Positions 1 through 45,342 of a DNA stretch of 45,342 bases are shown here, piece after piece; position 1 is the stretch's first letter; every line of letters starts with the position of its first letter. The stretch spans positions 1 through 45,342 of the forward strand of contig JAEESU010000016.1 of NCBI GenBank assembly GCA_016290095.1. Direction: 5' to 3'. Position numbers and translations under genes: made by a program. The DNA comes from Clostridia bacterium (GTDB lineage Bacteria > Bacillota > Clostridia > TANB77 > CAG-508). The notes under the pieces are model-generated. The model searched no databases, was not told the DNA's origin, and worked only from the letters and a program-made list of their open reading frames with translations.

Positions 1-295
1 TAAATCATTATTAAGTTCTAAAGTATTAGAAAATGATTTAGTAGTTGTTGATAAATTTAATTTTAAAGAAATTAAAACAAAACAAGTTGTTTCAGCAATG
101 AAAAATTTAAAAGTTGATGGAGCAGCATTCATAGTTTTACCAGAAAACAATGAAGTAGTTCAAAAATCAGCTAGAAATATTGAAAATGTTAAAACAGGAT
201 CAGTTAATACAATTAATGTATATGATTTATTAAAATATAAAAAATTAGTTTTAACAGTTGATACAATCAAAAAATTAGAGGAGGTGTACGCATAA
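1..295 (+). CDS. rplD: 50S ribosomal protein L4 (C-terminal part, cut by window edge)
   Basis: The frame is open from base 2 to the TAA at 293-295 and gives about 97 residues. The sequence (KSLLSSKVLENDLVVVDKF near its visible start, ending DTIKKLEEVYA) matches the C-terminal half of bacterial L4. L4 is an early-assembling 23S rRNA binder whose loop lines the exit tunnel and which autoregulates the S10 operon in some bacteria. The stop overlaps the rplW start by one base (TAATG), so the two are probably translationally coupled. The N-terminal half and upstream rpsJ/rplC lie outside the window. An internal ATG at 98 is not the real start, because homologous coding continues upstream. Confidence 0.93.
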   Translation, partial: KSLLSSKVLENDLVVVDKFNFKEIKTKQVVSAMKNLKVDGAAFIVLPENNEVVQKSARNIENVKTGSVNTINVYDLLKYKKLVLTVDTIKKLEEVYA

Positions 296-642
296 TGGTA
301 GCAGAAAACGTTATATTAGCTCCAGTAGTTACTGAAAGAAGTAGCGCTGATATGCAAGTTGGAAAATACACTTTCAAAGTAGCAAAAAATGCAACAAAAG
401 TTGACATTAAAAATGCTGTTGAAAAATTATTTGAAGTTAAAGTATTAAAAGTAAATACTGTAACTGTAAATGGAAAAGAAAAAAGAGTTGGAGTACACTC
501 AGGAAAAACTTCAGACTGGAAAAAAGCTATTGTTACAATAGATACTAATGTTTCAGAAATGAAGTATTTAGGAAAAGGTGGAAAAGAAGTTAAATTAAGC
601 AAAAAATATAAAGATTCTATAGATGAATTTTTAGGTGCTTAA
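295..642 (+). CDS. rplW: 50S ribosomal protein L23
   Basis: This 115-residue protein begins [11 protein letters not shown] and continues with a [12 protein letters not shown] stretch, the usual L23 pattern (TEKS followed by a YTF.V...A.K strand). L23 binds domain III of 23S rRNA beside the exit tunnel and docks SRP and trigger factor. The length is somewhat above the usual 95-100, with the extension at the C-terminus (after KKAIVTI). It starts at the ATG overlapping the rplD stop, with AGAGGAGGTG as ribosome binding site inside rplD. The gap to rplB is 59 bases and holds a very short GC hairpin. Confidence 0.96.
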
Positions 643-656
643 TTAAAAATAATTAT

Positions 657-670
657 CGGGAAAAAACCCG
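657..670 (+). other. Small stem-loop between rplW and rplB
   Basis: CGGG, a loop of six A and CCCG form a 4-bp GC stem, unusual in such AT-rich surroundings. There is no U-run after it, so it is not an intrinsic terminator. It could be an RNA processing or stability element, or chance. Confidence 0.3.
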
Positions 671-701
671 GAAAATAAATAATAAAAGGAGAGAATTTAA
701 A

Positions 702-1529
702 ATGGGAATTAAACATTATAATCCATATACACCATCAAGAAGAAATATGACTTCTTCAACATATGAAGAAATCACAAAGAAAACTCCAGAAAAATCTTTA
801 TTAGCAAATAAAAAGAAAAATGCTGGTAGAAATTCATATGGAAAAATAACAGTAAGACACCAAGGTGGTGGAAATAGACAAAAATATAGAATAATTGATT
901 TTAAAAGAATGAAAGATGATATGACAGCTACTGTAGTTGGTATCGAATATGATCCAAACAGAAGTGCAAATATCGCTTTAATCGAATATGAAGATGGAAC
1001 AAAAAGTTACATCTTAGCACCTTTAGGATTAACAGATGGAGACAAAGTAGTTTCTGGAGAAAACGTAGATATTAAACCAGGAAATGCAATGCCAATATCT
1101 AATATTCCAGTTGGTACTTTAATTCATAATATTGAATTAAATCCAGGTCAAGGTGGAAAATTAGTAAGATCTGCAGGACAAGAAGCACAACTTATGGCTA
1201 AAGAAGGAGCTTATGCTCACGTAAGACTTCCATCTGGAGAAATGAGATTAGTTTCTATTAGATGTAGAGCAACAGTTGGAACAATTGGAAATACAGATCA
1301 TGAAAATATCAAATTAGGAAAAGCAGGAAGAACAAGACATTTAGGAATTAGACCTACAGTTAGAGGATCTGTTATGAACCCTAATGAGCACCCACATGGT
1401 GGTGGTGAAGGTAGAGCACCTGTTGGTCACGCTGGACCAATGACACCTTGGGGTAAACCAGCTCTTGGATATAAGACAAGAGATAAGAAAAAAGCTTCTA
1501 ACAAATTTATTGTTAAGAGAAGAAAATAA
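702..1529 (+). CDS. rplB: 50S ribosomal protein L2
   Basis: This is a full-length L2 of 275 residues. The N-terminal OB-like domain is followed by the SH3-like domain and the hallmark C-terminal loop [13 protein letters not shown], which holds the conserved histidine near the peptidyl-transferase centre, then [16 protein letters not shown]2 binds 23S rRNA domain IV and is needed for subunit joining and peptidyl transfer. It starts at ATG 702 after AAAGGAGAG. It lies in the S10 operon, between rplW and rpsS. Confidence 0.98.
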
Positions 1530-1594
1530 AAAAAGTAGGTAAAAGGATATTCCTTATATAATATGAAGGATAAACTTGAGAAAGGAGAAAATAA

Positions 1595-1870
1595 ATGTCA
1601 AGATCAACAAAAAAGACACCTTATGTAGCTCCAGAGCTTATGAAAAGAATTGAAGCTATGAATGAAACAGGTAAAAAAGAAGTATTAAAAACATGGTCAA
1701 GAGCATCTACAATATATCCACAAATGGTTGGACATACAATAGCTGTTCATGATGGAAGAAAACATGTTCCAGTATATATCTCAGAAGAAATGATCGGTCA
1801 CAAATTAGGAGAATTTGCTCCAACAAGAACATTTAAAGGACATTCTGGAGACAAAACAACAAAACAATAA
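1595..1870 (+). CDS. rpsS: 30S ribosomal protein S19
   Basis: This 91-residue protein begins [11 protein letters not shown] and contains [24 protein letters not shown] and [14 protein letters not shown], the standard S19 core. S19 forms a dimer with S13 in the 30S head near the A site. AAAGGAG precedes the ATG by 8 bases. The 65-base gap upstream holds a small AAGGA/TCCTT stem-loop at 1544-1556. The length is normal. Confidence 0.97.
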
Positions 1871-1917
1871 TAAGAAATATATATTTATTTAGAAAATAAA
1901 TAAAGGAGGAAATAACA

Positions 1918-2277
1918 GTGGAAGAGAAAGAGACTAAAGTAGCAGAAGCTAGAGCAACATTAAGTTATGCAAGAATTTCTTCAAGAAAAGTTAAAATAGT
2001 TGCAGACTTAATGAGAGGTAAAAAAGTAGATGAAGCACTTAAAATTGCTACATTTGCTCCAAAAGCTTCAAGCGAATTATTAGTTAAATTATTAAATTCA
2101 GCTATCGCAAATGCTGAAAATAATCATTTCATGAATAGAGCTAATCTTTATGTTGCTGAGATTTATGCAAATCAAGGTCCAACATTAAAAAGAATTAGAC
2201 CAGCTGCTAAAGGATCAGCAGTTAGAATTAGAAAAAGAACAAGTCATATTACTATAGTATTAAGAGAGAGTAAATAA
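1918..2277 (+). CDS. rplV: 50S ribosomal protein L22
   Basis: This 119-residue L22 starts with GTG at 1918 after AAAGGAGG. Recognisable parts are [18 protein letters not shown] in the globular domain, then the beta-hairpin that reaches into the exit tunnel (the region around [15 protein letters not shown]), and the conserved end [14 protein letters not shown]22 contacts all six 23S domains. Its hairpin is a known site of macrolide resistance changes; nothing unusual is obvious here. The short N-terminal lead EEKETKVAE is lineage-specific. Confidence 0.97.
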
Positions 2278-2296
2278 GGAAAGGAGGATATTTACG

Positions 2297-2956
2297 ATGG
2301 GACAAAAAGTTCATCCAAATGGAGTTAGAGTAGGTGTTATTAGAGAATGGAGTTCTAAGTGGTATGCTGATGACAAACATTTTAGTGATTACCTAGTTGA
2401 AGACCATAAGATTCGTGAATATGTGAAAAAGAAACTATTTATTAGTGGAATTTCAAAAATAGAAATCGAAAGAACTGCAAAATTTGTTAAAGTTAATGTT
2501 TACACAGCTAAACCAGGTTTAGTTATCGGAAAAGGTGGAAACATTTCTGAAGCTTTAAAAGCAGATCTAGAGAAAATGATAAATAAAGAAGTAAATTTAA
2601 ATATAGTTGAGGTTAAAAACATCGATACTGATGCACAATTAGTTGCAGAAAATATCGCTGGTCAACTAGAAAGAAGAATTTCATTCAGAAGAGCAATGAA
2701 ACAATGTATGCAAAAAGCTACTAAAGCGGGTGCTTTAGGTATTAAAACAGCAGTATCAGGAAGATTAGGTGGTGCTGATATGGCTAGAACTGAGTTCTAC
2801 AAAGAAGGTACTATTCCACTTCAAACATTAAGAGCAGATATTGATTATGGATTTGCTGAAGCTGATACAACTTATGGAAAAATAGGTGTTAAAGTTTGGA
2901 TATATAAAGGTGAAGTTCTTCCAGAGAAAAAAGAAGCAAAAGGAGGTAACGACTAA
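2297..2956 (+). CDS. rpsC: 30S ribosomal protein S3
   Basis: This is a full-length S3 of 219 residues. It begins [18 protein letters not shown], has a type II KH domain with the VIGKGG loop around residues 75-80, and the C-terminal domain containing ISFRRAMKQ and GADMARTE. S3 sits at the mRNA entry tunnel and contributes to helicase activity. The SD is AAAGGAGG. Its TAA overlaps the rplP ATG by one base, consistent with coupled translation. Confidence 0.98.
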
Positions 2957-3375
2957 TGCCATTAATGCCAAAAAGATCAAAGTTTAGAAAACAACAAAAA
3001 GGTAGAAATAGAGGATATGCAACTAGGGGAAATGCAGTAAATGAAGGAGAATACGGTTTACAAGCTACAACAGCTGGATGGATTAAATCAAACCAAATAG
3101 AAGCTGCCAGAGTTGCAATGACTCGTTTTATTAAAAGAGGTGGTAAAGTTTGGATTAAAATATTCCCAGACAAACCAGTAACAAAGAAACCAGCTGAAAC
3201 TCGTATGGGTAAAGGTAAAGGAGCTCCAGAATATTGGGTAGCTGTAGTTAAACCAGGAAGAGTTATGTTTGAAATATCAGGTGTAACAGAAGATGTTGCA
3301 AGAGAAGCTATGAGACTTGCTGCTCAAAAATTACCTGTTCAAGCAAAATTTGTAAAAAGAGAAATTGAAGAGTAG
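2956..3375 (+). CDS. rplP: 50S ribosomal protein L16
   Basis: This 139-residue L16 begins [20 protein letters not shown]. The first ATG (2956) is chosen because AGGAGG at 2941-2946 lies nine bases upstream; the second ATG at 2965 would be too far. The segment [18 protein letters not shown] is the conserved L16 core near the tRNA elbow, and KLPVQAKFV is the usual end. L16 organises the A-site tRNA region of the 50S. Confidence 0.97.
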
Positions 3376-3390
3376 GCGGTGATTGAAAAG

Positions 3391-3591
3391 ATGAAGAATA
3401 ATAAATTAAAAGAAATGTCTTCACCAGAGCTAGAAAAAGAGCTAAGTGAATTGAAATCAGAATTATTTAAATTAAGATTTAGCCTAGCTACTAACGGATT
3501 AGATAATCCACTTAAAGTAAAAGAAGTTAGAAGAGATATAGCTAGAGTTAAAACTATTTTAAGAGAAAGAGAATTAAAAGAAACAAAATAA
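3391..3591 (+). CDS. rpmC: 50S ribosomal protein L29
   Basis: This is a two-helix protein of 66 residues with the L29 signature ([22 protein letters not shown] and the basic second helix [11 protein letters not shown]). A GTG at 3379 would add four residues, but the SD-like AGGCGGTGA at 3374-3382 includes that GTG and sits eight bases from the ATG at 3391, so the ATG is taken as the start. L29 lies beside L23 at the exit tunnel. Length is typical. Confidence 0.94.
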
Positions 3592-3616
3592 TTAAGTAAG
3601 AAAGGAGAATATCCTA

Positions 3617-3880
3617 ATGGAAGAAAGAAATCTTCGTAAAACAATGATAGGTACAGTTGTATCAGATAAAATGGATAAAACAGTAGTTGTTGCAGTAGAA
3701 ACAAGTGTTGCACATCCAATTTATAATAAAACTGTAAAAAGAACATATACATTAAAAGCTCACGATGAAGCTAACGAATGCAAAACTGGAGATAGAGTAA
3801 AAGTTATGGAAACAAGACCTTTATCAAAAGATAAGAGATATAGAGTAGTTGAGATCGTAGAAAAAGCAGTAATTAAATAA
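3617..3880 (+). CDS. rpsQ: 30S ribosomal protein S17
   Basis: This 87-residue OB-fold protein has the motif [17 protein letters not shown] followed by [11 protein letters not shown] and [22 protein letters not shown], the S17 consensus. S17 is a primary 16S rRNA binder that starts folding of the 5' domain. AAAGGAG precedes the start. It sits between rpmC and rplN as in other Firmicutes. Confidence 0.98.
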
Positions 3881-3926
3881 TAAGTTACTATATATGTTTA
3901 ACAAATTAATAAGGAGGAATTAAACA

Positions 3927-4295
3927 ATGGTACAGCAACAATCAAAATTAAAAGTAGCTGATAACACTGGTGCAAAAGAATTAATGTGCATTAGATGTTT
4001 AGGCGGATCACATAGAAAATATGCTGAAATCGGTGATATCATTATGGCTTCTGTTAAAACAGCAACACCAGGTGGCGTTGTAAAAAAAGGAGAAGTTGTA
4101 AAAGCTGTAGTTGTTAGAACTAAAAAAGGTGTTAGAAGAGCTGATGGATCATATTTGAAATTCGACGAAAATGCAGCAGTTATTATACGTGATGATGGTA
4201 CACCAAGAGGAACACGTATATTTGGACCAGTAGCTAGAGAATTAAGAGATAAAGATTACATGAAAATCTTATCACTAGCTCCAGAAGTGCTTTAG
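3927..4295 (+). CDS. rplN: 50S ribosomal protein L14
   Basis: This is a standard 122-residue L14. It begins [18 protein letters not shown], continues with IRCLGGS and the conserved [17 protein letters not shown], and ends [19 protein letters not shown]14 is part of intersubunit bridges B5 and B8 and the docking site of the silencing factor RsfS. AAGGAGG lies upstream. Its TAG is followed at once by an ATG (4296) that I do not use as the rplX start. Confidence 0.98.
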
Positions 4296-4331
4296 ATGCA
4301 AAATTTAATAAGAAGGAGGAAACCTTTAGAA

Positions 4332-4640
4332 ATGAGAATAAAAAAAGGTGATACTGTTAAAATTTTATCAGGAAATGATAAAGGAAAAACAGGAGAAGTT
4401 TTAGAAGTAGTGCCAAAAACAAACAAAATAGTTGTTAAAGGCGTTAATATAAGAAAAAAACATATCAAACCTAGAAAACAAGGCGAAGAAGGCGGAATAA
4501 TCTCAGTTGAATGCGCTATACATAGTGCAAAAGCTAATGTTGTCTGCCCAAAATGTGGTAAAGCTACAAAAGTTGGATATGTTGAAGAAAAAGGCGAAAA
4601 AGTTCGTGTTTGCAAAAAATGTGGTGCAAAATTAAAATAA
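4332..4640 (+). CDS. rplX: 50S ribosomal protein L24 with C-terminal Cys4 motif
   Basis: This is a 102-residue protein starting MRIKKGDTVKILSGNDKGKTG, the KOW motif of L24. The ATG at 4332 follows AAGGAGG at 4313-4319; the ATG at 4296 would add 12 residues without an SD and is rejected. L24 initiates 50S assembly on 23S rRNA domain I. The C-terminus has two CxxC pairs (VCPKCGKA and VCKKCGAK) spaced like a zinc ribbon. Many L24 proteins have lost these cysteines, so this is the metal-binding-competent form. Confidence 0.96.
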   Translation: MRIKKGDTVKILSGNDKGKTGEVLEVVPKTNKIVVKGVNIRKKHIKPRKQGEEGGIISVECAIHSAKANVVCPKCGKATKVGYVEEKGEKVRVCKKCGAKLK

Positions 4641-4667
4641 AAGTTTGAAAGGAGGACTTAAATCAAA

Positions 4668-5207
4668 ATGGAAAAACTTAGAGAACAATATGAAAAAGAA
4701 GTAGTTCCAGCATTAATGAAAAAATTTAATTATAAATCAGTAATGCAAGTTCCTAAATTAGAGAAAATAGTTATAAATATAGGATTAGGCGATACAAAGG
4801 ATAATCCTAAAGCTTTAGATAATGCTATGAATGATTTAAGCTTAATTACTGGTCAAAGACCAATAGTTACAAAAGCTAAAAAATCTATAGCAGCATTCAA
4901 ATTAAGAGAGGGTGCCAAAATAGGATGCAAAGTTACATTAAGATCAGGAAAAATGTATGATTTTGCGTTAAAACTATTTAATGTTGCTCTTCCTAGAGTT
5001 AGAGATTTTAGAGGAGTATCTGCAAACAGCTTTGATGGTAGAGGAAACTATTCAATGGGTGTTAAAGAACAATTAATATTCCCAGAAATCGAATATGATA
5101 AAGTAGATAAATTGAGAGGAATGGATATTATATTTGTTACAACAGCTAAATCTGATGAAGAAGCTAAGGAGTTATTAACACTTCTTGGAATGCCATTTAG
5201 AAACTAA
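4668..5207 (+). CDS. rplE: 50S ribosomal protein L5
   Basis: This 179-residue L5 has the conserved block [20 protein letters not shown], then [19 protein letters not shown] and [10 protein letters not shown] near the end. L5 binds 5S rRNA with L18 and forms bridge B1b with S13. The SD is AAAGGAGG. The length is normal and its place between rplX and rpsN is canonical. Confidence 0.98.
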
Positions 5208-5228
5208 TAGTGGAGAAAGGAGAAAAAG

Positions 5229-5414
5229 ATGGCTAAAAAATCTTTAAAAGTAAAATGTGCTAAACCACAAAAATATAAAACAAGAGAATATAACAGATGT
5301 AAATTATGTGGAAGACCACATTCATATATTAGAAAATATGGAATTTGCCGTGTTTGCTTCAGAGAATTAGCTCATAAAGGAGAAATACCAGGAGTTAAAA
5401 AAGCAAGCTGGTAA
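5229..5414 (+). CDS. rpsN: 30S ribosomal protein S14, zinc-binding (type Z)
   Basis: This short, 61-residue form of S14 has [20 protein letters not shown], a CxxC-x12-CxxC zinc site. The long zinc-free form used by other bacteria is about 89-101 residues. S14 is in the 30S head near S3 and S10. AGAAAGGAG precedes the ATG. The zinc-dependent form in the main operon is usual in Firmicutes, which often keep a zinc-free backup elsewhere; none is seen in this window. Confidence 0.97.
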
Positions 5415-5451
5415 AATAATTAATAAAATTTAAAGAAGGAGGGTAAAAATA

Positions 5452-5850
5452 GTGAATACAACAGACCCAATAGCAGATATGTTAACAAGAATAAGAAATG
5501 CTAATAGTGAAAAATTTAAAACAGTTGATGTTCCAACATCAAAAATGAAAAAGGCTATAGCAGAAACTTTACTTGAAGAAGGATATATAAGAGCTTACGA
5601 GGAAATCGAAAGCGATGTTCAAGGAGTATTAAGAATAACATTAAAATATGATGAGAAAGGTAATAGAGTAATTGATGGATTAAGAAGAATCAGTAAACCT
5701 GGTTTAAGAATATATGCATCAAAAGATGAATTACCAAAGGTATTAAATGGCTTAGGAATAGCTTTAATATCTACATCAAAAGGTGTTATGACAGATAAAA
5801 AAGCTAGAGAATTAGGTATAGGCGGAGAAGTATTAGCTTATATCTGGTAA
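5452..5850 (+). CDS. rpsH: 30S ribosomal protein S8
   Basis: This 132-residue S8 begins with GTG after GAAGGAGGG. It opens with [15 protein letters not shown], and the C-terminal RNA-binding part shows [12 protein letters not shown] and the signature [13 protein letters not shown] followed by [10 protein letters not shown]8 is a primary 16S rRNA binder of the central domain and, in E. coli, the translational repressor of the spc operon. The 102 bases between rpsH and rplF hold only a weak TCCTA/TAGGA hairpin. Confidence 0.98.
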
Positions 5851-5952
5851 TTAGTATTTAATGAAATTGCAGTCCTATAATAATTAGGAAATGGCGAAAG
5901 AATTTAAAATTGGAATTAACCAAATATATAATTAAGAAGGAGGAAATTCAAA

Positions 5953-6492
5953 ATGTCTAGAATAGGAAATAAACCTATTACAGTACCAGCCGGAGTAGAA
6001 ATTAAAATCGAAGGACAAAAGGTAACTGTTAAAGGTCCTAAAGGAACTTTAGAGAAAGAATTTCATAAAGATATGAAAATCAATCTTGAAGGTAATGTTA
6101 TAACTGTAGTTAGACCAAATGATGAAGACGCTAACAAGAGTTTACATGGTTTAACAAGAACATTATTAAATAATATGATTGAAGGAACAGTTAAAGAATT
6201 TGAAAGAAAATTAGAAGTAAATGGTGTAGGATACAGAGCAAGCAAGAAGGGAAATAATTTAGTATTAAATTTAGGTTATTCTCATCCTGTAGAAGTTGAA
6301 GCACCAGCTGGAATCACTTTCGATGTTCCAAATCCAAATGAAATAATCGTTAAAGGTATGGATAAAGAGCTAGTTGGTCAAACAGCTGCTGTTATCAGAA
6401 CAAAGAGACCACCTGAAGTTTATAGAGGAAAAGGTATTAAATATGCTGAAGAAACTATTAGACGTAAGGAAGGTAAAGCAGGTAAAAAATAG
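5953..6492 (+). CDS. rplF: 50S ribosomal protein L6
   Basis: This 179-residue L6 begins MSRIGNKPI, with VTVKGPKGTLEKEF in the first repeat, LEVNGVGYRASKKGNNLVLNLGYSHPVE at the domain junction, and the end RPPEVYRGKGIKY...RRKEGKAGKK. L6 binds the sarcin-ricin loop region near the factor-binding site. AGAAGGAGG lies upstream. The 131-base gap after it holds a long hairpin, annotated separately. Confidence 0.98.
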   Translation: MSRIGNKPITVPAGVEIKIEGQKVTVKGPKGTLEKEFHKDMKINLEGNVITVVRPNDEDANKSLHGLTRTLLNNMIEGTVKEFERKLEVNGVGYRASKKGNNLVLNLGYSHPVEVEAPAGITFDVPNPNEIIVKGMDKELVGQTAAVIRTKRPPEVYRGKGIKYAEETIRRKEGKAGKK

Positions 6493-6541
6493 AATATAAG
6501 ACTATTTAATGATGTTCAAATTAGGTTATAGTGAGCTTTAG

Positions 6542-6595
6542 GGGGTATATTTAATCCCTTAGCTTACAAATATTGTAAGGGATTAGATATACCCC
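6542..6595 (+). other. 20-bp hairpin between rplF and rplR
   Basis: The arms 6542-6561 and 6576-6595 pair over 20 consecutive positions with a single G-U (6551/6586) and a 14-base loop (6562-6575). There is no U-run after the stem, only TATAAG, so it is not a standard terminator. It lies 28 bases ahead of the rplR start. Candidates are an RNase III processing site, an mRNA stabiliser, a ribosomal-protein binding site or a small palindromic repeat. The pairing is directly visible; the function is not known. Confidence 0.75.
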
Positions 6596-6623
6596 TATAA
6601 GTAGACCTAGAAAGGAGAAAATA

Positions 6624-6983
6624 ATGATTAATAAAGTAGATAGAAAAGCTGAGAAAGATAGACGCCATAGCAGAGTTCGTACAAAAGTTACAGGAACTCC
6701 AGAATGTCCAAGACTTGCAGTTGCTAAAACAAATAAAAACATTATAGCTCAAATTATTGATGATACAAAAGGTCAAACTTTAGTATATGTATCAACTTTA
6801 GATAAAGATATAAAAGCAAAAGGAAATAATATTGAAGCAGCTAAAGAAGTTGGAGCAGCAGTTGCTAAAAAAGCAATAGCTAAAAAAATTAAAACAGTAG
6901 TTTATGATAGAGGCGGATATATATATCATGGTGTTGTTAAAGAATTAGCTGATGCAGCACGTGAGGCAGGATTAGATTTCTAA
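6624..6983 (+). CDS. rplR: 50S ribosomal protein L18
   Basis: This is a 119-residue L18. It begins [25 protein letters not shown] and has [19 protein letters not shown], then the conserved end [27 protein letters not shown]18 binds 5S rRNA and brings it to the 50S with L5. GAAAGGAG precedes the ATG. The length is normal. Confidence 0.98.
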
Positions 6984-7013
6984 GATTTAAAAGAAGGAGG
7001 AAAATTGATTCTC

Positions 7014-7502
7014 ATGGAAGAAAGATCAGTAGAATTAAAAGAGACTGTAGTAGCTATCAATAGAGTTGCAAAAGTTGTTAAAGGTGGTAGAACATTTAGA
7101 TTTAGCGCTGTTGTTGTTGTTGGAGATGAACAAGGACACATTGGTGTTGGAAATGGTAAAGCTGCTGAAGTTCCAGATGCAATTAAAAAAGCTATTGAAG
7201 AAGCTAAAAAGAACTTAATAACAGTTCCAATCGTTGGAACAACTATACCACATGAATTTGTAGGAAAATTCGGTAGTGCTAGTGTTATGTTAAAACCAGG
7301 TGCAGAAGGTACTGGAGTTATAGCTGGTGGAAGTGTTAGACCTGTTCTTGAATTAGCAGGATATAAAGATATAAAAACTAAAGTTATTGGAACAAATAAT
7401 CCAAGAAACGTAGTTTATGCTACAATTGATGCTCTTAAAAATATGCAAACAGTTGAAGATGTTGCTAGAAAAAGAGGAAAAAAAGTTAGCGAAATATTAT
7501 AG
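7014..7502 (+). CDS. rpsE: 30S ribosomal protein S5
   Basis: This protein of 162 residues has the double-stranded RNA-binding-like N-terminal domain ([18 protein letters not shown]) and a C-terminal half with [22 protein letters not shown] and GTGVIAGG. S5 acts in translational accuracy and forms part of the mRNA entry. GAAGGAGG ends at 7000: a TTG at 7005 is only four bases away, while the ATG at 7014 is thirteen bases away. I choose the ATG, but the TTG (three more residues) is possible. In most bacteria rpmD follows directly; here it does not. Confidence 0.95.
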
Positions 7503-7533
7503 AAAATAAATTCAAATTTTCTATAATAAATAT

Positions 7534-7561
7534 TTGAATTTAAATTGATTAATGATATAAT
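7534..7561 (+). promoter_or_regulatory. Possible sigma-A promoter upstream of rplO
   Basis: TTGAAT (7534-7539), a 16-base spacer and TATAAT (7556-7561) lie in the 103-base gap between rpsE and rplO. The preceding AT-rich inverted repeat (7508-7517 with 7532-7541) overlaps the -35 box. It could supply extra transcription for rplO-secY-adk-map. The region is very AT-rich, so a chance match is possible. Confidence 0.45.
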
Positions 7562-7605
7562 CAAAAACGAAATAAACGAAATCAAATAGAGGAGGTGCTA
7601 AAAGA

Positions 7606-8040
7606 ATGGAATTAGGTAAATTAGAACCAGCTGTTAAAAAACAACCTAGAAGAAGAGTTGGCCGTGGAATTGGTTCAGGTCTTGGAAAAACATCTGGAAG
7701 AGGACATAAAGGACAAAAAGCAAGATCAGGCGGTGGTGTAAGAAGAGGATTCGAAGGTGGTCAAACACCATTATATAGAAGATTACCAAAAAGAGGATTT
7801 ACAAATAACTTTGCTAAAAACTATACAGAAGTAACTTTAACAATGCTTAATAAATCAGAAGCAACAGAAGTTACAGCTGAAAGTCTATTAAAAGAAGGAA
7901 TTATCGGAAAAGCTAATGACGGAATAGTTGTTTTAGCAACAGGTAACTTAGAGAAAAAATTAACAGTTAAAGCGAAAAGATTTACAAAAGCTGCTGCAGA
8001 AAAAATTGAAGCTGCAGGTGGAAAGATTGAGGTGATTTAG
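7606..8040 (+). CDS. rplO: 50S ribosomal protein L15
   Basis: This 144-residue L15 has the long basic N-terminal extension ([20 protein letters not shown], then GQKARSGG and [17 protein letters not shown]) and a globular end with [17 protein letters not shown]15 is a late-assembly 50S protein. GAGGAGGTG is the SD. Its TAG is immediately followed by the TTG start of secY. Confidence 0.98.
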
Positions 8041-9366
8041 TTGTTCAAAACTATTAAAAATGCTTTGAAAACACCAGATGTAAGAAAAAAATTGTTATAT
8101 ACATTATTATTAATTGTTTTATTTAGATTAGGATGTTTTATAACAGTTCCAGGAGTTGATACAATTGCTCTTAATAATCAAATGCAATCAGCTACTGGAA
8201 GCCTAACAGGCTTAATAAATACAATATCAGGTGGTGCTTTTTCAAGATTATCAATATTCTCAATGACAATTACTCCATACATTACTGCATCAATTGTTGT
8301 TCAATTATTAGGTATGATCATACCTTCATTAGAACAATTGATTAAAGAAGGTGGAGAAGCCGGAAAACAAAAAGTCAACAAATATACAAAGATTATTACT
8401 ATAGTATTATCTTTAATAGAAGGACTTGGTATTTACATATCATATAGTGCTTCTGGTATATTTATAAATCCTGGATTTGTTACAGGAGCAATGGTTGTAT
8501 TATCATTGATGACAGGTACAGCTGTACTAATGTGGTTAGGAGAAGAAATTTCTAACAAAGGTATAGGAAATGGTATTTCTATGATTATCTTTGTAGGTAT
8601 TATTTCTAGATTACCATCAGGAGTTGTTACATTATGGAATTTAATAGTAACAGGTACTGGAGTAAGTACTGTTGGTATTGTAACATCACTTGCTATTTTA
8701 GTTGGAGCTATTGTTTTGGTAGCTGGGGTTGTATTTGTACAACAAGCTGAAAGAAGAGTTCCAGTTCAATATGCAAAAAAGGTTGTAGGAAGAAAAATGT
8801 ATGGTGGACAAAATACTCATATTCCACTTAAGCTAGCAATGGCTGGAGTTATGCCAGTTATCTTTGCATCATCATTCATGACATTCCCTGCAATGATGAT
8901 TCAAATATTTGCACAAGATAAAATTGGTCATGGTGGATTTTTAGACGGACTATACCAATTTTCAATAGCTACTTCTTCATCAAGTGTTGCATGGGGATAT
9001 AGTTTAGCAAACGCTGTAGTATATCTATTATTAATAGTAGGATTTACATTCTTCTATACTTATGCAACATTTAATCCAGCAGAAGTTGCTACAAATATTA
9101 AACAAAATGGTGGATTCATTCCAGGAATTAGAGCTGGTAAACCAACTACAGATTACTTAAAAGGAATTTTAGGTAAATTAACTTGGTTTGGAGCTATATT
9201 CTTGGCATTAATAGCAATCCTTCCAATGCTTATGAGATTTTCTAGTATTGATATTTCTTTTGGTGGTACATCAATTCTTATCGTTGTTGGTGTTGCACTT
9301 GAAACAGTTCAACAATTAGAATCTCAATTAATCATGAGACATTATAAAGGATTTTTAGAGAAATAA
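8041..9366 (+). CDS. secY: Protein translocase subunit SecY
   Basis: This 441-residue channel subunit of the Sec translocon has about ten hydrophobic segments. The start MFKTIKNALKTPDVRKKLLYT resembles Bacillus SecY and uses TTG at 8041, right after the rplO stop, with GAGGTGATT as SD. Conserved signatures are GGAFSRLSIFSMTITPYITASI in the plug and TM2 region and EQLIKEGGEAGKQKVNKYTK in the first cytosolic loop, and further on AERRVPVQYAKK and NQQ-like family positions. It acts in the cytoplasmic membrane with SecE, SecG and SecA. A terminator follows. Confidence 0.97.
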   Translation: MFKTIKNALKTPDVRKKLLYTLLLIVLFRLGCFITVPGVDTIALNNQMQSATGSLTGLINTISGGAFSRLSIFSMTITPYITASIVVQLLGMIIPSLEQLIKEGGEAGKQKVNKYTKIITIVLSLIEGLGIYISYSASGIFINPGFVTGAMVVLSLMTGTAVLMWLGEEISNKGIGNGISMIIFVGIISRLPSGVVTLWNLIVTGTGVSTVGIVTSLAILVGAIVLVAGVVFVQQAERRVPVQYAKKVVGRKMYGGQNTHIPLKLAMAGVMPVIFASSFMTFPAMMIQIFAQDKIGHGGFLDGLYQFSIATSSSSVAWGYSLANAVVYLLLIVGFTFFYTYATFNPAEVATNIKQNGGFIPGIRAGKPTTDYLKGILGKLTWFGAIFLALIAILPMLMRFSSIDISFGGTSILIVVGVALETVQQLESQLIMRHYKGFLEK

Positions 9367-9381
9367 AATTAAAACTATATA

Positions 9382-9417
9382 GGGTGGTCTACGTTATGGC
9401 CACCCATATGGTTTTTT
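9382..9417 (+). terminator. Terminator-like hairpin after secY
   Basis: GGGTGGTC (9382-9389) pairs with GGCCACCC (9398-9405) with one G-U and an 8-base loop. A run of six T (9412-9417) starts six bases after the stem. The offset U-run suggests a partial terminator that could reduce flow into adk. Confidence 0.6.
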
Positions 9418-9547
9418 ATTTGTGTTAATTAAATATAATAAGTAATTTTTGTTTCAATTGTTATACTCCATAAAAACTTAAAACAAAAATAAGAGATATA
9501 GATGTTGTATTTAATTAGCATAAATATAAAATTTAGGAGGTTATTTT

Positions 9548-10210
9548 ATGGTTATTATTATGTTAGGAGCTCCTGCTTCAGGAAAAGGAAGTGTTGCAGA
9601 AATTCTTTCTAAGGAATTTGGTATACCACAAGTTTCTACAGGAGATATTTTTAGAAAATATATTAGTAATGGATCTGAAATAGGTAAAAAAGCAAATGAA
9701 TATATGACTAAGGGTGAATTGGTTCCGGATGAAGTTACTGTTCAAATAGTTGCTTCAAGATTAGAAGAACCAGATGTTGAAAATGGATTAATATTAGATG
9801 GATTTCCAAGAACAGTTAATCAAGCAAAAGCTTTAGATGAATTATTAGCAAAAAAAGGTAAAAAAATTGACTTAGTTATAAACCTAGAAGTTCCAGAAGA
9901 GGAGCTTTTAGATAGAATAACAACTAGAAGAATTTGTACAAATAAAGAATGTAAAGCTGTTTATAATTTAAAATTACATCCTTCAAAAGTTGAAGGTATT
10001 TGTGATAAATGTGGATCAACATTAGAACAAAGAGATGATGACAAATTGGAAAAAGCTAAAAATAGATTAATCGTATATCATAGAGAAACTGCACCAGTAG
10101 CAGATTATTACAAAGATACAGGTGCATTATATTCTACAACACTTAGTGTTTCTATAAATAGAATGAAAGACGAAGTTGCTCATGATGTAATAGAGTATTT
10201 AAAGAAATAG
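9548..10210 (+). CDS. adk: Adenylate kinase (zinc lid type)
   Basis: This 220-residue long-form kinase interconverts AMP + ATP and two ADP. The P-loop is GAPASGKG (7-14), the AMP-binding and nucleotide region has DGFPRT (84-89), and RITTRR precedes the lid. The lid carries Cys130, Cys135, Cys152 and Cys155, a zinc site as in Gram-positive Adk, though the first pair is spaced by four residues instead of two. The P-loop differs from the usual GPPGAGKGT. The SD TTAGGAGG is well placed. It sits in the spc operon between secY and map, as in Firmicutes. Confidence 0.96.
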   Translation: MVIIMLGAPASGKGSVAEILSKEFGIPQVSTGDIFRKYISNGSEIGKKANEYMTKGELVPDEVTVQIVASRLEEPDVENGLILDGFPRTVNQAKALDELLAKKGKKIDLVINLEVPEEELLDRITTRRICTNKECKAVYNLKLHPSKVEGICDKCGSTLEQRDDDKLEKAKNRLIVYHRETAPVADYYKDTGALYSTTLSVSINRMKDEVAHDVIEYLKK

Positions 10211-10225
10211 AATTGAGGAAATAGA

Positions 10226-10996
10226 ATGATAACTATTAAATCAGATAAAGAAATCAAATTAATGAGAGAAACATGTAAATTAACTGCACAAGTCTATGAT
10301 TATATTGGCAAAATTATTAAACCAGGTATGTCTACATGGGAATTAGATAGACTAGCTGAAGAATTTATGAGAAGTCATGGAGGAATTCCTGCAGAAAAAG
10401 GATATCCAAGTGGAGTAAGAGGAGTACCTGATTTTCCAGCAAGTTTATGTGTTTCAATAAATGATGTCGTTATTCATGGCGTACCATCAAAAGATGTAAT
10501 TATAAAAGATGGTGATGTTGTAAAAGTAGATACAGTTGTATTAAAAAATGGCTATAATGGAGATGCAGCTAGGACATATTTAATAGGCAATGTTACTGAT
10601 GAGGCTAAGAGATTAGCAGAAACTGCAAAACAAGCATTTTATGAAGGATTGAAATTTGCAAAAGAAGGTAACAGAGTTGGCGATATTTCTCATGCTGTTG
10701 AAACATATGTTAGAAGTCAAGGATTTAATTTAGTTAGAGAATTTCAAGGACATGGAATTGGAAAAGATATGCATGAGGATCCAGGCGTTCCAAATATTGG
10801 AAAAGCAGGAAAAGGGCCAAGACTTCAAGCTGGAATGACAATATGTATAGAACCAATGATTATGGCCGGAAAAGAAGATATTTGGGAACTAGAAGATGGC
10901 TGGTCAATAGCAACTCAAGATGGTAGTTTAACAGCTCATTATGAAAATACAATTTTAATTACAAAAAATGAGCCAGAAGTATTGACAATCCTATAA
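10226..10996 (+). CDS. map: Methionine aminopeptidase, type I
   Basis: This 256-residue cytosolic enzyme removes the initiator methionine. The five metal ligands are Asp102, Asp113, His176, Glu209 and Glu240, and His84 is the substrate-side histidine (NDVVIHGVP). These sit in the usual motifs NGDAARTY, GHGIG, CIEPM and AHYENT. No extra N-terminal zinc domain is present. The gene follows adk by 15 bases with a GAGGAAAT SD, so the pair is cotranscribed. Confidence 0.97.
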   Translation: MITIKSDKEIKLMRETCKLTAQVYDYIGKIIKPGMSTWELDRLAEEFMRSHGGIPAEKGYPSGVRGVPDFPASLCVSINDVVIHGVPSKDVIIKDGDVVKVDTVVLKNGYNGDAARTYLIGNVTDEAKRLAETAKQAFYEGLKFAKEGNRVGDISHAVETYVRSQGFNLVREFQGHGIGKDMHEDPGVPNIGKAGKGPRLQAGMTICIEPMIMAGKEDIWELEDGWSIATQDGSLTAHYENTILITKNEPEVLTIL

Positions 10997-11044
10997 AAAT
11001 CGTATATAATATTCTAGATTTATTGCTGAAAATACGCAAAAAAG

Positions 11045-11080
11045 CACATAAATATGCCTGAAAAAGGCTTATTTGTGTTT
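11045..11080 (+). terminator. Imperfect hairpin with U-run before infA
   Basis: CACA...GCC on the left and GGC...TGTG on the right pair with small bulges (11045-11059 with 11065-11076), followed by TTTT. It lies between map and infA, so it may be a weak terminator or attenuator that sets infA-alpha operon levels. Confidence 0.45.
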
Positions 11081-11100
11081 TATAGATAGGGGGTTTTAAT

Positions 11101-11319
11101 TTGTCTAAAGAAGATGTAATAGAAGTAGAAGGTACAGTAGTAGAAACTTTACCAAATACTAATTTTAAAGTTGAGCTAGAAAATGGACACCAAGTATTAG
11201 CGCATATTTCTGGAAAACTTAGAATGAATTATATTAAAATATTACCTGGAGATAAAGTAAAACTTGAACTTTCTCCTTATGATTTAACTAAAGGAAGAAT
11301 CACTTGGAGAGCAAAATAA
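11101..11319 (+). CDS. infA: Translation initiation factor IF-1
   Basis: This 72-residue S1/OB-fold protein has [42 protein letters not shown] and [13 protein letters not shown], nearly the full IF-1 consensus. IF-1 binds the 30S A site and assists IF-2 and IF-3. The start is TTG at 11101 after GATAGGGGG; starting here gives the exact family length. No KOW-domain gene, often found between map and infA in clostridia, is present. Confidence 0.97.
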
Positions 11320-11328
11320 AGTAAAAAA

Positions 11329-11390
11329 ATAAGAGATGTTTTACTCAGAGAAAATTAGGGTGTGTAAAATATCTGAAAAATAACTCTTAT
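11329..11390 (+). other. Structured spacer between infA and rpmJ
   Basis: Two nested pairings are visible: ATAAGAG (11329-11335) with CTCTTAT (11384-11390), and a 10-bp stem 11335-11344 with 11364-11373 containing one G-U. No U-run follows. It may be a leader structure affecting rpmJ, which begins 35 bases later after TTAGGAGG. Confidence 0.5.
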
Positions 11391-11424
11391 ACCTATAAAT
11401 AATTTATTAGGAGGAATTTTTAAA

Positions 11425-11538
11425 ATGAAAGTAAGACCATCAGTAAAGAAAATTTGTGAAAAATGCAAAATAATCAAAAGAAATGGCGTTGTTAGAGTAA
11501 TTTGTGAAAACCCAAAACACAAACAAAGACAAGGCTAA
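11425..11538 (+). CDS. rpmJ: 50S ribosomal protein L36, zinc form
   Basis: This 37-residue protein begins [15 protein letters not shown] and ends KHKQRQG. The zinc ligands are Cys11, Cys14, Cys27 and His32, the standard CxxC...C....H arrangement of the C+ form. L36 is a small late-assembly 50S protein. The ATG follows TAGGAGG by about nine bases. It is followed by a 199-base spacer before rpsM. Confidence 0.96.
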
Positions 11539-11554
11539 TTAAAAAAAGATATTT

Positions 11555-11607
11555 ACATAAATGTGGAGCGGCTGTCAAAAAGAAATTTTTGATATTCATA
11601 TTTATGT
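11555..11607 (+). other. GAAA-capped stem-loop in the rpmJ-rpsM spacer
   Basis: ACATAAAT (11555-11562) pairs with ATTTATGT (11600-11607); inside, TCAAAAA (11575-11581) pairs with TTTTTGA (11586-11592) around a GAAA tetraloop. A purine-rich internal loop (GTGGAGCGGCTG) faces TATTCAT. The remaining 130 bases to rpsM are AT-rich with a TATAAT at 11664-11669 but no clear -35. This spacer is long for this operon and could be a ribosomal-protein leader; function unproven. Confidence 0.5.
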
Positions 11608-11737
11608 TTATATAAAATGCTTTAAAATATTGAATTACTATTATATTTATAATTGTATATAAGTATAATACATTTCAAGTTTGATATTTTAAAAGTAAAA
11701 CAAATAAAAGATAAAAATATTTGGAGGTTAAGAAAAT

Positions 11738-12109
11738 ATGGCTCGTATAGCAGGAGTTGATTTACCTAGAGAAAAAAGAGTTGAAGTAGGATTAACTTAT
11801 GTTTATGGAGTAGGTTTACCTACATCACAAAAAATTCTTAAAGAAGCTGGAGTTAATCCAGATACTAGAGTAAAAGATTTAACAGATGATGAAGTTTCAA
11901 AAATCAGAAAAGCTATGGATGGACTAAAAGTAGAAGGTGATTTAAGAAGAGAAGTAGCTTTAAATATTAAAAGACTTACAGAAATAGGATGTTACAGAGG
12001 AATCAGACATAGAAGAGGACTACCTGTAAGAGGACAAAGAACAAAAACTAACGCTCGTACAAGAAAAGGTCCAAGAAAATTAGTAAGCAAAAGCAAAAAA
12101 GCAGTTTAA
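11738..12109 (+). CDS. rpsM: 30S ribosomal protein S13
   Basis: This is a 123-residue S13. It begins [21 protein letters not shown], has the helix-turn region [13 protein letters not shown], and ends with the basic tail [21 protein letters not shown] that reaches the P-site tRNA. SD TTGGAGG precedes the ATG. It opens the alpha-operon part of the cluster. Confidence 0.98.
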
Positions 12110-12145
12110 TTAAGAGTAAATAAAAATTAGGGAGGTAAATACCAA

Positions 12146-12553
12146 ATGGCAAAAGCAGCAAATAGTAACGTTAAGAAAACAGGTATAAGAAGAAGAGAAA
12201 GAAAAAACATAGATAGAGGTTCAGCTCATATTCATTCTAGTTTTAATAATACAATAGTTTCTATAACAGATACTCAAGGAAATGTTATTTCTTGGGCAAG
12301 TGCTGGTGAGTTAGGATTTAAAGGTTCTAGAAAATCTACACCTTTCGCAGCTGGTCAAGCAGCAGAAACTGCAGCTAAAGCAGCTATGGAACATGGTTTA
12401 AAAACTGTAGATGTATATGTTAAAGGACCAGGTGCTGGTCGTGAAGCAGCTATTAGATCTTTACAAACAGCTGGATTGGATATAACAATGATTAAAGATG
12501 TTACTCCAATACCACACAATGGTTGCAGACCACCAAAAAGAAGAAGAGTTTAG
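12146..12553 (+). CDS. rpsK: 30S ribosomal protein S11
   Basis: This 135-residue S11 has [21 protein letters not shown], the middle [18 protein letters not shown], and the highly conserved end [12 protein letters not shown]11 is on the 30S platform near the E site. GGGAGGT precedes the start. The N-terminus is about seven residues longer than average ([19 protein letters not shown]). Confidence 0.98.
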
Positions 12554-12598
12554 AATTAGATTAAATAAAGAATTTTTAGAAAGAGGTGTAAGAATTAC

Positions 12599-13225
12599 AT
12601 GGCAAGATATAAAGACGAACAATGTCGTATATGCCGTAGAGAAGGTCAAAAATTATTCTTAAAAGGTTCAAGATGTTATTCTGACAAATGTAGCGTAACA
12701 AGAAGAAATTATGCTCCAGGACAACATGGACAAAAAAGAACAAAACTTTCTGAATACGGTACTCAGTTAAGAGAAAAACAAAAAACAAGATCATTCTACG
12801 GAGTAGGTGAAAAACAATTTAGAAAATACTATGAAATGGCTTCTATGAAAAAAGGTATTACAGGTACTGTATTACTACAAATATTAGAAAGCAGATTAGA
12901 TAATGTTGTTTATAGATTAGGTTTTGGTGTTTCAAGACCACAAGCTAGACAACTTGTAACTCATGGAAATTTTGAAGTAAATGGCGTTAAAACTGATATT
13001 GCTTCATATTTAGTTAAACCAGGAGATGTTATTACAATTAGAGAAAACAGAAAAGATAATGGTGTTATAAAGGCTAATATGGAAGCTGGATCAGCTAGAC
13101 CAGTTCCAGAATGGTTAGATTTTGATAACAAAAAATTAACAGCTAAAGTAGTTAGACTTGTTAATAGAGAAGAAATTGATCTACCAGTTGAAGAGCACTT
13201 AATCATAGAGTTATACTCTAAATAA
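12599..13225 (+). CDS. rpsD: 30S ribosomal protein S4, zinc form
   Basis: This is a full-length S4 of 208 residues. The N-terminus has [15 protein letters not shown] followed by CYSDKC, the four cysteines of the C+ zinc-binding form, and the S4 RNA-binding domain contains [25 protein letters not shown]4 starts 16S assembly and helps mRNA unwinding. AGAGGTG is the SD. Some Firmicutes place rpsD elsewhere; here it is in the alpha cluster, between rpsK and rpoA. Confidence 0.98.
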
Positions 13226-13300
13226 TAGACTTAATACTTAGGATACGTACGTAAGGAAAATATTATATAAAAGGTTTTTAAGACCTATTAGGAGGTAAGA

Positions 13301-14248
13301 ATGATTGAATTTGAAAAACCAAACATCGAATGCGTAGAGGCAGACGATAAGAGGAATTATGCAAAATTCATATGTGAACCATTAGAGCGTGGATATGGAA
13401 TGACAATAGGAAATTCTTTGAGAAGAATTTTATTATCATCATTACCAGGAGCTGCTATAACTAGTGTTAAAATAAACGGCGTAGTACATGAGTTTTCTAC
13501 AGTACCAGGTGTTGTAGAAGATGTTCCTGAGTTAGTTGTTAATTTAAAGGGTGTAAGACTAAAAGCTTTTGATAACGAAGAAAAAATAATTAGAATTGAT
13601 TTCAAAGGAGCAGGCGAAATTAAAGCTGCTGATATAGTTACTGATGGAACAATAGAAATCTTAAATCCAGAACTACATATTGCTACTACATCTGAAAATT
13701 GTGATCTTCATATGGAGATGACAGTAAATAGAGGTAGAGGATATAATGTAGCTGAGAAAAATAAGAAAGAAAATGGACCAATTGATGTACTTGCAATTGA
13801 CTCTATATTCACTCCAGTAAAGAAAGTTAACTATACTGTAGAAAATACTAGAGTTGGACAAATGGTAGACTATGACAAACTTACAATAGAAGTTTGGACA
13901 GATGGAAGTTTAAAACCATTTGAAGCTTTAAGTTTAGCTGCTAAAGTAATGACAGGTCACTTAGAATTATTTATAGATTTATCAGAAACAGCTAAAAATA
14001 CTCAAGTTATGGTTGAAAAAGAAGAATCAAAGAAAGAGAAAGTTTTAGAAATGCCTATCGAGGAATTAGAACTTTCTGTAAGATCTTACAACTGTTTAAA
14101 AAGAGCTGGTATTGCTACAGTTGAAGATTTAACTAATAAATCACAAGAAGATATGATGAAAGTTAGAAACTTAGGTAAAAAATCATTAGATGAAGTTACA
14201 AATAAACTTATTGCTTTAGGTTTAAACTTTACATCTGAAGAAGAATAA
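13301..14248 (+). CDS. rpoA: RNA polymerase alpha subunit
   Basis: This 315-residue subunit has the N-terminal assembly domain ([20 protein letters not shown], then the [10 protein letters not shown] loop), a charged linker near residues 236-248, and the C-terminal DNA-binding domain ([20 protein letters not shown] and [12 protein letters not shown]). Alpha dimerises to nucleate polymerase assembly; its C-terminal domain binds UP elements and activators. TTAGGAGGT is the SD. The 75-base gap before it holds a small CTTA/TAAG hairpin. The length is normal. Confidence 0.98.
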
Positions 14249-14278
14249 TCAGATTTTTTAAGAAAGGTGGAAAATAAA

Positions 14279-14788
14279 GTGGCAGGAACAAGAAAACTTG
14301 GAAAACCAACTGATCAAAGATTGGCTATGTTAAAAAGCCAAACAACAGACTTGATTTTAAATGGTAAATTAGTTACTACTGAAGCTAGAGCTAAAGAAGT
14401 TAAATCAATAGCTGATAGCATTATAGCTTTAGCAGTTAAAGAATATAAAAACTATGAAGAAGTAGAAGTAAAAGTTGTTAAAGCAAAATTAGATTCTAAA
14501 GGAAAGAAAGTTACAGAGAAAGTAACAAGTAAAAACGGAAAAGAATATCTAAAAGTAGTAAAAGAAACAAAAACAGAAAAAAGACAAAAAGATATGCCAT
14601 CTAGATTAAGTGCTAGAAGAAGAATAATGACAAAAGTTAATAAAGTAGAAGGTGTTGATGTAATAGACAAATTATTCAACGAAATAGCACCAAAATATGA
14701 GTCTAGAGTTGGTGGATATACTAGAATATTAAAAATGGAACCAAGACGTGGTGACAACGCTGATCAAGCAATTTTAATGTTAGTATAA
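14279..14788 (+). CDS. rplQ: 50S ribosomal protein L17 with internal insertion
   Basis: This 169-residue L17 begins MAGTRKLGKPTDQRLAMLKS. The GTG at 14279 is chosen because AAAGGTGG lies 8 bases upstream and the next residues match the family start; a GTG at 14267 would overlap that SD. L17 usually has 113-130 residues. Here a lysine/glutamate-rich insertion of about 50 residues (roughly 55-106) separates the N-terminal helices from PSRLSARRRIMTKV and the conserved end SRVGGYTRILKMEPRRGDNA. Other clostridial L17 proteins also have insertions here, so it is likely real. Confidence 0.95.
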   Translation: MAGTRKLGKPTDQRLAMLKSQTTDLILNGKLVTTEARAKEVKSIADSIIALAVKEYKNYEEVEVKVVKAKLDSKGKKVTEKVTSKNGKEYLKVVKETKTEKRQKDMPSRLSARRRIMTKVNKVEGVDVIDKLFNEIAPKYESRVGGYTRILKMEPRRGDNADQAILMLV

Positions 14789-14811
14789 TAAAAAAATAAA
14801 GAATAAAAAAG

Positions 14812-14843
14812 AAAGCCTAAATAAATTAAGGCTTCTTTTTTTT
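14812..14843 (+). terminator. Terminator ending the ribosomal gene cluster
   Basis: AAGCCT and AGGCTT form the stem around an AT-rich loop, directly followed by CTTTTTTTT. It lies 23 bases after rplQ and marks the end of the S10-spc-alpha block. Confidence 0.85.
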
Positions 14844-14900
14844 CACACAAAAATATAATTAACATAAAATATAACATAAAGAATCGAAAGGGGATTGTTT

Positions 14901-15239
14901 ATGTTAGAAATAATTGCTTATGGACTTATATGGTGTTTTGCTGTTTATGGAATATTAGTTATGCTACAAGAAATTATGCATAAAAATACATATAAAAAGA
15001 TTGCAAATAATATGGAGTTTTTTATGATAGTTAAAAATGCAGAAGATGGCATAGAAAACTATATAAGAGATATATGTGTAAATGGAAGTGTTTTAAATAG
15101 TTTAACAATAATTGATTTAGAATCAGAAGATGATACAATGTGTATTTTAAAAAAATTAGAAAAAGAAAATGAAAATTTATGTGTATTAAATAAAATAGAT
15201 GGAGAAAAATACTTACTTACTCAAGTTGATAATATATAA
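14901..15239 (+). CDS. Small membrane-anchored protein, unknown function
   Basis: This is a 112-residue protein that I do not recognise. One hydrophobic segment (about residues 2-22, EIIAYGLIWCFAVYGILVML) is followed by a soluble, mostly acidic domain with alternating helices and strands, containing YIRDICVNGSVLNSLTIIDLE and a later LCVLNK stretch. The layout suggests an N-terminal signal anchor with the rest at the membrane surface. The ATG at 14901 follows AAAGGGGA by 6 bases. It stands alone between the rplQ terminator and a bidirectional terminator shared with the minus-strand gene beyond. Confidence 0.75.
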   Translation: MLEIIAYGLIWCFAVYGILVMLQEIMHKNTYKKIANNMEFFMIVKNAEDGIENYIRDICVNGSVLNSLTIIDLESEDDTMCILKKLEKENENLCVLNKIDGEKYLLTQVDNI

Positions 15240-15243
15240 AATA

Positions 15244-15271
15244 AAAAAACCAAAGATATCTTTGGTTTTTT
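15244..15271. terminator. Bidirectional terminator between convergent genes
   Basis: This is a perfect 28-base palindrome: AAAAAACCAAAG, loop ATAT, CTTTGGTTTTTT. It serves the plus-strand small protein and the minus-strand RelA/SpoT-like gene equally. Confidence 0.93.
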
Positions 15272-15273
15272 AT

Positions 15274-16827
15274 TTATATATTATCATCTAAAGATTGAGA
15301 ATTACTATCTGGTATACTAGGTGTTCCAAGAGATTTAGAATCTTTAATTTTTAACAAATCTAAAGATCTGACTTTAACTAATCTTACTTTAGGCTTCTTA
15401 GCTAGAAATTCAACTGTTGTACTACTTTCTGCTCTAGAACCATCTATGATTCCTAGTTCGTCTAAAACATGCATTATAGTTTTGTTATCAGCGTTTGCTA
15501 TTTTTTGTTTTATACTTACAATTTGTGCATCAGTTAAAGCTACAGCAATTTCAGGAGATTCTAATTCATAAGAATCTATTTCAGGATTATAGACAGGAAC
15601 TTTTTTTAAGGATAAAATATCATCTCTTTCAGCTGTGCTAAACAAATCTCTAAATTCTTTAAAAGATATTCCAAATCTATCTGCAAATGTATGTCCATAA
15701 AATCTTTCATATGATTCAGCAAAATTTCTTAATTTTAATTTTTTTGCTCCATTTCTTTTTACAATAGGTTTATCAGGCCAGTTATCAGAAATATCATGAG
15801 GACCATCAACCTCAATATATAAAGGAACAGCTAATCTATGGTATCTACCTTGATCGGGTTTATAAGATCCTTTATGAGATGCAAGTCCATGTTCTGCATA
15901 TTCATTTTGAGTATCTGTTCTAAACTGATATTCTACATAGTAATTATTATTAGCTGGCGGAATAATACACATTGGTAATTGTTTTGAACTAACAAATTCA
16001 GAATAGTCTGGTATAACACAAATATGTATACTTTGATAGCCTAAATATTTTGGATACATAACATAGTCTTTAACTTTTCTAGAAACATGAGGCCTATCTA
16101 TTTCAGGAATTCTAGAAGTAGGAATATATATATCAACACCTTCGGCAAAACCTTCTTTTGCAGGCCTTTCCTCGATATCTCTTTGCCTATGGGGATTGTG
16201 AGCAGAGTCTATATCAATGAACTGATATACATCAGGTTCTTTGCTAAAAGAATCTGTTTTATTTATACCATGCTTTTCCATAAGGTCATAAACGACTTTA
16301 TATAAAAACTCACATTCTGCTTGAGGACCAAGTTTTTTTATTTCATCTGGAGGTGTGACTACTATTCTAGCACCTAATAAGTCTCTTAAACTTTGATTGA
16401 AATTAGACAAATCTCTACCAGTTCTAAGATACTCATTTATTTTTTCTTTCATCTTTTCAATAAAACTTATTAAAGATTTTATTCTTGCACTAAAAGATAT
16501 TACAGGTTGTTTAGTAGGATCATTAGAATCATATTTTTTTGATAAATATATAGCATCCTGATTAAAAGAATCTATAGCGCAAGAAAGAAAGCTGTCTTCT
16601 GTATCAAAGTCAGCTGGTTGAATATATGAGATAACAGTATAATATTCTAATGCATTATAAATAGCAGAATAAATCCTTCTTTGCTCATCTGTTACAGATG
16701 GCGAAGAAAGATATTTTTCAATATCATATTTAATTTCTTTAATAACATCAGTAGGGTGTCCTGAATAATGTCTAAGATTTAAATCAACACTATCCACTTC
16801 CCAAGGTTCAAGTTGTTCTATACTCAT
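15274..16827 (-). CDS. Large RelA/SpoT-fold alarmone synthetase-like protein
   Basis: This 517-residue protein has a central RelA/SpoT nucleotidyltransferase domain. Visible motifs are FSARIKSLISF (near 112), RDLLGARIVV (148-157), VKDYVMYPK (252-260), GYQSIH (263-268), EYQFRT (299-304) and YAEHGLASH (310-318). These match the substrate and catalytic motifs of (p)ppGpp synthetases, including the Asp of DLL and the Glu of the EIQIRT-type motif. It has no HD hydrolase domain and no TGS/ACT domains. The spacing between RDLLGARI and the PK..GYQSIH block is about 95 residues, with an insertion containing HNPHRQRDIEERP. The N-terminal 110 and C-terminal 190 residues are unrecognised. It could make an alarmone or modify another substrate. 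It has its own promoter. Confidence 0.8.
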   Translation of the reverse strand: MSIEQLEPWEVDSVDLNLRHYSGHPTDVIKEIKYDIEKYLSSPSVTDEQRRIYSAIYNALEYYTVISYIQPADFDTEDSFLSCAIDSFNQDAIYLSKKYDSNDPTKQPVISFSARIKSLISFIEKMKEKINEYLRTGRDLSNFNQSLRDLLGARIVVTPPDEIKKLGPQAECEFLYKVVYDLMEKHGINKTDSFSKEPDVYQFIDIDSAHNPHRQRDIEERPAKEGFAEGVDIYIPTSRIPEIDRPHVSRKVKDYVMYPKYLGYQSIHICVIPDYSEFVSSKQLPMCIIPPANNNYYVEYQFRTDTQNEYAEHGLASHKGSYKPDQGRYHRLAVPLYIEVDGPHDISDNWPDKPIVKRNGAKKLKLRNFAESYERFYGHTFADRFGISFKEFRDLFSTAERDDILSLKKVPVYNPEIDSYELESPEIAVALTDAQIVSIKQKIANADNKTIMHVLDELGIIDGSRAESSTTVEFLAKKPKVRLVKVRSLDLLKIKDSKSLGTPSIPDSNSQSLDDNI

Positions 16828-16859
16828 TTATACCTCTAATAAATTTTTTACACTAATTT

Positions 16860-16888
16860 ATTATAACATAAATTAGCAGTTTTTTCAA
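16860..16888 (-). promoter_or_regulatory. Promoter of the RelA/SpoT-like gene
   Basis: On the minus strand, TTGAAA (16888-16883), a 17-base spacer ending in TGT, and TATAAT (16865-16860) precede the start codon by about 33 bases. This is a near-consensus sigma-A promoter. Confidence 0.85.
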
Positions 16889-16901
16889 CAAAATCACTTT
16901 C

Positions 16902-16930
16902 TTGAAAATTATAGCATCAAATGATATAAT
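16902..16930 (+). promoter_or_regulatory. Promoter of the U32-family gene
   Basis: TTGAAA (16902-16907), a 17-base spacer ending TGA, and TATAAT (16925-16930) make an extended -10 promoter. It is divergent from the promoter at 16860-16888; the two -35 boxes are 13 bases apart. Confidence 0.87.
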
Positions 16931-16974
16931 TATAATGTTTGAAAATATTATAATTACAATAGAGAGGAATTTAT

Positions 16975-18207
16975 ATGAAAAAATTAGAATTATTAGCACC
17001 AGCTGGATCATTTGAAAAAGCTAGAATTGCATTTATGTATGGCGCAGATGCTGTATATTGTGGAACGCCAAAATTGTCACTTCGTTCTAGATCAGAAGTT
17101 GATGATAATGATTTAGCTAAAACAATAGAATATGCTCATAGTATAGGAAAAAAAGTCTTTGCAGCAATAAATATATATGCTTGGGATGAAACATATGATG
17201 AAATAAAAACTCAAGCTCAGGAATTAGATAGACTTAGAGTAGATGGAATCATTGTTTCAGATGGAGGAGTTGTTGATGTTATAAAACAATATGCTCCAAA
17301 TTGTGAAATACATATTAGTACACAAGCAAATACTGTAAGCTATCATACATGCAATTTTTGGTATAGAAATGGCGCAAAGAGAATAATCTTAGGAAGAGAA
17401 TTAAATAAAGAACAAATAAAAGAAATTATAAAAAATAAACCAGAAGATTTAGATATAGAAATATTTGGGCATGGAGCATTATGCTTTGGTTATTCAGGTA
17501 GATGTTTCTTAAGTGAATTCTTAGCTGGAAGAAGTGGAAACTTGGGAGACTGTGCACAAAGCTGTAGATGGGCATATAATGTTTATGTTGAAGAAACCAA
17601 TAATCCAGGTAACCTTATGCCAGTTGAGACAGATGAAAAAGGAACTTATATATTTTCTTCAAAAGATTTGTGTTTAATAAATGAAATTCCAGAAATTATA
17701 GACATGGGAGTTTCTAGTTTAAAAATAGAAGGTAGATTAAAAACAGAATATTATGTTGCAACAGTAGTAAATGCGTATAGAAATGCTATAGATGATTATT
17801 TAAAAAATCCAGAAAACTATAATAGTGAGAGATATTTAAAAGAATTAGAAAAAACAAAAACTAGAGGTCTTACTACTTTTTATTTTAATGATAGAAATAA
17901 TAAAGATTTTCAAGATTATTCAGGCAGACAATATAATCAAGATTATGAGTTTGGTGGAAAAGTTTTAAGTGAGCTTGGTAATGGAAAAACTTTAATAGAA
18001 ATTAGAAATAAATTATCTGTTGGTGATACTCTTGAATTAATTGTTCCAGGTCAAGTTGAGCCAATAATATTTAGTATTAATAAATTATGGAATGATGAGA
18101 CAGGAGCAGAAATAGAAACAGTTAATCCAGGAAAAACTGAACAAAAAGTAATATTAGAAATTCCACATAAAGTTGAGAATGGGTGGATTTTAAGAAGGAA
18201 AAAATAA
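16975..18207 (+). CDS. Peptidase U32 family protein (TrhP/YegQ-like tRNA hydroxylase candidate)
   Basis: This 410-residue protein begins MKKLELLAPAGSFEKARIAFMYGADAVYCG, the U32 start, and carries the family signature EIFGHGALCFGYSGRCFLS at 162-180 with Cys170 and Cys177, then GDCAQSCRW. Established work shows that U32 proteins TrhP/YegQ and relatives make 5-hydroxyuridine in tRNA or modify rRNA, rather than acting as general proteases. The C-terminal domain after residue 310 resembles the U32 C-terminal beta-barrel. AGAGAGGA precedes the start. Which tRNA or rRNA site it modifies cannot be told from sequence alone. Confidence 0.88.
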   Translation: MKKLELLAPAGSFEKARIAFMYGADAVYCGTPKLSLRSRSEVDDNDLAKTIEYAHSIGKKVFAAINIYAWDETYDEIKTQAQELDRLRVDGIIVSDGGVVDVIKQYAPNCEIHISTQANTVSYHTCNFWYRNGAKRIILGRELNKEQIKEIIKNKPEDLDIEIFGHGALCFGYSGRCFLSEFLAGRSGNLGDCAQSCRWAYNVYVEETNNPGNLMPVETDEKGTYIFSSKDLCLINEIPEIIDMGVSSLKIEGRLKTEYYVATVVNAYRNAIDDYLKNPENYNSERYLKELEKTKTRGLTTFYFNDRNNKDFQDYSGRQYNQDYEFGGKVLSELGNGKTLIEIRNKLSVGDTLELIVPGQVEPIIFSINKLWNDETGAEIETVNPGKTEQKVILEIPHKVENGWILRRKK

Positions 18208-18208
18208 C

Positions 18209-18236
18209 TTGATTTTTCTAAAAAAAGTATTATAAT
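18209..18236 (+). promoter_or_regulatory. Promoter in the U32-dapB gap
   Basis: TTGATT (18209-18214), 16-base spacer and TATAAT (18231-18236) begin one base after the U32 stop. No gene follows on this strand before the terminator at 18299, so it may drive a small RNA. Confidence 0.5.
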
Positions 18237-18242
18237 AAGTAT

Positions 18243-18337
18243 ATTCTAATCTAAAGTTTATTCTTTAAATTATTCAAATTTAAAATAAGTAAATAGGGGC
18301 AAGAAGAGGCATGAAAATGCTTTTTCTTGCTTTTTTT
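18243..18337 (+). ncRNA. Possible small RNA between U32 gene and dapB
   Basis: A promoter (18209-18236) followed about 60 bases later by a strong terminator (18299-18337), with no open frame between, would give a transcript of about 95 nt. It matches no RNA family I recognise. The terminator may instead simply end the U32 transcript. Confidence 0.35.
18299..18337 (+). terminator. Strong terminator after the U32 gene
   Basis: GCAAGAA (18299-18305) pairs with TTCTTGC (18324-18330), with an inner GGCAT/ATGCT stem and the loop GAAA, followed by seven T. The 18338-18442 stretch beyond it holds no gene or clear signal. Confidence 0.88.
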
Positions 18338-18445
18338 ATTTCTAAAAAATTCAATGCTAAGTTCTTTCGCATTTTCGAATTTGTACTTATTAAGTAGATT
18401 AGAAGTAGTTGATATATTCAAAAATATTAACTTTTGAAGCGCAAA

Positions 18446-18475
18446 AAAAGACGGAAGTTTATATTTCCGTCTTTT
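18446..18475 (-). terminator. Terminator of the dapA-dapB operon
   Basis: AAAAGACGGAA pairs with TTCCGTCTTTT around an 8-base loop. On the minus strand a T-rich run follows the stem directly, five bases beyond the dapB stop. Confidence 0.88.
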
Positions 18476-18479
18476 ATAT

Positions 18480-19226
18480 TTAACAAATATCGTTCATATT
18501 GTATAATCCATTTTCTTTTTGAACAATATAAAATGCAGCTTTTATTGCACCATTTGCGAATACTGCTCTTGAATTTACATTATGTGTAATTTCTAAGCTC
18601 TCATTGTTACCAAAGAAAATTACTTGATGTTTACCAACTTCAGTACCGCCACGAACAGAACTAATACCAATTTCTTTTTTATCGCGTTTTTCTCTTTTAC
18701 TGCTACGCATTGTTTCGTAATGCATTTCATTATTTAAAGATTTATTGATACTGTCTGCTAATAAAATAGCTGTTCCGCTTGGACTATCAATTTTCTTGTT
18801 ATGATGTGTTTCAATGATTTCTATATCATTATCTGTTAATTTTTGAGCAAGTTCAGAAAGAATTTTTGCCATTAAATTAATTTCATAAGACATATTTGCA
18901 GATCTAAATATTGGAATGAATTTTGAACATTCTTCAATAGTATTTAATTGTTCATTAGAAAATCCTGTAGTTGCGATAACAATAGGAATGTGATTACTTT
19001 TAGCAAATTCTAAAATATTAAAAGTAGCTTCAGGTATAGAGAAATCTATAATTACATCTGGAATAATATTTATAGAACTTACATTTGTATAAACAGGAAA
19101 TGAGCAATCATTATTATTTATTTTATCAACACCACAGATTACTTCAATATTATCTGTTTCTTGTATTTGTGCTGCAAGAACTTTTCCCATTCTGCCATTA
19201 CAACCATTTATTAAAACTTTTATCAT
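18480..19226 (-). CDS. dapB: 4-hydroxy-tetrahydrodipicolinate reductase
   Basis: This 248-residue cytosolic enzyme reduces HTPA to tetrahydrodipicolinate with NAD(P)H in the diaminopimelate/lysine pathway. The nucleotide site is GCNGRMG (8-14). ATTGFS (85-90) and the catalytic block IETHHNKKIDSPSGTA (138-153) with His141/142 and Lys145 are intact. RGGTEVGKH binds the substrate side. The start lies 14 bases after dapA on the minus strand with a GGATGGTA-type SD. A terminator follows the stop. Confidence 0.97.
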   Translation of the reverse strand: MIKVLINGCNGRMGKVLAAQIQETDNIEVICGVDKINNNDCSFPVYTNVSSINIIPDVIIDFSIPEATFNILEFAKSNHIPIVIATTGFSNEQLNTIEECSKFIPIFRSANMSYEINLMAKILSELAQKLTDNDIEIIETHHNKKIDSPSGTAILLADSINKSLNNEMHYETMRSSKREKRDKKEIGISSVRGGTEVGKHQVIFFGNNESLEITHNVNSRAVFANGAIKAAFYIVQKENGLYNMNDIC

Positions 19227-19240
19227 ATACTTACCATCCT

Positions 19241-20128
19241 TTATTTTAGTAATTCGAAATTAATAAGTTCTGTTTTTAATTTGTCTTTACCATTATCAGA
19301 CATTTCTATTAGTGGAAGTCTTGGAATACCAACATTATAACCTAACATATTTAAAGCTGATTTTACTGGTATAGGATTTACTTCACAAAATAGTGCTTTA
19401 ATAAGTGGAATGGCACGAACTTGTGAATTTATTGCAGAAGAAACATTTCCATTTTGAAAATCTTCAACAATATTATGAGTATATTCTGGAGCAATATTTG
19501 ATAAAACAGAAATTACACCAATTCCTCCAACAGATAAAATAGGAGTAATTTGATCATCATTTCCTGAATATATTTGTAATTCATCACCACATAAATTTTT
19601 AATTTCTGCAATTTGAGATAAATTTCCACTAGCTTCTTTTATAGCTACGATATTTGAAATTTCAGATAATTTTTTGCAAGTTTGAGGGCTTATATTTACT
19701 CCAGTTCTACTAGGTACACTATATAAAATAATAGGTAGAGTAGTAGCTTCTGCAATTGTTTTATAATGAGCGACAAGACCATCTTGAGTTGTTTTATTAT
19801 AATATGGAGTAACAATTAATGCACCATCAACACCAATATTTTCGGCCCATTTTGTAAATTCAATTACTTGTGCAGTACAATTTCCGCCTGTACCAGCAAT
19901 AACTGGCACACGTTTTGCAACAGTATCAACTGCAAATTTGATAGTTTCTTTTCTTTCTTCTACAGTCATTGTTGAAGATTCACCAGTTGTACCACAAACA
20001 ATAATACTATCCACTTTGTTTGCAATTTGAAATTCAATAAGTCTTCTAAATTCTTCAAAATTAACACCATTTTTAGTAAAAGGTGTAACAATTGCTGTTC
20101 CACAGCCTTTAAAAATAATTTTTTTCAT
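19241..20128 (-). CDS. dapA: 4-hydroxy-tetrahydrodipicolinate synthase
   Basis: This 295-residue TIM-barrel aldolase condenses pyruvate with aspartate semialdehyde. Lys164 in VAIKEASG is the Schiff-base lysine, Thr47/48 in GTTGES and Tyr136 in LYSVPSRTG complete the triad, and Tyr110 is the partner-subunit tyrosine. It is feedback-inhibited by lysine in many species. The start follows AGAAGGAT. It lies in a three-gene minus-strand operon: small membrane protein, dapA, dapB. Confidence 0.97.
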   Translation of the reverse strand: MKKIIFKGCGTAIVTPFTKNGVNFEEFRRLIEFQIANKVDSIIVCGTTGESSTMTVEERKETIKFAVDTVAKRVPVIAGTGGNCTAQVIEFTKWAENIGVDGALIVTPYYNKTTQDGLVAHYKTIAEATTLPIILYSVPSRTGVNISPQTCKKLSEISNIVAIKEASGNLSQIAEIKNLCGDELQIYSGNDDQITPILSVGGIGVISVLSNIAPEYTHNIVEDFQNGNVSSAINSQVRAIPLIKALFCEVNPIPVKSALNMLGYNVGIPRLPLIEMSDNGKDKLKTELINFELLK

Positions 20129-20159
20129 AACATATCCTTCTTTCTAATAAAATTTAAAA

Positions 20160-20549
20160 TTATTTATTTCTAGTTTTAAAAAATATGATATCAACAATAT
20201 AAGATACTATCAAAAATATAGGAATGTATATTATACCGAAAACTAAAACAATAATGAATAATCCAAATGCACCATATTCAGTTCCAAATGTAGAAAGTAA
20301 TATAAAAGCTAAGAAGGAAATAAGAAGATAAGCTAAAATTGCTCTTACATTCGCATTCCAATATTCTTTAGCTGTTTCAAATTTAAATATGAAATTTGGA
20401 ATGGAAGATAGAAAGATAGACAATATAATAGAAAAGACTAAAAATATAATTCCCTTATCCATTGAAAAAATAATTATGAACAGACTAATAAATTCTACTA
20501 GCCCTTTAGCATAATAAAATTTTTCAAAATCACTATTATTCTTACTCAT
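20160..20549 (-). CDS. Small four-helix membrane protein, unknown function
   Basis: This 129-residue protein has four predicted hydrophobic segments (about 16-30, 33-53, 69-85, 92-122) and short charged ends. I do not recognise a family. It is the first gene of the dapA-dapB operon, 31 bases ahead of dapA, and shares their promoter. Co-transcription might suggest a role in amino-acid or wall metabolism, but nothing in the protein shows this. The start ATG at 20549 is preceded by AGGGTAT, a weak SD. Confidence 0.75.
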   Translation of the reverse strand: MSKNNSDFEKFYYAKGLVEFISLFIIIFSMDKGIIFLVFSIILSIFLSSIPNFIFKFETAKEYWNANVRAILAYLLISFLAFILLSTFGTEYGAFGLFIIVLVFGIIYIPIFLIVSYIVDIIFFKTRNK

Positions 20550-20587
20550 AAAATACCCTATATTTAAAATTGTATTATTTTAAATGT

Positions 20588-20616
20588 ATTATATTTAAAA
20601 AAACAGAAAAAATCAA
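20588..20616 (-). promoter_or_regulatory. Promoter of the membrane protein-dapA-dapB operon
   Basis: On the minus strand TTGATT (20616-20611), a 17-base spacer and TATAAT (20593-20588) lie about 39 bases ahead of the first start. No lysine riboswitch is visible in this short leader. Confidence 0.83.
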
Positions 20617-20637
20617 TAAGAATGCATAAAAGTGATA

Positions 20638-20667
20638 TTGCATAATTTCCTAATAGTGTAGTATAAT
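20638..20667 (+). promoter_or_regulatory. ssrA promoter
   Basis: TTGCAT (20638-20643), 18-base spacer and TATAAT (20662-20667) lie 17 bases before the mature tmRNA 5' end, leaving room for a short leader removed by RNase P. Confidence 0.8.
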
Positions 20668-20684
20668 ATATAAGTACTGAATAT

Positions 20685-21039
20685 GGGGGTGTATTTGGTT
20701 TCGACAGTATTCTAGAAGGATAAATAGCGAGTAGTGGAGATGCCTGGCCACTTTAAAAGGCATAATTTAAATATAAACGCTGATAATAGAGAATTAGCAT
20801 ACGCTGCCTAGTTGTGGCGTCGTCTTACCTTTGAAACCTGCGGCTCAGGATAAGGCGTCAAATAGCAGGAAACGAAATTAGTATTTATCTTTTTGTACTA
20901 ATGGGATTTTTATAAAAGATACCTGAAATAAATTTTGTTTGTTAAAGATATGGAAGGGAATTATAATAACAAACTGCACTCGGAGAAGTTTATTTGAAAG
21001 GGGTATTGGACGTGAGTTCGACTCTCACCACCTCCACCA
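20685..21039 (+). ncRNA. ssrA: Transfer-messenger RNA (tmRNA)
   Basis: The 5' end GGGGGTGTATTTGGTTTCGACAG-like start (first bases GGGGGTG) pairs with CACCTCC before the 3' ACCA to form the acceptor stem (one G-U). The T-arm GTGAGTTCGACTCTCAC is intact. The tag frame ends at TAG 20809-20811 and reads NADNRELAYAA at its C-terminus; the resume codon is near 20773-20778 but cannot be fixed by eye. tmRNA with SmpB rescues stalled ribosomes and tags products for degradation. The tag end AYAA differs from the more usual ALAA. It is 355 nt long, one-piece form. Confidence 0.95.
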
Positions 21040-21043
21040 AAAC

Positions 21044-21090
21044 AAAACAGCTCACAAGTGGCTAAATCAAGCCGTTTGTGAGCTGTTTTT
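21044..21090 (+). terminator. ssrA terminator
   Basis: The 14-bp stem AAAACAGCTCACAA (21044-21057) pairs with 21076-21089, with an inner GGC/GCC, followed by TTTTT. Degenerate copies of this hairpin recur near 24216 and 25867. The 21091-21182 stretch after it holds ATAATGC-type short repeats (21097-21116) and no gene. Confidence 0.93.
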
Positions 21091-21182
21091 GCTAAAATAA
21101 TGCTAATGTAATGCAATAAATAAGAAGTTGAATAAGAATAAAGTACAACATTGGTGTATGTAATGATTAAAATGGTTTTATA

Positions 21183-21211
21183 TTGATTTATTATTTTATG
21201 TATATTATAAT
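21183..21211 (+). promoter_or_regulatory. Array unit 1 promoter
   Basis: TTGATT (21183-21188), 17-base spacer and TATAAT (21206-21211). The following leader (TATGAACTAAA...TTTAATATACAAAAGAAA) resembles the leaders of the three later units. Confidence 0.85.
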
Positions 21212-21268
21212 TATTATGAACTAAAAAATATAAATATTGTTTAATATACAAAAGAAAGTGAAATATAT

Positions 21269-22387
21269 ATGGAAGAAGAAAAAAAAGAGATAAGAATTAG
21301 TTTAAAGACGTCATTGATTATTCTATGTTTCATAATCGTAGTAATTATAGGATTAGTCTTATTTTTAACTCATTCAAGCAAAGAAGAAATATATGATGAA
21401 GAGATAAATTCTATTGACTTAAGCTATTATGAGGGCTACAATATTGCAACGGGAGATTTAATTAAAAATACAATTCCTTTGAATAAAATTGAACTAAAAG
21501 GCAATGATTTGAACGAAATATCTAAACTAATTAAATCATTAAAAACAGTAAGCTATTCTAAAGATAGTGAAATGTATGAACATATTAAATATGACAATAT
21601 ATTTGATGACTACAAATTAGTAGTTAATAATTATTATACTATTTATATTGGATGTAACTATGGACTTTTAGATAAAGAATACGAATATTTTGAATCAAAA
21701 GAGATATATAATAAGATTTCAGAAATTGTAAAAAAATATAATGAAGATAATTTATATAAAACAATAAATAGTGATAAGATAACAATTATTAATGGAGAAG
21801 AAAAACTTGAAGTTACAGATTTAGAACAACTAGAGGAGTTGTCTAATTACAATTATTATGTGATTAATGCTTCAGATAAAAGCTTTAATGATGAAGAAGT
21901 AGCATTTATATTAAATTTATATGATGGAAGAACTATTGATGTGTTTTATGCTAGCGTATTAAGTTGCATTCATTATGAAGACGGAACAAAAGAATATATT
22001 TATACAGGTAATTTAGAAAATTGTGTAGAAAGAATATTTAATAACAGTAAAGTGAAAATGTATACAAATGATGTAGAAGCAATAAAAGTAACATATAAAA
22101 ATTCTGAACATATAATTGATGATAAAAGTAAAGTAGAAGAATTATTAAAAGAGTTTAAAAAATTTGAGTATAATGATTTTGCTTCTTTAAAAAATATGGA
22201 TGAATCAGATTTTGATGAAAATGATATTTGGATATATGTAGGTGATGGCAAATATATTATTCCAGGACATAGTTATTGGGCTAGTAGATTTTATATAGAT
22301 GAAGACGGAAAAGTATATGATGTTTCAGGCTTATATAATAATGAGTTAGAAGAATATTTTAAGAATTTAGTAAATTATAAAAAATAA
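21269..22387 (+). CDS. Membrane-anchored protein of the ssrA array, unit 1
   Basis: This is a 372-residue protein that I do not recognise. It begins MEEEKKEIRISLKTSLIILC, a charged cytosolic lead and one transmembrane helix (about 14-38), then an acidic extracytoplasmic domain. Two parts of that domain look related (NKIELKGNDLNEISKLIKSLK near 70 and the segment with SKVEELLKEFKKFEYNDF near 290), suggesting an internal duplication. There is no signal-peptidase site or catalytic motif. The lead sequence matches those of the next two large genes. The SD is weak (AAAGAAAGTGA), in contrast to the others. Function unknown; an envelope or secreted-face role is inferred. Confidence 0.82.
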   Translation: MEEEKKEIRISLKTSLIILCFIIVVIIGLVLFLTHSSKEEIYDEEINSIDLSYYEGYNIATGDLIKNTIPLNKIELKGNDLNEISKLIKSLKTVSYSKDSEMYEHIKYDNIFDDYKLVVNNYYTIYIGCNYGLLDKEYEYFESKEIYNKISEIVKKYNEDNLYKTINSDKITIINGEEKLEVTDLEQLEELSNYNYYVINASDKSFNDEEVAFILNLYDGRTIDVFYASVLSCIHYEDGTKEYIYTGNLENCVERIFNNSKVKMYTNDVEAIKVTYKNSEHIIDDKSKVEELLKEFKKFEYNDFASLKNMDESDFDENDIWIYVGDGKYIIPGHSYWASRFYIDEDGKVYDVSGLYNNELEEYFKNLVNYKK

Positions 22388-22404
22388 AAGTAGTATAAAA
22401 ACAC

Positions 22405-22462
22405 GATGTTATAATGCAAAAATAATGCAATACAAAAGCAAAAGTTAGAACATCTCCACCAA
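22405..22462 (+). repeat. Array boundary repeat with tmRNA 3'-end-like CTCCACCAA (copy 2)
   Basis: A 25-base block (22406-22430) is identical to 25813-25837. It is followed by ACAAAAG, GTTAGAACA and CTCCACCAA (22454-22462), the last matching the tmRNA 3' end at 21032-21040. It lies just after the unit 1 gene and resembles an attachment-site remnant. Confidence 0.72.
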
Positions 22463-22468
22463 GAGAAG

Positions 22469-22516
22469 AATCTCTGCAATTGACTATGCAAGCCAATTAC
22501 AGAGATTTTGTGTTTT
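22469..22516 (+). terminator. Terminator of array unit 1
   Basis: AATCTCTG-c-AATTG (22469-22482) pairs with CAATT-a-CAGAGATT (22494-22507) with one mismatch, followed by TTGTGTTTT. The stem sequence differs from the ssrA terminator, unlike the hairpins after the other copies. Confidence 0.7.
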
Positions 22517-22559
22517 AAATAATGCACAAAATAATGCTGTACAATTGCAGTATTAGGAC

Positions 22560-22577
22560 ATGAAGTGGCATGAAGTG
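22560..22577 (+). repeat. 18-bp direct repeat ATGAAGTGGCATGAAGTG (copy a)
   Basis: This is identical to 24156-24173 and is itself a near-tandem repeat of ATGAAGTG. Both copies are followed within 20 bases by GCAATGTCTT. Here it sits after the terminator hairpin; the other copy sits before the CTCCACCA. Confidence 0.75.
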
Positions 22578-22588
22578 CAATGTCTTTA

Positions 22589-22618
22589 TTGATTTTTAAA
22601 TTTTATTAATGATATAAT
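22589..22618 (+). promoter_or_regulatory. Array unit 2 promoter
   Basis: TTGATT (22589-22594), 18-base spacer ending TGA, and TATAAT (22613-22618). The leader continues TATGAACCAAAGAAG and TCTAATATTCAGAAGAAA, shared with unit 3. Confidence 0.85.
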
Positions 22619-22683
22619 TTTTATGAACCAAAGAAGAAAAAGTATAGTCTAATATTCAGAAGAAAAAGAAGGAGAATAGGAAA

Positions 22684-23994
22684 ATGGAAGAGAAAAAAAT
22701 AAGAATGAGTTTGTCAACATTTTTATTAATAATGGCTATAGTTATAATTTTAGTAACTGGAATGTTTATTTACATATTAGAATCAAGAGAAAAAGTTGAA
22801 TTAGACCTTGAATCAGAAATAGGACAAGAGCTTTATAGATACATGGATGTAATTAGGGAAGATTTTTATAATGAAGATATAGCTGAATTTGATGATATAA
22901 AAAATGCTCCCAAAGAATATCTTGCATATGTAGTTGCTGAGAATATTATGTACAATGTTGGGGATAGTGCAACATTTGAAGACTTTAATGCTGAGCTTAT
23001 AGATATTTTTGGCGAAAGAGCAAATGGGTTACTTAATAATGAAAAAATAGAGGAATTAGTAGGATTTGCTGTAAAGAATGATGATGGAACATACCATTTT
23101 GGTGGATTGGATGGTTCTGAAACAATTGCAGATTGCAGTCATATAAAAAGTATTGAAAAAAAAGATAATGTTTTCTATGTTGAACTATATGAGTTTATTG
23201 AAAAGTGGAAATATATGAGTACGGACTTAGAAGATGGTGATGAAGATACTTTATATGTTTATGATAAAGCTAGTAATTTGATTAATACTTTTAAAACAAT
23301 ATTTTCAATAGAACCAGTCGGTAACCAAGGGGATTGTTATGAAAAGAGAATTTATTATGATGAAACTGGAAACCAAATAGAACAAGATTCAATTGATGAA
23401 TATATAATCAATAGATATGATGGAAAGCTATCTGTAAGATATTTAGAATTAGAGTACGATGAAAAAATAGGTAAATTTTACTTATTGAGAAATAGGCTTG
23501 AAAATCCTGAAGTTACTGATGAAACTATAAGTGATATCTTTGAATTGGCTTGGATGGTGTTTAAAGATCCAAGTAACATATTTGAAACTTCTAAGAATAT
23601 TGCAAATTATATAGGTGGTTCTCATATTTTTAATATAGATGGACAAGATATTGAGTACCATAATATTGTCGGTAGTGTTTTTCCTAGTCCATTTAATTAT
23701 TCTTATTATGTAAATGACATAGTAGCATCTTCTTATGAAAATTTGAGTGATTCTACTGAAAACAATATTATGATATTCAATAATTCGTATTATATGAGAG
23801 ATAATATTGAAGGAAAAGGAATAGCTTTAGGAGGAATTGACGAAATAGAAAAATTAAATGAGACAAATAAAAAAGTCATTTGCTTAGTAAAATTACATAC
23901 AGAAGACGGCGAACGCTATGAATGTGATTTTGAACTTGTTAAAGACCATGATAAGTGGAAGGTTGAAAAATTTGAACTGACATTAATAGATTAA
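22684..23994 (+). CDS. Membrane-anchored protein of the ssrA array, unit 2
   Basis: This is a 436-residue protein that I do not recognise. The lead MEEKKIRMSLSTFLLIMAIV matches the units on either side; one transmembrane helix (about 11-31) precedes a large acidic domain. There is a weakly repeated pattern of beta strands with aromatic residues in the middle (residues 150-270) and a C-terminal segment VICLVKLHTEDGERYECDFE ending KVEKFELTLID that resembles lipoprotein or DUF-type beta domains. No catalytic motif is seen. AGAAGGAG precedes the ATG by about 10 bases. A surface or envelope protein is inferred from topology only. Confidence 0.82.
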   Translation: MEEKKIRMSLSTFLLIMAIVIILVTGMFIYILESREKVELDLESEIGQELYRYMDVIREDFYNEDIAEFDDIKNAPKEYLAYVVAENIMYNVGDSATFEDFNAELIDIFGERANGLLNNEKIEELVGFAVKNDDGTYHFGGLDGSETIADCSHIKSIEKKDNVFYVELYEFIEKWKYMSTDLEDGDEDTLYVYDKASNLINTFKTIFSIEPVGNQGDCYEKRIYYDETGNQIEQDSIDEYIINRYDGKLSVRYLELEYDEKIGKFYLLRNRLENPEVTDETISDIFELAWMVFKDPSNIFETSKNIANYIGGSHIFNIDGQDIEYHNIVGSVFPSPFNYSYYVNDIVASSYENLSDSTENNIMIFNNSYYMRDNIEGKGIALGGIDEIEKLNETNKKVICLVKLHTEDGERYECDFELVKDHDKWKVEKFELTLID

Positions 23995-24199
23995 GGTTAA
24001 AAAAGAAATTTAAGAGGATATATGTGATTATTGCAAAATGGAAAAAAATTTTATAAAAGTAGTGAAATTATAGATATTATTTTTTATCGGTATAATGCAG
24101 TTGTAAGAAGTGAAATTGTAAAATTAAAAATTGCGATAAAGGGCAATAAATAGGGATGAAGTGGCATGAAGTGAAATGAGAGCAATGTCTTAGCTACAA
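23995..24199 (+). other. Gene-free stretch after array unit 2
   Basis: No frame with coding character is found on either strand. It is AT-rich with TATAATGCAG near 24092 and the second 18-bp repeat at 24156. It may hold decayed remnants of an earlier insertion. Confidence 0.45.
24156..24173 (+). repeat. 18-bp direct repeat ATGAAGTGGCATGAAGTG (copy b)
   Basis: This is identical to 22560-22577 and followed by GCAATGTCTT at 24182-24191, as in the other copy. Confidence 0.75.
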
Positions 24200-24211
24200 C
24201 ATCTCCACCAA
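24200..24211 (+). repeat. tmRNA 3'-end-like CATCTCCACCAA (copy 3)
   Basis: These twelve bases are identical to 22451-22462 and match the tmRNA end apart from one base (CACCTCCACCAA). They are directly followed by a hairpin that resembles the ssrA terminator. Confidence 0.7.
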
Positions 24212-24215
24212 AGCT

Positions 24216-24264
24216 GAACAGTTCATAAGTTATTAAATTGAGTTACTTATGAATTGTTCTTTTA
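24216..24264 (+). terminator. ssrA-like terminator (copy 3)
   Basis: GAACAGTTCATAAGT (24216-24230) pairs with 24245-24259 over 15 bp with one G-U, followed by TTTTA. It is related to the ssrA terminator in the AACAG...CA.AAGT...AAAT pattern. Confidence 0.82.
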
Positions 24265-24266
24265 TA

Positions 24267-24295
24267 TTGCCTTTTATTTTTATTAATATTATAAT
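24267..24295 (+). promoter_or_regulatory. Array unit 3 promoter
   Basis: TTGCCT (24267-24272), 17-base spacer and TATAAT (24290-24295), followed by the shared leader CTGACCAAAGATG and AGTCTAATATTCAGAAGAAA. Confidence 0.83.
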
Positions 24296-24356
24296 TATTC
24301 TGACCAAAGATGAAAAAAACAGTCTAATATTCAGAAGAAAAAAAGGAGAAATGTCT

Positions 24357-25799
24357 ATGAATGAAGAAAAGAAAGAAATAAGAATGAAGTTATCAACATT
24401 TTTATTAATAATAACAATTATTGCGATTGTAGTGATAGGAGTAACAATAAGCAGCTTTAAATATAGAATTAAACTAAAAGAAGATGCAAAATCAGGAAAA
24501 AAAATACAACAATCAACTTATAGTATGGAGAAAAATGATGTTTCTATTTTAGAAAATAATGAAGTAGTTCCAAAAGATCTTGTGGAAAATAATCAGGATA
24601 TTAATATAAAAGAAATAATTCTTAATGAGTTAGAAGAAAGAAGATTTTTAGCAAAAAATAATATATCAATAGAAAGTATGGTTGAATATATTATCATCAA
24701 TAAAGATAATCCAGTATTTATTGTTCATGTAAATCATGAAGCTGATAGTAATAATAATAAATCTGTCTATTTTTTCGTTTGTTATAAAAACGGGCATGTT
24801 CAATTCGACAAAGAATTAGAACATAAAGAGGAATATAATTTATACTATAGTGAAGACCTTATGACAATAAAAGCAGAAATGGTGATGAAAGGTGCAAAAA
24901 AAACAATATATGGAAAAATAGAAGAAGGAGAGTTTATTCAATTGGATGAATTGATTGAGCCAGCAAGTGAAGAATATCAAAAATATATTGTTAACCAAGA
25001 AGAGGTTTTAAAAGAAGAATTAAAAGAAGTAAAAGAAAAGTATGAAAATGCAAATTATATAAGCTTTTCTGAATGTGCTATAAAATTAATAGATAATATA
25101 GAAACAGCACAAGAAGATAATAACATTATTTTATATAATGGATATGAAATTGAACCAGTAGTTGGAATACAATATCCTTCTGATATGAAAAATACAAAAG
25201 AAGCAAAGAAAAAATTTAATACAATCTATTACAACTATGAAAATGGTAAATATGAAGGTACTACGAATGGTAAATTTGGAGAGGAAATATATGAAGGCTA
25301 TTCATTTGTAAGCAACGTAAAAAAAATTGCTATGACCAAAAAATATAACGCTATTCCAAGAAGTTATACCAGAATTAATAAATTACCAAAAGAATTAATG
25401 GATATGGCTGATTGTACTAACGTTGATATAGATTCAATCGATTTAGATAATGATGGAAAAGAGGAAAAAGTAGTTTGCTATACAGTTTCATATACTGAAG
25501 GACAAATTGGAGATGGTGAGCCACAAGCATTTTCTGGAATAATACTATTTGATTCAAACTATAAAAAAATAGCTGATTTAGCAACTTTAGATGATGGTTT
25601 TTGGGGAGGAATTAAAGAAGAACACCAAAAAATATTCTTTTCGTTGGATGAAACGGAATATATAGATATTGATAATGATAATATAATGGAAATTATTCTA
25701 AATGTTCCAACGTATGAAGGATTACGCATAAGTATATTTAAATATTCTAATGGAATTATAGAAGGAAAAACTGATTTAAAAGCAAGTGTTATGCCTTAA
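24357..25799 (+). CDS. Membrane-anchored protein of the ssrA array, unit 3
   Basis: This is a 480-residue protein that I do not recognise. The start MNEEKKEIRMKLSTFLLIIT is nearly the same as unit 2; the ATG at 24357 is favoured because GGAG lies 8 bases upstream (ATG 24351 is too close, and starts upstream would overlap the promoter). One transmembrane helix (about 14-34) precedes a charged, helix-rich region (residues 190-230, likely coiled coil) and a C-terminal part with two Asp/Asn-rich stretches (DSIDLDNDGKEEKVV and YIDIDNDNIMEIIL) that look like calcium-binding FG-GAP/dockerin-type loops. A metal-stabilised extracytoplasmic domain is inferred. Confidence 0.82.
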   Translation: MNEEKKEIRMKLSTFLLIITIIAIVVIGVTISSFKYRIKLKEDAKSGKKIQQSTYSMEKNDVSILENNEVVPKDLVENNQDINIKEIILNELEERRFLAKNNISIESMVEYIIINKDNPVFIVHVNHEADSNNNKSVYFFVCYKNGHVQFDKELEHKEEYNLYYSEDLMTIKAEMVMKGAKKTIYGKIEEGEFIQLDELIEPASEEYQKYIVNQEEVLKEELKEVKEKYENANYISFSECAIKLIDNIETAQEDNNIILYNGYEIEPVVGIQYPSDMKNTKEAKKKFNTIYYNYENGKYEGTTNGKFGEEIYEGYSFVSNVKKIAMTKKYNAIPRSYTRINKLPKELMDMADCTNVDIDSIDLDNDGKEEKVVCYTVSYTEGQIGDGEPQAFSGIILFDSNYKKIADLATLDDGFWGGIKEEHQKIFFSLDETEYIDIDNDNIMEIILNVPTYEGLRISIFKYSNGIIEGKTDLKASVMP

Positions 25800-25810
25800 T
25801 TGCAGCAACA

Positions 25811-25863
25811 TAATGTTATAATGCAAAAATAATGCAACACAAAAGTTAGAACACCTCCATCAA
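25811..25863 (+). repeat. Array boundary repeat with degenerate CTCCATCAA (copy 4)
   Basis: This carries the same 25-base block as copy 2 (25813-25837), then ACAAAAGTTAGAACACCTCCATCAA. The tmRNA-like end has one change (CCATCA instead of CCACCA). Confidence 0.72.
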
Positions 25864-25866
25864 ATT

Positions 25867-25914
25867 AAAACAGTCCACAAGTGGTTAAATTAAACCATTT
25901 ATGAGCTGTTTTTA
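25867..25914 (+). terminator. ssrA-like terminator (copy 4)
   Basis: It matches the ssrA terminator closely along its length (AAAACAG, CACAAGTGG, TAAAT, TGAGCTGTTTTT shared), with mostly C-to-T and G-to-A differences. The stem is weakened on its left arm but keeps AAAACAG/CTGTTTT and an inner TGGTT/AACCA. Confidence 0.75.
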
Positions 25915-25943
25915 TTGATTTTAATTTTGATTAATAATATAAT
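25915..25943 (+). promoter_or_regulatory. Array unit 4 promoter
   Basis: TTGATT (25915-25920), 17-base spacer and TATAAT (25938-25943). The -35 begins directly at the end of the preceding terminator. The leader (TATGAATCAAAG, TCTAATGTAGAAGAAAAAGGAG) is like those of units 2 and 3. Confidence 0.85.
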
Positions 25944-25999
25944 TTTTATGAATCAAAGTTAAAAAGCAATAATCTAATGTAGAAGAAAAAGGAGAAAAA

Positions 26000-26260
26000 A
26001 TGAGAAGTGTAAAAAAAGTTATGATTAGTATATTAATTATTGCAACATGTTTTACTATTTTAGAAAGTACATCATATGCAAATCCATTTGTTGGTACTTT
26101 AATTGAAAAAGAAGAATATGAGTTATCATATTATTTAATACTAATAATACCAATCTCAATAATAGCAGTTGCATCATTATTAGCCATAATTTATATATAT
26201 AAAGCTAATAAATTTGAAGAACAAAAAGAAAAGAATAATGGAGGAAACGGAGAAGAATAA
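26000..26260 (+). CDS. Small secreted or anchored protein, array unit 4
   Basis: This 86-residue protein has a clear signal peptide (basic MRSVKKVMISI, hydrophobic core, likely cut near TSYA/NP at residue 27) and one transmembrane helix (about 47-69) before a short charged tail rich in E, K, N and G. No family recognised. AAAGGAG precedes the ATG. Its stop overlaps the next start (TAATG), so the two are translationally coupled. Confidence 0.75.
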   Translation: MRSVKKVMISILIIATCFTILESTSYANPFVGTLIEKEEYELSYYLILIIPISIIAVASLLAIIYIYKANKFEEQKEKNNGGNGEE

Positions 26261-26736
26261 TGAGATTTGTTGAAATAGAAAAGTATCCAGAAGGATACAA
26301 AAATGAGACAGGTTTTGAAAGTGTTTTAGACAGTTTTAGGATAAGAAAATATAAAACAACTTATTATGAACTCGAAGATGCTTTTCCGACTGCAATTAAT
26401 GTACTTGGAATTGTTTTTATATTTTCTCTTATAGAAACATTAATTGCCTTTGTTTTTTTAAAATATAGAAAAAAGGATTTAATAGCTTTATTCGTTTCAA
26501 GTCTGTTTGCCAAATCAGTTACAGTATTAAGCTTTATAATAGCTCATATTAAAGAGTTTCACGATTATACATATAAAACAGAACTTAAAGACATTCCGCT
26601 TTTTCTATTATGTCCTATTTTGGAAGGAACTATAAGTGCTATACTAATAAAAAACAAAAAAGTTAATCCATTTTTTATATCTTTTGTTTGTAACCTTATA
26701 ATTATTGTGCCATTCATTTTATTCTCACTAAAATAA
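26260..26736 (+). CDS. Polytopic membrane protein, unknown function
   Basis: This 158-residue protein has an N-terminal soluble part of about 45 residues and four hydrophobic segments. The pattern LIETLIAFVFLKYRKKDLIALF near residue 68, with a later ILEGTISAILIKNKKVNPFF, resembles the next protein and suggests relatedness. Function unknown. It overlaps the upstream stop by one base and lies 22 bases before the next gene. Confidence 0.75.
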   Translation: MRFVEIEKYPEGYKNETGFESVLDSFRIRKYKTTYYELEDAFPTAINVLGIVFIFSLIETLIAFVFLKYRKKDLIALFVSSLFAKSVTVLSFIIAHIKEFHDYTYKTELKDIPLFLLCPILEGTISAILIKNKKVNPFFISFVCNLIIIVPFILFSLK

Positions 26737-26758
26737 TTAACTTTATATGGAGTAAAAT

Positions 26759-27112
26759 ATGATAGAAAGTTTAATTGTTTCATTAACATTAGCTATAACA
26801 ATCGAATTAGGAATATCTTTAATTATTGGTATCAAAAAAAGAAATGATATTATTACAGTAATATCAACAAATACATTAACAAATCCAATTTTTGTTTTTT
26901 TTGTAAATATATTGAAAATTGTTAATATTAACTATTATTTATGGATATTACTGATATTGACCATGGAAATAATAATTATTTTTGCAGAAGGAAAAATATA
27001 TAGTAAAGTTCTTTTATTTAACAAAGTATCAGGTTTAAAAATGTCATTAATAAACAATATAATTTCATTTGCGATTGGATTGATATTTATCGTAATAAGC
27101 CAAATATATTAG
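26759..27112 (+). CDS. Polytopic membrane protein, unknown function
   Basis: This 117-residue protein has four hydrophobic segments. ITIELGISLIIGIKKRNDII and TNTLTNPIFVFF correspond in position to motifs in the previous protein, followed by MEIIIIFAEGKIY. I read the two as distant paralogues, possibly partners in one membrane complex. TGGAG precedes the ATG by about six bases. It is the last gene of the unit; a terminator follows. Confidence 0.73.
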   Translation: MIESLIVSLTLAITIELGISLIIGIKKRNDIITVISTNTLTNPIFVFFVNILKIVNINYYLWILLILTMEIIIIFAEGKIYSKVLLFNKVSGLKMSLINNIISFAIGLIFIVISQIY

Positions 27113-27128
27113 AATAAATACCATTTAT

Positions 27129-27182
27129 ACTATAAAAATTGCAAATTGTTTTATAAAATGTGATTTTTATAGTATTTTTTAT
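27129..27182 (+). terminator. Terminator after the unit 4 membrane genes
   Basis: ACTATAAAAAT (27129-27139) pairs perfectly with ATTTTTATAGT (27163-27173) with a 23-base loop, followed by ATTTTTTATT. The loop is long, so it may be weak. A TATAAT at 27183-27188 may serve the next gene. Confidence 0.6.
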
Positions 27183-27211
27183 TATAATGGTTTTAGTGGA
27201 GGCAATGAGTT

Positions 27212-28186
27212 ATGAGTAAAAAGATAAGTTTAGTTTTGATATTGATTATTATATTAAATATTTTTACAGGTGCTTTTTCAAATGTTTATGCAACTCAAGA
27301 GATGCAAAAACAATCAACATTTACATCAGTTTCAACAAATGAAATAAATGCAGAAGATACGGTAAAGTCTGTAAATAATGCGATGGGTGCAATAATAATA
27401 ACTATACAAGTTTTAGGAGTATTTATAGCTTTGATATTTATAAGTGTGGCGTCTTTTAGACACGTATCTTTGATTATAAAAAAAACTAGATTAAGTAGAA
27501 TTAATGAAGAAACAGAAGAAATTAAAAATGAAAAAGAAATAGTTGCAAAAGAACTTAAAAAGCATAAAGATAATGTGATCATAATAATTATTGTAGTAAT
27601 TATACTATTTGCTGCATCAGGGATGTTAAATATAATCAAGCAATTTAAACCAATAATTTATTTGTATCCTGAAGAAAGACAAAAAGTATCTGTTGGATTG
27701 GGATATCCGGAGTATTTAACATGTACATATCCAAAATATGAAAATTCATGGGAAATAATAGCAGAGCCAAATGGAACTTTAACAGATTTAAAAACAGGCA
27801 GAAAATTGTATGCATTATATTGGGAAGGAATAAAACCTACAAAAAGAAAAAATATAACAGAAGGTTTTTGCGTTAAAGGAGAAAATTCTGCGAAATTTTT
27901 AGAAGAAAAACTAGCAACTTTAGGATTAACAGAAAGAGAAGCAGAAGAATTTATAGTATATTGGCTTCCTGAATTAGAAAAGAATAAATATAACTTAATA
28001 AGATTTGAAACTATGGAAGAAATAGAAAAAGATATGCCACTTAATATAACACCAAAGCCTGATACAGTAATAAGAGTAATGATGCAATTTGAAAAATCAA
28101 GTAAATATGTAGAATTACCAGAACAAATACTAGATACTCCAAAAAGAGAAGGATTTGTGGTAGTAGAATGGGGCGGACAAAAATGA
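27212..28186 (+). CDS. Signal-peptide membrane protein with conserved YLYPE domain
   Basis: This is a 324-residue protein. It has a signal peptide (about 1-27, ending VYA), a transmembrane helix near 58-80, a charged helical stretch, a second helix near 120-143, and an extracytoplasmic domain starting KPIIYLYPEERQKVSVGLG. The run YLYPE...YP.Y..SWEI.AEPNGTL and LYWEG is a conserved domain pattern I have seen in uncharacterised bacterial proteins; it has no known function. AGTGGAGG precedes the ATG. A strong terminator follows. Confidence 0.75.
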   Translation: MSKKISLVLILIIILNIFTGAFSNVYATQEMQKQSTFTSVSTNEINAEDTVKSVNNAMGAIIITIQVLGVFIALIFISVASFRHVSLIIKKTRLSRINEETEEIKNEKEIVAKELKKHKDNVIIIIIVVIILFAASGMLNIIKQFKPIIYLYPEERQKVSVGLGYPEYLTCTYPKYENSWEIIAEPNGTLTDLKTGRKLYALYWEGIKPTKRKNITEGFCVKGENSAKFLEEKLATLGLTEREAEEFIVYWLPELEKNKYNLIRFETMEEIEKDMPLNITPKPDTVIRVMMQFEKSSKYVELPEQILDTPKREGFVVVEWGGQK

Positions 28187-28196
28187 AACGTATGTT

Positions 28197-28239
28197 AAAA
28201 GAAGATGTATACTAGAATATATATCTTCTTTTATTTTTT
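28197..28239 (+). terminator. Terminator after the YLYPE protein gene
   Basis: AAAAGAAGAT (28197-28206) pairs with ATCTTCTTTT (28223-28232) over 10 bp, followed by ATTTTTT. Confidence 0.88.
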
Positions 28240-28245
28240 AAAAAG

Positions 28246-28274
28246 TTGACTAATACTTAAAAAAAATGTATACT
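28246..28274 (+). promoter_or_regulatory. Promoter of the first FadD-like ligase
   Basis: TTGACT (28246-28251), 17-base spacer ending TG, and TATACT (28269-28274). Starts upstream of about 28281 are excluded because they would lie in or before this promoter. Confidence 0.87.
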
Positions 28275-28313
28275 ATCATAAGTAAAAGTGCTATTAGCAA
28301 AAGGAGAATTATT

Positions 28314-30206
28314 ATGAATAACCCTTTAAATAGGTTGAAAGAAAAAATTATTTTAAGAATTGGCAAAATAAAAATGGACAACATAGATGATATAGAAGAA
28401 TTAAAAATGGATTATTCTAAAATTGATTCACAACCTGAAAGAAAACGTAAATTTAAAAAAGGAGAACACTATCCAGAGACTCATTATAATACTATTAAAG
28501 AAGCATACATTCATTCAATGGAAAAATATGCTAATAATGTATTTATTTTGGATAAAGATAATCCAAAGGATGAACAATTTAAAGAATATACATATAGACA
28601 ATTTGGTGATGATGTTGAAGCATTGGGAACAGCTCTAACAAAAATATATAATTTAAAAGATGAAAGAATTGTTATTATTGGAGAAAACCAATATGATTGG
28701 TATGTTTCTTATATGGCAGCTTTAATTGGAGCTGGATTAGCTGTTCCAGTAGATAAGGAACTTCCAGAAAATGAGATAGAAAATCTTGTAAATAGATCGA
28801 ATGCATCAGTTGTTATTTATTCAGAGCATTTAAAAGATAAAATAAAAGGCATTATGGACAAGCTTCCAGGTGTAAAATATTTTATAAAAATGAAGAGTGG
28901 TGATCCATTAGAAGGAAGAACAATTGGAATTAATACTTTAATAAAAGAAGGAAAAGAACTAATAAAGAATGGTGATAATTCTTTCTTAAAAATTGAAATA
29001 GATCCTGATGAATTTAAAGCATTATTTTTTACTTCTGGAACAACAGCAAACAGTAAAGGAGTAATGGTTAATAATAGACAATTAGTATACAATATTAATG
29101 CTGTTAGTGCATATGTTATCATTACAGAAAAAGATAGATTATTTTCTGTTTTACCATTACATCACACATATGAATCTAGTATAGGATTTTTGGTTCCATT
29201 TGGTTCAGGTTCATCAATAGCAGTTTGCCAAGGACTAAGATATATATCAGATAACTTAAAGGAGACACATCCAACAATTATTATTGCAGTACCATTATTA
29301 ATAGAAAATTTACATAAAAATATTATGAAGAGTATAAAAAAGAGCAAAAAAGAGAAAGTTGTTACTGCTATGATGCAACTTACTAATGTTCTTAAAACTT
29401 TTGGCGTAGATGTAAAGAAAAAAGTATTTAAAGAGATTTATGCTGGCTTAGGTGGAGAATTAAGATTAATAGTTTCTGCAGCTGCTCCAATAGATAAAAA
29501 AGTTGGTAGTTGGTTTGCAGATTTAGGAGTTTTGTTCTTACAAGGATATGGACTAACAGAGACTTGTCCAATTTCTGCAGTTACTCCAGACTGGGAGCCA
29601 AGGGTTGGATCAGCTGGAAAAACAATTATAAATGGAAAAATAAAAATAGATAATCCAGATGAAAAAGGTGAAGGAGAAATATTAATTTCTACAGATACTT
29701 TGATGATTGGATATTATGAGAATGAAGAGGCAACAAAAGAAGTTATCGAATATGATAATGATGGTAAAAAATGGTTCCATTCAGGTGATATTGGCTATAT
29801 AGACCAAGATGAATTTGTATACATTACTGGAAGAATAAAAAATGTTATTGTAACACAAAATGGTAAAAACATTTATCCTGAAGAACTTGAGCTACTTTTA
29901 TCGCAAGTAGAAGAAATTGAAGAGTGCATGGTATATGGTAAAGAAGTTCAAGGAGAAAAGGAATTAACAGTAACATGTAGAGCAATTCCTAATTATGATA
30001 AAATAAAAGAACTTTACGGAGAAAAAACAGATAAAGAAGTTTATGACATTATTTGGAATAAAATCAAAGAAGTTAATAAAAAAGTAACTACATATAAAGT
30101 TATTAAAGCATTAGAAATAAAAGATGGAGAATTTATTAAAACTACTACAAAGAAAATTAAACGTTTCGTAGAAATTAAAGAAGGAAAAATTAAAGAAATA
30201 AAATAA
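28314..30206 (+). CDS. Acyl-adenylate ligase (long-chain acyl-CoA synthetase-like), paralogue 1
   Basis: This 630-residue AMP-forming ligase activates a carboxylate, most likely a fatty acid, with ATP and CoA. The P-loop is TSGTTANSKG (240-249), the A5 motif is GYGLTETCP, A7 is WFHSGD, and A8/A10 is GRIKNVIVTQNGKNIYPEELE with a C-terminal KTTTKKIKR. The N-terminal 60 residues are a charged extension not seen in paralogue 2. ATG 28314 follows AAGGAG by seven bases. It belongs to the FadD/AMP-binding superfamily; the exact substrate is not deducible. It is related throughout to the gene at 39624. Confidence 0.9.
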   Translation: MNNPLNRLKEKIILRIGKIKMDNIDDIEELKMDYSKIDSQPERKRKFKKGEHYPETHYNTIKEAYIHSMEKYANNVFILDKDNPKDEQFKEYTYRQFGDDVEALGTALTKIYNLKDERIVIIGENQYDWYVSYMAALIGAGLAVPVDKELPENEIENLVNRSNASVVIYSEHLKDKIKGIMDKLPGVKYFIKMKSGDPLEGRTIGINTLIKEGKELIKNGDNSFLKIEIDPDEFKALFFTSGTTANSKGVMVNNRQLVYNINAVSAYVIITEKDRLFSVLPLHHTYESSIGFLVPFGSGSSIAVCQGLRYISDNLKETHPTIIIAVPLLIENLHKNIMKSIKKSKKEKVVTAMMQLTNVLKTFGVDVKKKVFKEIYAGLGGELRLIVSAAAPIDKKVGSWFADLGVLFLQGYGLTETCPISAVTPDWEPRVGSAGKTIINGKIKIDNPDEKGEGEILISTDTLMIGYYENEEATKEVIEYDNDGKKWFHSGDIGYIDQDEFVYITGRIKNVIVTQNGKNIYPEELELLLSQVEEIEECMVYGKEVQGEKELTVTCRAIPNYDKIKELYGEKTDKEVYDIIWNKIKEVNKKVTTYKVIKALEIKDGEFIKTTTKKIKRFVEIKEGKIKEIK

Positions 30207-30212
30207 AAACTA

Positions 30213-30241
30213 TTGCCAATTTTTTAAAAAAATGTTAAAAT
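30213..30241 (+). promoter_or_regulatory. pyrG promoter
   Basis: TTGCCA (30213-30218), 17-base spacer and TAAAAT (30236-30241), with TG one base before the -10. Transcription would start near 30248, ahead of the terminator hairpin. Confidence 0.75.
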
Positions 30242-30265
30242 AACTTTGTCAAAAAAATGAATTTT

Positions 30266-30307
30266 AAAACAGATTAAAAAAAAACCCTTTTTTTAATCTG
30301 TTTTTTT
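30266..30307 (+). terminator. Terminator/attenuator in the pyrG leader
   Basis: AAAACAGATTAAAAAAA pairs with TTTTTTTAATCTGTTTT around ACCC, followed by TTT. It lies between the promoter and the pyrG SD with no room for another promoter after it, so it should act as an attenuator (or it terminates the FadD gene and is read through). Bacillus pyrG is controlled by leader attenuation sensitive to CTP; no G-run start is seen here. Confidence 0.82.
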
Positions 30308-30332
30308 GTTTTTATACGAGGAGGATAAGAGA

Positions 30333-31922
30333 ATGAATACTAAGTATATTTTTATTACGGGTGGTGTTGTATCTGGTCTAGGAAAAGGGATCACAGCATC
30401 GTCTTTAGGAAGATTGTTAAAGAATAGAGGATATAAAGTAATTAACCAAAAATTCGATCCATATATTAATGTTGATCCTGGCACTATGAATCCAAAAGAA
30501 CATGGAGAAGTTTTTGTTACTGATGATGGTGCGGAAACTGATTTGGATTTAGGTCATTATGAAAGATTTACTGATGAAAATCTTTCTGCTAATTGTAGTG
30601 TAAGTTCTGGAAAAATATATCAAAGTGTTATAAATAAAGAAAGAAGAGGAGATTATTTAGGAAAAACAGTCCAAGTAATTCCTCATGTAACAAATGAAAT
30701 AAAATATAATATTTATAGTTTTGAAGGACAAGCTGATATTGTTATCACAGAACTCGGAGGAACAATTGGTGATATAGAGAGCTTAGCATTTGTAGAATCT
30801 ATTAGACAAGTAGGATTAGAAAAAGATCCTGATGATGTTATATATATTCATGTTACTTTACTTCCTTACATAAGTGGTTCAGACGAATTAAAATCAAAAC
30901 CAACTCAACATTCTGTTAAAGAATTGCAGTCATATGGTATAAAACCAGATGTACTAGTTTGTAGAAGTGAGATAGATATTCCAAAAGATATTAGAGAAAA
31001 ACTAGCTTTATTCTGTAATGTTAGACCAGAGAATGTAATTGCAAATTTAACTGCTGATAATTTGTATGCTGTGCCATTAATGCTAGAAGAACAAGGACTG
31101 GCTCGTGCAGTATGTAAAAAACTACACTTAAAAAACATAGAACCTAAAAATGAAAAATGGGAAGGAATGATAGAAAAAACTAGAAATTTAAAAGGAGAAG
31201 TGAAAATAGCAATTATAGGAAAATATGTACAACTTAGAGATTCTTATTTATCTGTTATTGAAAGTTTACGCCATGGTGGATTTGCAAATGGTGTAAATGT
31301 TTCTGTTGATCTTGTTGATTCAGAAGAAATAAATCAAGATAATGTTGAAGAAAAGTTAAAATTATATGATGGCATTTTAGTACCCGGTGGATTTGGAAGC
31401 AGAGGAATAGAGGGAAAAATAACGGCTATTAAATATGCTAGAGAATATGAAATACCATTTCTAGGTATTTGTTTAGGAATGCAAATGGCTGTTGTTGAAT
31501 TTGCAAGAAACGTGTTAGGACTTATAGATAGCAATTCTGCGGAGTTTAGTAATAGTACTCAAAATCCGGTAATACATCTAATGGACAATCAAAGGAATGT
31601 TACTAAAAAAGGTGGAACAATGAGACTTGGGGCATACCCATGTAAAATAAAAAAGAACACTTTAGCATATAAAGTATATGGTCAAGAAAATATAAGTGAG
31701 AGACATAGACATCGTTTTGAATATAACAATGACTATAAAGAGAGATTAGAAAAAGCAGGTTTAATTTGTTCAGGAACTTCACCAGATGGAAATTTAGTAG
31801 AAATCGTAGAACATAATAAGCATCCATTCTTTATAGGATGCCAGTTCCATCCAGAGTTTAAATCTAGACCAGATAGACCAGCACCATTGTTTAAAGCTTT
31901 TATTGAAGCCGCAAAAAAATAA
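30333..31922 (+). CDS. pyrG: CTP synthase
   Basis: This 529-residue enzyme aminates UTP to CTP with glutamine and ATP. The N-terminal synthetase domain begins [19 protein letters not shown] with the P-loop, and has [23 protein letters not shown] and [12 protein letters not shown]. The class I glutaminase domain has the nucleophile Cys380 in GICLGMQ and His506/Glu508 in FHPEF. ATG 30333 follows GAGGAGG by eight bases. Its leader has a promoter and an attenuator-type terminator. A second terminator follows the stop. Confidence 0.98.
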
Positions 31923-31924
31923 AT

Positions 31925-31961
31925 AAAAAACTCAAACATGTTAATGTTTGAGTTTTTTTTT
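31925..31961 (+). terminator. Terminator after pyrG
   Basis: ACTCAAACAT, loop GTTA, ATGTTTGAGT, extended by A/T pairs and followed by a run of eight or more T. Confidence 0.95.
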
Positions 31962-32022
31962 ACTTTATTCTACAGTTATAGTATATTCTTCAATAGAATA
32001 TAAAAAAGGTACTGATTGTTTA

Positions 32023-32051
32023 TTGAAAAATAATATAAAATATGATATAAA
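32023..32051 (+). promoter_or_regulatory. Promoter of the HMA-MBL-ATPase operon
   Basis: TTGAAA (32023-32028), 17-base spacer ending TGA, and TATAAA (32046-32051), 24 bases ahead of the first start. No CsoR- or CopY-type operator is evident. Confidence 0.75.
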
Positions 32052-32075
32052 AAATTAGGTTAAAGGGGGAAAAAT

Positions 32076-32279
32076 ATGGAAATAAATTTGAATGTAGAAG
32101 GTATGATGTGTTCAGGCTGTGAAAACAGAGTACAAAATTCTTTAAAAACAATAGAAGGAGTTACAAATGTTGTTGCAAGTCACACAAATAAAAAAGTTAC
32201 TGTAACTACTAATGGAAATGTCGAAAAAAGCGTTTTAAAAGAAGCAATTGAAGATTTAGGATATGAGGTAAAAGAATAA
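32076..32279 (+). CDS. Heavy-metal-associated (HMA) domain protein, CopZ-like
   Basis: This 67-residue ferredoxin-like metallochaperone begins MEINLNVEGMMCSGCENRV with metal ligands Cys12 and Cys15, and ends with EAIEDLGYEVKE, the usual HMA end. Such domains bind Cu+ or other soft metals and hand them to a P1B ATPase. In this operon the ATPase is a P2 type with no CPx motif, so the partner is unclear. AAAGGGGG precedes the ATG. Its TAA overlaps the next ATG. Confidence 0.9.
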   Translation: MEINLNVEGMMCSGCENRVQNSLKTIEGVTNVVASHTNKKVTVTTNGNVEKSVLKEAIEDLGYEVKE

Positions 32280-32530
32280 TGAATATTGAAGAAGAAATTA
32301 ATCAAATAAAAGAAAGAAATAAAAAAGTTGAATTAGACAAAAAATGGGAAACAAGTCTAATAAGGAGATTATGCATTTGTATTTTGACATATATTATTGT
32401 AGTTATTTATTCATATGTTATTAAAAAATATGATAATATAATGCTTAGTTCATTAGTTCCAGTAATTGGTTTTACACTTTCAACATTATCATTAAAATTT
32501 GTTAGAAAGGTATGGCAAAAAGATAAATAG
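32279..32530 (+). CDS. Small two-helix membrane protein
   Basis: This 83-residue protein has a charged helical lead (EEEINQIKERNKKVELDKKW) and two transmembrane helices (about 30-47 and 53-72), then a basic tail. I do not recognise the family. It overlaps its neighbours on both sides by one base (TAATG before, TAGTG after), so it is coupled to the HMA and MBL proteins. Confidence 0.78.
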   Translation: MNIEEEINQIKERNKKVELDKKWETSLIRRLCICILTYIIVVIYSYVIKKYDNIMLSSLVPVIGFTLSTLSLKFVRKVWQKDK

Positions 32531-33501
32531 TGATTATAAAAAAAATAAAAGTAATAGCATTTATAATATTTTTTTTAGTAATAATAGGAATGATGATCAA
32601 CAATATGGTAGCTTATATAAAAGCAGAAATAAACAATGCTGAGGAAGGCATGTATATCACCATTCTTGGTGGTAGCAATATGAAGAATAAAGGAGATACC
32701 AATGCTTGTGGATATGTTATTAGAACTAGAAATAATAAGCTAATCATTGTTGATGGCGGAAATCCTATTGACGCAGATTTAGTTTATTTTTATATTGAAA
32801 AATATGGTAATAGTAAAGTGGATTATTGGTTTATTACACATCCACATATTGATCATGTAGGAGCTCTTATTGATTTATTGAATTCGGATAAAGAATTTGA
32901 AATAGAAAATCTATGTTATAATGTATTAAGTTTAGAATACTATGAAGAACATGACAAAAGAGGATTTGAAGTTGAAACTGCGTTTTATAACATATTAGAT
33001 AATGAAAAAATAAAAAATAAAATAATTTGCCAAAGAGATCAAGTAATAGATATTGATAATGTGAGATGCGATATTATTCGTGTTGCAAATCCAAATATAG
33101 AAACAACTGAGGGTGGAAATGAAAGTAGTATGGTTTTCAAATTTACTGCAACAGATGTTAATAAAAATATGATCTTTTTAGGTGATATTTATAAATATTC
33201 TAGTGAAGAACTAATGGAGAGACCGGAACTTCTTAAATCAAATTGTGTACAAATGGCACACCATGGTCAAAACGGTGCTCCTAAAGATGTTTATAATGCA
33301 ATACATCCAGAAATATGCTTTTTTAGTGCACCAAAATGGTTGTATGATAACGATAATGGTGGAGGATATAATTCTGGCAGATGGAAAAGCATTACAGTTA
33401 GAGAATGGATAAAAGAAATAGGAGCAAAGACAGTTAAGGCATATGAAGGAGATCAAACATATAGATTTACAAGTGATGGAATATATAAAGTATATGAATA
33501 A
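32530..33501 (+). CDS. Membrane-anchored MBL-fold hydrolase (ComEC-like beta-lactamase domain)
   Basis: This 323-residue protein has an N-terminal membrane helix (about 5-27) and a metallo-beta-lactamase domain. THPHIDHVGA carries the ligands His104, His106, Asp108 and His109; LGDIY and MAHHGQNGA supply the later ligands. This is the layout of the ComEC C-terminal domain and related external nucleases or phosphodiesterases, without the channel domain. It starts with GTG overlapping the previous TAG; the SD is weak, so coupling is likely. It could act outside the membrane on nucleic acid or a phosphate ester; substrate unknown. Confidence 0.85.
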   Translation: MIIKKIKVIAFIIFFLVIIGMMINNMVAYIKAEINNAEEGMYITILGGSNMKNKGDTNACGYVIRTRNNKLIIVDGGNPIDADLVYFYIEKYGNSKVDYWFITHPHIDHVGALIDLLNSDKEFEIENLCYNVLSLEYYEEHDKRGFEVETAFYNILDNEKIKNKIICQRDQVIDIDNVRCDIIRVANPNIETTEGGNESSMVFKFTATDVNKNMIFLGDIYKYSSEELMERPELLKSNCVQMAHHGQNGAPKDVYNAIHPEICFFSAPKWLYDNDNGGGYNSGRWKSITVREWIKEIGAKTVKAYEGDQTYRFTSDGIYKVYE

Positions 33502-33516
33502 AAATGGAGGTAAAAA

Positions 33517-36210
33517 ATGAGTACAAAAAAATGGTTTAATGCATCTATTAGTGAGGTTGCAAATGCTTTATCAACAGATACAGAAAAAGGTTTGACAACT
33601 GAAAACGTACAAAAAAGATATGAAATGTATGGGAGAAATGAGCTTAAAGCAAAACCTAAAAAAACATTATTACAAAAATTTGTTGATCAGTTTAAAGATT
33701 TTATGATAATTGTTTTGATAATTGCAGCAATTGTTTCAGGAGTTGTTGGAATTCAAAATGGCGAAGGAATGGCAGATACATTTATTATTTTAATAGTTAT
33801 TATAGTAAACGCAATTATTGGGGTAGCTCAAGAAAACAAAGCAGAAAAATCTCTAGAAGCTTTACAAAAATTAAGTAGCCATGTTGCAAAAGTAATAAGA
33901 GATGGAAAAATGGTTGTCGTTCAATCTGCAGACCTTGTTCCTGGAGATATTGTTGTATTAGATACAGGTGATTTTATTCCTGCTGATTTGAGAATAATTG
34001 AAGCAGTTAATCTAAAAGTACAAGAATCTGCTTTAACAGGAGAATCACTTCCAGTAGAAAAATTTACAGATGCTATTGAAGATGAAAATGTTGGAGTTGG
34101 AGATAGAAAGAATTTATTGTTTTCTTCTAGTTTAATTACATATGGTAGAGGTAAAGGTATTGTTGTAGAAACTGGAATGAAAACTGAAGTTGGAAAAATT
34201 GCTGAAATGATAAATGAAGCAGAAGATGAAGAAACACCACTTCAAGCAAAATTAGACAATTTAGGAAAAACCCTAGGAATAGTTGCATTAGTTATATGTG
34301 CAATAATTTTTGTTGTTGGAATGCTTTATGGAAAAGAACCATTATCTATGTTTATGACTGCAGTATCACTTGCTGTTGCTGCTATACCAGAAGGATTAGC
34401 AGCAGTATCTACAATTGTTTTAGCAATTGGTGTTCAAAGAATGGTAAAGAAAAATGCAATAGTAAAAAAATTACCAGCAGTTGAAACATTAGGAAGTGCA
34501 TCTGTTATTTGTTCAGATAAGACAGGTACACTTACTCAAAATAAAATGACTGTTAAAAAAGTATTTACTAATGGTGAATTAGTTGATTTAGAATCAATTA
34601 CAGAATTTAATGAAGAATTAAGACAGCTTTTCCAAGCTGAAATGTTATGTAATGATACAAAGGTCGCAGAAGATGGAACATTAACAGGAGATCCAACTGA
34701 AACAGCTTTAATAGACATGGGAAATATTGTAAAATTTAATTTAGAAAAGCATCCTAGAATTGCTGAACTTCCATTTGATTCAGAAAGAAAATTAATGACA
34801 ACTGTTCATAAAGTTGGTGAAAAATTTGTAGTATACACTAAAGGTGGAGTTGACGAGCTTTTAGCATGTTGTACAACTTATCAAAAAAAAGGCGAAATAC
34901 GTACAGATTTAGATAACTATAGAGAAAGAGTATTAGAGTGTAATAGAAAAATGGCAGAAGGGGCTTTAAGAGTTTTAGCTGCCGGATATAAAGTTATAGA
35001 TCACACATTATCTGAAGGAGATATTAAAAACTTAGAAAAGGGACTTACTTTTGTTGGAATGGTAGGGATGATAGATCCTCCAAGAGAAGAAGCGAAAGAG
35101 GCTGTTAAGAAATGTAATGAAGCTGGAATAAAAGTAGTAATGATTACAGGAGATCATAAAATTACTGCAACAGCAATAGCTAAAGAGTTAGGAATATTAA
35201 AAAATGATAGTGAAGCAATTACAGGTAGTGAACTTGAAAAAATATCAGATAGTCAGCTAAAAGAAAGAGTAAGAAATATATCAGTTTATGCAAGAGTATC
35301 TCCAGAACATAAAGTAAGAATTGTAAAAGCATGGCAAGCAAATGGAGAAATTGTTGCTATGACAGGCGATGGTGTAAATGATGCACCAGCTTTGAAGAAA
35401 GCGGATATTGGTTGTGCAATGGGTGTTGTAGGAACTGATGTTGCAAAAGAGGCTGCAGATTTAATTTTAACAGATGACAACTTTGCTACAGTAGTTTCTG
35501 CTGTAGAAGAAGGTAGAAGAATATATAATAATATTTTAAAAGCTATATCATTTTTATTATCAAGTAATGTTGGCGAAATAGTAGTATTATTCTCAGCTAT
35601 TATGCTTACACCAATATTAGCAAGTAGTTTTGGAGTGTCAGCAAACGATTTAGATGTATTACTTCCAAAACAAATCTTATGGATTAACTTAGTAACAGAT
35701 TCTTTGCCAGCTTTAGCTTTAGCGGTTGATCCTGCTGAAAAAGGAATTATGAAAAAGAAACCTTTAAAAAATAAAAAAGGTATATTTACAAGAGGAATGA
35801 GTTGGAGAATAATATACCAAGGAGTTATGATTGGATTAATTACTCTTGCGGCATATATATTAGGACTTGCAACTCCAGGTATAGATGCAGCTGCAAAAGT
35901 TGCTACAGCTCAAACAATGGCATTTACAGTATTGGCACTTTCAGAATTAGTACATGTATTCAATATTAGAAATAATAAAGAATCAGTATTTAAATCAAAT
36001 CCATTTAATAATGGTAAATTAATTCTAGCAATTGTTGTTTCAGCAGTTTTAATGCTTACAGTATTGTTTGTTCCAGCATTAAGAGCAATATTTGGTATAG
36101 TAGAATTACCTGTAAGTCAAATAGAAGAAACAATTTGTTTAGTAATTTCACCATTAATAATTGTTGAAGTATTCAAATTTCTTAAAATTAACGGAACAAA
36201 GGATGAATAG
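33517..36210 (+). CDS. P2-type cation-transporting ATPase (calcium-type)
   Basis: This 897-residue pump has ten expected membrane helices. TGES (actuator), IPEGL in helix 4, the phosphorylated Asp334 in DKTGTLTQNKMT, MITGDHKITA and MTGDGVNDAPALKKADIG are all intact, and helix 6 has NLVTDSLPALAL. The IPEGL and N..TD pattern matches P2A/P2B Ca2+ pumps rather than copper CPx or Na+/K+ types. It begins 15 bases after the MBL gene with TGGAGG. It probably expels calcium. The association with an HMA protein is unusual. Confidence 0.92.
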   Translation: MSTKKWFNASISEVANALSTDTEKGLTTENVQKRYEMYGRNELKAKPKKTLLQKFVDQFKDFMIIVLIIAAIVSGVVGIQNGEGMADTFIILIVIIVNAIIGVAQENKAEKSLEALQKLSSHVAKVIRDGKMVVVQSADLVPGDIVVLDTGDFIPADLRIIEAVNLKVQESALTGESLPVEKFTDAIEDENVGVGDRKNLLFSSSLITYGRGKGIVVETGMKTEVGKIAEMINEAEDEETPLQAKLDNLGKTLGIVALVICAIIFVVGMLYGKEPLSMFMTAVSLAVAAIPEGLAAVSTIVLAIGVQRMVKKNAIVKKLPAVETLGSASVICSDKTGTLTQNKMTVKKVFTNGELVDLESITEFNEELRQLFQAEMLCNDTKVAEDGTLTGDPTETALIDMGNIVKFNLEKHPRIAELPFDSERKLMTTVHKVGEKFVVYTKGGVDELLACCTTYQKKGEIRTDLDNYRERVLECNRKMAEGALRVLAAGYKVIDHTLSEGDIKNLEKGLTFVGMVGMIDPPREEAKEAVKKCNEAGIKVVMITGDHKITATAIAKELGILKNDSEAITGSELEKISDSQLKERVRNISVYARVSPEHKVRIVKAWQANGEIVAMTGDGVNDAPALKKADIGCAMGVVGTDVAKEAADLILTDDNFATVVSAVEEGRRIYNNILKAISFLLSSNVGEIVVLFSAIMLTPILASSFGVSANDLDVLLPKQILWINLVTDSLPALALAVDPAEKGIMKKKPLKNKKGIFTRGMSWRIIYQGVMIGLITLAAYILGLATPGIDAAAKVATAQTMAFTVLALSELVHVFNIRNNKESVFKSNPFNNGKLILAIVVSAVLMLTVLFVPALRAIFGIVELPVSQIEETICLVISPLIIVEVFKFLKINGTKDE

Positions 36211-36240
36211 AATTTAAAACTGAATTACATTATTAAAATA

Positions 36241-36269
36241 TTGACAGTAAAATGAGTATAAGATACAAT
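36241..36269 (+). promoter_or_regulatory. Promoter of the lipoprotein gene
   Basis: Perfect -35 TTGACA (36241-36246), 17-base spacer and TACAAT (36264-36269). Confidence 0.88.
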
Positions 36270-36330
36270 ATTTTTGTAAACATTAAAAAATATACAGTAT
36301 TTTTAAAATATTAAATAAGGAGAAATGAAA

Positions 36331-37191
36331 ATGAGAAAATTAGGAACAGTGCTTGTACTATTTATGTTAATGTTTTTATTAACGGGTTGTGTTAAGTTTA
36401 ATGCCAACATGGATGTTAAAAAAGATAAGTCAATGGATTTTTCTGTAATATATGCAATTAACACTTCAATATTAGGAGAAGATGGACTAGTAGAAGATGA
36501 CGAAAAGAAAAATTTAGAAAAACAAGGATTTACAGTTGAAGACTATTCTGAAGATGATATGAAAGGGGTAAAACTAGAAAGAAAAATTAAAAATATTGAT
36601 GAAGTAAGTTCAACAGAAGATGTAGAGTATGATATAAGTGGATTACTTGATACTGATAATAAAAATGAAAACATAAATATTTTTAAAGTAAAAAAAGGAC
36701 TTTTAAAAAATACATATATAGCTAATTTTAAATTTGATGCCTCTGAGAGCGATTTAGACGATGGTGAAGACTATACAGAAGATTCTGAAGAAGATTACTC
36801 ATTAGACTTAAGTGATGACAGTGAGATTGATTGGTCAATGCTTGATACAGATGATAGTGAAGATGGTTCAGAATTAGATTTTGGATCAGACTTCTCTGGT
36901 CTTACTGACATGGCATCAAAAATGGATTTAAGTTTTAATGTTACTTTGCCATATCCTGCAAAAAGCAATAATGCAACATCAACAAATAATGATAATAAAG
37001 AACTAAAATGGGATCTTTCTTCTGAAAATACAGAAAAAATCGAATTTGAATTTGAATTATATAATATGAGTACAATTTATATTATTGTAGGATTAGCTGT
37101 TTTATTAGTAGTAGTTATAATTATAGTAGTTTCTAGCAAAGGTAAGAAAAATACTACTAATAATGTAGAAACAACAGAACAAACAATGTAA
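36331..37191 (+). CDS. Lipoprotein with C-terminal membrane helix (LppM/DUF3153-like)
   Basis: This 286-residue protein has a lipoprotein signal with lipobox LLTGC (Cys at about 20). The following GCVKFNANMDVKKDKSMDFSV resembles the start of the LppM/DUF3153 family. The middle (about 140-185) is very rich in Asp, Ser and Glu, and a C-terminal helix (about 248-268) ends in a basic and Asn/Thr-rich tail. ATG 36331 follows AAGGAG by eight bases; ATG 36325 is too close. It would be anchored at both ends of the chain. Function unknown. Confidence 0.85.
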   Translation: MRKLGTVLVLFMLMFLLTGCVKFNANMDVKKDKSMDFSVIYAINTSILGEDGLVEDDEKKNLEKQGFTVEDYSEDDMKGVKLERKIKNIDEVSSTEDVEYDISGLLDTDNKNENINIFKVKKGLLKNTYIANFKFDASESDLDDGEDYTEDSEEDYSLDLSDDSEIDWSMLDTDDSEDGSELDFGSDFSGLTDMASKMDLSFNVTLPYPAKSNNATSTNNDNKELKWDLSSENTEKIEFEFELYNMSTIYIIVGLAVLLVVVIIIVVSSKGKKNTTNNVETTEQTM

Positions 37192-37213
37192 TTTAAATTA
37201 TATAATATTATTT

Positions 37214-37251
37214 AAAACATCACTTTTTCGTTTTAAAAGTGATGTTTTTTT
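37214..37251 (+). terminator. Terminator after the lipoprotein gene
   Basis: AAAACATCACTTTT (37214-37227) pairs with AAAAGTGATGTTTT (37235-37248), a 14-bp stem, followed by TTT. Confidence 0.93.
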
Positions 37252-37290
37252 AATTTCAGTTCCGTTTAAATTCATATTTTGAATAAATAC

Positions 37291-37318
37291 TTGAAATTTT
37301 GACAAAATGCTATATAAT
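37291..37318 (+). promoter_or_regulatory. Promoter of the deacetylase-AAA operon
   Basis: TTGAAA (37291-37296), 16-base spacer and TATAAT (37313-37318). An ATG at 37307 lies inside it and is therefore not the gene start. Confidence 0.78.
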
Positions 37319-37339
37319 ATGATTGTTAGGAGTAATGAT

Positions 37340-38344
37340 ATGTTATACGGAATGGATGACGAAGACGAAGTAAAAGAAGATTTTGAAGAATTTGTCGAAG
37401 AAAAACATGTTAATATTAAAAAAGTATTATTGGCTATTTTGATTGGAATAGCTGTTGTTGTGTTTTTCATTTTTTTAATAATTATATCGTTTAATTTAAC
37501 AACTCAAAAAGTAAATATTACAGTTGAAAAACCAGAAGATACCACAGAAAACATTGTTCAAGAAATGCCATTAGTCGAAGAGAATACTATTGCTGTTCAA
37601 AATAATGTTGAAGAAGTGTTAGAAGAAATTCAAATTGCTGCACATGACACTAAAAAACTGACTTTACCAGTATTACCTGTAGAAAATGCGAATGGTGCTC
37701 AGGAAATAAAAGATATATATGCATCTGATGAAAAACAAGTATATTTAACATTTGATGATGGACCATCAAAAGATATTACACCGCAAATATTAGATATTTT
37801 AAAACAATATAATGTAAAAGCTACATTTTTTGTCTTGGGAGCAAGAACTGAACTTTATCCCGATACTCTAAAGAGAGAATTCGAAGAAGGTCATTATATT
37901 GCAAATCATGGATATTCACATGTATATTCAAAAATATATGAAAACAAAGATACTACTTTTCAAGAATATGTACAAACAGAACAGTGTATTAAAGATGCTT
38001 TAGGTATCCAGGAATATAATTCATATTTATTTAGGTTTCCTGGTGGATCAAGTGGTGGAAGATATTCAAAAGTAAAAAATGAAGCAAGAGAATTATTTAA
38101 TTCTTATGGAGTAGCTTTTACAAACTGGAATTGCTTAACAGGAGATGCTGAAAACAAAACAACGGCAGATGCTTGTTTTAATGAAATGATTCGTACAAAA
38201 GGTAATCAAAACAGTGTAATTTTATTAATGCATGATGCAAACGATAAAGAACAAACAGTAGCAGCTTTGCCTAGAATTATTGAATATTACATGAATGAAG
38301 GCTATACATTTAAAAATTTTTATGAAATATTTAGGGAAAAATAG
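37340..38344 (+). CDS. Membrane-anchored polysaccharide deacetylase (NodB family)
   Basis: This 334-residue protein has a short acidic cytosolic lead, one membrane helix (about 29-51), a linker and a CE4/NodB domain. Motif 1 is TFDDGP with Asp139/Asp140, motif 2 has His190 and His194 in NHGYSH, motif 3 is RFPGGSSGGR (232-241) and motif 5 has His298 in LMHDA. The usual Asp of motif 4 (DW) is Asn262 here (TNWN). The family removes acetyl groups from peptidoglycan or chitin-like polymers outside the cell. ATG 37340 follows TAGGAG. It ends one base before the AAA+ gene. Confidence 0.92.
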   Translation: MLYGMDDEDEVKEDFEEFVEEKHVNIKKVLLAILIGIAVVVFFIFLIIISFNLTTQKVNITVEKPEDTTENIVQEMPLVEENTIAVQNNVEEVLEEIQIAAHDTKKLTLPVLPVENANGAQEIKDIYASDEKQVYLTFDDGPSKDITPQILDILKQYNVKATFFVLGARTELYPDTLKREFEEGHYIANHGYSHVYSKIYENKDTTFQEYVQTEQCIKDALGIQEYNSYLFRFPGGSSGGRYSKVKNEARELFNSYGVAFTNWNCLTGDAENKTTADACFNEMIRTKGNQNSVILLMHDANDKEQTVAALPRIIEYYMNEGYTFKNFYEIFREK

Positions 38345-38345
38345 T

Positions 38346-39527
38346 ATGAAGAAAAAAATTATTTTAGTAAGCTTAGTGGTTGCTATATTACTAGCAACCA
38401 TTGTTATTTTAATAGTTATAGACAACAAAAAATATCAATATGTACAATATAAAGATTTTAGTACAGATTTAGAGTCAGGAATAATAAAAGAAGTTGTTAT
38501 TGAAGATGGAAAAGTAAAGTATACACAAAAAAATGACTCAAATTTTTATTATACAGAAAATCCTAATAATCAAGAATTTAGAGAAAAACTTTTGTTAAAC
38601 GGAGTATCTGTTGAAGATAGTTCTGTTCAAAACACAATTGCTTTTATTTTTGATATTTTGTTCTATTGTTTCTTTTTTGCAGTTGTTATTTTTGCAGCGT
38701 CAAAATTTTTGGGTTTTACAAATGGTAAATTTAAAGTTGTAAAACATACGAAAACAACATTTGATGATATTGCAGGTATGGATGATTTAAAAAAAGAAAT
38801 GATGCAAATTGTTGATGTTTTAAAAAATCCACAAGAATATAGTAATCGAGGAATAAGACAAACAAAAGGAATTATTTTTGAAGGAAATCCTGGAAATGGA
38901 AAAACTCTTTTTGCAAGAGCATTAGCAGAAGAACTAAAAGTAAATTTTATAGCTACGAGAGGTGCTGATTTTCAAAGTGCAATGATGTCTATGGGGGCTC
39001 AAAAAATAAAAGCACTATTTAGAAAAGCAAAAAGACATAAGCCATGTATCATATTTATAGATGAGTTTGATAGCATAGGTGAAAAAAGAAATTATGCAGG
39101 AACAGGTGTAGATAAAGAAAATAACAGAATTGTTACTACTTTACTTAATGAAATGGACGGATTTGAAGTGCAAGATGGAGTTCTAGTAATAGCAGCAACT
39201 AACTCATATAACTCATTAGATCAAGCATTAATAAGACCAGGAAGATTTGATTTGAAATACACGATATCAAATCCAGATAGTGACACAAGAATAAAACTTA
39301 TTGATTTATACACTAAATCTAAAAAGTTATCTGATGAAATAGATAAAGAACAACTTGCAGATTGTTTTGAGAACTTAACATGTTCTGCAATAGAAACAAT
39401 TTTAAATGTTGCCTCAATGGAAGCATCTTTAGAAAAGCATGATTCAATAGGTTTGGATAATATAGTAGTTGCAAGTAGAAAAACTAATTGTAGTATTAAT
39501 TTAAAAAGAATCAGAAACAGAAGATAG
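38346..39527 (+). CDS. FtsH-like membrane AAA+ ATPase lacking the protease domain
   Basis: This 393-residue protein has an FtsH-like N-terminus (membrane helices at about 5-25 and 98-119, with an extracytoplasmic segment between) and one AAA+ domain. Walker A is GNPGNGKT (180-187), Walker B IIFIDE (235-240), and the arginine fingers are in ALIRPGRFD (R297, R300). The chain ends soon after the AAA lid; the M41 zinc protease domain with HExxH is absent. The pore loop is also changed (AMMSMG where FtsH has FVG). It may be a membrane unfoldase or chaperone. It starts one base after the deacetylase, so they form an operon. Confidence 0.9.
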   Translation: MKKKIILVSLVVAILLATIVILIVIDNKKYQYVQYKDFSTDLESGIIKEVVIEDGKVKYTQKNDSNFYYTENPNNQEFREKLLLNGVSVEDSSVQNTIAFIFDILFYCFFFAVVIFAASKFLGFTNGKFKVVKHTKTTFDDIAGMDDLKKEMMQIVDVLKNPQEYSNRGIRQTKGIIFEGNPGNGKTLFARALAEELKVNFIATRGADFQSAMMSMGAQKIKALFRKAKRHKPCIIFIDEFDSIGEKRNYAGTGVDKENNRIVTTLLNEMDGFEVQDGVLVIAATNSYNSLDQALIRPGRFDLKYTISNPDSDTRIKLIDLYTKSKKLSDEIDKEQLADCFENLTCSAIETILNVASMEASLEKHDSIGLDNIVVASRKTNCSINLKRIRNRR

Positions 39528-39547
39528 ACAATGAGTCTATCTTTTTT
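39521..39547 (+). terminator. Terminator overlapping the AAA+ gene stop
   Basis: AAGATAGAC (39521-39529) pairs with GTCTATCTT (39535-39543), loop AATGA, followed by TTTT. The stem includes the stop codon. Confidence 0.9.
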
Positions 39548-39552
39548 GTAAT

Positions 39553-39581
39553 TTGACATTATAGCTAATATATGATAATTT
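39553..39581 (+). promoter_or_regulatory. Promoter of the second FadD-like ligase
   Basis: TTGACA (39553-39558), 17-base spacer ending TGA, and TAATTT (39576-39581). Strong -35, poor -10. Confidence 0.55.
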
Positions 39582-39623
39582 AAGTCATATAATTATTTAA
39601 AAAGAAAGAAGAAAGAGTGAATT

Positions 39624-41306
39624 ATGAACAATAAAGAATATAATAATATGAGAGAAATTATAAATGACATTGCTATTACATATGCTGATAAAAATGCATT
39701 TATATTAAAAAATCCTGATAAGTCATATAGAAACATTACATTTAAAGAATTCGCAGATGATATAAGAAGTTTAGGAACAGCCCTTTTGAAAAAAGGCTAC
39801 AAAGGAAAGAAGATAGCTGTGATAGGTAAAAATAGATACGAATGGGCTGTAAGTTATTATGCAGTTGTAAATGGACTAGGAGTAGTAGTTCCATTAGATA
39901 AGGGACTTCCAGAACAAGAAATAGAAAATTCTTTAGCTTTAAGTGGAGCAGAGATTATATTTTTCGAAGAGAAAAATTTAGATGTAATGAAAAGAATTTT
40001 AGAAAAGAAAACAACCAATTTAAAAACATTAATTTGTATGGATGATATTGAAGAAATGGACACATTCAACAAGTTATTAGAAATTGGTAAAAACGAAATA
40101 AAAAAAGGAAATAATAAATATTCAAAATTAAAAATAGATAATAATAAAACAAGCATCATATTATTTACATCTGGAACTACAAGCATAGCAAAAGCTGTTG
40201 AGCTTTCTCACAGAAATATTGCAAGTAATGTTTCAGGACTAAATAAAAGAGAACTAGTATATGATACAGATGTTGATATGGCATTTTTACCATTTCATCA
40301 TACTCTTGGTTGCACAGGACTTCTATTCTTTTTAAGTAATGGTGCAACAACAGTATTTTGTGATGGCCTAAGATATATAGCCCAAAATTTAAAAGAATAT
40401 CAAGTTTCAGTATTTTTCTGTGTACCACTAATTATTGAATCAATGCACAAAAAGATAATGAATACTATTGAACAACAAGGAAAAATGAAAAAAGTAAGAT
40501 TTGCTCAAAAGCTTAGCAAATTCTTATTAAAATTTGGTATAGATATTAGAAGAAAATTATTTAAAGAAATAATTGATAATCTTGGCGGAGCAATGAGATT
40601 TGTTGTAAGTGGTGCAGCAGCAATAGATAAACAAGTTGCTCTAGACTTCAATTCATTTGGAATTTTAACAGTTCAAGGATATGGTTTAACAGAAACATCA
40701 CCAGTATTATGTGCTGAAAACTGGGAATTTATAAGAACAAATTCAATAGGAAAGCCCCTTCCAAATGTTAATATGAAAATAGATAACCCAAATGAAGAAG
40801 GAATTGGAGAAATTATTGCTAAAGGTCCTAATATTATGAAAGGATACTACAATAATAAAGAAGCTACAAAAGAAGTATTAAAAAAAGGTTGGTTCCATAC
40901 AGGCGATCTTGGAAGAATGGATAAAGATGGATATTTTTATGTTTGTGGTAGAAAGAAAAATGTAATTGTTTTGAAAAATGGTAAAAATGTTTATCCAGAA
41001 GAACTAGAAATATTGCTTAGCCAATTACCATATGTTGCCGAAAACATTGTTTTTGGAATACCAAAAGATGATGATTTAGTTTTGACTACAAAAATTGTTT
41101 ATAACGAAGATTATGTTAAAGAAAAATATGGTGAAATTTCAGAAGAGGAATTAAAAGATAAAATATGGCTAGACATTAAAGAAATAAATAGTACTTTATC
41201 AAATTATAAACATATCAAACATTTAGTAATTTCATCTGAACCAATGATTAAAACAACAACAAATAAAATTAAAAGAAAAGACGAAATTGAAAAAATTAAA
41301 TTATAA
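39624..41306 (+). CDS. Acyl-adenylate ligase (acyl-CoA synthetase-like), paralogue 2
   Basis: This 560-residue AMP-forming ligase is similar to the product of the gene at 28314 across its length. The P-loop is TSGTTSIAKA (182-191; Gly replaced by Ala at the last position), A5 is GYGLTETSP, A7 is WFHTGD, and the C-terminal block has GRKKNVIVLKNGKNVYPEELE and KTTTNKIKRK. It lacks the 60-residue N-terminal extension of paralogue 1. The SD is weak (AAGAAAGAG). Probably a fatty-acid activating enzyme; substrate unknown. Confidence 0.9.
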   Translation: MNNKEYNNMREIINDIAITYADKNAFILKNPDKSYRNITFKEFADDIRSLGTALLKKGYKGKKIAVIGKNRYEWAVSYYAVVNGLGVVVPLDKGLPEQEIENSLALSGAEIIFFEEKNLDVMKRILEKKTTNLKTLICMDDIEEMDTFNKLLEIGKNEIKKGNNKYSKLKIDNNKTSIILFTSGTTSIAKAVELSHRNIASNVSGLNKRELVYDTDVDMAFLPFHHTLGCTGLLFFLSNGATTVFCDGLRYIAQNLKEYQVSVFFCVPLIIESMHKKIMNTIEQQGKMKKVRFAQKLSKFLLKFGIDIRRKLFKEIIDNLGGAMRFVVSGAAAIDKQVALDFNSFGILTVQGYGLTETSPVLCAENWEFIRTNSIGKPLPNVNMKIDNPNEEGIGEIIAKGPNIMKGYYNNKEATKEVLKKGWFHTGDLGRMDKDGYFYVCGRKKNVIVLKNGKNVYPEELEILLSQLPYVAENIVFGIPKDDDLVLTTKIVYNEDYVKEKYGEISEEELKDKIWLDIKEINSTLSNYKHIKHLVISSEPMIKTTTNKIKRKDEIEKIKL

Positions 41307-41332
41307 AAAAATATTTTAATTTTTTATTAATG

Positions 41333-41341
41333 TGATATAAT
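41333..41341 (+). promoter_or_regulatory. Extended -10 promoter of the aquaporin gene
   Basis: TG, one base, TATAAT at 41336-41341. There is no good -35 in the AT-rich sequence before it. No terminator is seen after the preceding ligase gene, so read-through is also possible. Confidence 0.5.
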
Positions 41342-41376
41342 GAATCCATAAAATAAACAAATGGAGGAAAATGTTT

Positions 41377-42060
41377 ATGAAAAAATATTTTTGTGAAGCC
41401 ATTGGAACAGCAGTATTAGTTCTATTTGGTTGTGGAGCTGCAGTAGTATCTGGTGGAATTGAGGGCGTATTAGGAGTACTTGGAATTGCTATGGCTTTTG
41501 GACTATCAATTGTCGCTATGGCTTATGTGATTGGAAATGTTTCTGGATGTCATATTAATCCAGCAGTTTCTTTAGCAATGTTAATTAATAAAAAATTAAC
41601 ATTAAAAGAATTTTGCTTATATGTTGTTGCACAAGTAGTAGGAGCTTTAGTAGGAACATGTTTACTAGTTTTAATACTACATAGTTGTGGATTAGACTAT
41701 ATTGAAACAGGATTAGGATCAAACGGATATGGTGCAGAATCATTTTTAAATATTAGCGCTTTAGGTGCAGTATTAGTTGAAATTGTATTAACTTATGTAT
41801 TTATTTATACAATATTAGGAGTAACATCTGATGAAAGCAAATCTTCAGTTGCTGGAATAGTAATTGGTTTAACTTTAGCATTTGTTCATATATTAGGTAT
41901 TCCTTTAACAGGAACATCAGTTAACCCAGCAAGAAGCTTAGCACCAGCACTTTTCTTAGGCGGAAACGCACTAAAACAAGTTTGGGTATTTATTGTTGCA
42001 CCATTAGTTGGTTCAGCATTGGCTGCTTTAACATATAAAGGATTAAACGAAGAAAAATAA
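41377..42060 (+). CDS. aqpZ: Aquaporin (AqpZ-like, MIP family)
   Basis: This 227-residue channel has six membrane helices and two half helices. The NPA boxes are at 61-63 (CHINPAVS) and 183-185 (SVNPARS). The selectivity filter reads Phe41, His171, Thr180 and Arg186, the same residues as E. coli AqpZ with the same spacing, which favours water over glycerol. ATG 41377 is chosen over 41371 because GGAGG lies nine bases upstream. It is monocistronic, with a terminator after it. Confidence 0.93.
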   Translation: MKKYFCEAIGTAVLVLFGCGAAVVSGGIEGVLGVLGIAMAFGLSIVAMAYVIGNVSGCHINPAVSLAMLINKKLTLKEFCLYVVAQVVGALVGTCLLVLILHSCGLDYIETGLGSNGYGAESFLNISALGAVLVEIVLTYVFIYTILGVTSDESKSSVAGIVIGLTLAFVHILGIPLTGTSVNPARSLAPALFLGGNALKQVWVFIVAPLVGSALAALTYKGLNEEK

Positions 42061-42071
42061 TTCTAACTTAT

Positions 42072-42104
42072 AATAGAGCGGTTAAGAATACCGCTCTATT
42101 TTTT
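42072..42104 (+). terminator. Terminator after the aquaporin gene
   Basis: AATAGAGCGGT (42072-42082) pairs with ACCGCTCTATT (42090-42100), loop TAAGAAT, then TTTT. Confidence 0.95.
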
Positions 42105-42151
42105 ATTAAAATATTTTTTATAAACATTTATTTTATAAATTTGGAGGAAAT

Positions 42152-42883
42152 ATGAAAGTTGGTATTATATCAGATGTTCATAGTAATATTGATGCATTAG
42201 TAGCTGTTTTAAAAGAACTGGAAGAAAAGAAAGTAGATACAATTATTAGTGCAGGAGATGTTATAGGAATTGGTCCATATCCTGCAAAATGCATTGATTT
42301 ATTAATGAAAAATAAAGAAAAATTTGTAGTATTTGCAAAAGGAAATCATGAAGGATATTTACTTAATGGGGTTCCTAAGAGAAGTCATAATAGGGATGAT
42401 GGCAGATTATTAACAGAAGAAGAATTAGATAATTTTAAATGGAATCATGGAAAATTAAATAGTGAGCAAGTTGATTTTCTAAAAACATGGAAACCATTTG
42501 TGGAATTAGAACTCTGCAAAAAGAAGATTATCATTGAACACTATCCAGCGTTAAATGGAAAGTTTCTTCCTTTTCATTTAAGACCAACATATGAAGAATT
42601 ATCTGAAATGTGTAAAGGAAAAGAAAGTGATATTTATATATTTGGTCATACACATGCTCAACTTTATTATAATAAAAATAATAAAGTATTTATTAATCCG
42701 GGAAGTCTTGGTTGTCCTATTAATACAGGTGGAGCAAACTATGGAATATTAAAAATAGAGAATGAAAAGATTTCTTATGAACAATGCCAAGCAAAATATG
42801 ATATTGATAAAGTTGTAAATGAAATATATGAATTAGCTTACCCAGTACATGATGATATGGTGAAAATTTTCTATAAAAGATAA
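42152..42883 (+). CDS. Metallophosphoesterase (YfcE/MJ0936-like)
   Basis: This 243-residue calcineurin-like phosphoesterase has the ligands Asp8 and His10 (SDVHSN), Asp36 (SAGDVIG), Asn65/His66 (GNHE) and His166/His168 (FGHTHAQ), then NPGSLGCP. This is a two-metal cytosolic enzyme acting on phosphodiesters or phosphomonoesters; the physiological substrate is not known. TGGAGG precedes the ATG. It converges on a bidirectional terminator with the DUF2142-like gene. Confidence 0.92.
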   Translation: MKVGIISDVHSNIDALVAVLKELEEKKVDTIISAGDVIGIGPYPAKCIDLLMKNKEKFVVFAKGNHEGYLLNGVPKRSHNRDDGRLLTEEELDNFKWNHGKLNSEQVDFLKTWKPFVELELCKKKIIIEHYPALNGKFLPFHLRPTYEELSEMCKGKESDIYIFGHTHAQLYYNKNNKVFINPGSLGCPINTGGANYGILKIENEKISYEQCQAKYDIDKVVNEIYELAYPVHDDMVKIFYKR

Positions 42884-42916
42884 AAGTCTACACATAAAAA
42901 TGTGTAGACTTATTTT
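42884..42916. terminator. Bidirectional terminator
   Basis: AAGTCTACACAT, loop AAAA, ATGTGTAGACTT, a perfect 12-bp stem with ATTTTTA on the plus side and TTTTA on the minus side. It serves the phosphoesterase and the convergent membrane protein gene. Confidence 0.93.
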
Positions 42917-44442
42917 TATAAGAAAAATGATAGGGTTTGATATATTATTGGCATTTCTAATATATAAATAAAATTAATAAGTGTTTGATTATTTATACCA
43001 GATATTTTTACTTTATTATTTATGAAACATAATAGCATAAAAATAGGAATAAAATATCTACCTTGGATTCCTAATATAATAAAGTGTCCAATACCAAATT
43101 GTGATGTCCATTGCACATATTCTGCACTAAATATAAGACCAGCTGTTAATACTATAATAAAAATAACTAGTAAGTTTTGAATTTTTGAAAGTTCAAAACT
43201 TTTTTCATCTGTAAAAATTGAAATAATACAAATAAGTCCAATAATATAAGAAAAAATGCCATAAATTTCAAGCTTACCATTACAGAATAATTCTTGTCCA
43301 GTTGTAAATTCTAAGATATATCTTTCTCCACATGCATATAGTGTCCTAATTGATATTGTTAAAAAGTCTATTGGTTGTCTTAACATATATTTAATTTGGT
43401 CAGAAGTATTCGTGTTTTGAGAACCAACATTTAAACTAATTGCAAACCATATTCCACCAATAATAATATTCATTATTATTGTGAATATGATAAAAGCAAA
43501 GTAATCTTTTTTACTGTTAAATTGATTTTTATCTAATAAGAATAAAATGAAAATGAAAGGGAGATAAATTACTTTGCATAATGAAATGACAATACATAAA
43601 GCAAATAATAAAACTTTGCTTCTTGTAGTAATTATTTCTTTTTCTGATTTCATCTTATATATAATAGCAATAAATAGTAGAATAATTGCATTTGTTATTG
43701 TGTCTCCCGAAAGACAAATTGCAGATACAATATTTATAGGGAGCAAACAGATGGTAATAAAGAAGAGCTTTTTATCTGGTACGAGCTTTATTGCTAGGGT
43801 ACAAAAGAAAAGCCAAAATATAAAGCCAAAAATACGCCCACAATATCCCATTATTAAAATGTTTGAAGTAAATAATTTGCAAATAATAATACCTATTATT
43901 TGAGGAAGATATTGAATAGGTGCATACATTTTTGTGTTCCAGTACTTATCATTCATATTAACAACTTCTTCAGAATTAGTATTAAAATCACTATAATTAG
44001 AAATATAATCACTATATTTTTTTGTGTCATATGAAAAATAATAAAAAGATTCGAATCCAGGTGGAAAACTAGAATCATCTTTAAAATTGCTAGAAGTATA
44101 TTTTTCAGTAATTTCATAAATTCTTAAGAAATGAGACATCTCATCATTTCCATTTCCAATTGGAATAATTGTAATAAAAGTAATTCCAACTAAAAGTGCA
44201 ATAATGAAAAAAATGTGGTGTTCCTTAAACTTAAACATATTTATTATTAGCAATATAGTGCCATAAATTAATCCTAATATAGCAGCTATTATTAACATTT
44301 GAGTATACTTAGTAAAATTTCCTGAACTCTGTATAGATGAGTAATAATCACGAGTAAAGTAAATATAATTAATTAATATAAAAACAAAATAAAATGCTAT
44401 GCTTTTTATTAAAAGCTTCTTATCCAAGTTCCTTTTTTCCAT
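42916..44442 (-). CDS. Polytopic membrane protein, DUF2142-like
   Basis: This 508-residue protein has about eleven hydrophobic segments. IIPIGNGNDEMSHFLRIYEI near residue 93 puts an acidic/His motif in the first large external loop, as in GT-C-type glycosyltransferases, and GIQGRYFIPIF near the end is typical of the DUF2142 family. Such proteins are inferred to transfer sugars to surface polymers. It is monocistronic with its own promoter. SD GAAGGAG on the minus strand fits the ATG at 44442. Confidence 0.85.
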   Translation of the reverse strand: MEKRNLDKKLLIKSIAFYFVFILINYIYFTRDYYSSIQSSGNFTKYTQMLIIAAILGLIYGTILLIINMFKFKEHHIFFIIALLVGITFITIIPIGNGNDEMSHFLRIYEITEKYTSSNFKDDSSFPPGFESFYYFSYDTKKYSDYISNYSDFNTNSEEVVNMNDKYWNTKMYAPIQYLPQIIGIIICKLFTSNILIMGYCGRIFGFIFWLFFCTLAIKLVPDKKLFFITICLLPINIVSAICLSGDTITNAIILLFIAIIYKMKSEKEIITTRSKVLLFALCIVISLCKVIYLPFIFILFLLDKNQFNSKKDYFAFIIFTIIMNIIIGGIWFAISLNVGSQNTNTSDQIKYMLRQPIDFLTISIRTLYACGERYILEFTTGQELFCNGKLEIYGIFSYIIGLICIISIFTDEKSFELSKIQNLLVIFIIVLTAGLIFSAEYVQWTSQFGIGHFIILGIQGRYFIPIFMLLCFINNKVKISGINNQTLINFIYILEMPIIYQTLSFFL

Positions 44443-44477
44443 TTGGACTCCTTCTCATAAATATTTTATCATCAAAC

Positions 44478-44506
44478 ATTTTATAACATATTTATAAAAC
44501 TATCAA
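44478..44506 (-). promoter_or_regulatory. Promoter of the DUF2142-like gene
   Basis: On the minus strand TTGATA (44506-44501), 17-base spacer and TAAAAT (44483-44478), 35 bases ahead of the start codon. Confidence 0.72.
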
Positions 44507-44528
44507 TAAAGAAAATATATTTATAATC

Positions 44529-44558
44529 TTGACAATGAGAGGATGTTTGTGTTAATAT
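44529..44558 (+). promoter_or_regulatory. tRNA-Leu promoter
   Basis: Perfect -35 TTGACA (44529-44534), then TAATAT (44553-44558) at an 18-base spacing, 19 bases before the tRNA. Confidence 0.75.
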
Positions 44559-44576
44559 ATGTATGTTGATGTGAAT

Positions 44577-44659
44577 GCGGTAGTGGCGGAACTGGCAGAC
44601 GCGCTAGACTTAGGATCTAGTGGGAGACCGTGGGGGTTCAAGTCCTCTCTACCGCACCA
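44577..44659 (+). tRNA. tRNA-Leu (anticodon UAG)
   Basis: The acceptor stem GCGGTAG pairs with CTACCGC, followed by encoded ACCA. The anticodon stem CTAGA/TCTAG frames the loop CTTAGGA with anticodon TAG. A long variable arm and TTCAAGT T-loop fit a class II tRNA. It reads CUN leucine codons. Confidence 0.96.
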
Positions 44660-44660
44660 G

Positions 44661-44688
44661 AAAAGGTTAGCAAAGCTAACCTTTTTTT
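44661..44688 (+). terminator. Terminator after tRNA-Leu
   Basis: AAAAGGTTAGC, loop AAA, GCTAACCTTTT with further T. The gap 44689-44838 holds a TGCAT/ATGCA inverted repeat near 44733 and no gene. Confidence 0.95.
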
Positions 44689-44838
44689 GTACTTAACGAT
44701 AGTACTTGATATCACTTAGTTCCACTGCATAGTTGCATACAAATGCATTGTAATTATTCAAAGTATGTGATTTAATAATGATGAAAGAAACATTGTAAAA
44801 TGGTTTGCGCTTAGTTTAAAAAATAGAAGTGAGGTAAA

Positions 44839-45342
44839 ATGGAGAATTTATTTGTAAATTTAATTAGACTTAATAAAGACAAAATAGAAAATAAGAATAC
44901 ATATCCATTTAATATAAAATGTTTAAGTAATTTTGAAGAATTAAAAATAGATAATTCTGTTACTCTATTTTATGGAGAAAACGGAGTTGGAAAATCTACT
45001 CTCTTAGAAGCTATTGCAATTAACTTAGGCTTAAATCCTGAAGGTGGTAGTAATAATATGCAATTTTCTAATTATGATGATTATTCAGAGTTATATAAGT
45101 ATTTAACAATTAGTAAGTTTGGAGTGCCTAAAACAAAATTCTTTTTAAGAGCCGAATCGTTTTATAATGTTGCAACTGATATTAGTAATAATAGTGATTT
45201 AGTCTATACAACCTATGGAGGAGAAGATTTGCATTCTTGTTCACATGGAGAATCATTTTTGAAACTAGTGGAACACAGATTTTGGAATAAAGGATTATAT
45301 ATTTTAGATGAGCCAGAGGCAGCTTTATCTCCACAAAGGCAA
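44839..45342 (+). CDS. AAA-type ATPase, N-terminal part (cut by window edge)
   Basis: The first 168 residues are open to the window end. Walker A is GENGVGKST (46-54), an ABC-like SHGES motif lies at 135-139, and Walker B is LYILDEPEAALSPQRQ (153-168). This order in a protein of about 240-270 residues is typical of predicted ATPases of the COG3910 type, related to ABC and SMC head domains but without membrane parts. GAGGT lies four bases before the ATG at 44839. Function unknown; some relatives occur in mobile or defence settings. Confidence 0.85.
   Translation, partial: MENLFVNLIRLNKDKIENKNTYPFNIKCLSNFEELKIDNSVTLFYGENGVGKSTLLEAIAINLGLNPEGGSNNMQFSNYDDYSELYKYLTISKFGVPKTKFFLRAESFYNVATDISNNSDLVYTTYGGEDLHSCSHGESFLKLVEHRFWNKGLYILDEPEAALSPQRQ

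What the first reader, a model, noticed from the sequence alone, without database searches (positions are those of the whole stretch)
21029..25943. Tandem gene array downstream of ssrA with repeated tmRNA 3'-end remnants
After ssrA, three large membrane-anchored proteins and a small membrane operon follow in one direction. Between units lies a copy of CTCCACCAA (or CTCCATCAA), the tmRNA 3' end, at 22454, 24203 and 25855, each followed by a terminator; the hairpins at 24216 and 25867 are related to the ssrA terminator by sequence. Each unit then has a TTGNNT-N17/18-TATAAT promoter and a shared leader. The order terminator-promoter-leader-gene-CTCCACCA repeats every 1.4-1.75 kb. The 3' end of ssrA is a known integration site for genomic islands. 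This could be a stack of serial insertions at ssrA, or one ancestral unit duplicated by recombination between boundary repeats, giving a modular array of variable surface proteins. I know of no described system with this layout.
Basis: partly seen in the sequence, partly recalled or inferred. Interest (0 to 1): 0.85.

Follow-up and report, generated by a model that had tools for sequence, protein, structure and literature searches.

The report
Phage-ended gene cassettes behind tmRNA
Behind the tmRNA gene of this small-genome bacterium sits a row of one-gene DNA inserts whose ends resemble the attachment site of a temperate phage but which carry no recognisable phage genes, so they may be gene cassettes that use a phage's integration enzyme to move.

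Summary
In detail: copies of the tmRNA 3' end at 22454, 24203 and 25855, each followed by a hairpin, a promoter-like site, a shared leader and a gene. Serial insertion at ssrA is supported; plain duplication of one unit is not, since the proteins match only near their N-termini.

New here: paired TAATGC repeats, one DNA turn apart, beside three of the four cores. The same pairs lie in a phage attP next to a tyrosine integrase (IMG/VR contig L331) and at both ends of a 37-kb prophage (G016). Right-hand distances to the core agree; the window's left-hand ones are shortened. Two of 52 other genus genomes (G001, G006) were found to hold like units without integrase. One, a 2,209-bp phosphate-transport cassette, interrupts a sequence that reads through in another species.

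Best reading: integrase-less cassettes with phage-type ends, inserted by site-specific recombination, probably by phage integrases in trans (inferred), now partly decayed. Tandem ssrA islands without integrase are known (Dehalococcoides; CIMEs), so this is a new variant of a known kind: single-operon size, phage-type ends, arrays mixing two cores. Present mobility is not shown.

The parts
20685..21039 (+). tmRNA gene (ssrA), the insertion target; its last bases CACCTCCACCA are the core of boundary B1
21032..21092 (+). boundary B1: core CTCCACCAA and hairpin
21098..21114 (+). right-hand arm-like pair TAATGC-N5-TAATGC (57 and 68 nt behind the core)
21183..21268 (+). unit 1 promoter-like site and leader
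21269..22387 (+). unit 1 gene, 372 aa, membrane-anchored, no family over a cut-off
22412..22428 (+). left-hand arm-like pair of unit 1 (short form, -42/-31 from the core)
22449..22507 (+). boundary B2: AACATCTCCACCAA plus a hairpin of another sequence
22520..22537 (+). right-hand arm-like pair of unit 2 (57 and 69 nt behind the core)
22560..22582 (+). ATGAAGTG repeat, 96% alike to 24156-24178 at the other end of unit 2
   Evidence: D5
22589..22683 (+). unit 2 promoter-like site and leader
22684..23994 (+). unit 2 gene, 436 aa, membrane-anchored, no family over a cut-off
24049..24211 (+). long right end of unit 2: one TAATGC at -110, GAAGTG repeats, core AACATCTCCACCAA (boundary B3); alike to unit ends in G001 and G006
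   Evidence: one search recovers it, but it is one of that model's training sequences
24212..24262 (+). hairpin behind boundary B3; no arm pair follows
24267..24356 (+). unit 3 promoter-like site and leader
24357..25799 (+). unit 3 gene, 480 aa from the start chosen by comparison (the mechanical ORF starts at 24249), membrane-anchored
25819..25835 (+). left-hand arm-like pair of unit 3 (short form, -36/-25)
25850..25913 (+). boundary B4: AACACCTCCATCAA and hairpin, 84% like B1 over 62 nt
25915..27112 (+). distal stretch: promoter-like site, leader and three small membrane proteins (86, 158, 117 aa); no right boundary found
   Evidence: no core, arm pair or right end here

Best explanation
[quoted passage not shown] A full unit, seen as a circle, would carry a phage-type attP: a TAATGC pair, a spacer, a core equal to the tmRNA 3' end (CATCTCCACCA), a hairpin that also ends the tmRNA, and a second TAATGC pair. 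In place of phage genes there is one gene or operon with its own promoter. Insertion next to ssrA rebuilds the tmRNA end and pushes older units outward, leaving a core copy between units. Shown: boundaries, repeats, like units in two other species, one filled/empty site, and the same attP layout beside tyrosine integrases in phages. Inferred: that such a phage integrase (L331, G016 or G051 type) acts on the units in trans. The window units look partly decayed: unit 1 has both arm pairs (left one shortened), unit 2 has the right-hand pair and one single left arm, unit 3 has only a shortened left pair.
For: (1) Core and arm repeats far above shuffles. (2) TAATGCA-N3-5-TAATGCA in the genus: 41 places in 27 of 53 genomes, 1 for the reversed pattern; of the 25 places in 20 fetched loci, 5 lie inside mechanical ORFs of 80 aa or more. 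(3) Spacing: right-hand arms start +52 to +61 and +63 to +72 from the core in window B1 and B2, G001, G006, IMG/VR contigs L331 and L329, and prophage G016; left-hand arms -156 to -134 and -144 to -122 in G001, G006, L331, L329, G356 and G016. Several sites show one arm of a pair only, and core strings differ by a few bases. (4) L331: arms, core CTCCTCATCTCCACCA, hairpin, arms, then a 382-aa PF00589 integrase. (5) G016: arms at C5:6402 and 43498, core CCTTAGGCACCAAATAATAA at both ends, PF00589 integrase beside one arm, siphophage-like genes between by inspection. (6) Joined flanks of the 2,209-bp G006 unit align with no gap at the junction to uninterrupted G001 sequence. (7) That unit's two genes are PHO4 and PhoU_div. 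(8) Contigs end within 800 bp downstream of ssrA in 10 of 44 genomes, upstream in 0 of 44 (12 and 3 at 3 kb).
Against: The left-hand arms of the window units are not at the phage distance (-42/-31, -36/-25, single at -110), and B3 and B4 have no right-hand pair. No intact integrase with such arms was found in the window genome (2 PF00589 hits, one Xer-sized, one interrupted); it is 90% complete. No excised circle or strain variation could be looked for. At E 0.001, 3 of 53 genus genomes match R3, and its six best hits are its own training sequences. On 14 chosen sources R3 found 4, three of which R3 had brought in itself; it missed L331 and the right ends of G016, G017 and G021, so that link rests on order and spacing of repeats. 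Integrase relatedness does not follow the arms cleanly. Shared leader and N-terminus would also fit local duplication with later divergence.
Confidence: 0.66

Rival explanations
1. Decayed prophages or integrative elements: several ssrA-specific elements inserted one after another, and each lost everything but its ends and one cargo gene; the array was never mobile in its present form (CIMEs by decay).
For: Tandem CIMEs are described as arising this way (PMC5704250, passages seen). Window units lack some arms. Integrase-bearing elements sit at ssrA in the genus (G020, G034). G000 holds an interrupted integrase elsewhere.
Against: No integrase, phage-structural or conjugation family among the unit proteins tested (weak PHROG matches for 2 of 10, a hydrolase and one of unknown function). 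Units are compact, one gene or operon between ends, in three species with unrelated cargo; in the 2,209-bp G006 unit two genes fill about 1.7 kb. Non-coding phage remnants were not searched for.
Confidence: 0.24
2. Local duplication: one ancestral unit multiplied by recombination between boundary repeats, and the ectodomains then diverged or were replaced.
For: Shared leader, N-terminus and hairpins; right ends of units 1 and 3 are 92% identical over 39 nt (D10).
Against: Proteins match only near the N-terminus; similar ends surround unrelated genes in other species and at tRNA-Trp.
Confidence: 0.07
3. Ordinary intergenic repeats (hairpin, promoter and leader spread by gene conversion) with the tmRNA-end match by chance.
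For: CTCCACCAA is common in this genome (39 copies); promoter-like sites are hardly enriched as a whole.
Against: Longer core and arm pairs exceed all shuffles; cross-species layout and filled/empty site.
Confidence: 0.03

Closest known systems
Tandem ssrA genomic islands of Dehalococcoides (PMC3146451; outline with abstract, sections 5 and 10 read)
   Same: Several islands in a row behind ssrA, bounded by 3'-end direct repeats; 15 of 31 have no integration module and are proposed there to be possibly cis-mobilizable.
   Different: 20-bp repeats, serine recombinase where an integration module is present, vcr islands of about 12 kb. Here tyrosine-type arm pairs and units of 1.4-1.75 kb in the window.
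CIMEs (cis-mobilizable elements) in accretion (PMC5704250, passages seen)
   Same: No integrase or transfer genes, attachment sites at least partly kept, tandem at one target.
   Different: CIMEs are described as decayed ICEs or IMEs; here no trace of a parent element was found and the ends resemble phage attP.
Additive flexible genomic islands, e.g. tRNA-Lys repeats in Methylophilaceae (PMC10872708, passages seen)
   Same: Repeats of the tRNA 3' end, variable cargo; sizes there 330 bp to 42 kb, 1 to 63 genes.
   Different: No arm-type sites or phage parent in the passages seen; another target gene.
Tycheposons (PMC10872708 passages; the original Prochlorococcus paper not seen)
   Same: tRNA-anchored, cargo-carrying, tyrosine recombinase biology.
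   Different: 4-200 kb with a tyrosine recombinase, as stated there; the units here have none.
Temperate phages and prophages with TAATGC-arm attachment sites (L331, L329, G016, G356)
   Same: Core position, arm repeats, order; right-hand spacing.
   Different: They carry phage genes, and L331 and G016 an integrase; the units carry none found, and the window's left-hand arms are closer to the core.
Integron gene cassettes (recalled)
   Same: Single-gene units in a row, integrase elsewhere.
   Different: Own promoters, tmRNA or tRNA 3' end as core, phage-type arms; attC was not searched for.

Membership tests
Genomic island at a tmRNA gene (Islander; PMC4383910 seen as a listing only) | target gene restored and a displaced copy of its end marks the far end | tested here: met
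   intact tmRNA plus core copies at 22454, 24203, 25855
Genomic island at a tmRNA gene (Islander; PMC4383910 seen as a listing only) | tyrosine integrase gene in the island (recalled as a criterion) | tested here: not met
   none among the unit proteins; 2 PF00589 hits in the genome, both elsewhere
CIME | no integration or transfer genes | tested here: met
   no such family among 7 window proteins
CIME | attL and attR kept | tested here: inconclusive
   cores kept; arm pairs on both sides only for unit 1, left one shortened
CIME | derived by decay of an ICE or IME | tested here: inconclusive
   no parent gene found in the units; ends resemble phage attP
Phage satellite (as described in the abstract of PMC13376191, listing only) | 7-20 kb with own integrase, regulatory and replication genes | tested here: not met
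   one gene per complete unit, 1.4-1.75 kb
Phage satellite (as described in the abstract of PMC13376191, listing only) | induction and packaging by a helper phage | not testable with these tools
   needs live phage and host
Integron cassette array | IntI integrase and attC sites | not tested
   no IntI or attC search was run; boundaries are tmRNA or tRNA 3' ends
Tycheposon | 4-200 kb element with tyrosine recombinase at a tRNA | tested here: not met
   units of 1.4-1.75 kb without recombinase
TAATGC-arm attachment sites (a grouping made in this report) | right-hand pair 52-72 nt behind the core | tested here: met
   at 2 of 4 window cores (B1, B2); absent at B3 and B4
TAATGC-arm attachment sites (a grouping made in this report) | left-hand pair 122-156 nt before the core | tested here: not met
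   window: pairs at -42/-31 and -36/-25, single at -110; met in G001, G006, L331, L329, G356, G016

The most novel reading that the evidence does not exclude
A genus-wide exchange of minimal gene cassettes: single operons bracketed by a phage attP and nothing else, moved in and out of tmRNA and tRNA arrays by whichever temperate phage with a TAATGC-arm integrase is present. That would be a cassette system like an integron, but with the recombinase supplied by phages, and with cassettes that bring their own promoters and can nest in one another's ends.
Probability: 0.37. Interest if true: 0.8.

Novelty: new variant of a known kind. Interest (0 to 1): 0.62.

Why it matters
If right, small streamlined genomes can gain single genes in defined, expressed packages by borrowing a phage's integration enzyme, without carrying an integrase, phage genes or conjugation genes. 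The units give exact ends, arm sites and a candidate enzyme (L331 integrase), so action in trans can be tested directly, and the end profile offers a way to look for such cassettes where a search for integrase genes would miss them.

Tried and rejected
CTCCACCAA as a genome-wide marker: rejected, the other 36 copies look coding. AACAYCTCCAYCAA in the genus: hits in 18 of 53 genomes; those outside G000 and G001 were not inspected one by one. Arm-arm-core pattern with a short spacer: family, 2 of 390 genomes, G103 being taken as chance; viral contigs 11 and genome contigs 32 stretches, all judged chance or coding by inspection (ARAGORN on 20 of these 43 found no tRNA or tmRNA). That pattern was modelled on the shortened ends of units 1 and 3 and was too narrow. 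Left-end pattern in viral contigs: 9 stretches, of which L325, L329 and L331 look like attachment sites and 6 look coding; L325 is at tRNA-Tyr. Long right-end pattern in viral contigs: 0. Relatives of P0001, P0002, P0003 in viral contigs: none confirmed. Leader model R1: its five strong hits in 53 genomes are its five training sequences; of five further hits (E 0.0066-0.0099) two were looked at and all were taken as chance. Hairpin model R2: 4 training hits and 17 others, several plain terminators, but it led to G001:C7 and G050:C42. R3 at E 0.1 also hit G002, G014, G015, G016, G046 and G050; these were not inspected and were taken as chance. PADLOC: 0 of 7 proteins. NCBIfam and Pfam: nothing over a cut-off for the window proteins. 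PHROGs: weak matches for 2 of 10 proteins. Integrase relatedness: L331 scores 209 bits with the G051 (TAATGC) integrase but also 207 with that of G020 (GTCAACA arms).
Full report
WHAT IS THERE. The window is contig C21 of a 1.5-Mb genome of 90% completeness; the genome search gave 53 genomes in its genus, itself included. Its taxon was not given; a low-GC Clostridia-like bacterium is my guess, recalled, not tested. The tmRNA gene ends at 21039. Copies of its last bases lie at 22454, 24203 and 25855, each preceded by AACA(T/C) and followed by a hairpin, a promoter-like site, a leader and a gene. Core-to-core distances are 1422, 1749 and 1652 bp. The genes encode 372, 436 and 480 aa with a membrane anchor near the start; behind the last core come 86, 158 and 117 aa. 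No Pfam, NCBIfam or PADLOC family reached a cut-off for these proteins.

NOT COPIES OF ONE GENE. In pairwise BLASTP the three large proteins match only near the N-terminus: 17 and 14 residues in two pairs, and 101 columns at 28% identity (E 0.004) in the third. Similar N-terminal anchors occur elsewhere in the genus: the unit 2 protein matched 7 of 53 genomes at E 0.01 or better, and 8 of its 10 matches other than itself lie within residues 1-54. The promoter-leader model gave strong hits only at the four window units and one G001 unit, which are the five sequences it was built from.

ARM-LIKE REPEATS. Pairs TAATGC-N4-7-TAATGC occur 4 times in the window, expected 0.09, all beside cores B1, B2 (both sides) and B4; a Markov test on the 5.4-kb locus gave mean 0.003 and maximum 1 in 2000 samples. 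Pairs one helical turn apart beside a tRNA-derived core are what arm-type integrase sites look like (recalled for lambda and Tn916). In the genus TAATGCA-N3-5-TAATGCA occurs at 41 places in 27 of 53 genomes, the reversed control once. Apart from those of G000 and G001, I fetched 20 loci with 25 of these places; 5 of the 25 lie inside mechanical ORFs of 80 aa or more, one of them a 92-aa frame in the G006 array.

PHAGES AND PROPHAGES WITH SUCH ENDS. In G016 the pair lies at C5:6402 and C5:43498, with the 20-bp core CCTTAGGCACCAAATAATAA at both ends, tRNA-Leu on one side, a PF00589 integrase next to one arm and siphophage-like genes between by inspection. G017 and G051 also have a PF00589 integrase directly beside a pair. 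IMG/VR contig L331 holds a whole attP: pair, 16-base core CTCCTCATCTCCACCA, hairpin, pair, then a 382-aa PF00589 integrase. The core equals the tmRNA end of G001 and G005 over these 16 bases. IMG/VR contig L329 has the same layout, and prophage-like regions in G356, G216 and G324, of other genera, have such right ends; G356 has the ssrA-type core, but its other end and its ssrA were not located. Spacing: right-hand arms start 52-61 and 63-72 nt behind the core in window B1 and B2, G001, G006, L331, L329 and G016; left-hand arms start 134-156 and 122-144 nt before it in G001, G006, L331, L329, G356 and G016. Several sites show only one arm of a pair in this exact-string scan, and the core strings differ by a few bases. 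The window differs on the left: -42/-31 (unit 1), single at -110 (unit 2), -36/-25 (unit 3); B3 and B4 have no right-hand pair.

UNITS ELSEWHERE. G001 has one such unit at ssrA with a 441-aa protein and a tandem array behind tRNA-Trp with copies of the tRNA end at three places, carrying a metallo-beta-lactamase-fold hydrolase, an HTH regulator, TfoX_N, GyrI-like and an unassigned 361-aa protein. G006 has a tRNA-Trp array in whose right end a second unit is nested: 2,209 bp, ssrA-type core on the left, cargo PHO4 and PhoU_div. Its flanks, joined, align with no gap at the junction to uninterrupted sequence in G001: TTTGACCATC|CACACCGGAC against TTTGACCATCCAGACCGGAC; the alignment has gaps further upstream, and I placed the junction by the similarity of CATC to the core. 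This is a filled and an empty site and shows a precise insertion; it does not show when, or by which enzyme. Right ends of six units align over about 150 nt. R3, built from those six, finds them again; in the genus it adds G006:C22:6367 (E 1.8e-5) and the unit 1 end (5.7e-4), six uninspected genomes at 0.001-0.1, and in the family G356, G216 and G324 (8.1e-6 to 6.6e-5). On 14 chosen sources it found L339, L337, L329 and L340 and missed the other 10, among them L331, G016, G017 and G021.

SSRA AS A HOT SPOT. tmRNA was found in 45 of 53 genomes. I took the downstream stretch for the 44 others; 31 of 44 reach 3 kb or more. Gene content differs from species to species in what is listed there. A core-like TCTCCAYCA or CCTCCAYCA on the ssrA strand occurs in 6 of those 44 stretches; besides the G001 unit only the G020 one has the look of a boundary. 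Contigs end within 800 bp downstream of ssrA in 10 of 44 loci and upstream in 0 of 44 (window included, truncated G027 left out; 12 and 3 at 3 kb), as expected where strains differ or repeats sit. G020 carries a 9.0-kb element with an integrase-like protein (207 bits to that of L331; Pfam not run), GTCAACA arms and an ssrA-type far end; the same far end in G050 continues into the sequence that directly follows ssrA in G018. This resembles a second filled/empty pair, but the ssrA end of G050 was not found. G034 has a phage-like region with a third kind of repeat beside a tmRNA end (by inspection). So arms differ between elements while the target is the same.

HOW IT MOST LIKELY WORKS. Shown: boundaries, phage-like attachment layout, no integrase or phage-structural family among the unit proteins tested, insertion of one unit into another's end. 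Inferred: a phage integrase binding TAATGC pairs joins a unit's circle to the ssrA end; the unit's own end rebuilds the tmRNA 3' end and its hairpin; older units move outward. The window genome has two PF00589 hits, a 301-aa frame of Xer size (name recalled) and an interrupted gene next to a secA-like gene (by inspection), so movement would need an incoming phage or another recombinase. Because arms are missing at B3 and B4, I think only unit 1, or a larger block, could still move.

COMPARED WITH WHAT IS KNOWN. Tandem islands between ssrA 3'-end repeats, many without integration genes, are described in Dehalococcoides (PMC3146451, outline with abstract and sections 5 and 10 read). CIMEs and accretion: PMC5704250 (passages). 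tRNA-end-repeat islands down to one gene: PMC10872708 (passages). Seven paper searches listed nothing that I recognised as operon-sized cassettes with phage attP ends; only the held open library was searched, with capped lists, and listed papers other than these three were seen by title and start of abstract only. Hence new variant of a known kind. On checking, I lowered the best reading from 0.68 to 0.66 and the novel case from 0.38 to 0.37 and raised decay from 0.22 to 0.24, because R3 missed 10 of 14 chosen sources and the window's left arms do not keep the phage distance.

Noticed in passing
L234 (G001:C7:23001-43000) and L266 (G006:C22): Tandem arrays behind tRNA-Trp with ends like those of the ssrA units and different cargo; in G006 one unit is nested in another's right end.
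   Followed up: yes
L075, L235, L089 (G020, G050, G018): A 9.0-kb element with integrase-like protein and GTCAACA arms at ssrA in G020; G018 reads like the empty site, G050 like the far end of the filled one.
   Followed up: partly
L114 (G034:C49): Phage-like region beside a tmRNA 3' end with a 378-aa integrase-like protein and ACACCTATTTT repeats.
   Followed up: partly
L313 (G000:C9): A tyrosine integrase gene next to a secA-like gene, interrupted into two frames; G001 has an uninterrupted one at the like place (L317).
   Followed up: no
L267 (G006:C44) and L268 (G043:C34): TAATGCA pairs about 1 kb apart around small genes, with no tRNA or tmRNA listed near them; may be another kind of insertion.
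   Followed up: no
L149, L150, L152-L157: A scattered family of proteins in the genus with a common N-terminal anchor (MEEKN..ISLSTF type) and varied remainder.
   Followed up: no
window 28266-30206 and 39624-41306: Two similar AMP-ligase-like genes in one window (by inspection of the translations).
   Followed up: no
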